From NCBI GenBank assembly GCA_017473945.1, contig JAFUIW010000063.1:1-41612 (forward strand): a stretch of DNA of 41,612 nt, given 5' to 3'. This stretch comes from Methanobrevibacter sp. GTDB lineage: Archaea > Methanobacteriota > Methanobacteria > Methanobacteriales > Methanobacteriaceae. Shown piece by piece: positions 1 to 41,612 of the stretch. Each line of letters opens with the position of its first letter. Position 1 is the first letter of the stretch. The notes under the pieces are model-generated. The model saw only the letters and a list, made by a program, of their open reading frames with translations, searched no databases and was not told the DNA's origin. The position numbers and the translations under genes are program-made.

Positions 1-1
1 A

Positions 2-3000
2 CCAGAAGTTGCGGACTTTACCCCATCCAGATTATCATCACATCTTGAATCCGAAGAATTCTGCGATGCAATTAAATGCTTAAAATGTTTATTCCTTGGA
101 GGAGAGCAATTCTCAACCAAAGTATATGAAAACTTCAGAAAATACTCCGATGCAATCGTATACAACAGTTACGGACCAACAGAAACCACAATCACATCAA
201 ACAACAAAGAAGTCACCGATGTCAACGACATAACCGTAGGACTTCCACTACACAACTACGTAACCGATGTGCGTGATATCGACGGAAAACTCTTACCACA
301 AGGAGTAATGGGAGAACTATACATCGGAGGAGTCAGCGTAGGAAAAGGATACTACAACATGCCAGACAAAACCGAAGAAGTATTCCTAACCATTAACGAC
401 ATCCCATACTACAGAAGTGGAGACTACGCAATTGAAAGGCCAAACGGTGAAATAGACATTCAGGGAAGAATCGACAACCAAATCAAACTCAGAGGACTAA
501 GAATTGAAATTGGAGAAATCGAATCTAACCTTACCAGATTCCCTAGCATCAAACATGCAGTTGTTGTAATCAAGAAAATAAACAACAGTGAGCATTTATG
601 TGCTTACTTCACTGGAGAGGAAGAGGTTGATGTCAAGCTCCTGAAACGTTACTTGCAAAACAAGTTAACCAAATATATGGTTCCAACAGTATTCATGCAA
701 ATTGATGAAATGCCTCAAACACCTAACGGTAAAACAGACATAAAGGCACTTCCTGAACCTTCATTGGCACTGGATATTGTTGAACCTGAAACCGAAACCG
801 AGAAAAAGATATATGAACTCGTTTCAACACTTACAAGTGCAGAAGAATTTGGTATTACAGACGATTTATACGCTTTAGGATTCACATCCCTGACATTGAT
901 GAAATTGAATTCAATGATTTACACTGAAACTGACGTGAACATTGAAATAACCGATCTGTTCAACAGTCCGACAATCCAAAGTCTTTCAGATAAAATCGAC
1001 AACAATATTGATGCACAAATCGATATTCCTGAAATCATCAAGACTGCGGAGACAATGGATCTCTTCCCATTGACATCCAATCAGTTGGGTATTTACTATG
1101 AATGTATGCAGACAGAGGAAATCAAGTACACAATGCCTGCCACAATAAGATTCGGAAGCGATGTTGACCCTGTTAAACTTAGACAGGCAATAATTGATAC
1201 CATTGAAGTACATCCATATCTCAAAACAAGAATAATCACAACTCCTGAGGGTGAATTGAGACAGAAAAGATGTGACGATGCGGAAATTGATGAAATTGAA
1301 ATTGTAGAAGTGGATTCAATTAACAACAAAGAGATGATGGAAAACGACATCCAATACATCCCAATTGAGGACAATCAGTTATTCAGATTCAAGATTTACA
1401 AAACTCCTGACGAAACCGTACTGTTCATCGATATCCACCACATCATCACAGATGGTGTGTCACAGGACCTTCTCTTTGATGACATGATGACCGCTTACAG
1501 TGGCGGAGACGAATTCAATACAGAAATCGTAGACGGATTTGCATACAGCCTGATTGAAGCAGAACTTAGTGAAAATGAAGTTTCAAAAGAGTTCTACAAA
1601 AACAAATTTGCTCAAGGATTCGAATCTACTGTCCTTACTCCAAACTTAAACGGAAATCCTGATGAAGGTAAAATCAAACTTATTGAAGACAGAATTAACT
1701 CCAACTTCGTAAGACTGTTCTGTCAAGACCATTCCATAAGTCCGAACGTGCTCTTTATGAGTGCTACAGTCCTAGCCCTGAATAAGTTTACCTTCTCAGA
1801 CAAGGCACTGATAACCACTATCTTCAATGGAAGATCCAATTCCAATTACTTCAATACACAAGGAATGCTGGTTAAAACACTCCCAATCATGGTCGGAAGC
1901 GAAAACAGGTCAATGATGATTGAAGACTTCATTAAAGTGGTTGACAAATCATGGAAAGATGCTTTAGTATACAGCAATTACCCATACACAACACTTTCCG
2001 AAGAATATCAGCTGAAACCTGAATTCTTCTATGCATATCACGGAGCATTCGAAACAGACAATCTTGAAATGGACGGCAATACCTATGCCATGGAAGAGCT
2101 TGACGGTACTGTAGCAACAGACTACAAGATTAACATGGATGTTTACGATGACGGAGAGGAAATCGGACTTTTCATTGAGTACAATGACCAAATCTATACC
2201 GAAGACTACGCCAAGGAATTCTTAAACGCTATCAAATACACATTGGTACAGTTCTTCGTAAACGACATGGACAAATTGAGAATTGAAGATATCGAGCTTG
2301 CAACCAACTTCATGTTACCTGAATTTGAAGAACTGGACACTCCATTCCTGCATAAACGTTTCGAAGCTCAAGTTGCTGAAAAACCGGATGAAATTGCACT
2401 TGTAGCAAGTGATGCGACATTGACATATGATGAACTTGACAAGAAGGCAAATCGCATTGCAAACTCATTGATTAGGAAAGGTGTCAAACCAAGAAGCAAC
2501 ATATTGATTATGCTTCCTCGTGAGAGTGACCTGATTGCTTCAATAATCGGTGTATTAAAAGCAGGTTGTGCATTCATACCACTCGATTTAAAGTTCCCTA
2601 AAGAAAGGATTGAATACATCTATGAAAACAGTCAGGCAGATTACATAATTAATGTAGATGGCCTTGAACCAAATTCATTATCCATTAAAGAATTACTTAA
2701 AGATGATAATGACAACACACCTGATGTCAGCATTTCAAAGGATGACATAGCATACATGATTTACACATCAGGTTCAACAGGAAATCCAAAAGGAGTAATG
2801 ATCAGCCACGAAAACGTATGTAACCAAGTTGAAGGAAACCCTAAATGCGAATACAACAACCTGTTAAGCATTGCAACAATTGCATTCGATACAGCTCTCG
2901 AAGACATTCTAACAGGAATTACCAACGGAATCAAGATTATCTTTGCAAACGATGACGAAATAAAAAGCATCGCAGAATTAATCAGACTGATTAAACGTGA

Positions 3001-5236
3001 AGAACCTGAAGTAATGGAATTCACCCCTTCCAGATTGGTATCCTATCTTGAATTTGAAGAGTTCTGTGATGCACTTGGCTGTGCAAAATGTATAGTCATG
3101 GGAGGAGAGCAATTCTCAGCACAAGCGTTCAACGGAGTTAAAAAATACAGTGATGCTGCAGTATACAACAGTTACGGGCCAACAGAAGCAACAATCGCTT
3201 CCAACTACAAGGAAATCACCGATCCAAATAACATTACCATCGGTAAGGCATTGAGAAATTACGTGACTGAAGTAAGAGACATCGACGGAAAACTCCTGCC
3301 TAAAGGCGTGATGGGAGAGCTATACATTGGTGGAATCGGTGTAGGTAAAGGATACTACAACATGCCTGACAAAACCGAAGAAGTATATCTTACCATTGAC
3401 GGCATTCCATACTACAAGAGTGGAGATTACGCAATTGCACTTCCTGATGGAGACATTGACATTAAGGGAAGGATCGATAACCAAATCAAACTCAGAGGAC
3501 TTAGAATAGAAATCGGAGAAATCGAAGCCAACATTTCCAACTTCCCTAACATCAAGCAGAACATTGTTGTAATCAAGAAAATCAGAAACAACGAACACCT
3601 GTGTGCATACTTCACAGCGGACAGTAAAATCGACAAGGATGAACTTAAAGCATACCTGGGCGAAAGACTTACACAATATATGGTTCCAACAGTCTTCATG
3701 CAAATCGATGATATGCCACAAACACCTAACGGTAAAACAGATGTTAAAGCATTGCCTGAACCTAAACTGGAATTGACATACGTCGCTCCGAAAAACAAGC
3801 TTGAACAAACAATCTGTGCAATATACTCATCCATCCTGGACATAGAAATCGTTGGTGCAGAAGATAACTTCTTTGAAATAGGTGGAACATCACTTATCGC
3901 ATCCAAACTTATCATTGAACTGCTCAAGCAGGATTATGAAGTAAAATATGATGACATTTTCAGAAACCAAACCCCAAGAAAACTGGCCAGTTTCCTTTCA
4001 GGAGATGAAATCTCCGAAGATTTAGATGTAGACATCATTAAAAACTATGACTACACAAAAATCAACAAGCTTCTTGAGGAAAATACATTCGAAAACTTCG
4101 CCAAAGGCAAAAACCTCGAACTGGGCAACGTACTGCTGACTGGTGTTACCGGATTCATGGGAGTTCACGTATTGTATGAATACATCAAAAATGAAGAGGG
4201 AACAATCTACTGTATGCTGAGAAAAGGCAATTTCGATACCTGTGAAGAACGTTTCATCGACCTGATGAACTACTACTACGATGAGGACTTCTCAGACCTT
4301 ATCGGATCACGCATAATCCTAAGTGAAGGGGACATAACCAACCTTGATGACTTCAGAAAGCTTGAAGATTACCCAATTGACACAATAATCAACTGTGCAG
4401 CTATCGTAAAACACTACACTCATGACGATTACATCTTTAGAGTAAACGTTGACGGTGTAATCAACGGACTTGAATTTGCAGATGCCAACAACATGACATA
4501 TGTCCAAGTGTCAACCACAAGTGTCATTGACGAATACACAGAAGACACAGACATTACCGGAGTCAGATGTGATGAAAGAACCCTCTACTGGGGACAAGAC
4601 CTTTCCAACAAGTACCTGAACAGTAAATTCCTTGCAGAAAGAATGGTTCTTGAAAAGGCATTGAACGGCCTTAACGTTAAAATCATCAGGGTAGGAAACC
4701 TCATGGCACGTCAAACAGATGGAGTCTTCCAGAAAAACTTTGACACAAATGCATTCCTGAACAACATCAAAGCAATCAAGAATTTGAAAGCAACAATACC
4801 TGCAATATCCGAGGACATTGTCGAATTGAGCCCAATTGATTATGTGGCAAAGGCAACACTTGAACTTGCAAAAACTCCAAAAGAAATCACAATATTCCAT
4901 GCAGAAAGTGACAAACTGATACCTACCAGCGACATAATTGATGTCCTTAACGAATTCGGTTTCGGAATTGAAGAAGTTACCCCTGAAGAGTTCAGAAAAA
5001 TCTATGAACAGAACATGGATGAAAACATTCAGGGAATCATTACAGCCGACTTGACAATAGACGACTTTACTGAAGATGATGAGGAAACCGGAGATGAAAT
5101 TGACGACAGCGAACTTGTAAATATGGATCAAACTCTTGAAATCCTCAAGGTAATCGGATTTGAATGGCCTGAATGTGATAAAGATTATCTTAGAAGATTC
5201 ATAAAACATTTAATTGATGTAAAATATTTTGATTAG
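2..5236 (+). CDS. Nonribosomal peptide synthetase, 3' part (A-PCP-C-A-PCP-reductase)
   Basis: The frame is open from the first complete codon, so the gene begins before the window. Visible order: the end of an adenylation domain (to about 770; YNSYGPTE, GELYIGG and NGKTD motifs), a carrier domain with its Ser codon at 887-889 (LGFTS), a condensation domain (about 1050-2290; HHIITDG at 1436-1456), a second full adenylation domain (about 2340-3770; YTSGSTGNPKG), a carrier domain (GGTS, Ser codon 3890-3892), and a terminal thioester-reductase domain with a Rossmann motif (LLTGVTGFMG, about 4130) and YxxxK (4613-4627). Reductase release normally gives an aldehyde or alcohol. Residues lining the two substrate pockets differ by eye alignment, so two different amino acids are likely. 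No epimerase is seen. The next gene is a MATE exporter 11 bases downstream. Confidence 0.95.
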   Translation, partial: PEVADFTPSRLSSHLESEEFCDAIKCLKCLFLGGEQFSTKVYENFRKYSDAIVYNSYGPTETTITSNNKEVTDVNDITVGLPLHNYVTDVRDIDGKLLPQGVMGELYIGGVSVGKGYYNMPDKTEEVFLTINDIPYYRSGDYAIERPNGEIDIQGRIDNQIKLRGLRIEIGEIESNLTRFPSIKHAVVVIKKINNSEHLCAYFTGEEEVDVKLLKRYLQNKLTKYMVPTVFMQIDEMPQTPNGKTDIKALPEPSLALDIVEPETETEKKIYELVSTLTSAEEFGITDDLYALGFTSLTLMKLNSMIYTETDVNIEITDLFNSPTIQSLSDKIDNNIDAQIDIPEIIKTAETMDLFPLTSNQLGIYYECMQTEEIKYTMPATIRFGSDVDPVKLRQAIIDTIEVHPYLKTRIITTPEGELRQKRCDDAEIDEIEIVEVDSINNKEMMENDIQYIPIEDNQLFRFKIYKTPDETVLFIDIHHIITDGVSQDLLFDDMMTAYSGGDEFNTEIVDGFAYSLIEAELSENEVSKEFYKNKFAQGFESTVLTPNLNGNPDEGKIKLIEDRINSNFVRLFCQDHSISPNVLFMSATVLALNKFTFSDKALITTIFNGRSNSNYFNTQGMLVKTLPIMVGSENRSMMIEDFIKVVDKSWKDALVYSNYPYTTLSEEYQLKPEFFYAYHGAFETDNLEMDGNTYAMEELDGTVATDYKINMDVYDDGEEIGLFIEYNDQIYTEDYAKEFLNAIKYTLVQFFVNDMDKLRIEDIELATNFMLPEFEELDTPFLHKRFEAQVAEKPDEIALVASDATLTYDELDKKANRIANSLIRKGVKPRSNILIMLPRESDLIASIIGVLKAGCAFIPLDLKFPKERIEYIYENSQADYIINVDGLEPNSLSIKELLKDDNDNTPDVSISKDDIAYMIYTSGSTGNPKGVMISHENVCNQVEGNPKCEYNNLLSIATIAFDTALEDILTGITNGIKIIFANDDEIKSIAELIRLIKREEPEVMEFTPSRLVSYLEFEEFCDALGCAKCIVMGGEQFSAQAFNGVKKYSDAAVYNSYGPTEATIASNYKEITDPNNITIGKALRNYVTEVRDIDGKLLPKGVMGELYIGGIGVGKGYYNMPDKTEEVYLTIDGIPYYKSGDYAIALPDGDIDIKGRIDNQIKLRGLRIEIGEIEANISNFPNIKQNIVVIKKIRNNEHLCAYFTADSKIDKDELKAYLGERLTQYMVPTVFMQIDDMPQTPNGKTDVKALPEPKLELTYVAPKNKLEQTICAIYSSILDIEIVGAEDNFFEIGGTSLIASKLIIELLKQDYEVKYDDIFRNQTPRKLASFLSGDEISEDLDVDIIKNYDYTKINKLLEENTFENFAKGKNLELGNVLLTGVTGFMGVHVLYEYIKNEEGTIYCMLRKGNFDTCEERFIDLMNYYYDEDFSDLIGSRIILSEGDITNLDDFRKLEDYPIDTIINCAAIVKHYTHDDYIFRVNVDGVINGLEFADANNMTYVQVSTTSVIDEYTEDTDITGVRCDERTLYWGQDLSNKYLNSKFLAERMVLEKALNGLNVKIIRVGNLMARQTDGVFQKNFDTNAFLNNIKAIKNLKATIPAISEDIVELSPIDYVAKATLELAKTPKEITIFHAESDKLIPTSDIIDVLNEFGFGIEEVTPEEFRKIYEQNMDENIQGIITADLTIDDFTEDDEETGDEIDDSELVNMDQTLEILKVIGFEWPECDKDYLRRFIKHLIDVKYFD

Positions 5237-5247
5237 GGAGAATATGA

Positions 5248-6927
5248 ATGAATTTTAAAATAGCAGACAGTAAATTTAAGGAGTTATTATTGCCGAGCCT
5301 GCTTATAGTCATGGCTTTGAACATAAGCTCTGTTGTTGATAGCTTTTTCGTTGGATCATTCATTGGTCCAAATGCAACTGCAGCAATTGAAGTATTGGAA
5401 CCTATGATATTGCTTATAACAGTTTTTGAATGGTTATTCGGACTTGGAGGACAAATCATATCTTTAAACAAAAAAGCGGAATTCGATATTGATGGAAGTA
5501 ACCGCTACTTTACAGCATCAATGTTTGCATCATTGATTGCATCAGTGATAATGGCAGCCATATGTCTGTTGTTTATGGACCCTCTTGCTTCCATTTTAGG
5601 TGCTTCAAAGGCTACAAAACCATTAGTACTGCAATATTCCACATTCCTCTATGGATGCTTTGTTGTGTCCACACTAGCTTCAGTGCTTACACAATACATT
5701 CGTGTAGACGGCCAGCCGAACTTCGCATCAGCAGTGATTATCATTGCAAACATAATCAACATTATCTTGGATTATGCATTCCTGTCCTCTGGAATGGGCA
5801 TGGCATCAGCTTCACTTGCATCATTTATTGGATATACAATAGGGCTTGCAGTATGTTTAATATACATTCGCAACCCGAAAAGAACATTCAGATTCATCAG
5901 AAAAGCACTTGAAATTAAAACATTTGCAAAAACAACCGCAAAAATGATTAAAGTTGGTTTCCCAGGTGCAAGTATCGGTATCTTTGATGTGATATTCGTC
6001 TACATCATTAACATGTTCCTGACCGCAACATTGGGAGATTTGGGACTGACAACCTACCTTCTGTGTATGGACATACTGGTAATAGCAAGTATAGTTGACA
6101 TGGGAGTTTCAGAAACATTGACATCTATCGTTCCGATATACTATTCAAAACACGATTATGTAAACCTCAATCATTTAGTTAAAAATTCCCTTTTAATTAC
6201 ATATGCCTGTGCAATAATACTTACAGTATTTATTTGGGTATGGCCTGAAGGATTCCTGGCACTCTATAACTTCAATAAATACAGCACTGCAGATTTCATG
6301 ATAAATGCAGTTAAATGGTATTCACTGTTCTTCATCCTGTCAGTGCTTCCTAACATGCTGATATTCTACTATGAAGCGATTGAAAGGTCCACTTTATCAA
6401 CAATCCTTTCAACCCTTTTTACACTGCTGCTCCCGTTAGCTACAGTAGTCGGACTATATAACGTGATGGGATCTGATGGAATCTGGATTGGATTTCCGAT
6501 ATCCTGCATAATCACAATGATTATAATCCTGATTGGAGTCAAGGTGATTCAGAAAAGGGAACCTAAATACAGCGGACTGTTCTTCATTGAAAAGGACCTG
6601 ATTCCGAAAACAAAAAATTTCGTTCTTACAGACAATGACATAAATGAGAGGGAAAAATGTCTAACCCACTTGAAAACTTTAAATGCCAGCGAAGAATTCA
6701 TCAATAATACAAACAAGATTTTTGATGTGATTTTTGATACAAATCCTCATGGCACATATGTGGAAGTGCTTGTCATAGACTATGATGACAACATCCATCT
6801 CGACATAAAATACGACGGTGAAAAAGAAAATCTCGATCACCTCAAACACAACTTCCCTGAAAACCTCCTCAAATATGCGGAAGTATTAGGGTTTAACACT
6901 ATTGAATATGTGATGGACAAAAGCTAA
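5248..6927 (+). CDS. MATE-family efflux transporter with extra C-terminal soluble domain
   Basis: The first ~440 residues form about 12 hydrophobic segments with MATE character, a cation-coupled multidrug/peptide exporter of the cytoplasmic membrane. Residues ~445-559 are hydrophilic and are not part of a normal MATE protein. They look like a degenerate RsbW-type HATPase fold (EFINNTNKIFD, then VEVLVIDYDDNIHLDIKYDG) lacking clear ATP-binding N and G boxes; this reading is inference. The start at 5248 is supported by GGGAG seven bases upstream, and an out-of-frame ATG lies at 5244. With only 11 bases after the NRPS stop it is probably cotranscribed and exports the NRPS product. A terminator follows directly. 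Confidence 0.9.
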   Translation: MNFKIADSKFKELLLPSLLIVMALNISSVVDSFFVGSFIGPNATAAIEVLEPMILLITVFEWLFGLGGQIISLNKKAEFDIDGSNRYFTASMFASLIASVIMAAICLLFMDPLASILGASKATKPLVLQYSTFLYGCFVVSTLASVLTQYIRVDGQPNFASAVIIIANIINIILDYAFLSSGMGMASASLASFIGYTIGLAVCLIYIRNPKRTFRFIRKALEIKTFAKTTAKMIKVGFPGASIGIFDVIFVYIINMFLTATLGDLGLTTYLLCMDILVIASIVDMGVSETLTSIVPIYYSKHDYVNLNHLVKNSLLITYACAIILTVFIWVWPEGFLALYNFNKYSTADFMINAVKWYSLFFILSVLPNMLIFYYEAIERSTLSTILSTLFTLLLPLATVVGLYNVMGSDGIWIGFPISCIITMIIILIGVKVIQKREPKYSGLFFIEKDLIPKTKNFVLTDNDINEREKCLTHLKTLNASEEFINNTNKIFDVIFDTNPHGTYVEVLVIDYDDNIHLDIKYDGEKENLDHLKHNFPENLLKYAEVLGFNTIEYVMDKS

Positions 6928-6957
6928 AAATTATTTTTTAGCTTTACATTTTATTTT
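6920..6957 (+). terminator. Hairpin terminator after the MATE gene
   Basis: An 11-bp perfect stem (AAAGCTAAAAA 6920-6930 / TTTTTAGCTTT 6935-6945) overlaps the stop codon and is followed by a T-rich run. Confidence 0.6.
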
Positions 6958-7072
6958 TTTAAAAAAATTTTAAAACCACAAAATTCACCTGAAAAACTAA
7001 AAGTATATTAATGATATTAAACTAAAAATATAATATTATCATATCACTGATGGTAATAGTTATTTTCACATT

Positions 7073-7125
7073 CTATGTTACTAGTATTTATGGGCTTTTT
7101 TAATACTAGGTCGCTGATAACATAG
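7073..7125 (+). promoter_or_regulatory. Two-part stem in the leader of the L21e gene
   Basis: CTATGTTA (7073-7080) pairs with TAACATAG (7118-7125), and the adjacent CTAGTATT (7081-7088) pairs with AATACTAG (7102-7109). The result is a 16-bp stem with an 8-base bulge on the 3' side and a T-rich loop. It lies 37 bases before the L21e start codon and downstream of an AT-rich TATA-like stretch near 7026-7033, so it would fall in the mRNA leader if that promoter is used. A role as attenuator or autoregulatory site is inference. Confidence 0.45.
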
Positions 7126-7162
7126 ATTTATACCCAGACGAGAACTGATTAGAGGTTATATA

Positions 7163-7453
7163 ATGCAAAGATCAAGAGGATTAAAAAGTAGATCAAGAAA
7201 AAAAATGACTAAAGTACAAAGACCGGGCAGAACTAACCCAATTACTAACAGAATGCAACAATTCGAAGAAGGGGACTTAGTTCACATTACTATCAACCCA
7301 AGTATTCAAAAAGGTCAACCTGCTCCTAGATTCCACGGTAAAACCGGTAAAATCGTAGGACAAAAAGGAAAAGCTTATTTAGTAGCATTAAAAGATGGAA
7401 ACAAAGCAAAAGAGTTAATAGTAAGACCTGACCACTTAAAATTACAAAACTGA
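7163..7453 (+). CDS. rpl21e: 50S ribosomal protein L21e
   Basis: A 96-residue basic protein of full L21e length, with the typical N-terminus ([17 protein letters not shown]) and the SH3-like core [20 protein letters not shown]. It is a component of the large ribosomal subunit. An AGAGGT ribosome-binding site sits seven bases before the ATG. RNA polymerase subunit F starts 5 bases after the stop, and L21e-rpoF-DUF655-ksgA is a familiar archaeal order. The upstream leader carries a long stem (7073-7125). Confidence 0.95.
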
Positions 7454-7458
7454 GTTTT

Positions 7459-7803
7459 ATGATTGGAAAAAACGTTATTGAAAGCGAACCTATTCCAGGT
7501 GTTAAAGTTAAAGAAGTAATAGAAAATTTTTCTGAAGATAATGAATTAAATTATGAACAGAATGTTACTTTAAACCATCTTGCAAGATTCAAAAGATATT
7601 CTGTTGACGATGCAGAAGAAATCGTTGAAAAACTCCAAGATGAATTTGACTTAAGACCAAAAGTCGCTGTTCATATTGTTGATTTAGTTCCTGAAGACCT
7701 AGCCGACTTAAGATTGATTTTCGCAAAAGAACCAAAACAAATCGACAAGGAAGAAATGGAAAAAATTCTTGAACTTCTAGAACAATATGATGTTATCGAA
7801 TAG
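7459..7803 (+). CDS. rpoF: RNA polymerase subunit Rpo4 (F)
   Basis: At 114 residues it matches archaeal Rpo4/RpoF (Rpb4 homologue), which forms the polymerase stalk with Rpo7/E. It has the HRDC-like C-terminal helices (LARFKRYSVDDAEEIVEKL, then DLVPEDLADLRLIFAKE). It is 5 bases downstream of L21e and probably translated from the same mRNA. A perfect palindrome followed by a T-run ends the unit, so DUF655 downstream is likely a separate transcript. Confidence 0.93.
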   Translation: MIGKNVIESEPIPGVKVKEVIENFSEDNELNYEQNVTLNHLARFKRYSVDDAEEIVEKLQDEFDLRPKVAVHIVDLVPEDLADLRLIFAKEPKQIDKEEMEKILELLEQYDVIE

Positions 7804-7827
7804 TTAATTAACTATTCCCTTTTTTTA
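7798..7827 (+). terminator. Palindromic terminator after rpoF
   Basis: GAATAGTTAA (7798-7807) and TTAACTATTC (7808-7817) form a perfect 20-base palindrome overlapping the stop codon, followed by CCTTTTTTT. Confidence 0.6.
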
Positions 7828-7877
7828 TTATTTTTACTACAAAATCTTATTATTACAGTAATATTGCTGGCTTTTTT

Positions 7878-7893
7878 TAGATATATTTATAAC
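7878..7893 (+). promoter_or_regulatory. TATA box for the DUF655-ksgA-hemK2 unit
   Basis: AGATATATTTATAA lies about 85 bases before the DUF655 ATG, with a terminator just upstream. Its position would put transcription start near 7913. Confidence 0.4.
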
Positions 7894-7972
7894 ACTTAAA
7901 AATTAAAACTAATCATAAGTTTGAATTATAAGTCAAAATATTGACTAACTAAAACAATAGTGAAGTGATACA

Positions 7973-8596
7973 ATGAATAATAATAACAAAAAAGAGAGAG
8001 CACCAACAGTAAAAAAAGAAGAAAATGCTGTTATACTTGATTATTTAAGTAGAGGGTATGTCAAGTCAGACATGTCCAAATTTGGTGGAAAAGCTATTGC
8101 TCAAGCTATTGGTACAGAAAAATTCACTTTACTAGAATTAGCTCCAAAAAATGGTGTAGATTTAGAAATCCAAGATACCGTATACATTGGGAAAGGAAAA
8201 AGAGATAAAATCTACAGAGTATTGGGAAAATTAGATTTTGAAAATTTAACCGCAACAAGCAGAATCGAATTGGAATATGCAATTCGTGACATTGTAGAAG
8301 CAAACGAAGATAAATTTGTGGAATTTTTCAATACCGCAGATTCTGTAAGCACAAGGCTTCACAGCTTGGAGTTAATTCCAGGAATCGGTAAAAAATACAT
8401 GTGGGACATAATCAAAGCAAGGGAAGAAAAGCCTTTTGAAAGCTTTGAAGACATTACAAAAAGACTTCCAACTTTGACTGATCCTGCAGGAATGATTGTT
8501 AATAGAGTTAAACAAGAACTTGACACATCTACAGTCAGAAGAGGTAAAAACAAATATTACATATTTACACAACCTCCAAGAAGACCTAGAAGATAA
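7973..8596 (+). CDS. DUF655 family protein (OB-like fold plus helix-hairpin-helix)
   Basis: A 207-residue archaeal DUF655 protein with a basic N-terminal tail, a central beta-rich part (YIGKGKRDKIYRVLGKLDF) and a helix-hairpin-helix (LIPGIGKKYMWDIIKAREE, about residues 131-150), ending in a basic PPRRPRR tail. Both modules suggest nucleic-acid binding. Its invariable position next to ksgA suggests a ribosome- or RNA-linked role, but the biochemical function is unknown. GAAGTGAT precedes the ATG. ksgA begins 9 bases after the stop. Confidence 0.85.
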   Translation: MNNNNKKERAPTVKKEENAVILDYLSRGYVKSDMSKFGGKAIAQAIGTEKFTLLELAPKNGVDLEIQDTVYIGKGKRDKIYRVLGKLDFENLTATSRIELEYAIRDIVEANEDKFVEFFNTADSVSTRLHSLELIPGIGKKYMWDIIKAREEKPFESFEDITKRLPTLTDPAGMIVNRVKQELDTSTVRRGKNKYYIFTQPPRRPRR

Positions 8597-8605
8597 AGTG
8601 ATAAT

Positions 8606-9478
8606 TTGAATAGTGAACCTTCCCAATCCCTATCTAAAGTAACAAAAAGTATTCTGAATCAGTACGGGATTAAGTTAAATAAAAATCTTGGTCAAAATTA
8701 TTTGATTGACAAAAACAAAAGAGACCAGATTATTAACTTCGCAAATCTCAGCAAAGATGATACTGTGCTGGAAATAGGAACTGGGATAGGCACATTAACT
8801 ATTGAACTTGCCAAAAGAGCTGGAAAGGTAATAGCTATCGAACAAGACCAAAAAATAGCTGAAATATTACGTCAAAGACTTAAAGACGAAAACATAGATA
8901 ATGTAGAGCTTATAAATGATGATGCACTAAACGTTAATTTTCCAGAATTCAACAAAATCGTCTCAAATCTACCTTATCAAATCTCATCACCAATTACTTT
9001 TAAATTCTTAAACTATGATTTTGACCTGGCAATTCTAATGTATCAGAAGGAATTTGCCAGAAGGATGAACGGTGCTGTTGCTAGCAAGGATTATTCCCGA
9101 TTGTCCGCCATGCTTTATTTTAAATGCAATGTTGAAAAATTGACTGAGGTCAGTTCAGAAAGCTTCATACCAAAACCGAAAATCGACTCCACTGTTGTAA
9201 AATTAACTCAAAAGGAGAACAAGATTTCAACTGATGATTTTAAAGTTTATTCAAATTTTACAAAGGCTTTATTCCAGCACAGAAACAAAAAAATCAGAAA
9301 TGCCTTAATTGACTCCAGACACATCATTTGCAGGCTTGATAAAAAAGAGATGAAGGAAAAGATCAATAATATCGAGTCAGAAGAGATTAATGAATATTTG
9401 AAAAAAAGAGTAATAGCAATTGAACCTGAAGAAATACTGTTTTTATCAAAAGAGCTGAATTCAATATTAAACGAGTAG
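8606..9478 (+). CDS. ksgA: 16S rRNA dimethyladenosine transferase
   Basis: KsgA/Dim1 dimethylates two adjacent adenines in the 3'-terminal helix of small-subunit rRNA. The 290-residue protein has the expected YGIKLNKNLGQNYLID start region, the SAM motif VLEIGTGIGTLTIELAKRA, and the catalytic NLPYQISSPI motif. The in-frame start is TTG at 8606, closely preceded by AAGTGAT. No ATG exists near the conserved N-terminus, which supports the unusual start. It lies between DUF655 and a HemK2-type methyltransferase, a conserved archaeal translation cluster. Confidence 0.93.
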   Translation: MNSEPSQSLSKVTKSILNQYGIKLNKNLGQNYLIDKNKRDQIINFANLSKDDTVLEIGTGIGTLTIELAKRAGKVIAIEQDQKIAEILRQRLKDENIDNVELINDDALNVNFPEFNKIVSNLPYQISSPITFKFLNYDFDLAILMYQKEFARRMNGAVASKDYSRLSAMLYFKCNVEKLTEVSSESFIPKPKIDSTVVKLTQKENKISTDDFKVYSNFTKALFQHRNKKIRNALIDSRHIICRLDKKEMKEKINNIESEEINEYLKKRVIAIEPEEILFLSKELNSILNE

Positions 9479-9483
9479 ATATC

Positions 9484-10068
9484 ATGCCCGATTTTATTTT
9501 AAATACTGATGACAACGTTTACATTCCTGCAGAGGATAGCTACCTGCTTGCAGAAAATCTTGAAATTAGTGAAGGTCAAAGCGTTTTGGAAATCGGAACC
9601 GGGTCTGGAATCGTTGCAATGTACGCTTCAAGGCTAACCGACAACATCACAGTTACCGACATCAACTTTGACGCATGCGAGTTGGCGCACAAAAACTTTG
9701 AGGCAAACAACATCAAAAACATTGAAATTTTATTTGGAAATCTCTTCGAACCTGTGAAAAACAGAAAGTTTGATGTAATTTTATTTAATACTCCATATCT
9801 ACCTACTGAAGAAGATGAAGTTATTGATAGCAATTTAAATTATGCATTTGACGGTGGATTAAATGGTAGGAAAGTCATAGATTTATTCTTAAATGAAGTG
9901 TCAAATCATTTAAATGATGGTGGAATTGTCCAGCTTATACAGTCCTCATTTTCAGACAATGATATGACCCTGACAATGCTGGATGAATTGGGATTTATTG
10001 CAGAAATAAAAGCAAAGGAACATTTCTTTTTTGAAGATATAACATTAATTAATGCTTATAAAATATAG
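9484..10068 (+). CDS. HemK2/Mtq2-type class I methyltransferase
   Basis: A 194-residue SAM methyltransferase of the archaeal HemK-related family. In eukaryotes and characterised archaea the homologue works with Trm112 to methylate release factor aRF1 and other substrates. The SAM loop is VLEIGTGSGIVAMYASRL (about residues 34-51). The substrate motif is NTPY (residues 102-105) where the family usually has NPPY, so one proline is replaced. It follows ksgA by 5 bases and is followed by a small membrane protein whose ribosome-binding site overlaps its stop. Confidence 0.85.
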   Translation: MPDFILNTDDNVYIPAEDSYLLAENLEISEGQSVLEIGTGSGIVAMYASRLTDNITVTDINFDACELAHKNFEANNIKNIEILFGNLFEPVKNRKFDVILFNTPYLPTEEDEVIDSNLNYAFDGGLNGRKVIDLFLNEVSNHLNDGGIVQLIQSSFSDNDMTLTMLDELGFIAEIKAKEHFFFEDITLINAYKI

Positions 10069-10078
10069 AGGTGAATAT

Positions 10079-10237
10079 ATGAACAGTGGAATGAAATCAA
10101 TTATAGCAGGAGTTATCTTTTTAATCGTTGCAATCGTATTTCTTACCATTACAACAAAATATGCCTTTTTGGGAATATTTCTGATAATAGTAGCTATATT
10201 AATGATGGTTACAGGTTTTGTTAGAAAAAATAATTAG
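10079..10237 (+). CDS. Small two-helix membrane protein
   Basis: A 52-residue protein, almost entirely two hydrophobic helices (about residues 7-24 and 28-47) with a KN-rich C-terminus. The start at 10079 is chosen because AGAGGTGA sits just upstream and overlaps the preceding stop; a longer start at 10052 would lie inside the methyltransferase gene. No family recognised. Probably the last gene of the ksgA unit. Confidence 0.65.
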   Translation: MNSGMKSIIAGVIFLIVAIVFLTITTKYAFLGIFLIIVAILMMVTGFVRKNN

Positions 10238-10238
10238 A

Positions 10239-10256
10239 GGAGAATTAGAATTCTCC
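10239..10256 (-). terminator. Hairpin between convergent genes
   Basis: GGAGAATT (10239-10246) pairs with AATTCTCC (10249-10256). On the minus strand, six T follow at 10230-10225, so it best serves dapF, whose stop codon it overlaps. Confidence 0.45.
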
Positions 10257-11105
10257 ATCAAAAACAAGCTCTGCGGGACCTTTCATGAAGGCTCCAAGAG
10301 CATCTTCTTTTTCATAAACGTTAAAGTTTAAGTCACCGCCAGGCAAGTGAAGCAATATTTCATCATCAAATAATCCTAGCTTGTATCCTGAAATAGCTGT
10401 GGAGGTTGCACCAGTACCGCATGCGAGTGTTACACCAGCACCCCTCTCCCAGGTAATCATTTTACCTTCATTTTTGGAGATGACCTCAACGAAGTGCACA
10501 TTGATTTTTTCAGGGAACACTTCATGAGCCTCAATGGCAGGACCGTATTTGTTGATGTCAACTTCATCAACATTATCTACAAAGATTATTGCATGAGGGT
10601 TTCCGACGCTGATTGCAGTGACATTGAATGTGGTGTCCAGTACGTCAAGCTCCCCGTCCAGGAATTCTTCCTTATCTGAAGTCATCGGAATTTCAGGAGT
10701 CTTGAATGTTGAAAGACCCATGTCAACCTTAAACAATACAGGTTCATCGCCTTCCAATGTGATTTCAATTGTTTTGATTCCAGCCCTTGTCTCTACAGTC
10801 ATTTTTTCCTGTTTCAATATGCCTTTTCTATAGACAAAATCACCGAAACATCTTATACCGTTACCGCACATTTCCGCTTCGCTTCCGTCGGGATTGAACA
10901 TTCTGTATCCGATGTCCGCAACTTCGGATGGCTCTACAAACAATACGCCGTCCCCACCTACTCCAAAGTTCCTGTGACATAAAATTCTGCATGCTTCCGG
11001 TTTGTCAGCTTCGGGAATGACCTCACCTTTGCTTTCATCGATTATTGGAAAGTCATTGCCTATTCCGTGCATTTTTGAAAATTTTAATCCTTTTAAATCT
11101 ACCAT
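10245..11105 (-). CDS. dapF: Diaminopimelate epimerase
   Basis: A PLP-independent racemase converting LL- to meso-diaminopimelate for lysine synthesis. The two catalytic cysteines are visible: C80 in MCGNGIRCF and C229 in ACGTGATS. Length 286 fits the family. The N-terminal LKFSKMHGIGNDF is typical, and the chosen ATG has AGGTCGAT upstream. It starts 9 bases after the lysA stop, so lysA-dapF is an operon. Confidence 0.95.
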   Translation of the reverse strand: MVDLKGLKFSKMHGIGNDFPIIDESKGEVIPEADKPEACRILCHRNFGVGGDGVLFVEPSEVADIGYRMFNPDGSEAEMCGNGIRCFGDFVYRKGILKQEKMTVETRAGIKTIEITLEGDEPVLFKVDMGLSTFKTPEIPMTSDKEEFLDGELDVLDTTFNVTAISVGNPHAIIFVDNVDEVDINKYGPAIEAHEVFPEKINVHFVEVISKNEGKMITWERGAGVTLACGTGATSTAISGYKLGLFDDEILLHLPGGDLNFNVYEKEDALGAFMKGPAELVFDGEF

Positions 11106-11114
11106 ATTATCGAC

Positions 11115-12398
11115 CTATTCTAGGTGTGGTGGAATCCTTTGCTGTGCGTATAAGTCTTCAAAGGTCTGTCTTTCACGTACGATTTCACATTTGCCGTCAG
11201 TTACAAGTACTTCAGCTGCAAGAGGTCTTGAGTTGTAGTTTGAAGCCATTGTAAATCCATATGCACCAGCATTCATTATACCCAAGACATCACCTTCTTC
11301 AACATCAGGCATTGGTCTGTCACGTGCAAAAAGATCGCCGGATTCACAGACGTTACCTGCAATGTCTACTTCCTGAGTCATTGGAGCATCCATTTTGCTT
11401 GCATCAACGATATGATGGTATGAGTCATACATTGCCGGCCTAAGGAGTGTGTGGAATCCTGCATCTACACCAATGAATTTTCTGTAGCTTTGTTTTACAC
11501 TGTTAACAGTTACTAAAAGCACACTGGCGTCAGCAACAAGGTATCTTCCAGGTTCAAGATACATTGTAGGGTTGCCCATGTCGAATTCTTCCAATTTTTC
11601 TTTGAATAGTCCTATATTGACTTCAGCGAATTTGTCCAAGTCCAGAAGTTTTTCTTCAGGAGTGTATGGAACACCTACACCCCCACCAAAGTCAACGAAT
11701 TCGAAATCAATTCCAGCTTCCTGGTGCACTTTACCTGCAATGTCCATTGTGGATTCGACAGCCAATTTAAAAGGTTCAGGATCCAATATTCCAGATCCTA
11801 TGTGGGAGTGCATACCGATTGGATTGAATCCTAATTCCTTAGCCATAGTGTAGACTTCAACAGCCTCATTGTCCATGATCCCGAATTTACTCATTACTCC
11901 ACCGGTGATACAGTGGTCGTGGTGTCCTGCACCTACCATAGGGTTTACTCTGAATGAGATTTTTACTCCTTCAGGATCTATCATTTTAGCCAATCTATTT
12001 AAAGCTGAAACGGAATCAATGTTTAAGGTCGCACCCTGTTCGTGGACAAATTTCAATTCTTCGTTGGTAATGTTGTTACCTGTGAATAAAATTCTTTCGC
12101 CTGAAAATCCGAGTTTTCTGGAGGTGTAAACCTCACCCGGTGAAACTGCATCAATACAGCATCCTTCAGATTCTAAAATTTTCATTACTGCAAGGTTGGT
12201 ATTTGCTTTACATGCGTAAAACACTTTGAAATCAGGATAGTATTTTGAAAAGGTTGAATAAAATTTATTGTAATTTTCTCTTATCCTATTCTCATCAATT
12301 ACATAGGTTGGAGTTCCAAATTCTTCTGCAATGTCCAACGCATCTGCACCGCCGATGTCAAGATGGTTTTTGTCGTTAACTTTAATATTCAAATCCAT
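11115..12398 (-). CDS. lysA: Diaminopimelate decarboxylase
   Basis: The last step of lysine biosynthesis, meso-diaminopimelate to L-lysine, PLP-dependent and of alanine-racemase fold. The PLP lysine is in [10 protein letters not shown] (K64). A glycine-rich phosphate-binding stretch ([12 protein letters not shown]) and the [10 protein letters not shown] motif supplied across the dimer are present. Length 427 is normal. AGGAG precedes the ATG. It leads the lysA-dapF operon and faces a divergent Nudix gene across 218 bases. Confidence 0.95.
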
Positions 12399-12512
12399 AA
12401 TAAAACTCCTAAAAAGTTACATTATGTATAAAAATATCTGTTTTAATCTATTTAAAACTAGTGAAGGAAAGGATTTTTCCGATTAAATTATTAATTAAAT
12501 GAAAAAAAATAG

Positions 12513-12593
12513 TTGTACATAATCAGCATATAAAGACTTGTACACAATTCAATACAAGTAACTTCTTACATTAATCTTTAGAAAATTATTATA
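12513..12593 (+). promoter_or_regulatory. Promoter region with repeated TTGTACA boxes
   Basis: TTGTACA occurs at 12513-12519 and 12538-12544 on either side of CATATAAAG. The second box is also the left arm of CTTGTA (12537-12542) / TACAAG (12553-12558). A further TATA-like TTATTATA (12586-12593) lies about 27 bases before the Nudix ATG, which has no ribosome-binding site, so that gene may be leaderless. Regulation by a TTGTACA-binding factor is inference. Confidence 0.35.
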
Positions 12594-12616
12594 CTCCCCA
12601 TAATAAAAATAACAAC

Positions 12617-13018
12617 ATGAAATCATATGGCCTTACCGTTCGAGGAATAATCAAAAATGATAATGATGAAATACTGATTGTGAAAAGACATCCTAAAAGC
12701 AGAACCGACCCTGAAATGTGGGAACTTCCAGGCGGGAAAGTGGAAATGGGAGAATTTTTCGCTGATGCGCTCATCCGTGAAATCAAAGAGGAAACAAGTC
12801 TTGACGTTAGTGTGGGAGACTTTTGTGAAGCCGTTCAAAATGACTATTCCCACAAAAGAACCGTCCAGATAATGATGTATCTTGAAAACGTTCAAGGTGA
12901 AGTGAAAATAAGTGAAGAGCACACAGACTGGATGTGGGCTGATTTAGAAAAAATAAAAGGTTTAGAGATTTCAACATCTCTTAAAAAAGTATTGGAAAAG
13001 AAAAATTGGGAAATCTAG
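12617..13018 (+). CDS. Nudix hydrolase (MutT-like)
   Basis: A 133-residue single-domain Nudix protein. The box runs from G40 to about residue 62 (GKVEMGE...REIKEET), with Ser in place of the usual Gly near its end. Enzymes of this size hydrolyse nucleoside diphosphate derivatives; the substrate cannot be read from sequence. There is no ribosome-binding site and a TATA box about 27 bases upstream, consistent with a leaderless mRNA. Its last four bases overlap the end of the convergent zinc-ribbon gene. Confidence 0.85.
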   Translation: MKSYGLTVRGIIKNDNDEILIVKRHPKSRTDPEMWELPGGKVEMGEFFADALIREIKEETSLDVSVGDFCEAVQNDYSHKRTVQIMMYLENVQGEVKISEEHTDWMWADLEKIKGLEISTSLKKVLEKKNWEI

Positions 13019-13719
13019 TCAATCAACTGTTGCTTTTCGATGTGCAAGTGTCCCACGCCGCATTTTGGACATTTTGATGATTCTCCCAATACTTGGAGCT
13101 CATCTCCGCAGACAGGACAATCTGAAAAGCTGTCATTAATATAAACTGTCAAGTCATTTGTATGGTCCTGTAAAATCTCTTTAATTAATGAATCGTCCAA
13201 ATTTGCATCATTTTCCAATATGACGAATTTATTGATTTGCTTTGCACAGTCATCACAGAAATATCCATAGTATTTGCCGTCAAAATCGAATTTTTTGTTT
13301 TCAAAATCATCATCTTTAAGAGTGTCGCCGATGAAAAACTCGCCCATCTCATCGATTGCAAATGATTTTTCCTGCCTTGGAAAAACCTCCTGGCGACATT
13401 GAATGCAGTTTTGGAACCTGTTGTCAAAGTCTATTATCTTATTGTTATCATCCATATTCTCTATCAACTGGATGATTTCTTCTTTGGTGATGCCCTCAGA
13501 TTTTCTTGATACATGGAAATTATAAATGTAATTATTGCAGTTATAGCAATAATATTTATAAATTCCTCCAAAAGCTAGTGCATCTGAAGATTTCTTAGAT
13601 GAATCGACAGTTTGCATATCCACATGAATTTTCCTTTCGCCGTCAATCCAAAAGACATCTGAAGAGTCGACTATTTTTATTCCACATTCACTGCATGAAT
13701 ATTCAGTATGGATACCCAT
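13015..13719 (-). CDS. Zinc-ribbon protein with internal duplication
   Basis: A 234-residue protein of no recognised family. CXXC pairs lie at 9/12, 58/61, 105/108, 155/158, 201/204 and 217/220, enough for three zinc ribbons. The first two ribbons repeat the same plan: CXXC, about 45 residues, YY-x-Y/F-x-CXXC, then an acidic helix (EEIIQLIENM and DSLIKEILQD). This points to a tandem duplication, with a short classical ribbon (CPVCG...CPKCG) added at the end. It is likely a cytosolic nucleic-acid or protein-binding adaptor. It starts 8 bases after the argD stop and may be cotranscribed. Confidence 0.7.
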   Translation of the reverse strand: MGIHTEYSCSECGIKIVDSSDVFWIDGERKIHVDMQTVDSSKKSSDALAFGGIYKYYCYNCNNYIYNFHVSRKSEGITKEEIIQLIENMDDNNKIIDFDNRFQNCIQCRQEVFPRQEKSFAIDEMGEFFIGDTLKDDDFENKKFDFDGKYYGYFCDDCAKQINKFVILENDANLDDSLIKEILQDHTNDLTVYINDSFSDCPVCGDELQVLGESSKCPKCGVGHLHIEKQQLID

Positions 13720-13727
13720 CCCATCAC

Positions 13728-14888
13728 CTATAAGCTCTCATCCAAAGCTTTAACAAACTCGTCAATGTCCTGTTTGGTAATTGTCAATGGTGGAACCAAT
13801 CTTAAGACATTTCCTGCAGTACAGTTGATAAGAAAACCAGCTTCTCTAAGCTTGTCGACATATTCGCCACCAGGTTTGGTGAGTTCAATTCCGACCATTA
13901 AACCTACACCACGTACCTCCGCAATGATGTCCTTATCAAGTTTTTTAAGTTCAGATACAAAGTACTCCCCAACTTCATTAACATTATCAAGGATATTGTC
14001 TTCATCAAATACGTCTAAAACTGCATTTGCTGCTGCACATACCAGTGGTCCTCCACCGAAAGTGGTTCCGTGATCTCCAGGTACAAAAGCGCTGGCTATC
14101 TTTTCAGTTGCAAGGATTCCGCCCATTGGAACTCCTCCACCAATTCCTTTAGCCATTGTCATTATGTCAGGTTTTACGTCAAATAGTTCGTGGGCAAACA
14201 GTGTTCCGCATCTTCCAAATCCTGTTTGGACTTCATCGACAATGAAAACAATGTCCTTTTCATGGCAGAGCTCTTCGATTTGTTTCAGGTAATCCTTATC
14301 TGGAATGTTCACTCCGCCTTCACCCTGGACAGGCTCAACGATGATAGCTGCAGTGTTTTCTGTGACTGCTTCCTTGATTGCGTCAATGTCATTGTATGGT
14401 ACGTTGATGAAACCTTTTGGCAGGATGCATTTGAACGGTTCGTGATAATGCTCATGACCTGTTGCAGCAAGGGTCATTACTGTTCTTCCGTGGAATGAAT
14501 CGACAGTTGAGATGATTTCGCTTTTTCCAGTGTATTTAACAGCTAACTTGATAGCACCCTCATTTGCTTCAGCACCGCTGTTGGAGTAAAATATTCTGTC
14601 AAAGTGAGTTTTGCCAATTAATTTTTTAGCATAAATCAATGCTGGCTCGTTATAGTAAATGCTTGAAATGTGAATGAGTTTTTCTGCCTGTTCCTGAATT
14701 GCCTTTACAAGTCTTGGGTGATTGTGACCTAAACAATTTACAGCAATTCATGCGAACATGTACATTTATTCGTTTCCGTCAATGTCTGTTACTTTAACAC
14801 CCTCACCATGATCCAATACTATTGGTTGTCTAGTAAAAGTGTTAATGAAATAGTCATCTTCAATTTTTATGAGTTCTTGAGTATTCAT
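13728..14888 (-). pseudogene. argD: Acetylornithine aminotransferase with two in-frame stops
   Basis: Class III PLP aminotransferase of arginine (and possibly lysine) synthesis. The full frame from ATG 14888 (ribosome-binding site GGAGAT/GTGA upstream) would give 386 residues, the usual length. It encodes the expected DIDGNE...FA.IAVNCLGHNHP region, but TAA (14766-14768) and TGA (14748-14750) interrupt it where family members have Tyr and Gly. The frame is unshifted and the rest is well conserved, including VDEVQTGFGR and the PLP lysine region AKGIGGG. The next start in frame is a TTG at 14639, too far in to give a proper enzyme. It is either a very recent nonsense allele or a local sequence error; clustered substitutions within about 20 bases favour the latter. 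Confidence 0.8.
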
Positions 14889-14962
14889 ATTTTCACTATC
14901 TCCATAAACTATTTAATCATTAATATTTATAATATTAATAATATTTAAAAATAGGTGATAAA

Positions 14963-15394
14963 ATGAAAGTCGCTATAATCGAAACTGACAAAGGAAATAT
15001 AGAATTAGAATTGTTCCCGAATGAAGCACCGGGAACCGTGGCCAACTTTGAAAAATTAATCAATGAAGGATTTTACGATGGCTTAACATTCCACAGAGTT
15101 ATCCCTAACTTTGTAATTCAAGGAGGATGTCCTAAAGGTAACGGTACCGGTGGACCAGGTTACACCATCAAATGTGAAACTGAAGGAAATCCACACAGAC
15201 ACGGTACTGGCGCATTATCCATGGCACACGCCGGTAAAGACACCGGAGGAAGCCAATTCTTCATTACCCACTGTCCTCAACCACACTTAGACGGTGTTCA
15301 CACCGTATTCGGACAAGTCATCAAAGGTCAGGATGTCGTTGACGCAATCCAACAGGGAGACGTAATGAACAGAGTGACCGTTGAAGAAAGATAA
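14963..15394 (+). CDS. Peptidyl-prolyl cis-trans isomerase, cyclophilin type
   Basis: A compact 143-residue cyclophilin catalysing proline isomerisation in protein folding. It has the core [40 protein letters not shown] and [10 protein letters not shown]; the catalytic Arg lies in FHRV. No signal peptide, so cytosolic. GGTGAT lies seven bases before the ATG. It is monocistronic, with a strong hairpin terminator overlapping the stop codon. Confidence 0.95.
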
Positions 15395-15416
15395 ATACTT
15401 ATCTTTCAATTTCTTT
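15386..15416 (+). terminator. Terminator after the cyclophilin gene
   Basis: GAAAGATAA (15386-15394) pairs with TTATCTTTC (15399-15407) around a 4-base loop, followed by a T-rich run. Confidence 0.6.
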
Positions 15417-15635
15417 TTTATAATATCCAGATTATATTTTGCTAATCCTAATCATTATTTATACACATGTTTGTTTTTGGTAGACCTATTTTTGAAACCA
15501 TCATTAAAAATCAGTTATAACACCATTCTTTTTGAAAATCTCAATTTTCCCGTCTACCACCTATTCAGTTAATTATTTAGAATAATCTCGAATTTAAATA
15601 CATACTTAAAAAACTGAAGATTGATCCATTTGGTA

Positions 15636-15767
15636 TTAAAATATTGAAAGTGCCAATAAACATACCCCAATTAGAATATTTAAGTATTCTTTGTTCTTAT
15701 ATCCTAAAAATATTATTACTAAACATAAGATTAATGTTAATACTAGTTTTATCATCTTATTAACCAT
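15636..15767 (-). CDS. Candidate 43-residue membrane protein
   Basis: An unlisted short frame encoding two hydrophobic segments (MIKLVLTLILCLVIIFLGY and LNILIGVCLLALSIF) joined by KNKEY. Its start may be 15767 or 15755. The upstream ribosome-binding site is weak (GAGAG). It lies 37 bases downstream of another small membrane ORF on the same strand. No family recognised. Support is composition and context only. Confidence 0.4.
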   Translation of the reverse strand: MVNKMIKLVLTLILCLVIIFLGYKNKEYLNILIGVCLLALSIF

Positions 15768-15804
15768 CTCTCTTGGTTATCATTAATGTAGGAAGTATTA
15801 TATA

Positions 15805-15927
15805 CTATTGAATTAGAAAATATGAGTAGATATTATGGGAAATTAATCCCATACATTTCAGTAGTTCAATTAGTGCCGTAATCAACATTAGGACTGCTGA
15901 AATGAGTCTCATTTTTTCATCATCCAT
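15805..15927 (-). CDS. Candidate 40-residue membrane protein with strong ribosome-binding site
   Basis: An unlisted frame: MDDEKMRLIS followed by one hydrophobic helix (AVLMLITALIELL) and a polar tail. Its ribosome-binding site GGGAGGTGAT (minus strand, 15943-15934), six bases from the ATG, is the best match to the 16S 3' end in the window. A TATA-like TTTATATA lies near 15978-15970. The combination makes translation likely, though function is unknown. A motif shared with the island promoters (TAACTATGTAAAATTGC, 16010-16026) lies upstream. Confidence 0.55.
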   Translation of the reverse strand: MDDEKMRLISAVLMLITALIELLKCMGLISHNIYSYFLIQ

Positions 15928-16121
15928 AGTATTATCACCTCCCTACAAAATACTTATCCATATTTTCTAATATATAAATTTAAGCAACATACCGTCTTAA
16001 AAATTGATTTAACTATGTAAAATTGCTTTGAAAAAACCATACTATATAAATATTTCCATAAAAATCATAAGTAAACCACATAGACTTTGAATGTGTTAGA
16101 ATAAACACATGACCATTGCCA

Positions 16122-17489
16122 CTAATTTGTAGAATTGGACTTAATTCCAACAAATGAAGCAAATACAGACGCCAAGCACAACACCACACAGATAATGCAT
16201 GTTATTTGACAGCTGCTGATTAAAAAAGGATAGTACTGCTCAATGATTGGAACATCACCCATAACAAAAGCAAATACAAGTGTCAGTATGCCCATACTCA
16301 TAGCCTGGCCTACCGTACGCATTGTTGCAACTGCAGCTGAGGCAACTGATGTGTCTTTCGGAGGAACTGAACCCATTATGACATTTGTGTTTGGAGGTGA
16401 GAACAAACCAAAACCTATACCATAAATAATCATGGAAACAATCAAGAATTCCATTGAAGTTGCACCGTCCAAAGATGAGAATAAAAACAGTGAAATTGTA
16501 CCCAATGCCATTCCTATGGCCGCCAGGATTTGGGGAACGAACTTGTCTGACAATCTGCCTGCAATCGGAGCCAATGCAACCTGACACAATGGTGCAACAA
16601 GCAATATTATTCCTGCAGTCTGTGAATCAAAGCCCTTGATGTACTGCAAGTGATAATTTAGAATTGTTGTTACCGCATAAGTCGCCAGATAAGCACACAG
16701 TGATGCGAAGTTTGCTGAGAGGAACTTGTGATTTTTGAAAAACCTTATGTCAAACACAGGATTGTCCTGTCTAAGCTCAATTAATGCGAACATCACAAGA
16801 ATTATTAAACCGAGAACTGTCAATATTATTCCCATTTGAGTGTTTAGAACAGTGAATCCATACATGAAAAGAACAATTCCAATTCCATATGTCAAAGATC
16901 CTTTTATGTCCAGCGGAATGTTTTCGAAGGAACTCCACTCCTCATCGATTCTTGTTAAAAGCAATGCAAGAATTACAAACAGGAACGGTACACCAAAAAG
17001 TACCACGGATCTCCATCCCAAATTATAGTTCAAAATTCCACCAATAACCGGAGACAGGGATAATCCAACATAAACTCCCGTGATATTTATTCCCAAAGCC
17101 TTTCCACGCTCTTCGGGAGGGAATGCATTCACTATCATTGCCATTGATGTAACATTGATAAAAGCCAGAGAAATACCTAAAATTAATCTGCAGACAAGGA
17201 ACTGCTCCTGTGATGTGACAAGAACATTGACAATTGAAATTATGATAAATAAAACTATACTTACGATTGTAACTTTTTTAAGGCCGTATTTACCTGAAAT
17301 TTGGCCTGCTGGAACCGACAGTACTGCCACAACCAATAAAAAAATAATAGTAACCCAATTCTGAATAATATTGCTCATTCCAAATTCCGTTGCAATGGAT
17401 GGAATGACAATGGTTACTGCATTAACGGCAAATACTGTAAAAAACGATAATATCGTACAGATTAGTAAAAGCAAATTTTTTGATTCCAT
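16122..17489 (-). CDS. MFS transporter, DHA2 (14-helix) drug-efflux type
   Basis: A 455-residue integral membrane protein with about 14 hydrophobic segments and the QacA/EmrB-like plan: VVAVLSVPAGQISGKYGLKKV (motif A region) and GVYVGLSLSPVIGG (motif C-like, proton antiport). It probably exports drugs or metabolites. It starts 41 bases after the DNA glycosylase stop on the same strand; no clear ribosome-binding site is seen and an AT-rich TATA-like stretch precedes it, so it may have its own promoter. Substrate unknown. Confidence 0.88.
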   Translation of the reverse strand: MESKNLLLLICTILSFFTVFAVNAVTIVIPSIATEFGMSNIIQNWVTIIFLLVVAVLSVPAGQISGKYGLKKVTIVSIVLFIIISIVNVLVTSQEQFLVCRLILGISLAFINVTSMAMIVNAFPPEERGKALGINITGVYVGLSLSPVIGGILNYNLGWRSVVLFGVPFLFVILALLLTRIDEEWSSFENIPLDIKGSLTYGIGIVLFMYGFTVLNTQMGIILTVLGLIILVMFALIELRQDNPVFDIRFFKNHKFLSANFASLCAYLATYAVTTILNYHLQYIKGFDSQTAGIILLVAPLCQVALAPIAGRLSDKFVPQILAAIGMALGTISLFLFSSLDGATSMEFLIVSMIIYGIGFGLFSPPNTNVIMGSVPPKDTSVASAAVATMRTVGQAMSMGILTLVFAFVMGDVPIIEQYYPFLISSCQITCIICVVLCLASVFASFVGIKSNSTN

Positions 17490-17530
17490 TGAAAAATTAT
17501 ATTTAAGTAATATGATAAATACTTTTCAAA

Positions 17531-18445
17531 TTATTTCAATTTAGACATCAATCCTGATTTTCTTGCATAGTGGAACATGTACAATTGAACATATCCTGCA
17601 TTTTCCCCAAACTCTTCCATTCCAAAGTCACGTACTTTAGCTACACTGATATCCTTTCCATCAAAATATAAATAAGACACAATCCTTTTTATCCAAACAT
17701 CTGAAGGAAACGCTTCTCTGAAGTTGAAACCATAAAGCAATATGCAGTCAGCCACTTTCGGACCTACTCCCGGAACCTTTAGAATTGTCTCGAATGCTTC
17801 GTCATAGTTCATTTGTGAAATGTCTTGAAGGTCAATTTCATCTGTAAAAAGTTCACTTGCCTTTCTCATGTATGGTGCTCTATATCCCACACCACAATTT
17901 TTAAGATTATTTGTGCAACATCCAATATCTGAAATATTTGACAAATCAAATTCCTCTTCATCATCCAAATATACGTTTAATAGATCATTACTTTGAGGAA
18001 ATGTATAGTAGTCTCCATATTGATTTCCCCAATTATGCTTAATGTCAGATATGGACTTTGTCCACCTTTTGATGGAATTGTTTGCAGAACAGATTGATGA
18101 GATTATGCACTCAAACGGATCGGGTGCCAAAAACAACCTTAGTCCATTGCAGAATTTAGACATTTCAGACAACTCTGCATGATTTCCCAAATACTTATAA
18201 AACTTATCCAAATCAAAATCCAAATCAAAAATATAGCTTAATTTTGAAACAGCCTCGTTTTGAGAGACATTCCCTTCAAAATCAAAATCCAGAAATTCAC
18301 CGGATTGCCTTACATTAAAAATAACCGGACTGCCATTAACATCAACAACATTAGAAAAAGTACCCTCAACCTCACCCCATGGAGGCTGTGAAGTCTGACC
18401 TGACATTTGGGTCAATTCCAAGTCAATAGGTTTTCTGATAATCAT
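17531..18445 (-). CDS. Ogg1-family 8-oxoguanine DNA glycosylase/lyase
   Basis: A 304-residue HhH-GPD glycosylase that excises 8-oxoguanine. The hairpin and active site read [11 protein letters not shown], with the catalytic Lys at about 230 and the essential Asp at about 249 (SDVW). An N-terminal TBP-like beta domain precedes it (residues ~1-105, ending [22 protein letters not shown]), matching the eukaryote-like Ogg1 layout rather than the short archaeal AGOG. The ATG overlaps the end of hisF by four bases (translational coupling). Base repair of oxidative damage is plausible in an anaerobe. Confidence 0.88.
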
Positions 18446-19266
18446 AAGCGGACAGCCACATTATTTTCTTTCAGGTATTCCTTTACATTTCCTATTGAAT
18501 ATTGGTTAAAGTGAAATATGCTTGCTGCCAGAGCCGCTGAAACATCAGTTTTTTCAAATACTTCCAGAATGTGTTTTGGTTCTCCAACACCACCACTGGC
18601 AATCACCGGAATGTCAACCGCATCATTGATTGTCTTGTTCAACTCAATGTCATATCCGTTTTGGGTTCCGTCCCCATCCATACTTGTGAGCAATATCTCT
18701 CCGGCTCCCCGTTCCTGACATTCAACCGCCCATTGAATTGCATCAATGCCTGTGAATTCACGTCCGCCATAGATACTGGTATCAAACCAGCAGTAACCTT
18801 TATCTGTTTCAATAACGATTTTATCCTTTGCATCATCGGGATGGTCAACATATCTTCTTTTAGCATCAATTCCAATAACAACAGCTTGAGATCCTACAAC
18901 TTTTGAAGCTTCCGTCAATAGTTCAGGATTTTTAATGGCCGCAGTATTTGTTGAACATTTATCAGCACCTGCCCTAAGCATCTTGATGTAATCGTCAACC
19001 TTTCTTATTCCTCCACCGACACAAATGGGCATGAATACGTTTTCAGTCAATCTGTCAATAACGTCTGCCATTGTTGCACGGCGTTCATGTGATGCAGTGA
19101 TGTCTAATACAACTACTTCATCCGCTCCTTCCTCATAGTATCTTGTTGCAAGGTCTACAGGGTTGCCTGCATACTTAATTTCCTTAAATTCAACACCCTT
19201 AACGACCCTACCTTCGGGAACCTGCAAATCACAATCTAGGCAAGGAATAATTCTTTTAGTCAACAT
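18442..19266 (-). CDS. hisF: Imidazole glycerol phosphate synthase, cyclase subunit
   Basis: HisF, a (beta/alpha)8 barrel, uses ammonia from HisH to form imidazole glycerol phosphate and AICAR. It begins [12 protein letters not shown], which holds the catalytic Asp, and has GIDAKRRY around the second catalytic Asp plus two phosphate-binding GG motifs ([15 protein letters not shown]). Length 274 fits. No ribosome-binding site precedes the ATG; the gene directly follows the Sec61beta terminator, so it is leaderless or relies on read-through. No other his gene is nearby. Confidence 0.95.
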
Positions 19267-19278
19267 AATATCTTATAA

Positions 19279-19312
19279 TAAAAAAAAGAGTATTGTTTTT
19301 TAAAAAACAATA
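19279..19312 (-). terminator. Terminator after the Sec61beta gene
   Basis: A perfect 22-base palindrome (19291-19312, arms TATTGTTTTTT / AAAAAACAATA) is followed on the minus strand by CTC and eight T. Confidence 0.65.
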
Positions 19313-19315
19313 TTT

Positions 19316-19477
19316 TTAAGCTGAATATCTTAAAACAAAACAGAATATAGCTAAAATTACAGTAGCTATTAATACATGCTCAGGTGCGAGTTTTGGACCT
19401 AAACTTTCTTCATCAAAGTATCTAACTAAACCTGCACCGGTTTGAGGCATAGAAATCTTATCATTTTTTTTCGCCAT
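19316..19477 (-). CDS. Preprotein translocase subunit Sec61beta (SecG-type)
   Basis: A 53-residue protein recognisable as archaeal Sec61beta: a short basic N-terminus (MAKKNDKISMPQTGAGLVRY), then FDEESLGPKLAPEH, then one C-terminal membrane helix (VLIATVILAIFCFVLRYSA). It is the small tail-anchored subunit of the SecYEbeta channel. AGGAGA lies six bases upstream, and a TATA-like CTTTATATATG near 19545-19535 gives it its own promoter after moaC. Easily missed because of its size. Confidence 0.9.
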   Translation of the reverse strand: MAKKNDKISMPQTGAGLVRYFDEESLGPKLAPEHVLIATVILAIFCFVLRYSA

Positions 19478-19548
19478 AATTAATCTCCTATAAAATCAAT
19501 TAATATAAAATAACTGAATATAATTATTTTCCTCATCATATATAAAGT

Positions 19549-20016
19549 TTAAATTTTTTCCTTTTTGATTACTTTAATATCACTGATTCTTGTGTCAGGA
19601 TATTGTCCGTCTTCATCCTTCTCAACGGCCTTTACCATATCCCATACAGTCAAAAGAGCGACACTGACACCAGTTATAGCCTCCATTTCAACACCAGTTT
19701 TACCTAAAGTGTTTACAGCACATCGGGCTATGATTTCATTGCTTTTGACTTCGAAATCAAGTTCTATTCCTGTCAAAGCCAATGGATGGCAAAGCGGAAT
19801 TATTGAAGAAGTATTTTTAACAGCCTGAATTCCTGCAATTTGAGCAGTAGTTAAAACATTACCTTTTTTGATTTCTTCGTTTTGTATCAGTCTTATTGTA
19901 TTTTCATCTAAAAAGATGCTGCCTGTGGCAATAGCCCTTCTTTTTTGGTCTGGTTTGTTACCTACTTCAACCATATGTACGCCGTTTTCTGTTAAGTGTG
20001 TAAATTCATCCGCCAT
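19549..20016 (-). CDS. moaC: Cyclic pyranopterin monophosphate synthase
   Basis: MoaC performs the second step of molybdopterin biosynthesis, making cyclic pyranopterin monophosphate from the MoaA product. Diagnostic stretches are MVEVGNKPDQKRRAIATG, IPLCHPLALTG and VEMEAITGVSVALLTVWDM with the active-site KAVEKD. Length 155 fits. It supplies the pterin cofactor used by formylmethanofuran dehydrogenase in methanogens. It starts 5 bases after the pus10 stop, in the srp54-pus10-moaC unit. Confidence 0.95.
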   Translation of the reverse strand: MADEFTHLTENGVHMVEVGNKPDQKRRAIATGSIFLDENTIRLIQNEEIKKGNVLTTAQIAGIQAVKNTSSIIPLCHPLALTGIELDFEVKSNEIIARCAVNTLGKTGVEMEAITGVSVALLTVWDMVKAVEKDEDGQYPDTRISDIKVIKKEKI

Positions 20017-20021
20017 AATAT

Positions 20022-21230
20022 CTACTTCTCGCTTACTTCAATTACATCCAATTGTTCACAAACTGCATTAACACCCAATATTTCACCAACATTAGGGTGG
20101 CTTCTTCCTTCATCACCTGAAATTAATTCCTTAATGTACAATCCGCCTTCAGTTTTAATAATCATGTTGAAATGAGTGTCATCGATAATTTCATAAGATA
20201 AATCTATTACATGCTTGATACGTACCTTGTCTGCACGTCTCCTAAGGACCCTTAAAGGAGTTTGCTGGCGAATTTCATCCAGTTTTGTCAATTCCTCCAA
20301 TTTATTCATATCAAATGCCCCATCACATTTTACAAGTGCCTGATAAACCTTATAGGTGTCTGGAGAAGACTGCTTAATTTCTGCCTTGCGCCTTCTCTCG
20401 CAGAGGTGTAGATTATGATAGGCAGTTTTGCCTTCATTGATTTTATTGATTTCTTCTTCCAGTTTAGCCAAGTCAAGATTTCTTATTTTAGGTTCTTTGA
20501 TTTCAAGAACAAAAGGCCTTCCTGAGCCTAACATTAATACATCAATGTCTTCACGACCGGCGCCATGGAATTTGGCTTCCTTACCTTTAGTCAATTTTAA
20601 AAAATGCTCGGAAATTAACTCTTCTACGGATTCTGGATACTGCTTTCCAGTGTGGTTGCACTCTTCACAGCCTCTTCCCTTACATTTGGTACATGGCCAT
20701 TTTGTTTGAGGAATTCCACGTTTGAACTTATTGTACTTTCCTTCAATATATAACGGATTAATTTGAATTCTGACTTTCGGCTCCTTGACCAAATCTATGT
20801 TAAAGACAATGTCCTGGGACTCAAATTCTGCTTCCTTATCATACATTTCCCAAATTCCAAGACCAATAATCCTGTTGACTTCCTTTTTAATGGTTTCTAC
20901 GCCCAAATCGAATTTTTCAGACAACTCTTCATCTCTTTTTTGGATTTCCTTATCGATTTTGGATCCAACAAGGAATGTGTTGAACTCAATGCCCAATTGA
21001 TTTATTTTATCGTCAATCTTTTTGTATAAATCATCATCTAGCTTGTCGAACAGATTATCACAGACAACACAATCCGCATCGTTCAAATCAATATCCAATT
21101 CTCCGCATACTTTCTCTGCCCTTTCGATGTTATTGTTTCCATCGATTGTCTTTGATAATTTACGTCCCAAGCAATTTTTGCAGATTTTCCCATCAGTTTC
21201 TTCTAAAATTTTTTTAGCTAAATCGTACAT
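20022..21230 (-). CDS. pus10: tRNA pseudouridine synthase Pus10
   Basis: Archaeal Pus10 makes pseudouridine 54 and 55 in the tRNA T-loop. The 402-residue protein has N-terminal cysteine pairs (CKNCLGRK, CVVC) as part of a THUMP-containing accessory domain, the CTKCKGRGCEECNHTGK segment, and the catalytic region with GAGREDIDVLMLGSGRPFVLEI around the conserved Asp. It starts one base after the srp54 stop. Confidence 0.94.
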   Translation of the reverse strand: MYDLAKKILEETDGKICKNCLGRKLSKTIDGNNNIERAEKVCGELDIDLNDADCVVCDNLFDKLDDDLYKKIDDKINQLGIEFNTFLVGSKIDKEIQKRDEELSEKFDLGVETIKKEVNRIIGLGIWEMYDKEAEFESQDIVFNIDLVKEPKVRIQINPLYIEGKYNKFKRGIPQTKWPCTKCKGRGCEECNHTGKQYPESVEELISEHFLKLTKGKEAKFHGAGREDIDVLMLGSGRPFVLEIKEPKIRNLDLAKLEEEINKINEGKTAYHNLHLCERRRKAEIKQSSPDTYKVYQALVKCDGAFDMNKLEELTKLDEIRQQTPLRVLRRRADKVRIKHVIDLSYEIIDDTHFNMIIKTEGGLYIKELISGDEGRSHPNVGEILGVNAVCEQLDVIEVSEK

Positions 21231-21231
21231 T

Positions 21232-22575
21232 TTATCTATTCATGAATTGGCCCATCATACGGTTCATTGCACCGCCGCCTAAACGGCCCCCACGTTTTCC
21301 TATTCCTTTCATTGTCTTTTTGGTATTGTTGTAGTATTTTAGAAGTTCTTTGACTTCGCTTTCCTGTACACCAGATCCGCGAGCGATTCTGCGAATGCGT
21401 GACTGTTTAATGATTTTAGGATTTAACATTTCTTCTTCTGTCATTGAAGACATCATGATTTTATATGTATCAATCTTGTCTTCTGTCATTTTGGATGCTT
21501 CTTTTGAAATCTTGTTTCCCATGCCGGGAATCATGTTGAGCACCTGTTGCATCGGTCCCATCTTGTTCATCATTTCAAACTGGTTTTTCATGTCCATCAA
21601 TGTGAACTTACCGGTCAGCATGTTGTTCATGGTCTTTTCTGCAACGTCCTCGTCGATATTCTCTTCAGCCTTTTCAATAAGGGATTTAATATCTCCCATT
21701 CCAAGCAATCTGGAAATGAATCTTTCAGGATCGAACAGCTCAAAGTCGTCAATCCTCTCACCTGTACCGATGAACTTGATTGGTGCGCCTGTTTCTGCAA
21801 CAGCAGACATTGCACCCCCTCCTTTAGCTGAACCGTCTAGTTTTGTAATAATAATTGAACCGATATCGGTTGCCTGTGAAAATGCCTTGGCCTGCTCTCC
21901 AGCCTGCTGGCCAATGGTACCGTCAATGACAAGAATAGCCTCATTCGGATTGATGATATTGTCCAGTTCATCCATCTCAGCAATCAAATCCTCTTCCTGC
22001 TTGTGCCTACCGGCAGTATCGAAAATGATAACTTTCCTGTTTTTGAATTCCTGCAGACCTTTCTCTGCAAGGTCAAGAGCATCCTTGTTGTCAGGATCCC
22101 CATATAAAGGAACATCCATCTCTTCAGTCAATTGCCTTAGCTGTTCGTAAGCTGCAGGCCTCCATGTGTCTGTACAGACAACAGCAGGATTGAATCCTTT
22201 TTTCTGCAGGTATCTACATAATTTACCGATTGTGGTAGTCTTACCACTACCCTGAAGACCCAGGAATAATATTTTGTATGGCCTTTCATTAATGTCCAAT
22301 CCGGCGGCTTCGCTGCCTAAAAGATTTACCATTTCCTCATAGATAATAGTTATAACATGCTCTCTTGGAGTGATTCCCTTTGGAGGTTCCTCTTCAAGAG
22401 CCCTTGATTCAATTTTTTTAGATAAATCTAAAACTAATTTAATGTTAACGTCGGATTGGATTAATGCACGCTGAATATCTTTAACAACTTCTTTAATTGT
22501 TTTTTTGTCAATAACTGACATTCCCACTAATTTTTTCATTGTATTAGTAAGATTTTCTCCTAAATTTCCGAGCAT
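21232..22575 (-). CDS. srp54: Signal recognition particle 54 kDa protein
   Basis: SRP54 GTPase binds 7S RNA and signal sequences and docks with FtsY. N domain first, then the G domain with [14 protein letters not shown] (P-loop), [17 protein letters not shown] and [11 protein letters not shown], and a methionine-rich M domain from about residue 310. I prefer ATG 22575 (447 residues), with AGTGAT four bases before it, over the in-frame GTG at 22584 that overlaps this ribosome-binding site. It leads srp54-pus10-moaC. Confidence 0.95.
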
Positions 22576-22669
22576 ATTAATCACTTGAATATAATTGATT
22601 TTAGAAAACTTATATAATTATAATAAAATATATTTATATTTAACAAGTTTTAAATTTTTGTGTGAGACT

Positions 22670-23239
22670 ATGTTAGAAGAAGTAATAAAATCATTAGAGG
22701 CATCCCCAATAGTAAAGAAAGGTGATTATAACTACTTTGTAAACCCAATAAGTGATGGCGTTCCAGCAATGGATCCTATAATGCTTAGAGAATTGGCATT
22801 TGCTGTTCATAAACATGCTGACTTGGACATTGATAAAATCGTCGCCGTTGAAGCAATGGGAATACACCTTGCAACTGCCCTGTCACTTGCAACTGACATT
22901 CCTTTTGTTGTAATACGTAAAAGACAGTACGGACTTCCTGGCGAAACCGAAGTATATCAAAAAACAGGTTACGGCTCATCAAACCTTTATGTGAATGACT
23001 TGCACGAAGGAGAAAAAATTTTACTCATTGACGATGTTGTAAGTACCGGAGGAACATTGGTGGCCCTGATAAAAACATTGGAAGACATGGGACTTGAATT
23101 GAAATCCGTAGTGGCAATTATCGATAAGGGAGAAGGTAAGGAAATCGTCAAAAAAGAGACTGGCGTTGACGTTTTATCCATAGTCAAATTAGACGTCATT
23201 GACGGAAAAGTGGTTATCGAAAGCACAATTGAAGATTAA
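22670..23239 (+). CDS. hpt: Hypoxanthine/guanine phosphoribosyltransferase, archaeal type
   Basis: A purine salvage enzyme joining PRPP to hypoxanthine or guanine. The PRPP loop is [13 protein letters not shown], the pyrophosphate loop is [12 protein letters not shown], and the [10 protein letters not shown] flap is typical of the archaeal enzyme. The start at 22670 gives 189 residues; an upstream in-frame extension to 22595 is low-complexity and lies in the promoter region, where TATA-like TTTATATTT occurs near 22633. dph2 follows after one base. Confidence 0.92.
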
Positions 23240-23240
23240 A

Positions 23241-24245
23241 ATGTCAATGTATGAAATGGACCTGGACAAGGTAATCCGAAAGATAAACTCAAAAGATGCG
23301 CAGATTGTTGGGCTTCAGTTTCCGGAAGGTCTTAAGATGCAAGCCATCAAGATAGCTCGCCAGATTGAAGATGAAACTGATGCAACAGTCATAATTTCCG
23401 GAGATCCATGTTTCGGCGCCTGTGATGTAAGTGACTGGAAAATGAAAGGTTCAGTTGACCTGATTGTTCATTACGGCCACACCCCACTTCCGCTGAAATA
23501 TGAAATTCCAACTCTTTTTATTGAAGCATTTTCAAATATCGACATTAAAAAAGACCTTGAAAAATGTTTGGATGAACTAAAAAGCTATTCAAGAATAGGA
23601 TTGGTGACAACAACACAACACCTCCATCTTTTAAATGAAACAAAAGATTTTCTAGAGGATAATGGAAAAGAAGTCATTCTCGGATCTTCACCATCAACAA
23701 GAAAAGGCCAAGTCCTGGGATGCAATTTCTCATCAATCAAGGATTTGGACGTCGAATTAATTCTATTCATAGGCAGCGGAAATTTCCACCCATTAGGAAT
23801 AAAGCTATTTTCAAACGTTCCCGTTCTAGCGCTTGACCCATACAACAGCGAAATAAGAAGTATGGATGAATATGCAGACAGGATTTTAAGAATAAGATTT
23901 GCAAGAATAACAAAGGCGAGGTCTGCTAAAAAATGGGGAATAATAGTCTCATCAAAAGAGGGCCAGTACAGGATGGCGCTTGCAAGACAGTTGAAAAAGA
24001 CACTTGAAGATAGCAGCATGGAAGCCTATATCATTTTGGCTGACAATATAAACCCAGATATATTATTACCTTATTTTGAATTGGAGGCATTTGTAGTGAG
24101 TGCTTGTCCTAGAATAGCTATTGATGATTCGCAGATGTATAAAAAACCACTTCTGACACCTCAAGAATTGGAGATTGTATTGAACAAAAGAGAGTGGGAA
24201 AATTATCAGTTGGATGAAATTTTATTCCATGAAAGGTATAAATAG
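23241..24245 (+). CDS. dph2: Diphthamide synthase subunit Dph2
   Basis: An archaeal Dph2 homodimer uses SAM and a 4Fe-4S cluster to transfer a 3-amino-3-carboxypropyl group to a histidine of elongation factor 2. Cluster cysteines are visible at about C57/C61 (GDPCFGACD), C161 (LGCNFSS) and C289 ([10 protein letters not shown]), matching the three-domain spacing of characterised archaeal Dph2. ATG 23241 (334 residues) is preferred; 23247 is also possible. An upstream in-frame extension overlaps hpt. One base separates it from hpt. Confidence 0.93.
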
Positions 24246-24319
24246 CTTTAAATATGAATATAAATAAAATTATTATATTAAAGAAATTTTTATAAAATCT
24301 TTGTTTTGGTGATTTTAAT

Positions 24320-24889
24320 ATGGATATGAAAGAGGAAAAAATAGTAATGCCTGGAGATAAATTGGGAATAATTGAGCAATATCTCCCAGGAGAAGGTACT
24401 TATGATGATAATGGAGATATCAAATCATCTGTACTTGGTAATGTTAAAATTAATCAAAAAATGAAGGTTATTTCTGTTGAGGGCAATGCAAAACCTGCAC
24501 TATTAAAAGTCGGCGATATCGTGTATGGCCAAATTACTGATATCAAGCCTCAAAGGGCTAATGTGAAAATCGAATGCATGAAAGACAATGCAAGGCCATT
24601 AGCACTGCCATATATGGGTGCAATCCACATCTCTCAAGCAAAAAAAGATTATCTCGAAAAGTTATCTGATGCTTTTAGAATAGGAGACATCATACAAGCT
24701 AAAGTTGTTAAAATTACTGGAGATAATGTTGATTTAGGTACAGTAGATGACGATTGCGGAGTACTTAAAGCAATGTGTACCAGATGCAGAGATTACATGC
24801 ACACAACCTCAAAAGAAAATGAACTTCAATGTAATACTTGTAATAAAAAAGAAAAACGTAAAGTTTCTAAAAACTACGTTAATGATTAA
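24320..24889 (+). CDS. csl4: Exosome RNA-binding subunit Csl4
   Basis: Csl4 caps the archaeal RNA exosome and helps recruit substrates. It has an N-terminal domain with MPGDKLGIIEQYLPGEGTY, a central S1 domain (VGDIVYGQITDIKPQRANVKI ...), and a C-terminal zinc ribbon (CTRCRDYM...CNTCNKKEKRK). Length 189 is normal. GGTGAT sits six bases upstream. rpoL follows after 14 bases, a common archaeal pairing. Confidence 0.95.
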   Translation: MDMKEEKIVMPGDKLGIIEQYLPGEGTYDDNGDIKSSVLGNVKINQKMKVISVEGNAKPALLKVGDIVYGQITDIKPQRANVKIECMKDNARPLALPYMGAIHISQAKKDYLEKLSDAFRIGDIIQAKVVKITGDNVDLGTVDDDCGVLKAMCTRCRDYMHTTSKENELQCNTCNKKEKRKVSKNYVND

Positions 24890-24903
24890 TTAAGGTTGAT
24901 AAA

Positions 24904-25182
24904 ATGGAAAATATTGAAATTATTGAAGATAAAACTTTAGAATTAACATTTATTGTAAAAGATGAAAGTCACGGAGTCTGCAATGCTTTAAGACATATTT
25001 TAATGCAAGACCCTGACGTGGAATATGCTGTTTACAATATCGATCACCCACTTACTGGAAAACCGGAAATGACTATAAAAACCAAAAGAGGAAAAAGGCC
25101 AAGAGTGGTATTGAAAAAAGCAGCAGGAAAACTACAAGAAGAAAGTGCTGATTTTAGAAAACTTATCGAAGAAGCTTTATAG
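24904..25182 (+). CDS. rpoL: RNA polymerase subunit Rpo11 (L)
   Basis: A 92-residue homologue of Rpb11 that pairs with Rpo3/D as the assembly platform of RNA polymerase. It has the conserved stretch DESHGVCNALRHILMQDPDVEYAVYNIDHPL (dimerisation helix) and the C-terminal helix. It follows csl4 in the same transcript and ends in a clear hairpin terminator. Confidence 0.94.
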   Translation: MENIEIIEDKTLELTFIVKDESHGVCNALRHILMQDPDVEYAVYNIDHPLTGKPEMTIKTKRGKRPRVVLKKAAGKLQEESADFRKLIEEAL

Positions 25183-25200
25183 CTTCACTATTATTTTTTT
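25171..25200 (+). terminator. Terminator after rpoL
   Basis: GAAGCT (25171-25176) pairs with AGCTTC (25181-25186) across the stop codon, and seven T end the region at 25200. Confidence 0.55.
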
Positions 25201-25211
25201 AATGTGATTTG

Positions 25212-25634
25212 ATGGCAAATTACAAAATTCCTTCAATTACTGCCGACATCTTTATTTTTGATGATGATTTTAATTTCATTTTAATTAAAAGAAAAAATGA
25301 TCCTTATAAAGACTGTTGGGCATTGCCCGGGGGATTTGTAGAATATGGTGAAAGTGTAGAAACTGCAGCAATCAGAGAAGCAAAAGAAGAAACAAGCATT
25401 GATGTTGAACTTAAAAATCTAGTCAATGTCTACTCAAAACCTGACCGAGACCCAAGAGGACACACAATAACCGTAGCATTCACTGCTAAAGGAAATATGA
25501 ATGAAATGAAAGCAGATAGCGATGCTAAAGAAATTGCAATTTTTTCAGCAAAAGACCTTGATGAAATAGAAATTGCATTTGACCATGCACAAATTATTGC
25601 AGACTGCTTAAAAATTGCAAAAAATAACTTATAA
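25212..25634 (+). CDS. Nudix hydrolase, ADP-ribose pyrophosphatase-like
   Basis: A 140-residue Nudix protein with the box at residues 41-63 (GFVEYGE...REAKEET; Ser replaces the usual Gly). The flanking CWALPGGFVEYGES and the DPRGHTITVAF segment resemble archaeal ADP-ribose pyrophosphatases, though the substrate is inference. ATG 25212 is chosen with TGTGAT just upstream; an in-frame TTG at 25209 is less likely. It is only distantly related to the Nudix gene at 12617. Confidence 0.85.
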   Translation: MANYKIPSITADIFIFDDDFNFILIKRKNDPYKDCWALPGGFVEYGESVETAAIREAKEETSIDVELKNLVNVYSKPDRDPRGHTITVAFTAKGNMNEMKADSDAKEIAIFSAKDLDEIEIAFDHAQIIADCLKIAKNNL

Positions 25635-25709
25635 TGACATAAATTTAAATAAGTTAAAAAAAAGATTTAAAGAATATATATTCAAAAAATAGATATAGAG
25701 GAGAGTTAA

Positions 25710-26021
25710 ATGGAATTTTGTCCTGAATGTGGAGCAATGATGCTTCCAAATAATGGAGTCTTAAAATGTAATAGTTGCGGATATTCCAATGAATTATCCA
25801 ACAATAACGATTATAAAGTTTCAGAAGAAGTTGAAGCTAATGAAACCGTTAAAGTATTAGGTGAAGACGTTGATGTACGTCCAACTACAACTGAAACTTG
25901 TCCAGAATGTGGAAATGACAAAGCTTATTATGAATTAAAACAAACTCGTAGTGCTGATGAAGCACCTACACGTTTCTTTACTTGTACTGAGTGCAAACAT
26001 ACTTGGAGAGAATATGACTGA
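25710..26021 (+). CDS. tfs: Transcription factor S (TFIIS-like)
   Basis: A 103-residue archaeal TFS that stimulates RNA cleavage by stalled RNA polymerase. The N-terminal zinc ribbon (CPECGAMM...CNSCGY) and C-terminal zinc ribbon (CPECGNDKAYY...CTECKHTWREYD) are both present, with the catalytic acidic pair in RSADEAPTRFF. GGAG lies eight bases upstream. A membrane protein gene starts 9 bases after it. Confidence 0.95.
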   Translation: MEFCPECGAMMLPNNGVLKCNSCGYSNELSNNNDYKVSEEVEANETVKVLGEDVDVRPTTTETCPECGNDKAYYELKQTRSADEAPTRFFTCTECKHTWREYD

Positions 26022-26030
26022 GGGCTGTTC

Positions 26031-26999
26031 ATGAAAGATTCTAAAGATAAAGAGCATAGGATTTCCAATCTTAAAGACATGATCGACAACATTAATGATA
26101 ATGAAGTTAAGGAAGAAGAAGAAATCGAAGAAGATTTAGAGTTAATCAATTACCTTAACGAAGATAAAGTCGATTATGATAATTTGGAAATCGATGACGA
26201 ATTCATTTATCATCCAAGTGATGACGATGATGCTATTAATTTAGAAGAAAACCCTATTAATGAAGATTTTATAATCAACACTCCAAAAGAAGAAAACGAA
26301 AATGAAGATGCAAATGAAAACGAGGAATTCTTTGATGATTTCACTAGTGATATGAGCGAAAGCTTTGATAATATCGTTAATGCCAAAATCGGAAGAACTC
26401 CTATTTTAGCTGTTGTCAGTACAGTTATAGGATTAATTTTAATTGTCCTCTCAGCTATAGTATTCTCATCCCGTAGTGATAGAGTCATAGACAATGTTGT
26501 TTCAGGTGAAACAAACTTCATTGCAGTAATATTTTTAATATTCGGTTTATTAATGGTAATTTACGGACTTTACAAAATCATCGGATTCAAAAATCCCTTG
26601 GAAAGTTTGTCCAGCAGTATAGATTCAGTTGAAAGCAATGAAACTACTGCTAAAAAAGAAGAACCAGAAGAAAAAGTTATCCAAAAAAGTAACATTCCAC
26701 TAGACAAGGAATCTTACAAAATTGGTGAATTTAATCTTAAAGAATTGAAAAATAAACTTAAAAAACCATCCACCCCTAAAAAACCAGCACCACCGACTCA
26801 AGAAGAGTTGGATAAAATTCCTCCAGCCCGTGAAAAACCTAAAGAGAAAAAAGGTTTGACAGCTGATGAGATTGAAGAAATGGAATACGAACAGGTTGTT
26901 CGTGAAAGCGAAACCATTGATGATATTTTTGCTGAAGTTGAAGATATTGATGAAATGCCTATAATTTCTGTCGATAGCGAAGATAAAACAAAAAAATAA
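26031..26999 (+). CDS. Acidic two-helix membrane protein of unknown function
   Basis: 322 residues, no family recognised. Residues 1-120 are highly acidic and low in complexity (runs of E, D and N). Two hydrophobic helices follow, at about 124-145 and 163-185, and the remainder is charged with a proline-lysine segment (KKPSTPKKPAPPTQEELDK, about 243-265). A two-helix anchor with both long tails on the same side, probably cytoplasmic, is inferred. It is closely spaced after tfs and probably cotranscribed. tRNA-Arg lies 19 bases downstream. Confidence 0.6.
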   Translation: MKDSKDKEHRISNLKDMIDNINDNEVKEEEEIEEDLELINYLNEDKVDYDNLEIDDEFIYHPSDDDDAINLEENPINEDFIINTPKEENENEDANENEEFFDDFTSDMSESFDNIVNAKIGRTPILAVVSTVIGLILIVLSAIVFSSRSDRVIDNVVSGETNFIAVIFLIFGLLMVIYGLYKIIGFKNPLESLSSSIDSVESNETTAKKEEPEEKVIQKSNIPLDKESYKIGEFNLKELKNKLKKPSTPKKPAPPTQEELDKIPPAREKPKEKKGLTADEIEEMEYEQVVRESETIDDIFAEVEDIDEMPIISVDSEDKTKK

Positions 27000-27018
27000 A
27001 TTTTATTAATAATTTTAA

Positions 27019-27092
27019 GGGCCTGTGGTCTAGTCAGGAATGACGCAGGACTTCGGATCCTGAGGTCGGGGGTTCAAATCCCTCCAGGTCCG
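27019..27092 (+). tRNA. tRNA-Arg (anticodon TCG)
   Basis: A complete cloverleaf of 74 bases. The acceptor GGGCCTG pairs with CAGGTCC (one G-T pair), the D stem is GTC/GAC, the anticodon stem CAGGA/TCCTG holds loop CTTCGGA with anticodon TCG, and the T arm is GGGGG-TTCAAAT-CCCTC. The discriminator is G and CCA is not encoded. The 3' end is one base from the convergent helicase stop codon. Confidence 0.95.
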
Positions 27093-27093
27093 C

Positions 27094-28923
27094 CTAATTT
27101 TTAACACGAACGACAGCCTCTTTGAAAAAGTCAGGTATCAATGACCTATACATTGGACTTTTAAAGAGCATGTTAATGTCACTGTCAATAATGTATGTGT
27201 AACATGAATCATCTTCAGCCCTCATTCCACGCCCGTATGCCTGCATTAAGGTCATTACGGTTTTGTATGCATACCATTTCTTATCCCTTTTCATTCTCAT
27301 ATTGACCTGCTTGTCCCCAAGATATGGGAACGGCATTTTATAGATGATTTGGAATCTGCATTTATCATAAGGTAAATCCACACCTTCACTCATTGAAGGT
27401 GATACCAATACCAATGGATTTTCATCCTTTTCAAAGAAATTCAAAATTTGTTCACGGTTTTTTGAGGTATGAGAGATTAATCTTGAGTTATACAGGTTAT
27501 TTAGAATATATTGCTGACATTTATAGCTGTGAGTGTGAATCAGACCCTTGTCGCCTTCATGCTTTTTGAGAATTTCCTGAAGTATCGGGATTGTTTTTGG
27601 AGCAGTGTTTTTTATCCTGTTTGCAGACATCTTACCAGCCAAGTTAAGAATGATAGGTCGTTTTTCCTTTGTGAATGGACTGTCCACCTTAATGTGATAT
27701 ACTTCATTAGGATTTAGTCCCAGCCATTTTGAAAACATTTTGTGTGAAAGAATTGTAGCACTCATAAAGATTACAACATCACCATACTTTAACAAATTAT
27801 TTTTCGCATAATGGTGTACCCTTAACGGCTTAAAGATTACACCAGTCTCTTCAGCATCAATAACCCAGTTTTTAGGTTCCTTTTCCAAGTTGTTAGATAA
27901 GGTTTTTAATCTTGAAATTGTTGAACGGATCCTGTCAGCCTTGTTCTTTTTCACATCTTTTAAATCAATTTCTTCATAGCTTTCCCTGATGGCATCAATT
28001 TCCATTATCCAATCTTTAATTTCACCATCTTTTATTGTTTCGGGAGAAATTACCTTACTGATATCCTTTTCAAGAACCCTATTGTATAACGCAACCTCCA
28101 TAGTTGCCATCAGTTTGTTTTCGATGTTGTGAGCTTCGTCTAAAATCAGCAAAGAACGTGGAGCAAAGTGCTTTACGTAATTCAGCTCCATAATTGCATA
28201 ATCATAATTCATCAATGTAATTGGTGAGTTTATTGCATTGGCCTTCTGGTTCCAATAATGGCAGTGGTTTGATGATTGGTAAAACAGAGCCCCTCCAAAT
28301 GAATCTTCAAAAGCCAGCTCTGAGTCCAGAGACGGATTTTTAGCGATTCCATAAGGACAGAAGAAGTTGCTTGAAGTTGGAGCGGTTTTACATGTACCCA
28401 TATCACAGTTCATTTCCAAATTACTGTTCAGGCATGCGAAATTTCCCCTTCCCTTGACCAAGGGGAAATCAAACTCATCAGAATACTGTGACTGCAGCTG
28501 TTTGGTCATTGTCAATATGTAAGCAGATTCATACATTTTTGCAAGGGTTGTGGCAATAGCTGATTTTCCAGTACCTGTTCCGGCTTCCAAAATAATATAC
28601 TTATAACCCTGGCGAATTGCATCGTTAATATTCTGTATAATATCCAACTGGCCAAATCTAGGCTCTTCGAATGGGAAATTTTCAATTATCTCATCATCTA
28701 TATTAGGGTAAATTTCCTTTAGATATGCAACAGTGCCCTCATCCAGCTTATGATTGTCAATAGAATAGACTTCAGGGATTTCATCATCTAAAATTGAATG
28801 TGTGACTTTCTTTTGAAAGCTAAATAAGTTAGTAGGGCCTTTTGACTTACCATTACTTGAATTTCCACAAGTACAATTACTTTTTAACATGCCACAGTTT
28901 GGGCAAAACATTGAATTTGACAT
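27094..28923 (-). CDS. XPD/DinG-type superfamily 2 helicase with iron-sulfur cysteines
   Basis: A 609-residue ATP-dependent DNA helicase. A short N-terminal zinc-binding piece (C7, C10, C17, C19) precedes Walker A (EAGTGTGKSA, about 113-122). Four cysteines at 164, 173, 178 and 189 fit the iron-sulfur domain of Rad3/XPD/DinG enzymes. DEAH is at 262-265, and motif VI reads QAYGRGMRAEDD. Likely 5'-3' unwinding in repair. The stop codon lies against the 3' end of the convergent tRNA gene, so transcripts overlap. Confidence 0.9.
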   Translation of the reverse strand: MSNSMFCPNCGMLKSNCTCGNSSNGKSKGPTNLFSFQKKVTHSILDDEIPEVYSIDNHKLDEGTVAYLKEIYPNIDDEIIENFPFEEPRFGQLDIIQNINDAIRQGYKYIILEAGTGTGKSAIATTLAKMYESAYILTMTKQLQSQYSDEFDFPLVKGRGNFACLNSNLEMNCDMGTCKTAPTSSNFFCPYGIAKNPSLDSELAFEDSFGGALFYQSSNHCHYWNQKANAINSPITLMNYDYAIMELNYVKHFAPRSLLILDEAHNIENKLMATMEVALYNRVLEKDISKVISPETIKDGEIKDWIMEIDAIRESYEEIDLKDVKKNKADRIRSTISRLKTLSNNLEKEPKNWVIDAEETGVIFKPLRVHHYAKNNLLKYGDVVIFMSATILSHKMFSKWLGLNPNEVYHIKVDSPFTKEKRPIILNLAGKMSANRIKNTAPKTIPILQEILKKHEGDKGLIHTHSYKCQQYILNNLYNSRLISHTSKNREQILNFFEKDENPLVLVSPSMSEGVDLPYDKCRFQIIYKMPFPYLGDKQVNMRMKRDKKWYAYKTVMTLMQAYGRGMRAEDDSCYTYIIDSDINMLFKSPMYRSLIPDFFKEAVVRVKN

Positions 28924-29018
28924 TAAAAATATATTAGTTAGTATAATATAAATAAATTATAGGAAGAGCATTTGAAAATAAATATTCAAATTGAATTATT
29001 GTTATTATAAGTGATATT

Positions 29019-29723
29019 ATGGCAGAAAAAGGAAAATTGTATGGAATTGGTGTTGGACCTGGAGATACTGAATTACTAACATTAAAAGCGGCAAGAATAT
29101 TAAAAACCGTTCCAGTCGTATTCACACCAAAATCAGCTAAAGAAAAGGAAAGCATTGCACTGTCAATCGTAAGACCAATACTTGAAGAAAGACAAGATTA
29201 CAAAAGATTAATGCTAGTTACTCCTATTTTTCCAATGATTGAAGATAAAGAGGAACTTGAAAAAATATGGACAAGCGCTTCTGAAATGATTGCTCAGTAC
29301 CTAGACAGCGGAAGGGATGTTGCATTCATTACACTCGGTGATCCGTCAGTATTCAGTACATATTCTTACCTTCAAAAGAAATTAAAAGGAAATTATGAAA
29401 TTGAAACAGTCCCTGGAATCACATCATTTACAGCATGTGCTGCAGCAAGAAATGAAGCACTGGTCGAACAGAATGATATTTTAACAGTTGTTCCTAAAAT
29501 TGATGACAGAGTAGAACAAATACTTGAATACAGTGATTCCATAGTTTTGATGAAAGCCTCCAGAAACACTGCACAATTAGAACAAGTAATAGAACAAAAA
29601 GAAAGACCTAAAGATATCTATTCAGTGCAAAACTGCACTCGCGAAAATGAAAAAATAATTGAAGGATTTTCTAATGAAAAACCTTATCTTACCACCACAA
29701 TCATCAAATTCAAAGATGACTAG
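29019..29723 (+). CDS. cbiL: Cobalt-factor II / precorrin-2 C20-methyltransferase
   Basis: A SAM-dependent tetrapyrrole methyltransferase of the anaerobic cobamide pathway, needed for corrinoids used in methanogenesis. The SAM loop GIGVGPGD (about 9-16), ITLGDPSVFSTY and VPGITSFTACAA are the usual family motifs. Length 234 fits. GTGAT precedes the ATG. It is alone, without other cbi genes. Its last four bases overlap the end of the convergent msvR gene. A weak inverted repeat TTTGAA/TTCAAA (28971-28990) lies in its promoter. Confidence 0.93.
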   Translation: MAEKGKLYGIGVGPGDTELLTLKAARILKTVPVVFTPKSAKEKESIALSIVRPILEERQDYKRLMLVTPIFPMIEDKEELEKIWTSASEMIAQYLDSGRDVAFITLGDPSVFSTYSYLQKKLKGNYEIETVPGITSFTACAAARNEALVEQNDILTVVPKIDDRVEQILEYSDSIVLMKASRNTAQLEQVIEQKERPKDIYSVQNCTRENEKIIEGFSNEKPYLTTTIIKFKDD

Positions 29724-30490
29724 TAGGTTTTGATTGCCAGAGGTTCTATTTCAAAGACACATTTTTCATCTCCCATAGTATAGCACTGTGTTTCAATAAC
29801 ACTTACGGGGAGATTGAAAAATTCCGTAAATAGACCTTCAAATATGCCAGTGTCTAAAAAGCATGCTGGCTTTCCTGTTTTTGGAAGTAGCTCACATTCA
29901 AAACAGTCATATGTTGTGATTTTTATTATTTGACCTATGTCAAAGGTGAGTCTACCTAAACCTTTTCTTTGCCAGAAAGCGGCAAGATTATTCAAGAAAA
30001 CATCCAAATCATCATCATATAATTTATTGAAAATGGATTTACCTATACTGTTACCGGTTGATTGGAGGATTGGATCTATATTTATTCCTTCCTGGATGAG
30101 CATTGCCTTTAATGTGTGGAAAAGCAATGTGGAAAATTCAGCATCCTCATCCACAATATTTTTGATTAAGTAATCAGATTGAGTCTCTTCTATTTCCTTT
30201 GGTTCGGACAATTCAACTGAGCCAATGTATTTTGAATTCAGGAAAAATATTTTTTTTCTGTTGTCGACAGGGTGAACTCTGTATGATATGATTCCACTTT
30301 CCCTTAAACTTTTAAGGTGTACTGAAACTGTTGATTTTGATTTACCAGTGTTGCTAACTATTTCATCAAACTCCATATCACGGTCTCTAAGCATTTCTAA
30401 AATTGTAAGTTTTACTGGACTTTTTATAACATTTACCCCAATGCTGTCATCAGCATTTGAGAAAATCTGAATAGGTTTCTGTTCGCTCAT
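29720..30490 (-). CDS. msvR: MsvR-type redox regulator (ArsR-like HTH plus V4R domain)
   Basis: A 256-residue protein with an N-terminal winged helix (residues ~20-90; IVSNTGKSKSTVSVHLKSL) and a C-terminal V4R domain with five cysteines (196, 199, 210, 236, 244), the layout of MsvR, the methanogen-specific redox-sensing repressor described in Methanothermobacter and Methanosarcina. Cysteine oxidation state controls DNA binding in those proteins. GGGGGAT precedes the ATG. A 40-base inverted repeat with TACGAA/TTCGTA half-sites lies upstream (30624-30663) and could be its own operator; this is inference, since the arrangement differs from the published TTCGTA-N4-TACGAA box. Confidence 0.87.
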   Translation of the reverse strand: MSEQKPIQIFSNADDSIGVNVIKSPVKLTILEMLRDRDMEFDEIVSNTGKSKSTVSVHLKSLRESGIISYRVHPVDNRKKIFFLNSKYIGSVELSEPKEIEETQSDYLIKNIVDEDAEFSTLLFHTLKAMLIQEGINIDPILQSTGNSIGKSIFNKLYDDDLDVFLNNLAAFWQRKGLGRLTFDIGQIIKITTYDCFECELLPKTGKPACFLDTGIFEGLFTEFFNLPVSVIETQCYTMGDEKCVFEIEPLAIKTY

Positions 30491-30623
30491 TTGTAATATC
30501 CCCCAATATATAGTTATATTTAATATTTTTAAGTTAATAAATATATCTATAATTTAAAAAAAGCATATTTGTTTAATATTTTTTAAAAAAACTAAACATT
30601 TATTAAAATAAGAAATGAAATAA

Positions 30624-30663
30624 ATACGAACTGTTCGTTTAAAACCTATAAAACAGTTCGTAT
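30624..30663. promoter_or_regulatory. Perfect 12-bp inverted repeat upstream of msvR
   Basis: ATACGAACTGTT (30624-30635) and AACAGTTCGTAT (30652-30663) are exact inverted copies separated by 16 bases. The left arm also forms TACGAA-CTG-TTCGT with the following bases, as in the dispersed repeats of the island. It sits 134 bases upstream of the msvR ATG and just after the tatD stop. Confidence 0.5.
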
Positions 30664-30687
30664 ACAAAACTGCAATACTTAAAAAAA

Positions 30688-31437
30688 TCATAATTTGAAC
30701 AATCTTTTGGCATTTTGAGTTGTTATTTCAATGACATCATCTTTTCCGATGTCAAATTCATGTGCCAATTTTTCTATAATATAATTTATGTTAAGTGACG
30801 TGTTTTTTTGCCCCCTTTTTTGTTCCGGAGCCAAATATGGGGAATCTGTTTCCACAAGGATATGATTAACATCAATGTTTTTAACCATTTTTCTTGTTTT
30901 CTTGTTGTTGGTATGAGTAATAGGTCCTGCAATTCCAATGTAAAAACCCAATTTTATGAATTGTTGCGCCATTTCAGCAGAACCCAGATAGCAGTGCATG
31001 GATCCTGCCACATCATGCATTTTCAATATGTCATAAGTGTCCTGCATCGACTTTCTGGAATGCACAATCACAGGTAGGTTGTGTTTTTCAGCAAGACCAA
31101 TCATCTTTACAAACAACTCCTTTTGCTTATCCTTGTTTTCCTTTGTGAGATAATAGTCAAGGCCAATCTCTCCCACTGCAACAACATTTTCGTTTTCCAG
31201 CTGCTCATCCAATAATGATATATCATCTTCCGTCACGTCATCGGAAAATGTATATAAATATCCCAAAGCGGCATGGACATTATCGTATTTGCCAGATAAC
31301 TCCAACACTTCCAGGTTACTTTGCGGGTCAGTACCATTCAAAATTATATGGATATCGCTTTTTGCAGATTCTTTTATTATTTCCTCTGCATTTTCCATTT
31401 CACTTGCGTAAATGTGGCAATGCGTATCTATTATCAT
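30688..31437 (-). CDS. TatD-family metal-dependent hydrolase (DNase)
   Basis: A 249-residue TIM-barrel hydrolase with the metal ligands expected for TatD: DTHCHI near the N-terminus, GEIGLDYY (Glu), VIVHSRK (His), MHCYLG (His) and VETDSPYLAPE (Asp). TatD enzymes degrade DNA, 3' to 5' in characterised cases. It is on the minus strand upstream of msvR with 197 bases between them, so cotranscription is uncertain. Divergent from tcdA, sharing a short region with a palindrome. Confidence 0.92.
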   Translation of the reverse strand: MIIDTHCHIYASEMENAEEIIKESAKSDIHIILNGTDPQSNLEVLELSGKYDNVHAALGYLYTFSDDVTEDDISLLDEQLENENVVAVGEIGLDYYLTKENKDKQKELFVKMIGLAEKHNLPVIVHSRKSMQDTYDILKMHDVAGSMHCYLGSAEMAQQFIKLGFYIGIAGPITHTNNKKTRKMVKNIDVNHILVETDSPYLAPEQKRGQKNTSLNINYIIEKLAHEFDIGKDDVIEITTQNAKRLFKL

Positions 31438-31469
31438 AAAATCCCCATGAATATTATTGCATTAAGTTT

Positions 31470-31490
31470 TTATTGTTATCTAAACAATAA
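31470..31490. promoter_or_regulatory. Hyphenated palindrome between tatD and tcdA
   Basis: TTATTGTT (31470-31477) and AACAATAA (31483-31490) form a perfect 8-bp inverted repeat around ATCTA, midway in the 92-base divergent promoter region, overlapping likely TATA elements. Confidence 0.35.
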
Positions 31491-31529
31491 TTATATGATT
31501 AATTAAATTATATTTTTTGGTGAAATGAG

Positions 31530-32240
31530 ATGGATGAAAAGTTTTCAAGAACAGAAATGTTAATTGGAAATGACGGAATGGAAAAATTGAATGATGCTAC
31601 TGTTGCCGTTTTCGGTCTTGGCGGCGTAGGGTCTTTTGTCTGCGAAGGACTTGCAAGAAGCGGAATAGGAAATTTCATTCTGATAGACTTTGATAAAATT
31701 GATGAAACTAACATCAACAGACAGCTGATTGCAACCGTCGACACAATCGGCAGGTATAAGGTTGATGTCATGGCGGAAAGAATCCTGAAAATCAATCCAA
31801 ATGCAAACGTTAAGACATATAAGGAGTTCTATATGGCAGATTGTGAAATAGACATCATCACAGAGAATCTGTCCTATGCGGTTGACTGCGTGGACACCAT
31901 AATGGCAAAGATTGCTATCATCTGCAAGTGCGATGAGCTTAATGTTCCAGTAATCTCTTCAATGGGAACCGGAAACAAGTTGGACCCCACAATGTTTGAA
32001 GTTGCTGACATCTATGATACAACAGTTTGCCCACTTGCCAAAATAATGAAAAAGGACCTAAGAAAGAGAAATATTGAAAAGCTGAAAGTGGTCTATTCCC
32101 AAGAACATGCGATAAACACCAACGACCATCCCATAAACAAGGACAGGAAATTCAAGGTGAAAGGAAGCGTTTCATTCGTTCCATCAGTTGCGGGACTGAC
32201 AATTGCTGGTGAAGTGATAAAGGATATTGCAGGCAAATAA
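31530..32240 (+). CDS. tcdA: tRNA t6A37 dehydratase TcdA-like (E1/ThiF fold)
   Basis: A 236-residue E1-like adenylating enzyme whose N-terminus (FSRTEMLIGNDGMEKL), nucleotide loop (FGLGGVGSFVCEGLARSGIG) and DFDKIDETNINRQ segment match the TcdA/CsdL group. TcdA converts t6A at tRNA position 37 to cyclic t6A. No C-terminal zinc CXXC pairs of MoeB/ThiF type are seen, which favours TcdA. The next gene, trmO, also acts on t6A37, supporting this reading. TGGTGAAATGAG precedes the ATG. Confidence 0.85.
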   Translation: MDEKFSRTEMLIGNDGMEKLNDATVAVFGLGGVGSFVCEGLARSGIGNFILIDFDKIDETNINRQLIATVDTIGRYKVDVMAERILKINPNANVKTYKEFYMADCEIDIITENLSYAVDCVDTIMAKIAIICKCDELNVPVISSMGTGNKLDPTMFEVADIYDTTVCPLAKIMKKDLRKRNIEKLKVVYSQEHAINTNDHPINKDRKFKVKGSVSFVPSVAGLTIAGEVIKDIAGK

Positions 32241-32258
32241 TATTACAGAGATGATTTC

Positions 32259-32651
32259 ATGGATGAAGAAATAATTTTTAAACCTATCGGCTACATTAAA
32301 TCCCCCTACGATGATGTTGAGAATATGCCAAAGTCTACCAGAGAATCCGAAAATGTTGAAGCGGAAATTATTATCAATGAGGAGTATCTGGAAAGCATGT
32401 CCAGCATGAAAGCCGGTGAAGAGTACATGGTATTATTCCATTTTCACAAATCAAAAGGATTCAAGCAAAGAGTCCCGTTTAGGGGAAACGGCCCAATAAA
32501 GGGATTGTTCTCAACTCACGCACCAAATAGGCCGAATCCAATAGGCGTTTCCACAATCAGAATTAAGGAGATTAAAAGCAATGTCATCAGGTTTGCCGGT
32601 GTTGACATGTTGAACGGCACTCCAGTACTTGACATTAAGGATATTCTTTGA
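32259..32651 (+). CDS. trmO: TrmO-type tRNA (m6t6A37) methyltransferase
   Basis: A 130-residue TsaA/UPF0066 domain protein. In bacteria TrmO methylates N6 of t6A37 using SAM through a beta-barrel fold. The diagnostic motifs are PIGYIKSPY near the start, QRVPFRGNGPIKGLFSTHAPNRPNPIGVS, and DMLNGTPVLDIK. It stops a few residues after the last motif and lacks the C-terminal extension of the E. coli protein, as in other short archaeal members. 18 bases separate it from tcdA. Confidence 0.88.
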   Translation: MDEEIIFKPIGYIKSPYDDVENMPKSTRESENVEAEIIINEEYLESMSSMKAGEEYMVLFHFHKSKGFKQRVPFRGNGPIKGLFSTHAPNRPNPIGVSTIRIKEIKSNVIRFAGVDMLNGTPVLDIKDIL

Positions 32652-32670
32652 AAAAAATTTAATAGATAAT

Positions 32671-33294
32671 ATGTCAAATGATATACTGAAAGAATTAAGA
32701 GCAATAACGAAAAATAAGGAATGCTGGAAAGAAAATATTGACAATGTTGCCAGCAAATTGAATGGAAATTATTCATCTAGCGTTAAAGCAAAAGCATTAT
32801 GGCTTCTTGGAGAGATGGGACTGAAGTATCCCAGAGAAATAGAAAGATATGTCGAGGATATTGCCTGCTACCGGGAAGATAAAAATCCAAAATTGCGGGA
32901 AAGGTCCGCCAATGCCCTGGGAAGAATAGGCCGAGGCGATGAAAATCTGGTAATTCCCCATTTGGACAGATTAATGAAAATGAGACATGATGAATCCGAA
33001 AACGTGAGACATGCATTCATCTGGGCCTGTGAAAACATAGCTACAAGTGCTCCTGAGCTATTTTGCGAAAAACTGGAAATCTTTTATGAAATGATTAGTG
33101 ATTCTAGTGAGAAAGTCCGAATAGAAGCACCTGAAATGTTTAGGGTAATTGGAAAAAGAAAACCAGATTACGTAAAACCCTACCTTGAAAAACTGGAATG
33201 GATTTCAGAAAATGATGAAAATCCTATTGTCCGCATTCATAGTGCAGGTGCAGTTCGAATTACAAAAAAAGCAATGAAAAATATTTGCCAATGA
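32671..33294 (+). CDS. HEAT-repeat protein
   Basis: A 207-residue all-helical protein with about five HEAT-like repeats, for example SSVKAKALWLLGEMGLKYP, NPKLRERSANALGRIGRGD, SENVRHAFIWACENIA and NPIVRIHSAGAVRITKKA. Such repeats serve as protein- or DNA-binding scaffolds; the specific role is unknown. I take ATG 32671, since a longer frame from 32629 overlaps trmO. No clear ribosome-binding site. Probably cotranscribed with tcdA-trmO. Confidence 0.75.
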   Translation: MSNDILKELRAITKNKECWKENIDNVASKLNGNYSSSVKAKALWLLGEMGLKYPREIERYVEDIACYREDKNPKLRERSANALGRIGRGDENLVIPHLDRLMKMRHDESENVRHAFIWACENIATSAPELFCEKLEIFYEMISDSSEKVRIEAPEMFRVIGKRKPDYVKPYLEKLEWISENDENPIVRIHSAGAVRITKKAMKNICQ

Positions 33295-33331
33295 TTAAAA
33301 ACCTATATATCATTCAATAGAAAATATATTT

Positions 33332-34075
33332 ATGGACAAACATGTGAAATACTTCATTCTAGCAATATTGCTGACTGCAAATTTAATTTTTCAGTGCACT
33401 TACAGTTTTAGTATATGGGATACTTTTACATCTTCCCTACTCATCATCATTCTATTTTACCAGTTTGCTAACTTGGGCCAAAATAAAGTTTCAAAATTCC
33501 TGACATATGTCATGATGGTTGTTTGCATCATTGAAACCTACATTGGAATAAAAAATAATGATTGGCTTTTAGCATACGGATCTTTTGGTTTTTTATTGCT
33601 TTTACTTTGGGTATGCCTCGAACCTACCTTAAACACGTTGGCGAGATTTTTTTTAAGACACGGTCATTTTTCAACAGCTTTAAAGTTTGAAAACTTTTCC
33701 ATATTCATATTTGGAAAAAAACCTTACATTCTAGCTATCAAAGGAAGTACTTTAAATATGCTGAAGCGCTACGATGAGGCCTTAGTTTGCTTGGAGGAAT
33801 CCGAAAAATTAGGATATGACCATCCGTTCCTTTATTCGAATCTGGGCTATTGCAACAGCTATCTTGGAAATTATGAAAAAGCATTAGATTATTTTAAATT
33901 AGCATCAAAGATTAATCCTAAGGAATTTGGATATTTATTTAGCATTTCACAAATATTGATTGCATTAGGCAATTACGATGAAGCTATAAATTATATAAAT
34001 AAGGCCTATGAATTAAATGAAAATAATGAATTGCTAGATGAACTAATTGAAGAGATTAATAAACTATCCAATTAA
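33332..34075 (+). CDS. Membrane protein with C-terminal TPR repeats
   Basis: 247 residues. The first ~105 contain four hydrophobic helices (starting YFILAILLTANLIFQ). From ~115 the protein is soluble with three TPR-type units (ALKFENFSIFIFGKKPY, RYDEALVCLEESEKLGYDHPFLYSNLGYC, NYEKALDYFKLASKINPKE, NYDEAINYINKAYELNENNE). Probably a membrane-anchored cytosolic TPR scaffold. It is the last housekeeping-like gene before the island of repeats. Confidence 0.75.
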   Translation: MDKHVKYFILAILLTANLIFQCTYSFSIWDTFTSSLLIIILFYQFANLGQNKVSKFLTYVMMVVCIIETYIGIKNNDWLLAYGSFGFLLLLLWVCLEPTLNTLARFFLRHGHFSTALKFENFSIFIFGKKPYILAIKGSTLNMLKRYDEALVCLEESEKLGYDHPFLYSNLGYCNSYLGNYEKALDYFKLASKINPKEFGYLFSISQILIALGNYDEAINYINKAYELNENNELLDELIEEINKLSN

Positions 34076-34110
34076 CTTTGAAAACATTATTTCCAGAGAT
34101 GAAACCTAAA

Positions 34111-34175
34111 TACGAACAATTCGTATAAAACTTATAAAAAAATTCCGATACTTATCGATTTCAAGCACTAAAACT
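34111..34175 (+). repeat. Dispersed promoter-like repeat R2
   Basis: The best-formed copy: palindrome TACGAA-CAA-TTCGTA (34111-34125), TATA-like CTTATAAAAA (34131-34140), then a conserved CGATACTTATCGATTTC and AGCACTAAAAC tail. Other copies start near 34793, 35758, 36973 and 40777. Confidence 0.7.
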
Positions 34176-34313
34176 ACTGTATAAAACTAATTTTCTAATA
34201 AAATAAGAACTTAATAATAGGATAGAGTTAAAAATAACTCTAAACCATTATTAAAAATTGGAACCATAAAATGAATTCCAACGAATATCCAATAATACTA
34301 CTTTCCTTTTTTT
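34160..34313 (+). ncRNA. Candidate structured small RNA (copy A)
   Basis: Inferred from position: it starts about 25 bases after the R2 TATA element and ends at a T-run. It holds hairpin H1 (AGAGTT/AACTCT) and hairpin H2 (TTGGAA/TTCCAA, 12-base loop). In copy B both stems are kept while one base pair in each has changed on both sides (A-T to G-C, and G-C to A-T). No ORF is shared between copies here. Confidence 0.45.
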
Positions 34314-34342
34314 AATATATAAAATTTTGTAAAAAAATAAAA

Positions 34343-34370
34343 AGTAATACTTTATATAATAAAAGTAATA
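34343..34370 (+). promoter_or_regulatory. TATA box flanked by AGTAATA direct repeats (copy A)
   Basis: AGTAATA at 34343-34349 and 34364-34370, 21 bases apart (two helical turns), bracket TTTATATAA (34351-34358). The arrangement is kept exactly in copy B (41008-41035). Transcription would start near 34383, before the small ORF. Confidence 0.5.
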
Positions 34371-34424
34371 AATAATAGTACTCTGGAACAGATAAAAATT
34401 CTATATAAAATTAGGAGTCATAGA

Positions 34425-34544
34425 ATGATAAAGCGAATATCCAAAATATTTTATCCTCCTAAGGAAGGTGAGTTGATGGTAGAAATGCTTCTTGACTGCA
34501 TTATTTTTTTAATAGTCACTTATATTCCTACCTATATTAGTTAA
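34425..34544 (+). CDS. Candidate 39-residue hydrophobic peptide, copy A
   Basis: ATG 34425 has TTAGGAG seven bases upstream and gives 39 residues: a basic start (MIKRISKIFYPPKEGEL) and a hydrophobic C-terminal half (MVEMLLDCIIFL, then IVTYIPTYIS). A second in-frame ATG at 34476 has its own ribosome-binding site (GGAAGGTGA) and would give only the 22-residue hydrophobic part, which is the part conserved in copy B. The first ribosome-binding site (TTAGGAG, 34411-34417) can pair with CTCCTAA (34456-34462) just before the second. Size, hydrophobicity and RNA context recall type I toxins; function is inference. Confidence 0.55.
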   Translation: MIKRISKIFYPPKEGELMVEMLLDCIIFLIVTYIPTYIS

Positions 34545-34792
34545 GAATATAACAAGCATTTTTCTGATTGACGATTGATAGGAATCAAAGCTAGGTTAAC
34601 AGTTTTCAAGGTGAGGATTCTAAAAAACGAATTTCGATGAAGTGGAATTTTAATTTGTGACATTATTTGACAAATTGATTGAATTAATTAGTGTGGACCA
34701 CCAATCCACTCTACCATCACCTCAAATATATCAAAAAATCATTAACTTAAGAAAAATTTTAATTAAAAAAGCAACAATTAATCAAACATATT

Positions 34793-34858
34793 TACGAACA
34801 ATTCGTATAAAACGTATGATATTGTTCGCAACCTTATCGATTTCAATCACTAAAAACT
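34793..34858 (+). repeat. Dispersed repeat R3
   Basis: TACGAA-CAA-TTCGTA (34793-34807) followed by a variant core (AAACGTATGATATTG, shared with R4 instead of the TTATAAAA core) and the CTTATCGATTTCAA / CACTAAAA tail. It lies 43 bases before the 3' end of the zeta toxin gene. Confidence 0.6.
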
Positions 34859-34900
34859 CAAATAATAAGTTATTTAAAGTAATTTAAATGATAGCGAAAA

Positions 34901-35479
34901 TCAATTAATATATTCATTTATTCCTGTGAGCTTTTCAATATCAGAGTAATCCCAATATTTGTTCTCCCAATGATAATAGACATCCTTCCTTTTCTTGAAA
35001 ATTCTGAATGGAACAGTAGTATTATCATAAATATGAACAATATCGCAAATTTCAACCAATTCAGGAATAAGTTTTAGTGCCTTATAATATCTTGATTTGA
35101 TTTTATCTTCAGGAACAGCATGGCCACCCATTGACTCCCTCATCCTCACTCTTGCCACATTAATTTTAAAATCAGAAGTTAAAACATAGATGCATCTGAT
35201 AAAAAATCCTTTTTCTTTAGCTTTTTTAAGTAATTTAAGATTTCTATCTGTAGAAAGCACAGTTTCAAATGTAAAATCTTCATGTTTATCCAACATTGAT
35301 TCTCTAAGCTCTTCAGCTTTAACTGCCGCTTCCAAATCACTGCACAAACTTGATTTTTTAATATCATCAGCGTTAATGTAAACACCAACAGTTCTAGCCA
35401 TCCGAGTTATTGTAGTCTTTCCACTACCGTTTGGACCCGCAAAAACAATAATTTCAGGAAGTCGCTCAGTCTTTGACAT
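34901..35479 (-). CDS. Zeta-toxin-like kinase (COG4185 type)
   Basis: A 192-residue P-loop protein with Walker A GPNGSGKT (residues 15-22), INADDIKKS, FTFETVLSTDRN and RVRMRESMGGHAVPEDKI, all typical of the zeta-toxin/UDP-GlcNAc kinase-like family; zeta toxins poison cell-wall precursor synthesis in bacteria. The archaeal target is unknown, though pseudomurein precursors are a reasonable guess. ATG 35479 is preferred (GGAGAG upstream) over 35494. It overlaps the small upstream gene by 14 bases, the expected antitoxin-toxin arrangement. Confidence 0.82.
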   Translation of the reverse strand: MSKTERLPEIIVFAGPNGSGKTTITRMARTVGVYINADDIKKSSLCSDLEAAVKAEELRESMLDKHEDFTFETVLSTDRNLKLLKKAKEKGFFIRCIYVLTSDFKINVARVRMRESMGGHAVPEDKIKSRYYKALKLIPELVEICDIVHIYDNTTVPFRIFKKRKDVYYHWENKYWDYSDIEKLTGINEYIN

Positions 35480-35660
35480 AAACTCTCCTTCCATCAGGAT
35501 ATTCTAAATAAGCACATTTATTTTCATCATCATAACCAGCAATAGGAAGTCCTTTAATCTTACATATTTCTTGATCAATTCTAATAGCTGCCTTAAATCT
35601 TTCAGTAAGCTCTTCATCAGAAATACCACAGGTAGAATCCAGCTCATTACCTTCAGTCAA
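35466..35660 (-). CDS. Putative antitoxin partner of the zeta-like toxin
   Basis: A 64-residue acidic protein with an N-terminal helix (ISDEELTERFKAAIRIDQEICKI) and a C-terminal beta part (KGLPIAGYDDENKCAYLEYPDGRR). The 'GLPI ... YPDGR' plan is what one sees in small proteins encoded directly before COG4185 toxins. The start is TTG 35660 with GGGAGGAAT upstream. It overlaps the toxin gene and is transcribed first. Antitoxin function is inferred from context. Confidence 0.7.
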   Translation of the reverse strand: MTEGNELDSTCGISDEELTERFKAAIRIDQEICKIKGLPIAGYDDENKCAYLEYPDGRRVYVKD

Positions 35661-35757
35661 AATAATTCCTCCCTATTTAATTGTACTATAATCTATAAAC
35701 TTCATTTATAATAAATATTTTTGAAGTGCAACTTTATGAAAAAACACAATTGTCATT

Positions 35758-36010
35758 ATAAACCGTATGATATTGTTCGCAATCTTATCAATTTCAAGCA
35801 CTGAAACTCCAATCAATTGTTTTCTAGTTATTATTAAATCCTTTGAAACTGAGGAAGATACAAAAATTAAATAAACAACAACACTCCATAAATTCATTAT
35901 AACAGAATATTGTTTTAACTTCGTAAAATTGCTCTAACATCGTAAAATTTCTTTTATTTCAAACAAAAACTATATTTACTTCATAATTTAATATAATATT
36001 AAGTAATTTT
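35758..36010 (+). repeat. Duplicated promoter segment R4, upstream of the DinD-like gene
   Basis: The 379-base gap 35661-36039 holds this segment. It starts with a dispersed-repeat tail (CGTATGATATTG ... AGCACTGAAAC) and continues through sequence shared with R5 (36973-37230), including AACTCCATAAATTCATT-like and TTTCAAACAAAAACTATATTTA stretches. Two tandem motifs lie in it: TAACTTCGTAAAATTGC (35916-35932) and TAACATCGTAAAATTTC (35935-35951). A TATA-like TTTAATATAA lies near 35988. Confidence 0.65.
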
Positions 36011-36039
36011 TTCTCAATTAAGTGAAAGGAGGCTAAATT

Positions 36040-36864
36040 ATGGATGAAAAATATGCTATAAAATTATTTGAAGAATATAAGATAAGAACTAAATGGGATC
36101 CTGAAATTGAAGATTACTATTATTCAGTGATAGATGTTATTGCAGTGCTTACAGAAAGTCAAAATCCCAATAGATATTGGAGCGACTTAAAAAGGAAACT
36201 ATCAGATGAATCTGGTCAACCTTACGAAAATATCGTAAGGTTGAAACTTAAAGCTACCGATGGCAAAATGCGTAAAACTGATGCTGCCAATACTAAACAA
36301 TTATTAAGAATCATACAATCAGTTCCTTCCCCAAAAGCCGAACCTTTTAAACAATGGCTAGCTCAAATGGGTAAAGAGAGACTTGAAGAAATAGCAGACC
36401 CTGAAATTGCCATGCAAAGGGCAATCAACACCTACCGCGATAAAGGATATTCCGAAGAATGGATAACCCAAAGAATGAGAACCATTGAAACCAGAAAGGA
36501 ACTGACTGCCGAATGGAACAGGGCGGGAGTCAATGAAGGAATTGAATATGCAATTCTAACTGATGATATATCCAAAGCATGGTCAGGAATGTCAACAAAA
36601 GAATACAAACAATACAAAGGACTTAAAAAAGAAGGCCTAAGAGACAACATGACCAACATTGAATTAATATTAAACACACTGGCAGAAGCATCAACAACTG
36701 AAATCAGCAAAGTTGAAAATCCAGATGGGTTTGATGAAAGCCGTGACGTTGCAAAACGTGGCGGTAACATTGCAGGAAATGCAAGAAAAGAACTTGAAGC
36801 AGTAACTGGCAAATCAGTCATCAGCAAAAAGAATTCTAAAAATCCTGAATTATTGGATGAATAA
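36040..36864 (+). CDS. DinD-like Bro-N domain protein (phage antirepressor family)
   Basis: 274 residues. The N-terminal Bro-N domain (DYYYSVIDVIAVLTES, then WSDLKRKL, then LRIIQSVPSPKAEPFKQWLA) is the DNA-binding module of phage antirepressors. The C-terminus (YKQYKGLKKEGLRDNMTNIE, then EASTTEIS, then DVAKRGGNIAGNARKELE) matches E. coli DinD, an SOS-induced inhibitor of RecA filaments, of equal length. Thus a DinD homologue, possibly induced by damage or phage. AAAGGAGG lies upstream. Tandem 19-base-spaced motifs in its promoter are shared with the small-gene cassette. Confidence 0.83.
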   Translation: MDEKYAIKLFEEYKIRTKWDPEIEDYYYSVIDVIAVLTESQNPNRYWSDLKRKLSDESGQPYENIVRLKLKATDGKMRKTDAANTKQLLRIIQSVPSPKAEPFKQWLAQMGKERLEEIADPEIAMQRAINTYRDKGYSEEWITQRMRTIETRKELTAEWNRAGVNEGIEYAILTDDISKAWSGMSTKEYKQYKGLKKEGLRDNMTNIELILNTLAEASTTEISKVENPDGFDESRDVAKRGGNIAGNARKELEAVTGKSVISKKNSKNPELLDE

Positions 36865-36890
36865 TTAATTCATCCCCTTTTTTGTTTTTT
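36855..36890 (+). terminator. Terminator after the DinD-like gene
   Basis: GGATGAAT (36855-36862) pairs with ATTCATCC (36868-36875) across the stop codon, followed by CCTTTTTTGTTTTTT. Confidence 0.65.
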
Positions 36891-36972
36891 GATTATGTAA
36901 GTAGAGAATTTTCATACATTATTTAACTATTTTTGAAAAAACCACCATTCCACATAATATAGAAATAAGAAT

Positions 36973-37230
36973 AAACAATTTGTATAAAACTTATAAAAAA
37001 GCCGATATTACTCTTTTTCAGCACTGAAACTCTGATAAAAAATTTCTTTTGTAGTGATTGATAAATCATTTGAAACTGCGGAAGATAATAAAATTAAATC
37101 AGCAATACAACTCCATAAATTCATTGTTAATATGAATATTGTTTTAACTTCATAAAATTGCTCTAACATTGTAAAATTGCTTTTATTTCAAACAAAAACT
37201 ATATTTATTCTTAAATTAATATAATACTAA
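36973..37230 (+). repeat. Duplicated promoter segment R5, upstream of the small-gene cassette
   Basis: The 412-base gap 36865-37276 holds this copy. It has a degenerate palindrome (AAACAATTTGTA), the TTATAAAAAA core, the TTTTTCAGCACTGAAAC tail, then about 190 bases homologous to R4, including TAACTTCATAAAATTGC (37145-37161) and TAACATTGTAAAATTGC (37164-37180), again spaced by 19. Confidence 0.65.
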
Positions 37231-37276
37231 TTAATTAATTATTTATATGATAAAATAAGAGTAATGGAGAAATTTA

Positions 37277-37558
37277 ATGACTAATAAAAGATTTATCATA
37301 GAGTGCAATGGCATAATAGACAATTGGAAAACAACAAATAAAGGCACTTGCGAAGATAGACTCTCATGGAGTGAACTCTGTGACACCCCAAATTAGCTGG
37401 ATAAGTTGGCAGATGAGAATCTTGATGAGTATAAACTCATTGTTGAATTAGAAAGCGAAATTCAACATTTGAAAGTTAAATTAAGTGATCTAGATAGATT
37501 TGTAGTGAAAATGAAAAAAGATTTAGAAAATATGGAGAGCATAATTGATGAAAGATAG
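37277..37558 (+). pseudogene. Small phage-like gene interrupted by an amber codon
   Basis: ATG 37277 (GGAGA upstream) opens a frame that meets TAG at 37394-37396 after 39 residues, then continues in frame to TAG 37556-37558 with a coiled-coil (LADENLDEYKLIVELESEIQ). Start and coil resemble small coil-ended genes common in Methanobrevibacter accessory regions (family recall). A single CAG-to-TAG-type change would explain it. Methanobrevibacter is not known to use pyrrolysine, so disruption is more likely than recoding. Confidence 0.6.
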
Positions 37559-37760
37559 ATTTAGTTTTGATGGTGAGGACATCAAAGAATATGAAGATAC
37601 ACTCACTATGGAACAGATTTTGAAGAAACTGAACGATTATGATCGCTTCAGTAAAACTAAGGATAAAAAAATCAATAAATTAAGAGAAATCGAAGAACTC
37701 CAAAGAGAAGTTATTTGTGGAGTTGTTGCATACTTTAAATTAAAGGAGAGATGGTATTAA
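37548..37760 (+). CDS. Small coiled-coil protein, phage-like, unknown function
   Basis: 70 residues from ATG 37548 (GGAGA about 10 bases upstream), overlapping the end of the previous frame by 11 bases. Charged helices (TMEQILKKLNDYDRFSKTK, then INKLREIEELQREVIC) end in GVVAYFKLKERWY. No recognised domain. The stop codon abuts the next ATG (TAAATG), indicating one operon of small genes. Confidence 0.6.
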   Translation: MKDRFSFDGEDIKEYEDTLTMEQILKKLNDYDRFSKTKDKKINKLREIEELQREVICGVVAYFKLKERWY

Positions 37761-37937
37761 ATGACCAAACTCCATTTTAACACTAATACAAAGTATTGGT
37801 GGTGGAATATGAATAATATTGTCATAAATTATCTGCATTGTAGTGAAGAGAACCATTTATATCTTGTGCATATGTCTTCTCCGAAACTTCGTATTGACCG
37901 ATGTGGTGGAGATTCAAGGGTTTGGAGGTTTTGTTAA
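37761..37937 (+). CDS. Small unknown protein, 58 residues
   Basis: Not in a known family. It begins immediately after the preceding stop, with GGAGA about 9 bases upstream in that gene. It is rich in aromatic residues (YWWWNMNN, WRFC) with three cysteines. Compact overlap with neighbours on both sides, rather than homology, supports it as a real gene. Confidence 0.5.
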   Translation: MTKLHFNTNTKYWWWNMNNIVINYLHCSEENHLYLVHMSSPKLRIDRCGGDSRVWRFC

Positions 37938-37939
37938 TA

Positions 37940-38071
37940 ATGCTTTCTAAATATCGTGCAGAAACTACTACTTGGAGCAAGAAATGGAGTTATTATTGCA
38001 TGAATTATGATTGTGCAAATTGTCCTAAACGAGACGGACATATGTGTACAAATGAGGAGTGGATAAAATGA
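37940..38071 (+). CDS. Small cysteine-rich protein, 43 residues
   Basis: The ATG at 37940 has GGAGGT nine bases upstream. The sequence carries C20, C25, C28 and C36 (CMNYDCANCPKRDGHMC), a plausible metal-binding knuckle, with many aromatic and basic residues. The next start codon overlaps its stop (ATGA). Unknown function; phage-like neighbourhood. Confidence 0.55.
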   Translation: MLSKYRAETTTWSKKWSYYCMNYDCANCPKRDGHMCTNEEWIK

Positions 38072-38263
38072 TATGGGAAGTGTATAAAACTGATGGAAAA
38101 CATTATATTATTCAAAATAATGATATCAATTGATTAAACTGAAAAAACTCATGTTGAGAAGTTATTGAAATGATTATATTAAAATGAGCAGTTAAAAAGA
38201 GATAAGAATGCTTTGAAGATAAAATATAAATCATTAAAGCATAATTTTGAGGCATTATTATGA
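38068..38263 (+). pseudogene. Decayed small coiled-coil gene
   Basis: ATG 38068 opens a 21-residue frame (MIWEVYKTDGKHYIIQNNDI) that stops at 38131-38133. Downstream a different frame encodes a coiled-coil tail (NEQLKRDKNALKIKYKSLKH, from 38183) up to a TGA at 38261 that overlaps the next ATG. Head and tail fit one former gene broken by stops and at least one frameshift. Confidence 0.45.
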
Positions 38264-38526
38264 CTGAAAAACAATTTACAGTAGAAGACATCGAAGACAT
38301 GATTCATAAATTAGGAGTATTAATAGCCGATGAGACACAAGGACTCCTCATTACAACTTTGAAAAAAAATTTTTTTGAAGAATATAAAGAATTTGACACA
38401 ATAACTGCATGGGAGTGCTTAGTTGATGAAGTAAATCGTATACAATCCGTTATAGAACTACATGACTTTCTTGTAGAATGTAATGAGGAAGATTTAAAAT
38501 TATTACTAGAAAGATTTGAAGGGTAA
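38260..38526 (+). CDS. Hypothetical acidic protein, 88 residues
   Basis: The ATG overlaps the preceding stop (ATGA). Helical, acidic sequence (FTVEDIEDMIHKLGVLIADE, then LHDFLVECNEEDLKLLLERF) with no recognised domain. No strong ribosome-binding site, so coupling to upstream translation was probably the original arrangement. Part of the small-gene cassette. Confidence 0.55.
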   Translation: MTEKQFTVEDIEDMIHKLGVLIADETQGLLITTLKKNFFEEYKEFDTITAWECLVDEVNRIQSVIELHDFLVECNEEDLKLLLERFEG

Positions 38527-38593
38527 AACTATGCAAGTATACGCTAGAAATATCTATGCAATTTAATACATGCATTGGAAACGGAAATATTGA

Positions 38594-38848
38594 ATGACGA
38601 ATAAAAGAAAAAAAATAACTCTTGATGACTTTATTGGAATAATTGACATTCCACCAATTGAAGGAAGGTTCCAGGATATTCTTTCTACTCAAAAAATCTT
38701 AGACACTGAAACAGGTATTGAATATGATGGATTAGTTGATAGAGAATTTCTAGAGCTTGTCAATGAAATAGTTGAAGAAAAAGAAAAGTACTTTGAAATG
38801 GTAAAAATTAATACAAATCCCGCCAAAGAAGACAATTACATAAATTAA
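38594..38848 (+). CDS. Hypothetical protein, 84 residues
   Basis: Starts MTNKRKKITLDDFIGIIDIP and ends in an acidic helix (LVNEIVEEKEKYFEMVKI). Its MTNKR start resembles that of the interrupted gene at 37277, hinting at shared 5' ends among cassette genes. No domain recognised. It is the last small gene; the 205 bases after it hold nothing clear except the terminator of the convergent ATPase gene. Confidence 0.5.
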   Translation: MTNKRKKITLDDFIGIIDIPPIEGRFQDILSTQKILDTETGIEYDGLVDREFLELVNEIVEEKEKYFEMVKINTNPAKEDNYIN

Positions 38849-39015
38849 GGGTTTTTCAGAATATGCTCAAAAATACAAGAGACACAGAAAAAAACATAAT
38901 TTTATCTTGAAATTGATGGTAAAATAGGATTATCCACAGTATTTTTAGCGATATACTATTCGTATGCTTATTTTTTAACACCCTTGAACTCTAATATAAT
39001 TAATTTTACAATAAT

Positions 39016-39033
39016 TAAAAAGCTTTTGAAAGC
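39016..39033 (-). terminator. Terminator after the ATPase gene
   Basis: On the minus strand GCTTTCAAAAGC (39033-39022) can form a short stem directly followed by five T. Confidence 0.4.
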
Positions 39034-39053
39034 AAATTCGAACTAAGTCTTAA

Positions 39054-40241
39054 TTAAATACTTCTAAATGGATATATTCCATTCTTTTCATAACTATTTT
39101 GAAGCCAGTAGGCAAGTATTGGGTCAGTAATTTGGTATTTGTCATTTGCATATTCAATTAAGTCAAAATCAAGCAGGCGATTCAACGGCCTATTAAGTGA
39201 TCCGCTAGTAACTTCTAATGTGTTAGCTATTTCAATTCTTTTTTTAGGATTTCCAAGTAGAGAAATAATTATTTTCTGTTCTTGAAATGTTAATTTAGAC
39301 CACATGAATACAAAATGTACTGCAAGAAAGTCAATCGAATCTTTAAATAACTCAATAATGTTATTTTCAGTTAAGGTGATGTTCTCTGGAAGAATTTTTG
39401 CAAATATATTGATGTAATATGGTATTCCTCGAGTACATTTGTAAAATCTTTCAAATCCTCCTTCATCCAGCAATATGTTTCTTGGAATTGATTCAATGTA
39501 TTCCCTTGTTGTTTGTTTTGAAAATGGATAAATTTCAATTGTTAGCATTCTTCCTCCAAATGCTCCATCCTTTCCATTTAAATCATTGATTAAACTGTCT
39601 TTCAAGCTCATACTTCCACAAAATAAGTATGCAACATTTTTTTGGTTTTGAATGAAACTACGCATATACCATAAAAATTTGTCCACATTGTCTAAATCTT
39701 TAATCAATTGGATTTCATCGATGAAAATGAATACACCTTTTAATTTGTCACTATTGTCTTCGTAAATTTTTTGGGGCAATTCCATTACAAAGTCCGCCAA
39801 TTTTGCATAATTCTCATCACTTTCAAATATTGGTACTGAAATGTGTTCGTAGGATAAAATCTTATCTATTTTGAAATTATTTGTTTTAAAGTATTTTTCT
39901 ATTTTCTTGTCAACTGTTCTTAAGCCGAATTCATTCGAAGCTTTTATTATTGCATCATAGATTATTTTGATTATGCTGCCTCGAGTCAGCTTTTTTTGTT
40001 GGTATGCATTACTCCTTGACAGATCAATATCTACTACCAAATATTCCTTATCAAATTTATCTTTGATTTTTTTAATGAGTGCTGTCTTTCCTACTCCCCT
40101 AATTCCAGTCAATAGTATAGTGGGGGATGAATTGAATTCCGTGCTTCCTAATAAACTTGATAGCATATTAATTTCATCTACCCTGTTGTAGAATTGTGTT
40201 TCAGTTAAATTTGTATCTGTAATGCTTGCAATTTCATCCAT
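39054..40241 (-). CDS. Orphan archaeal AAA ATPase (ATPase_2 type) with winged-helix C-terminus
   Basis: 395 residues. Walker A GIRGVGKT (46-53), Walker B FIFIDEIQ (171-178), a sensor-1-like LFCGSMSL, then a C-terminal winged helix (KKRIEIANTLEVTSGSLNRPLNRLLDFDLI). This is the archaeal ATPase_2 family of variable, lineage-expanded, STAND-like ATPases often found in islands; their function is mostly unknown. The ATG is at 40241. Two copies of a CATTAT-N10-ATAATG palindrome lie in its promoter, which suggests control by a dedicated DNA-binding protein, possibly the ATPase itself. Confidence 0.85.
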   Translation of the reverse strand: MDEIASITDTNLTETQFYNRVDEINMLSSLLGSTEFNSSPTILLTGIRGVGKTALIKKIKDKFDKEYLVVDIDLSRSNAYQQKKLTRGSIIKIIYDAIIKASNEFGLRTVDKKIEKYFKTNNFKIDKILSYEHISVPIFESDENYAKLADFVMELPQKIYEDNSDKLKGVFIFIDEIQLIKDLDNVDKFLWYMRSFIQNQKNVAYLFCGSMSLKDSLINDLNGKDGAFGGRMLTIEIYPFSKQTTREYIESIPRNILLDEGGFERFYKCTRGIPYYINIFAKILPENITLTENNIIELFKDSIDFLAVHFVFMWSKLTFQEQKIIISLLGNPKKRIEIANTLEVTSGSLNRPLNRLLDFDLIEYANDKYQITDPILAYWLQNSYEKNGIYPFRSI

Positions 40242-40267
40242 ATGAAAACCTCATGTAATCCAATTTG

Positions 40268-40337
40268 CATTATGTATTGTAGTATAATGTACTTTTAATT
40301 ATATAATTAATTTTTCATTATATGTTGTATTATAATG
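40268..40337. promoter_or_regulatory. Tandem palindromic operators upstream of the ATPase
   Basis: CATTAT-N10-ATAATG occurs at 40268-40289 and 40316-40337 (48-base period), with a third half-site CATTAT at 40345-40350. Both share the inner GTATTGTA/TGTTGTAT-like centre. The sites overlap AT-rich TATA candidates for the minus-strand gene. Confidence 0.55.
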
Positions 40338-40364
40338 TATTTTTCATTATATATATTCTTAATG

Positions 40365-40535
40365 TTATTGAAATCTTGTTTTGATAATTTGTGGATTGTA
40401 TAAGAATGTTTCAAAGATTAAATCAAAATCTCTGATTCTTTGAATATTCCTAACATCAAACTGTTTAGTATCAGGCATAAAAGATTCATCACGGAATTAA
40501 TTATATCAATCATCTTCAATTGAATAATCCCACAT
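40365..40535 (-). pseudogene. Gene remnant of unknown family
   Basis: Reading from ATG 40535: MWDYSIEDD, TGA, two codons, TAA, then an open stretch starting FRDESFMPDTKQFDVRNIQR and ending NPQIIKTRFQ before TAA 40365-40367. The open part looks like genuine protein (mixed charge, aromatic pattern), so this is probably a broken small gene or the end of one. It fills much of the gap 40351-40776, where otherwise only AT-rich sequence and one TAAAATTGC motif copy (40643-40659, minus) are seen. Confidence 0.35.
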
Positions 40536-40826
40536 TTTTAAAACCTTTATTTTTTATTTTAAAAAATTTAATTCAATATTATATTTAATTACAAATTTTA
40601 TAAGCTTTTTGTTTAAAATAAAAACAATATTATTATGTTAAAGCAATTTTACAGAAGTAAAACAATTTTTATAAAAGAAATTCTTAAAATAAAAAAGAAC
40701 ACTATTGAAAACATAACATAACCTGTAACATTACCAACAAAATTTAATTAATTAGGCAAATTATTTTGAAAAAAAATGCAAACTGTTCGTATAAAACTTA
40801 TAAAAAAGTTCCGATACTTACTCTTT

Positions 40827-40978
40827 TTCAGCACTGAAACGCCCATATGAAATTTATTTTCAAAAACAAAAGAACATAATAATAAGAATAGGGTTAAAAA
40901 CAAACCCTAAACCATTATTAAAATTAGAAATTCAAATTGAATTCTAACAAACATCCAATAATAATAGTTAATTTTTTT
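40827..40978 (+). ncRNA. Candidate structured small RNA (copy B)
   Basis: Positional equivalent of 34160-34313, from about 25 bases after the R6 TATA core to a seven-T run. H1 is AGGGTT/AACCCT and H2 is TTAGAA/TTCTAA with the same 12-base loop length as in copy A. Ends are inferred. Confidence 0.45.
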
Positions 40979-41007
40979 AATATATAAAATTTCATAAAAA
41001 AACTAAA

Positions 41008-41035
41008 AGTAATACTTTATATAAAAAAAGTAATA
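41008..41035 (+). promoter_or_regulatory. TATA box flanked by AGTAATA direct repeats (copy B)
   Basis: AGTAATA at 41008-41014 and 41029-41035 bracket TTTATATAA (41016-41024), with the same 21-base spacing as in copy A. Confidence 0.5.
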
Positions 41036-41088
41036 AATAATAATACTCTGGAACTGATAAAAATTTTTACAAATTAGGAGTAATCAAA

Positions 41089-41139
41089 TTGATAAAACAG
41101 ACATCCAAATCTTTTATCCTCCTAAGGAAGGTGAGTTGA
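41089..41139 (+). CDS. Candidate 16-residue leader peptide in copy B
   Basis: TTG 41089 with AGGAG eight bases upstream encodes MIKQTSKSFILLRKVS and stops at TGA 41137-41139, which overlaps the next ATG (TGATG). Its first residues match the start of the 39-residue ORF of copy A; loss of one A in the run near 41107-41109 shifts the frame. It could couple translation to the following ORF, or simply mark a broken longer gene. Confidence 0.3.
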   Translation: MIKQTSKSFILLRKVS

Positions 41140-41207
41140 TGGTAGAAATGCTTCTTGACTGCATTATTTTTTTAGCAGCCACTTATATTCATACCTACAT
41201 TGGTTAA
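41139..41207 (+). CDS. Candidate 22-residue hydrophobic peptide, copy B
   Basis: ATG 41139 with GGAAGGTGA upstream encodes MVEMLLDCIIFL followed by AATYIHTYIG. Compared with copy A, the differences are conservative or synonymous except for IV to AA and P to H. It would span a membrane once or lie amphipathically on it. Confidence 0.45.
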   Translation: MVEMLLDCIIFLAATYIHTYIG

Positions 41208-41553
41208 GAATATAAGAAGCATTTTCTAATTGACGATTGATATGAATCAAATCTAGGTTGACAGTTTTCAAGGCGAGGATTTCTAAAAAACGAAGTTCAA
41301 TGAATTGGAATTTTAATTTGTGACATTATTTGACTAATTGACTGAATTAATTAGTGGGTGGATCTACCAATCCACCATACCATCACTCCACAAATACTCT
41401 AAAATAAAAGTATTAAAAAATTTTCATGAAAAATTTATGTTTCTCATGTTTTCAAGAATCTATAAATTTTCCAATGCCGTCAACCTAATTTTTAATTTCA
41501 TATTTTTTTCCTTTTATGTTGGTCTGTAGTTCAGATTGAATTTTCTCTGTTTT

Positions 41554-41612
41554 TTAGGGTTTCTTTTTGTTGTCTGTTTTTTCGTGGATTTGTTTGGGGA
41601 TTTCGTGCAGGA
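41554..41612 (-). CDS. Possible 3' end of a gene entering from the right
   Basis: On the minus strand one frame reads LHEIPKQIHEKTDNKKKP and stops at 41554-41556. Base composition changes here (T- and G-rich on the plus strand), unlike the AT-rich spacer before it. Too short to identify; the 150 bases between copy B and this point show nothing else. Confidence 0.25.
   Translation of the reverse strand, partial: LHEIPKQIHEKTDNKKKP

Follow-up and report, generated by a model that had tools for sequence, protein, structure and literature searches.

In the hok and AapA1 mRNAs, the 5′ and 3′ ends pair with one another. In hok/Sok the mok leader frame overlaps hok, and the region of this frame is the antisense target (PMC4147584). 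Four Escherichia coli loci, tisB/IstR-1, zorO/OrzO, shoB/OhsC, and dinQ/AgrB, combine a small hydrophobic peptide with a divergently encoded small RNA, whose 18–21 nt of complementarity fall in the toxin 5′ UTR at a distance from the toxin start; the tandem copies zorO and zorP owe their specificity to a variable region, V1 (PMC3919570, PMC4147584). CreTA is an archaeal toxin–antitoxin system whose parts include small RNAs, a mini-ORF, and a stem-loop downstream; it needs Cascade and acts at the promoter, and its toxin is an RNA (PMC8501985). A 2025 report on msoT1/msoA1 of Microcystis, in the accessible part of its text, calls this pair the first type I system outside Proteobacteria, Firmicutes, and Tenericutes, places type I systems in bacteria only, and mentions no archaeal case (PMC12390103). 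We found no report of an archaeal type I system in the literature searched, where coverage of subscription journals was thin.

Here we analyze a 41,612-nucleotide stretch of Methanobrevibacter sp. DNA (assembly GCA_017473945.1, contig JAFUIW010000063.1; hereafter the window), which carries two copies of an element, labeled w1 (copy 1) and w2 (copy 2). Like the four E. coli loci, the element appears to combine a small hydrophobic peptide with a divergent small RNA. We put a probability of roughly 0.78 on its being a type I toxin–antitoxin-like locus, in which the small RNA would block translation of a 22-residue membrane peptide. An earlier note on this DNA had guessed at a type I toxin–antitoxin or regulatory small-protein system, and the comparative evidence below points in that direction.

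Results

A repeated element and its family

The two copies (34099–34740 and 40774–41396) are 85% identical across 620 bases, and both carry the 22-residue ORF. The longest exact run between them is 63 bases (34449–34511 = 41112–41174) and is maximal. The repeated element of about 610 bases described in the earlier note is therefore real, but calling it two-copy understated its extent. Two more, diverged copies lie in the same genome (contigs C20 and C24), and DNA queries against 67 genomes of the genus Methanobrevibacter gave a family of 23 loci in 16 of the 67 species genomes (24% of the genus, a share that we count against the type I reading). The proposal had been staked on further copies in related genomes, and these exist. 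Additional DNA queries gave no extra confirmed locus and one weak remnant (G019). Provenance labels of several family-bearing metagenome assemblies name the rumen (RUG), goat omasum, and roe deer jejunum.

No real family member was found among the phages, plasmids, and viral contigs searched. DNA matches beyond the genus were rejected because they are confined to an AT-rich promoter stretch, and pattern matches in Flavobacteria, Clostridia, and other bacteria were set aside as chance, as the profile did not confirm them. The earlier note knew of no matching family, and the Rfam search likewise gave none above the gathering threshold and nothing convincing at a permissive one; the 22-residue peptide has no Pfam or NCBIfam match.

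Eighteen of the 23 loci appear intact, and in these the antitoxin block always accompanies an intact peptide gene and promoter, with no exception found. In G003 and G082:C3, a deletion between the two tag copies has removed both promoters together. In G077, other sequence that reads like a transposase end has taken the place of the promoters, with the antitoxin block on a different contig; in G016 the peptide is frameshifted and the antitoxin retained; and G036 is a tail remnant only. Comparative tests used 17 distinct aligned copies. In the alignment, a left and a right block flank about 85 bp that hold two TATA boxes, and the comparison predicts two divergent transcription units per locus (Table 1).

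Table 1. Positions, in window coordinates, of the element's features and associated motifs; transcripts, folds, and promoters are predicted
Feature	Copy	Positions	Strand	Remarks
Proposed antitoxin small RNA	1	34204–34295	−	Tag + SL1 + SL2, U-rich 3′ end
Antitoxin parts (predicted fold)	1	Tag ~34282–34295; SL1 34258–34281; SL2 34211–34254	−
Proposed antitoxin small RNA	2	40869–40960	−	SL2 40876–40920; SL1 40924–40947; tag ~40946–40960
Specificity tag UUGGAUAUUCG	1	34282–34292	−	Exact complement of leader 34434–34444
Antitoxin SL1	1	34258–34281	−	Loop versus SD1/uORF start: 34260–34274 with mRNA 34414–34428, 15 bp including G-U (predicted duplex)
Antitoxin TATA box	1	34311–34326	−	TTTATATA on minus strand, ~30 nt ahead of tag
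Antitoxin TATA box	2	40976–40991	−	
Toxin promoter motif GTAATACTTTATATAATAAAAGTAATA	1	34344–34370	+	TATA box between GTAATA repeats; kept in intact copies
Toxin promoter motif	2	41009–41035	+	
Conserved toxin mRNA 5′ end CUCUGGAAC.GAUAAAAAUU	1	34381–34400	+	Nearly invariant
SD1, uORF ribosome site	1	34411–34417	+	Complementary to arm 34456–34462
uORF	1	34425–34544	+	In frame with toxin ORF, runs through it
uORF	2	41089–41139	+	TTG start, 16 codons, TGA overlaps toxin ATG
Tag target CGAAUAUCCAA in toxin leader	1	34434–34444	+	Complement of antitoxin tag
Arm CUCCUAA	1	34456–34462	+	Able to pair with SD1 or SD2
SD2, toxin ribosome site	1	34461–34471	+	Just downstream of CUCC arm
Toxin-like peptide ORF	1	34476–34544	+	22 residues, MVEMLLDCIIFLIVTYIPTYIS
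Toxin-like peptide ORF	2	41139–41207	+	MVEMLLDCIIFLAATYIHTYIG
Hairpin within ORF	1	34494–34517	+	Best fixed-register stem in ORF, 93% of cells paired, compensatory changes
Conserved 3′ UTR core AGUUUUCAAGGUGA ... UGGAAUUUUAAU.UGUGACAU	1	34593–34663	+	Among the most conserved parts
Terminal hairpin + 3′ CUACCAUCA	1	34691–34721	+	Complementary to toxin start UGAUGGUAG
Terminal hairpin + 3′ UACCAUCAC	2	41357–41386	+	Complementary to toxin start
~65-bp repeat units		34110–34172, 34792–34855, 35757–35806, 36974–37028, 40776–40839	+
Further ~65-bp repeat units		30615–30665; loci L158–L164
Promoter motif at pilin-like operon		Loci L166, L172–L174, L176, L181, L183, L184, L186, L187

The peptide gene and its mRNA

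In the 16 intact distinct loci the peptide is hydrophobic, 19–26 residues long, and of the pattern xLxDxIxFLAxTY, well within the size (<60 residues) of the small hydrophobic peptides of type I systems. Diverged copies retain the pattern (MVEMLLDCIIFLIVTY; MVAVLFDGIIFLAITY; MEAVILDSIFFLAVTY). Over codons 2–16, pN/pS is 0.44 in frame versus 0.62 and 1.26 in the other frames. The hairpin within the ORF is kept by compensatory changes, so that the DNA here is under double constraint.

Nearly all exact matches to the toxin promoter (GTAATACTTTATATA...GTAATA) in the 67 genomes fall at the element. From it, the plus-strand mRNA is predicted to start at ~34380. The mRNA 5′ end, CUGGAAC..AUAAAAAUU, is among the most conserved parts in all intact copies, as is the 3′ UTR core. 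Pairing of this 5′ end with antitoxin SL2 was tested with a negative result and has no support. At its 3′ end the mRNA has a terminal hairpin and the conserved sequence ACCAUCAC. Pairing between the 3′ end and the peptide start covaries (AUGGUA/UACCAU and AUGGUU/AACCAU, for example), with modest permutation support, as 743 of 100,000 permutations reach the observed value.

The leader holds an upstream frame (uORF), which in 17/17 loci is open into the peptide start or ends ≤3 nt short of it, against 6.0 loci expected from shuffles; the shuffle probabilities multiply to 1e-8 when relatedness is ignored. In 16 of the 17 leaders, an ATG or TTG lies 6–13 nt past an SD-like motif, and the sole start candidate of the G018a uORF is ATT. 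The frame of the uORF relative to the peptide varies between loci, and the uORF stop codon, TGA, overlaps the peptide ATG in w2 and G084; together, these features favor translational coupling over an extended protein. Complementarity between SD1 and the downstream arm covaries, and 0 of 100,000 permutations reach it. Pairing of the arm with SD2 is conserved but lacks locus-specific covariation (97,457 of 100,000 permutations were at least as good).

A predicted divergent antisense RNA

The earlier note had read two hairpins and a T-run as part of one plus-strand order of elements. They are most simply interpreted as a divergent small RNA on the minus strand. What that reading missed, and what we regard as decisive, is that the predicted 5′ tag of this RNA would pair with the leader of its own locus. 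In the predicted fold, a 5′ tag of about 15 nt stays unpaired and is followed by SL1 and a long SL2, and the 17 relatives are broadly similar. RNAalifold on an unanchored alignment yielded little, and anchored pairing tests were used instead; SL2 has compensatory changes at 5/5 consensus pairs. Upstream of the antitoxin TATA box, purines make up 77% on the minus strand versus 38% on the plus strand (17 loci), and the tag complement sits at the start-site distance expected from the minus-strand TATA box.

Close to where the left block starts, a stretch of ~8–14 nt recurs in the leader of the same locus but is not the same from one locus to the next (CGAATATCCAA in copy 1, AATCAACACTCTAA in G023, ACTTAACATTCCA in G018b). 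The resulting tag helices are perfect, 8–15 bp long, and at near-constant positions in 17/17 loci, and loci with similar bodies carry different tags. An antisense RNA encoded by the left block would be expected to form, through its 5′ region, a stable duplex with the leader of the same locus and weak ones with the leaders of other loci. Unconstrained duplex prediction across the 17 distinct loci gave mean energies of −27.3 kcal/mol for cognate pairs, −10.6 kcal/mol for non-cognate pairs, and −9.3 for shuffled antitoxins. The cognate partner ranks first in 15/17 loci and second in the remaining 2/17, and 0 of 100,000 label permutations match the observed cognate sum, although such counts are not strict probabilities because the loci are related. 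Two blocks make up the predicted pairing. In one, the tag faces early codons of the uORF; in the other, the loop of SL1 faces SD1 and the start of the uORF. Within the window, the cognate pairs score −42.9 and −39.6 and the cross-pairs −22.8 and −32.7, so that the two copies may cross-talk to some degree. The antitoxin RNA, which we infer to be produced, would thus be complementary to the toxin mRNA, as in type I systems.

Genomic setting

Two chromosomal sites recur, one beside the AmmeMemoRadiSam radical SAM gene (TIGR04337) and the other between metG and priL. Three species carry copies of the w1 type that are 98% identical and occupy different sites, where the 65-bp repeat borders them; such a distribution of near-identical copies resembles that of mobile addiction modules. 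The repeat, at 34110–34172 and 40776–40839 beside the two window copies, also occurs without the element and borders other cassettes, so that the “repeat promoter” previously assigned to the element is instead a separate cassette-flanking repeat.

The flanking repeats are integron-like in look, but an integron reading was rejected since a complete relative has no tyrosine recombinase beside its array (array, 115–122 kb; nearest Phage_integrase match, 449 kb). A transposon-end reading was also dropped, as alignments show no terminal repeats joining the flanks of the chromosomal copies.

Discussion

The anatomy of the element, the coding conservation of the peptide, the locus-specific complementarity, the always open uORF, and the 3′-to-start complementarity suggest a mechanism in which two transcripts, translational coupling, antisense repression, and toxicity would each have a part. 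The plus-strand mRNA would encode the 22-residue membrane peptide, and a small RNA from a divergent minus-strand promoter ~30 bp away would pair with this mRNA and stop its translation. The CUCC arm and the mRNA 3′ end could each close SD2, and we propose that ribosomes must consequently enter at SD1 and read the uORF. Translation of the uORF would open the arm and deliver ribosomes to the peptide start. The antitoxin, whose tag would cover the early codons of the uORF and whose first loop would cover SD1 and the start of the uORF, would shut both; that the predicted target spans SD1 and the uORF start is consistent with blocked translation. When the antitoxin is lost or outrun, the peptide would be made and would presumably damage the membrane.

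The layout of the divergent E. coli subgroup, in which a divergent antitoxin has short 5′ complementarity to the toxin 5′ UTR, recurs here in 17/17 loci, with the SL1 block in addition. Searches of Rfam, Pfam, and NCBIfam gave no homology of peptide or RNA to those families, and the archaeal loci differ from them in having no sequence relation that we could find, TATA promoters, and no known LexA control. The target differs as well, being SD1 and the uORF start here rather than a known standby site, and the archaeal antitoxin, unlike the E. coli ones, has two separate pairing regions, its tag and its SL1 loop. Against the type I reading we count that the peptide, in contrast to TisB and AapA1, carries few positive charges, that the arm–SD2 pairing lacks covariation and the long-range pairing has modest support, and that the uORF varies in frame and in G018a can start at ATT only. 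The likeness to hok/Sok lies in the leader frame as antisense target and in an mRNA 3′ end that could pair with the region around the start. Sok, however, overlaps its target in cis, whereas the archaeal antitoxin gene is separate from its target and divergent; moreover, the archaeal peptide is about half the length of hok and unrelated to it, and the frame of the uORF varies, unlike in hok/Sok. The msoT1/msoA1 pair is likewise type I-like outside the classical phyla, but it is bacterial. As far as we have found, a divergent antitoxin and a leader frame in a single locus are new. On balance, we lean toward regarding these loci as the first archaeal type I family, one that joins divergent-antitoxin, leader-frame, and long-range-lock features, whose tags have diversified into largely orthogonal pairs, and which moves, as a cassette, within the shuffled arrays with repeat borders that gut Methanobrevibacter carry.

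Several other readings of the element have to be weighed against a type I-like locus. The same RNA circuit could serve a regulatory or structural small membrane protein whose dose the divergent small RNA tunes. The RNA evidence suits any peptide repressed by a small RNA, several copies are syntenic over many species at the radical SAM and metG–priL sites, as a useful gene would be, and the promoter motif resembles that of the class III signal-peptide operon. We nevertheless consider this account unlikely, because the patchy spread over 16/67 genomes, the several diverged copies per genome with separate tags, the mobility of the cassette, the broken copies, and the finding that promoter-bearing peptide genes never occur without the antitoxin are the usual signs of toxin–antitoxin systems. 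Those broken copies, together with near-identical copies at different sites and flanking repeats, might also suggest a decayed mobile element without function. This is hardly credible, as it is contradicted by the locus-specific complementarity and covariation and by the uORF being always open, and since diverged copies keep both in-frame conservation and compensatory stems.

The direction in which the upstream block is transcribed bears on a further alternative, that the block is a plus-strand structured RNA and the repeated tag a shared site for a third factor rather than an antisense sequence. On DNA the tags are direct repeats, with the same letters in a plus-strand RNA, and the TATA boxes are nearly palindromic. 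The purines on the usual BRE side of the first TATA box, however, are found on the minus strand only, where the tag also coincides with the expected start site and a U-rich stretch forms the 3′ end; SL1 pairs with SD1 and the uORF start as well; and the tags are free to vary between loci and yet matched within each, which a common factor would not need. We therefore regard a plus-strand RNA as very improbable. Least probable of all, to the point of being nearly negligible, is a minimal CRISPR-linked module of the CreTA type, in which an RNA toxin would be controlled by a guide RNA. CreTA is also archaeal and also comprises small RNAs and a tiny ORF, along with its stem-loop (PMC8501985). CreA, however, matches the toxin promoter and lies in the toxin operon, whereas here the match falls in the transcribed leader, ~55–65 nt past the predicted start, and the RNA is divergent with two hairpins. 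CreA also has CRISPR-repeat analogues, of which none were seen here by eye, and the conservation of the ORF here is that of a peptide and extends past a few rare codons.

If well supported, the archaeal family would extend type I systems to a second domain. Were the proposed mechanism true, a methanogen's SD-dependent leader frame could be under antisense-RNA control, and the element would be a candidate stabilization module for methanogen genetics. The family would also supply many natural cognate and non-cognate pairs for probing pairing rules.

The toxin promoter motif also precedes a conserved operon for a class III signal-peptide (pilin-like) protein (Table 1), and it is possible that the element and this operon share a regulator. 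In the arrays, the ~65-bp repeat separates small gene cassettes, in a single orientation throughout each array, and cassettes such as those of a 395-aa ATPase, a TPR protein, and redox/regulator groups reappear reordered in other species. Adjoining copy 1 in the array is a Zeta-toxin-like kinase gene (PF06414; 34901–35494, minus strand) with a small upstream ORF (35466–35660, minus strand), possibly a second toxin–antitoxin pair. Farther along, a Bro-N gene (36040–36864) has direct repeats on both sides, of 82 bp with 83% identity at 35817–35978 and of 74 bp with 96% identity at 37044–37207.
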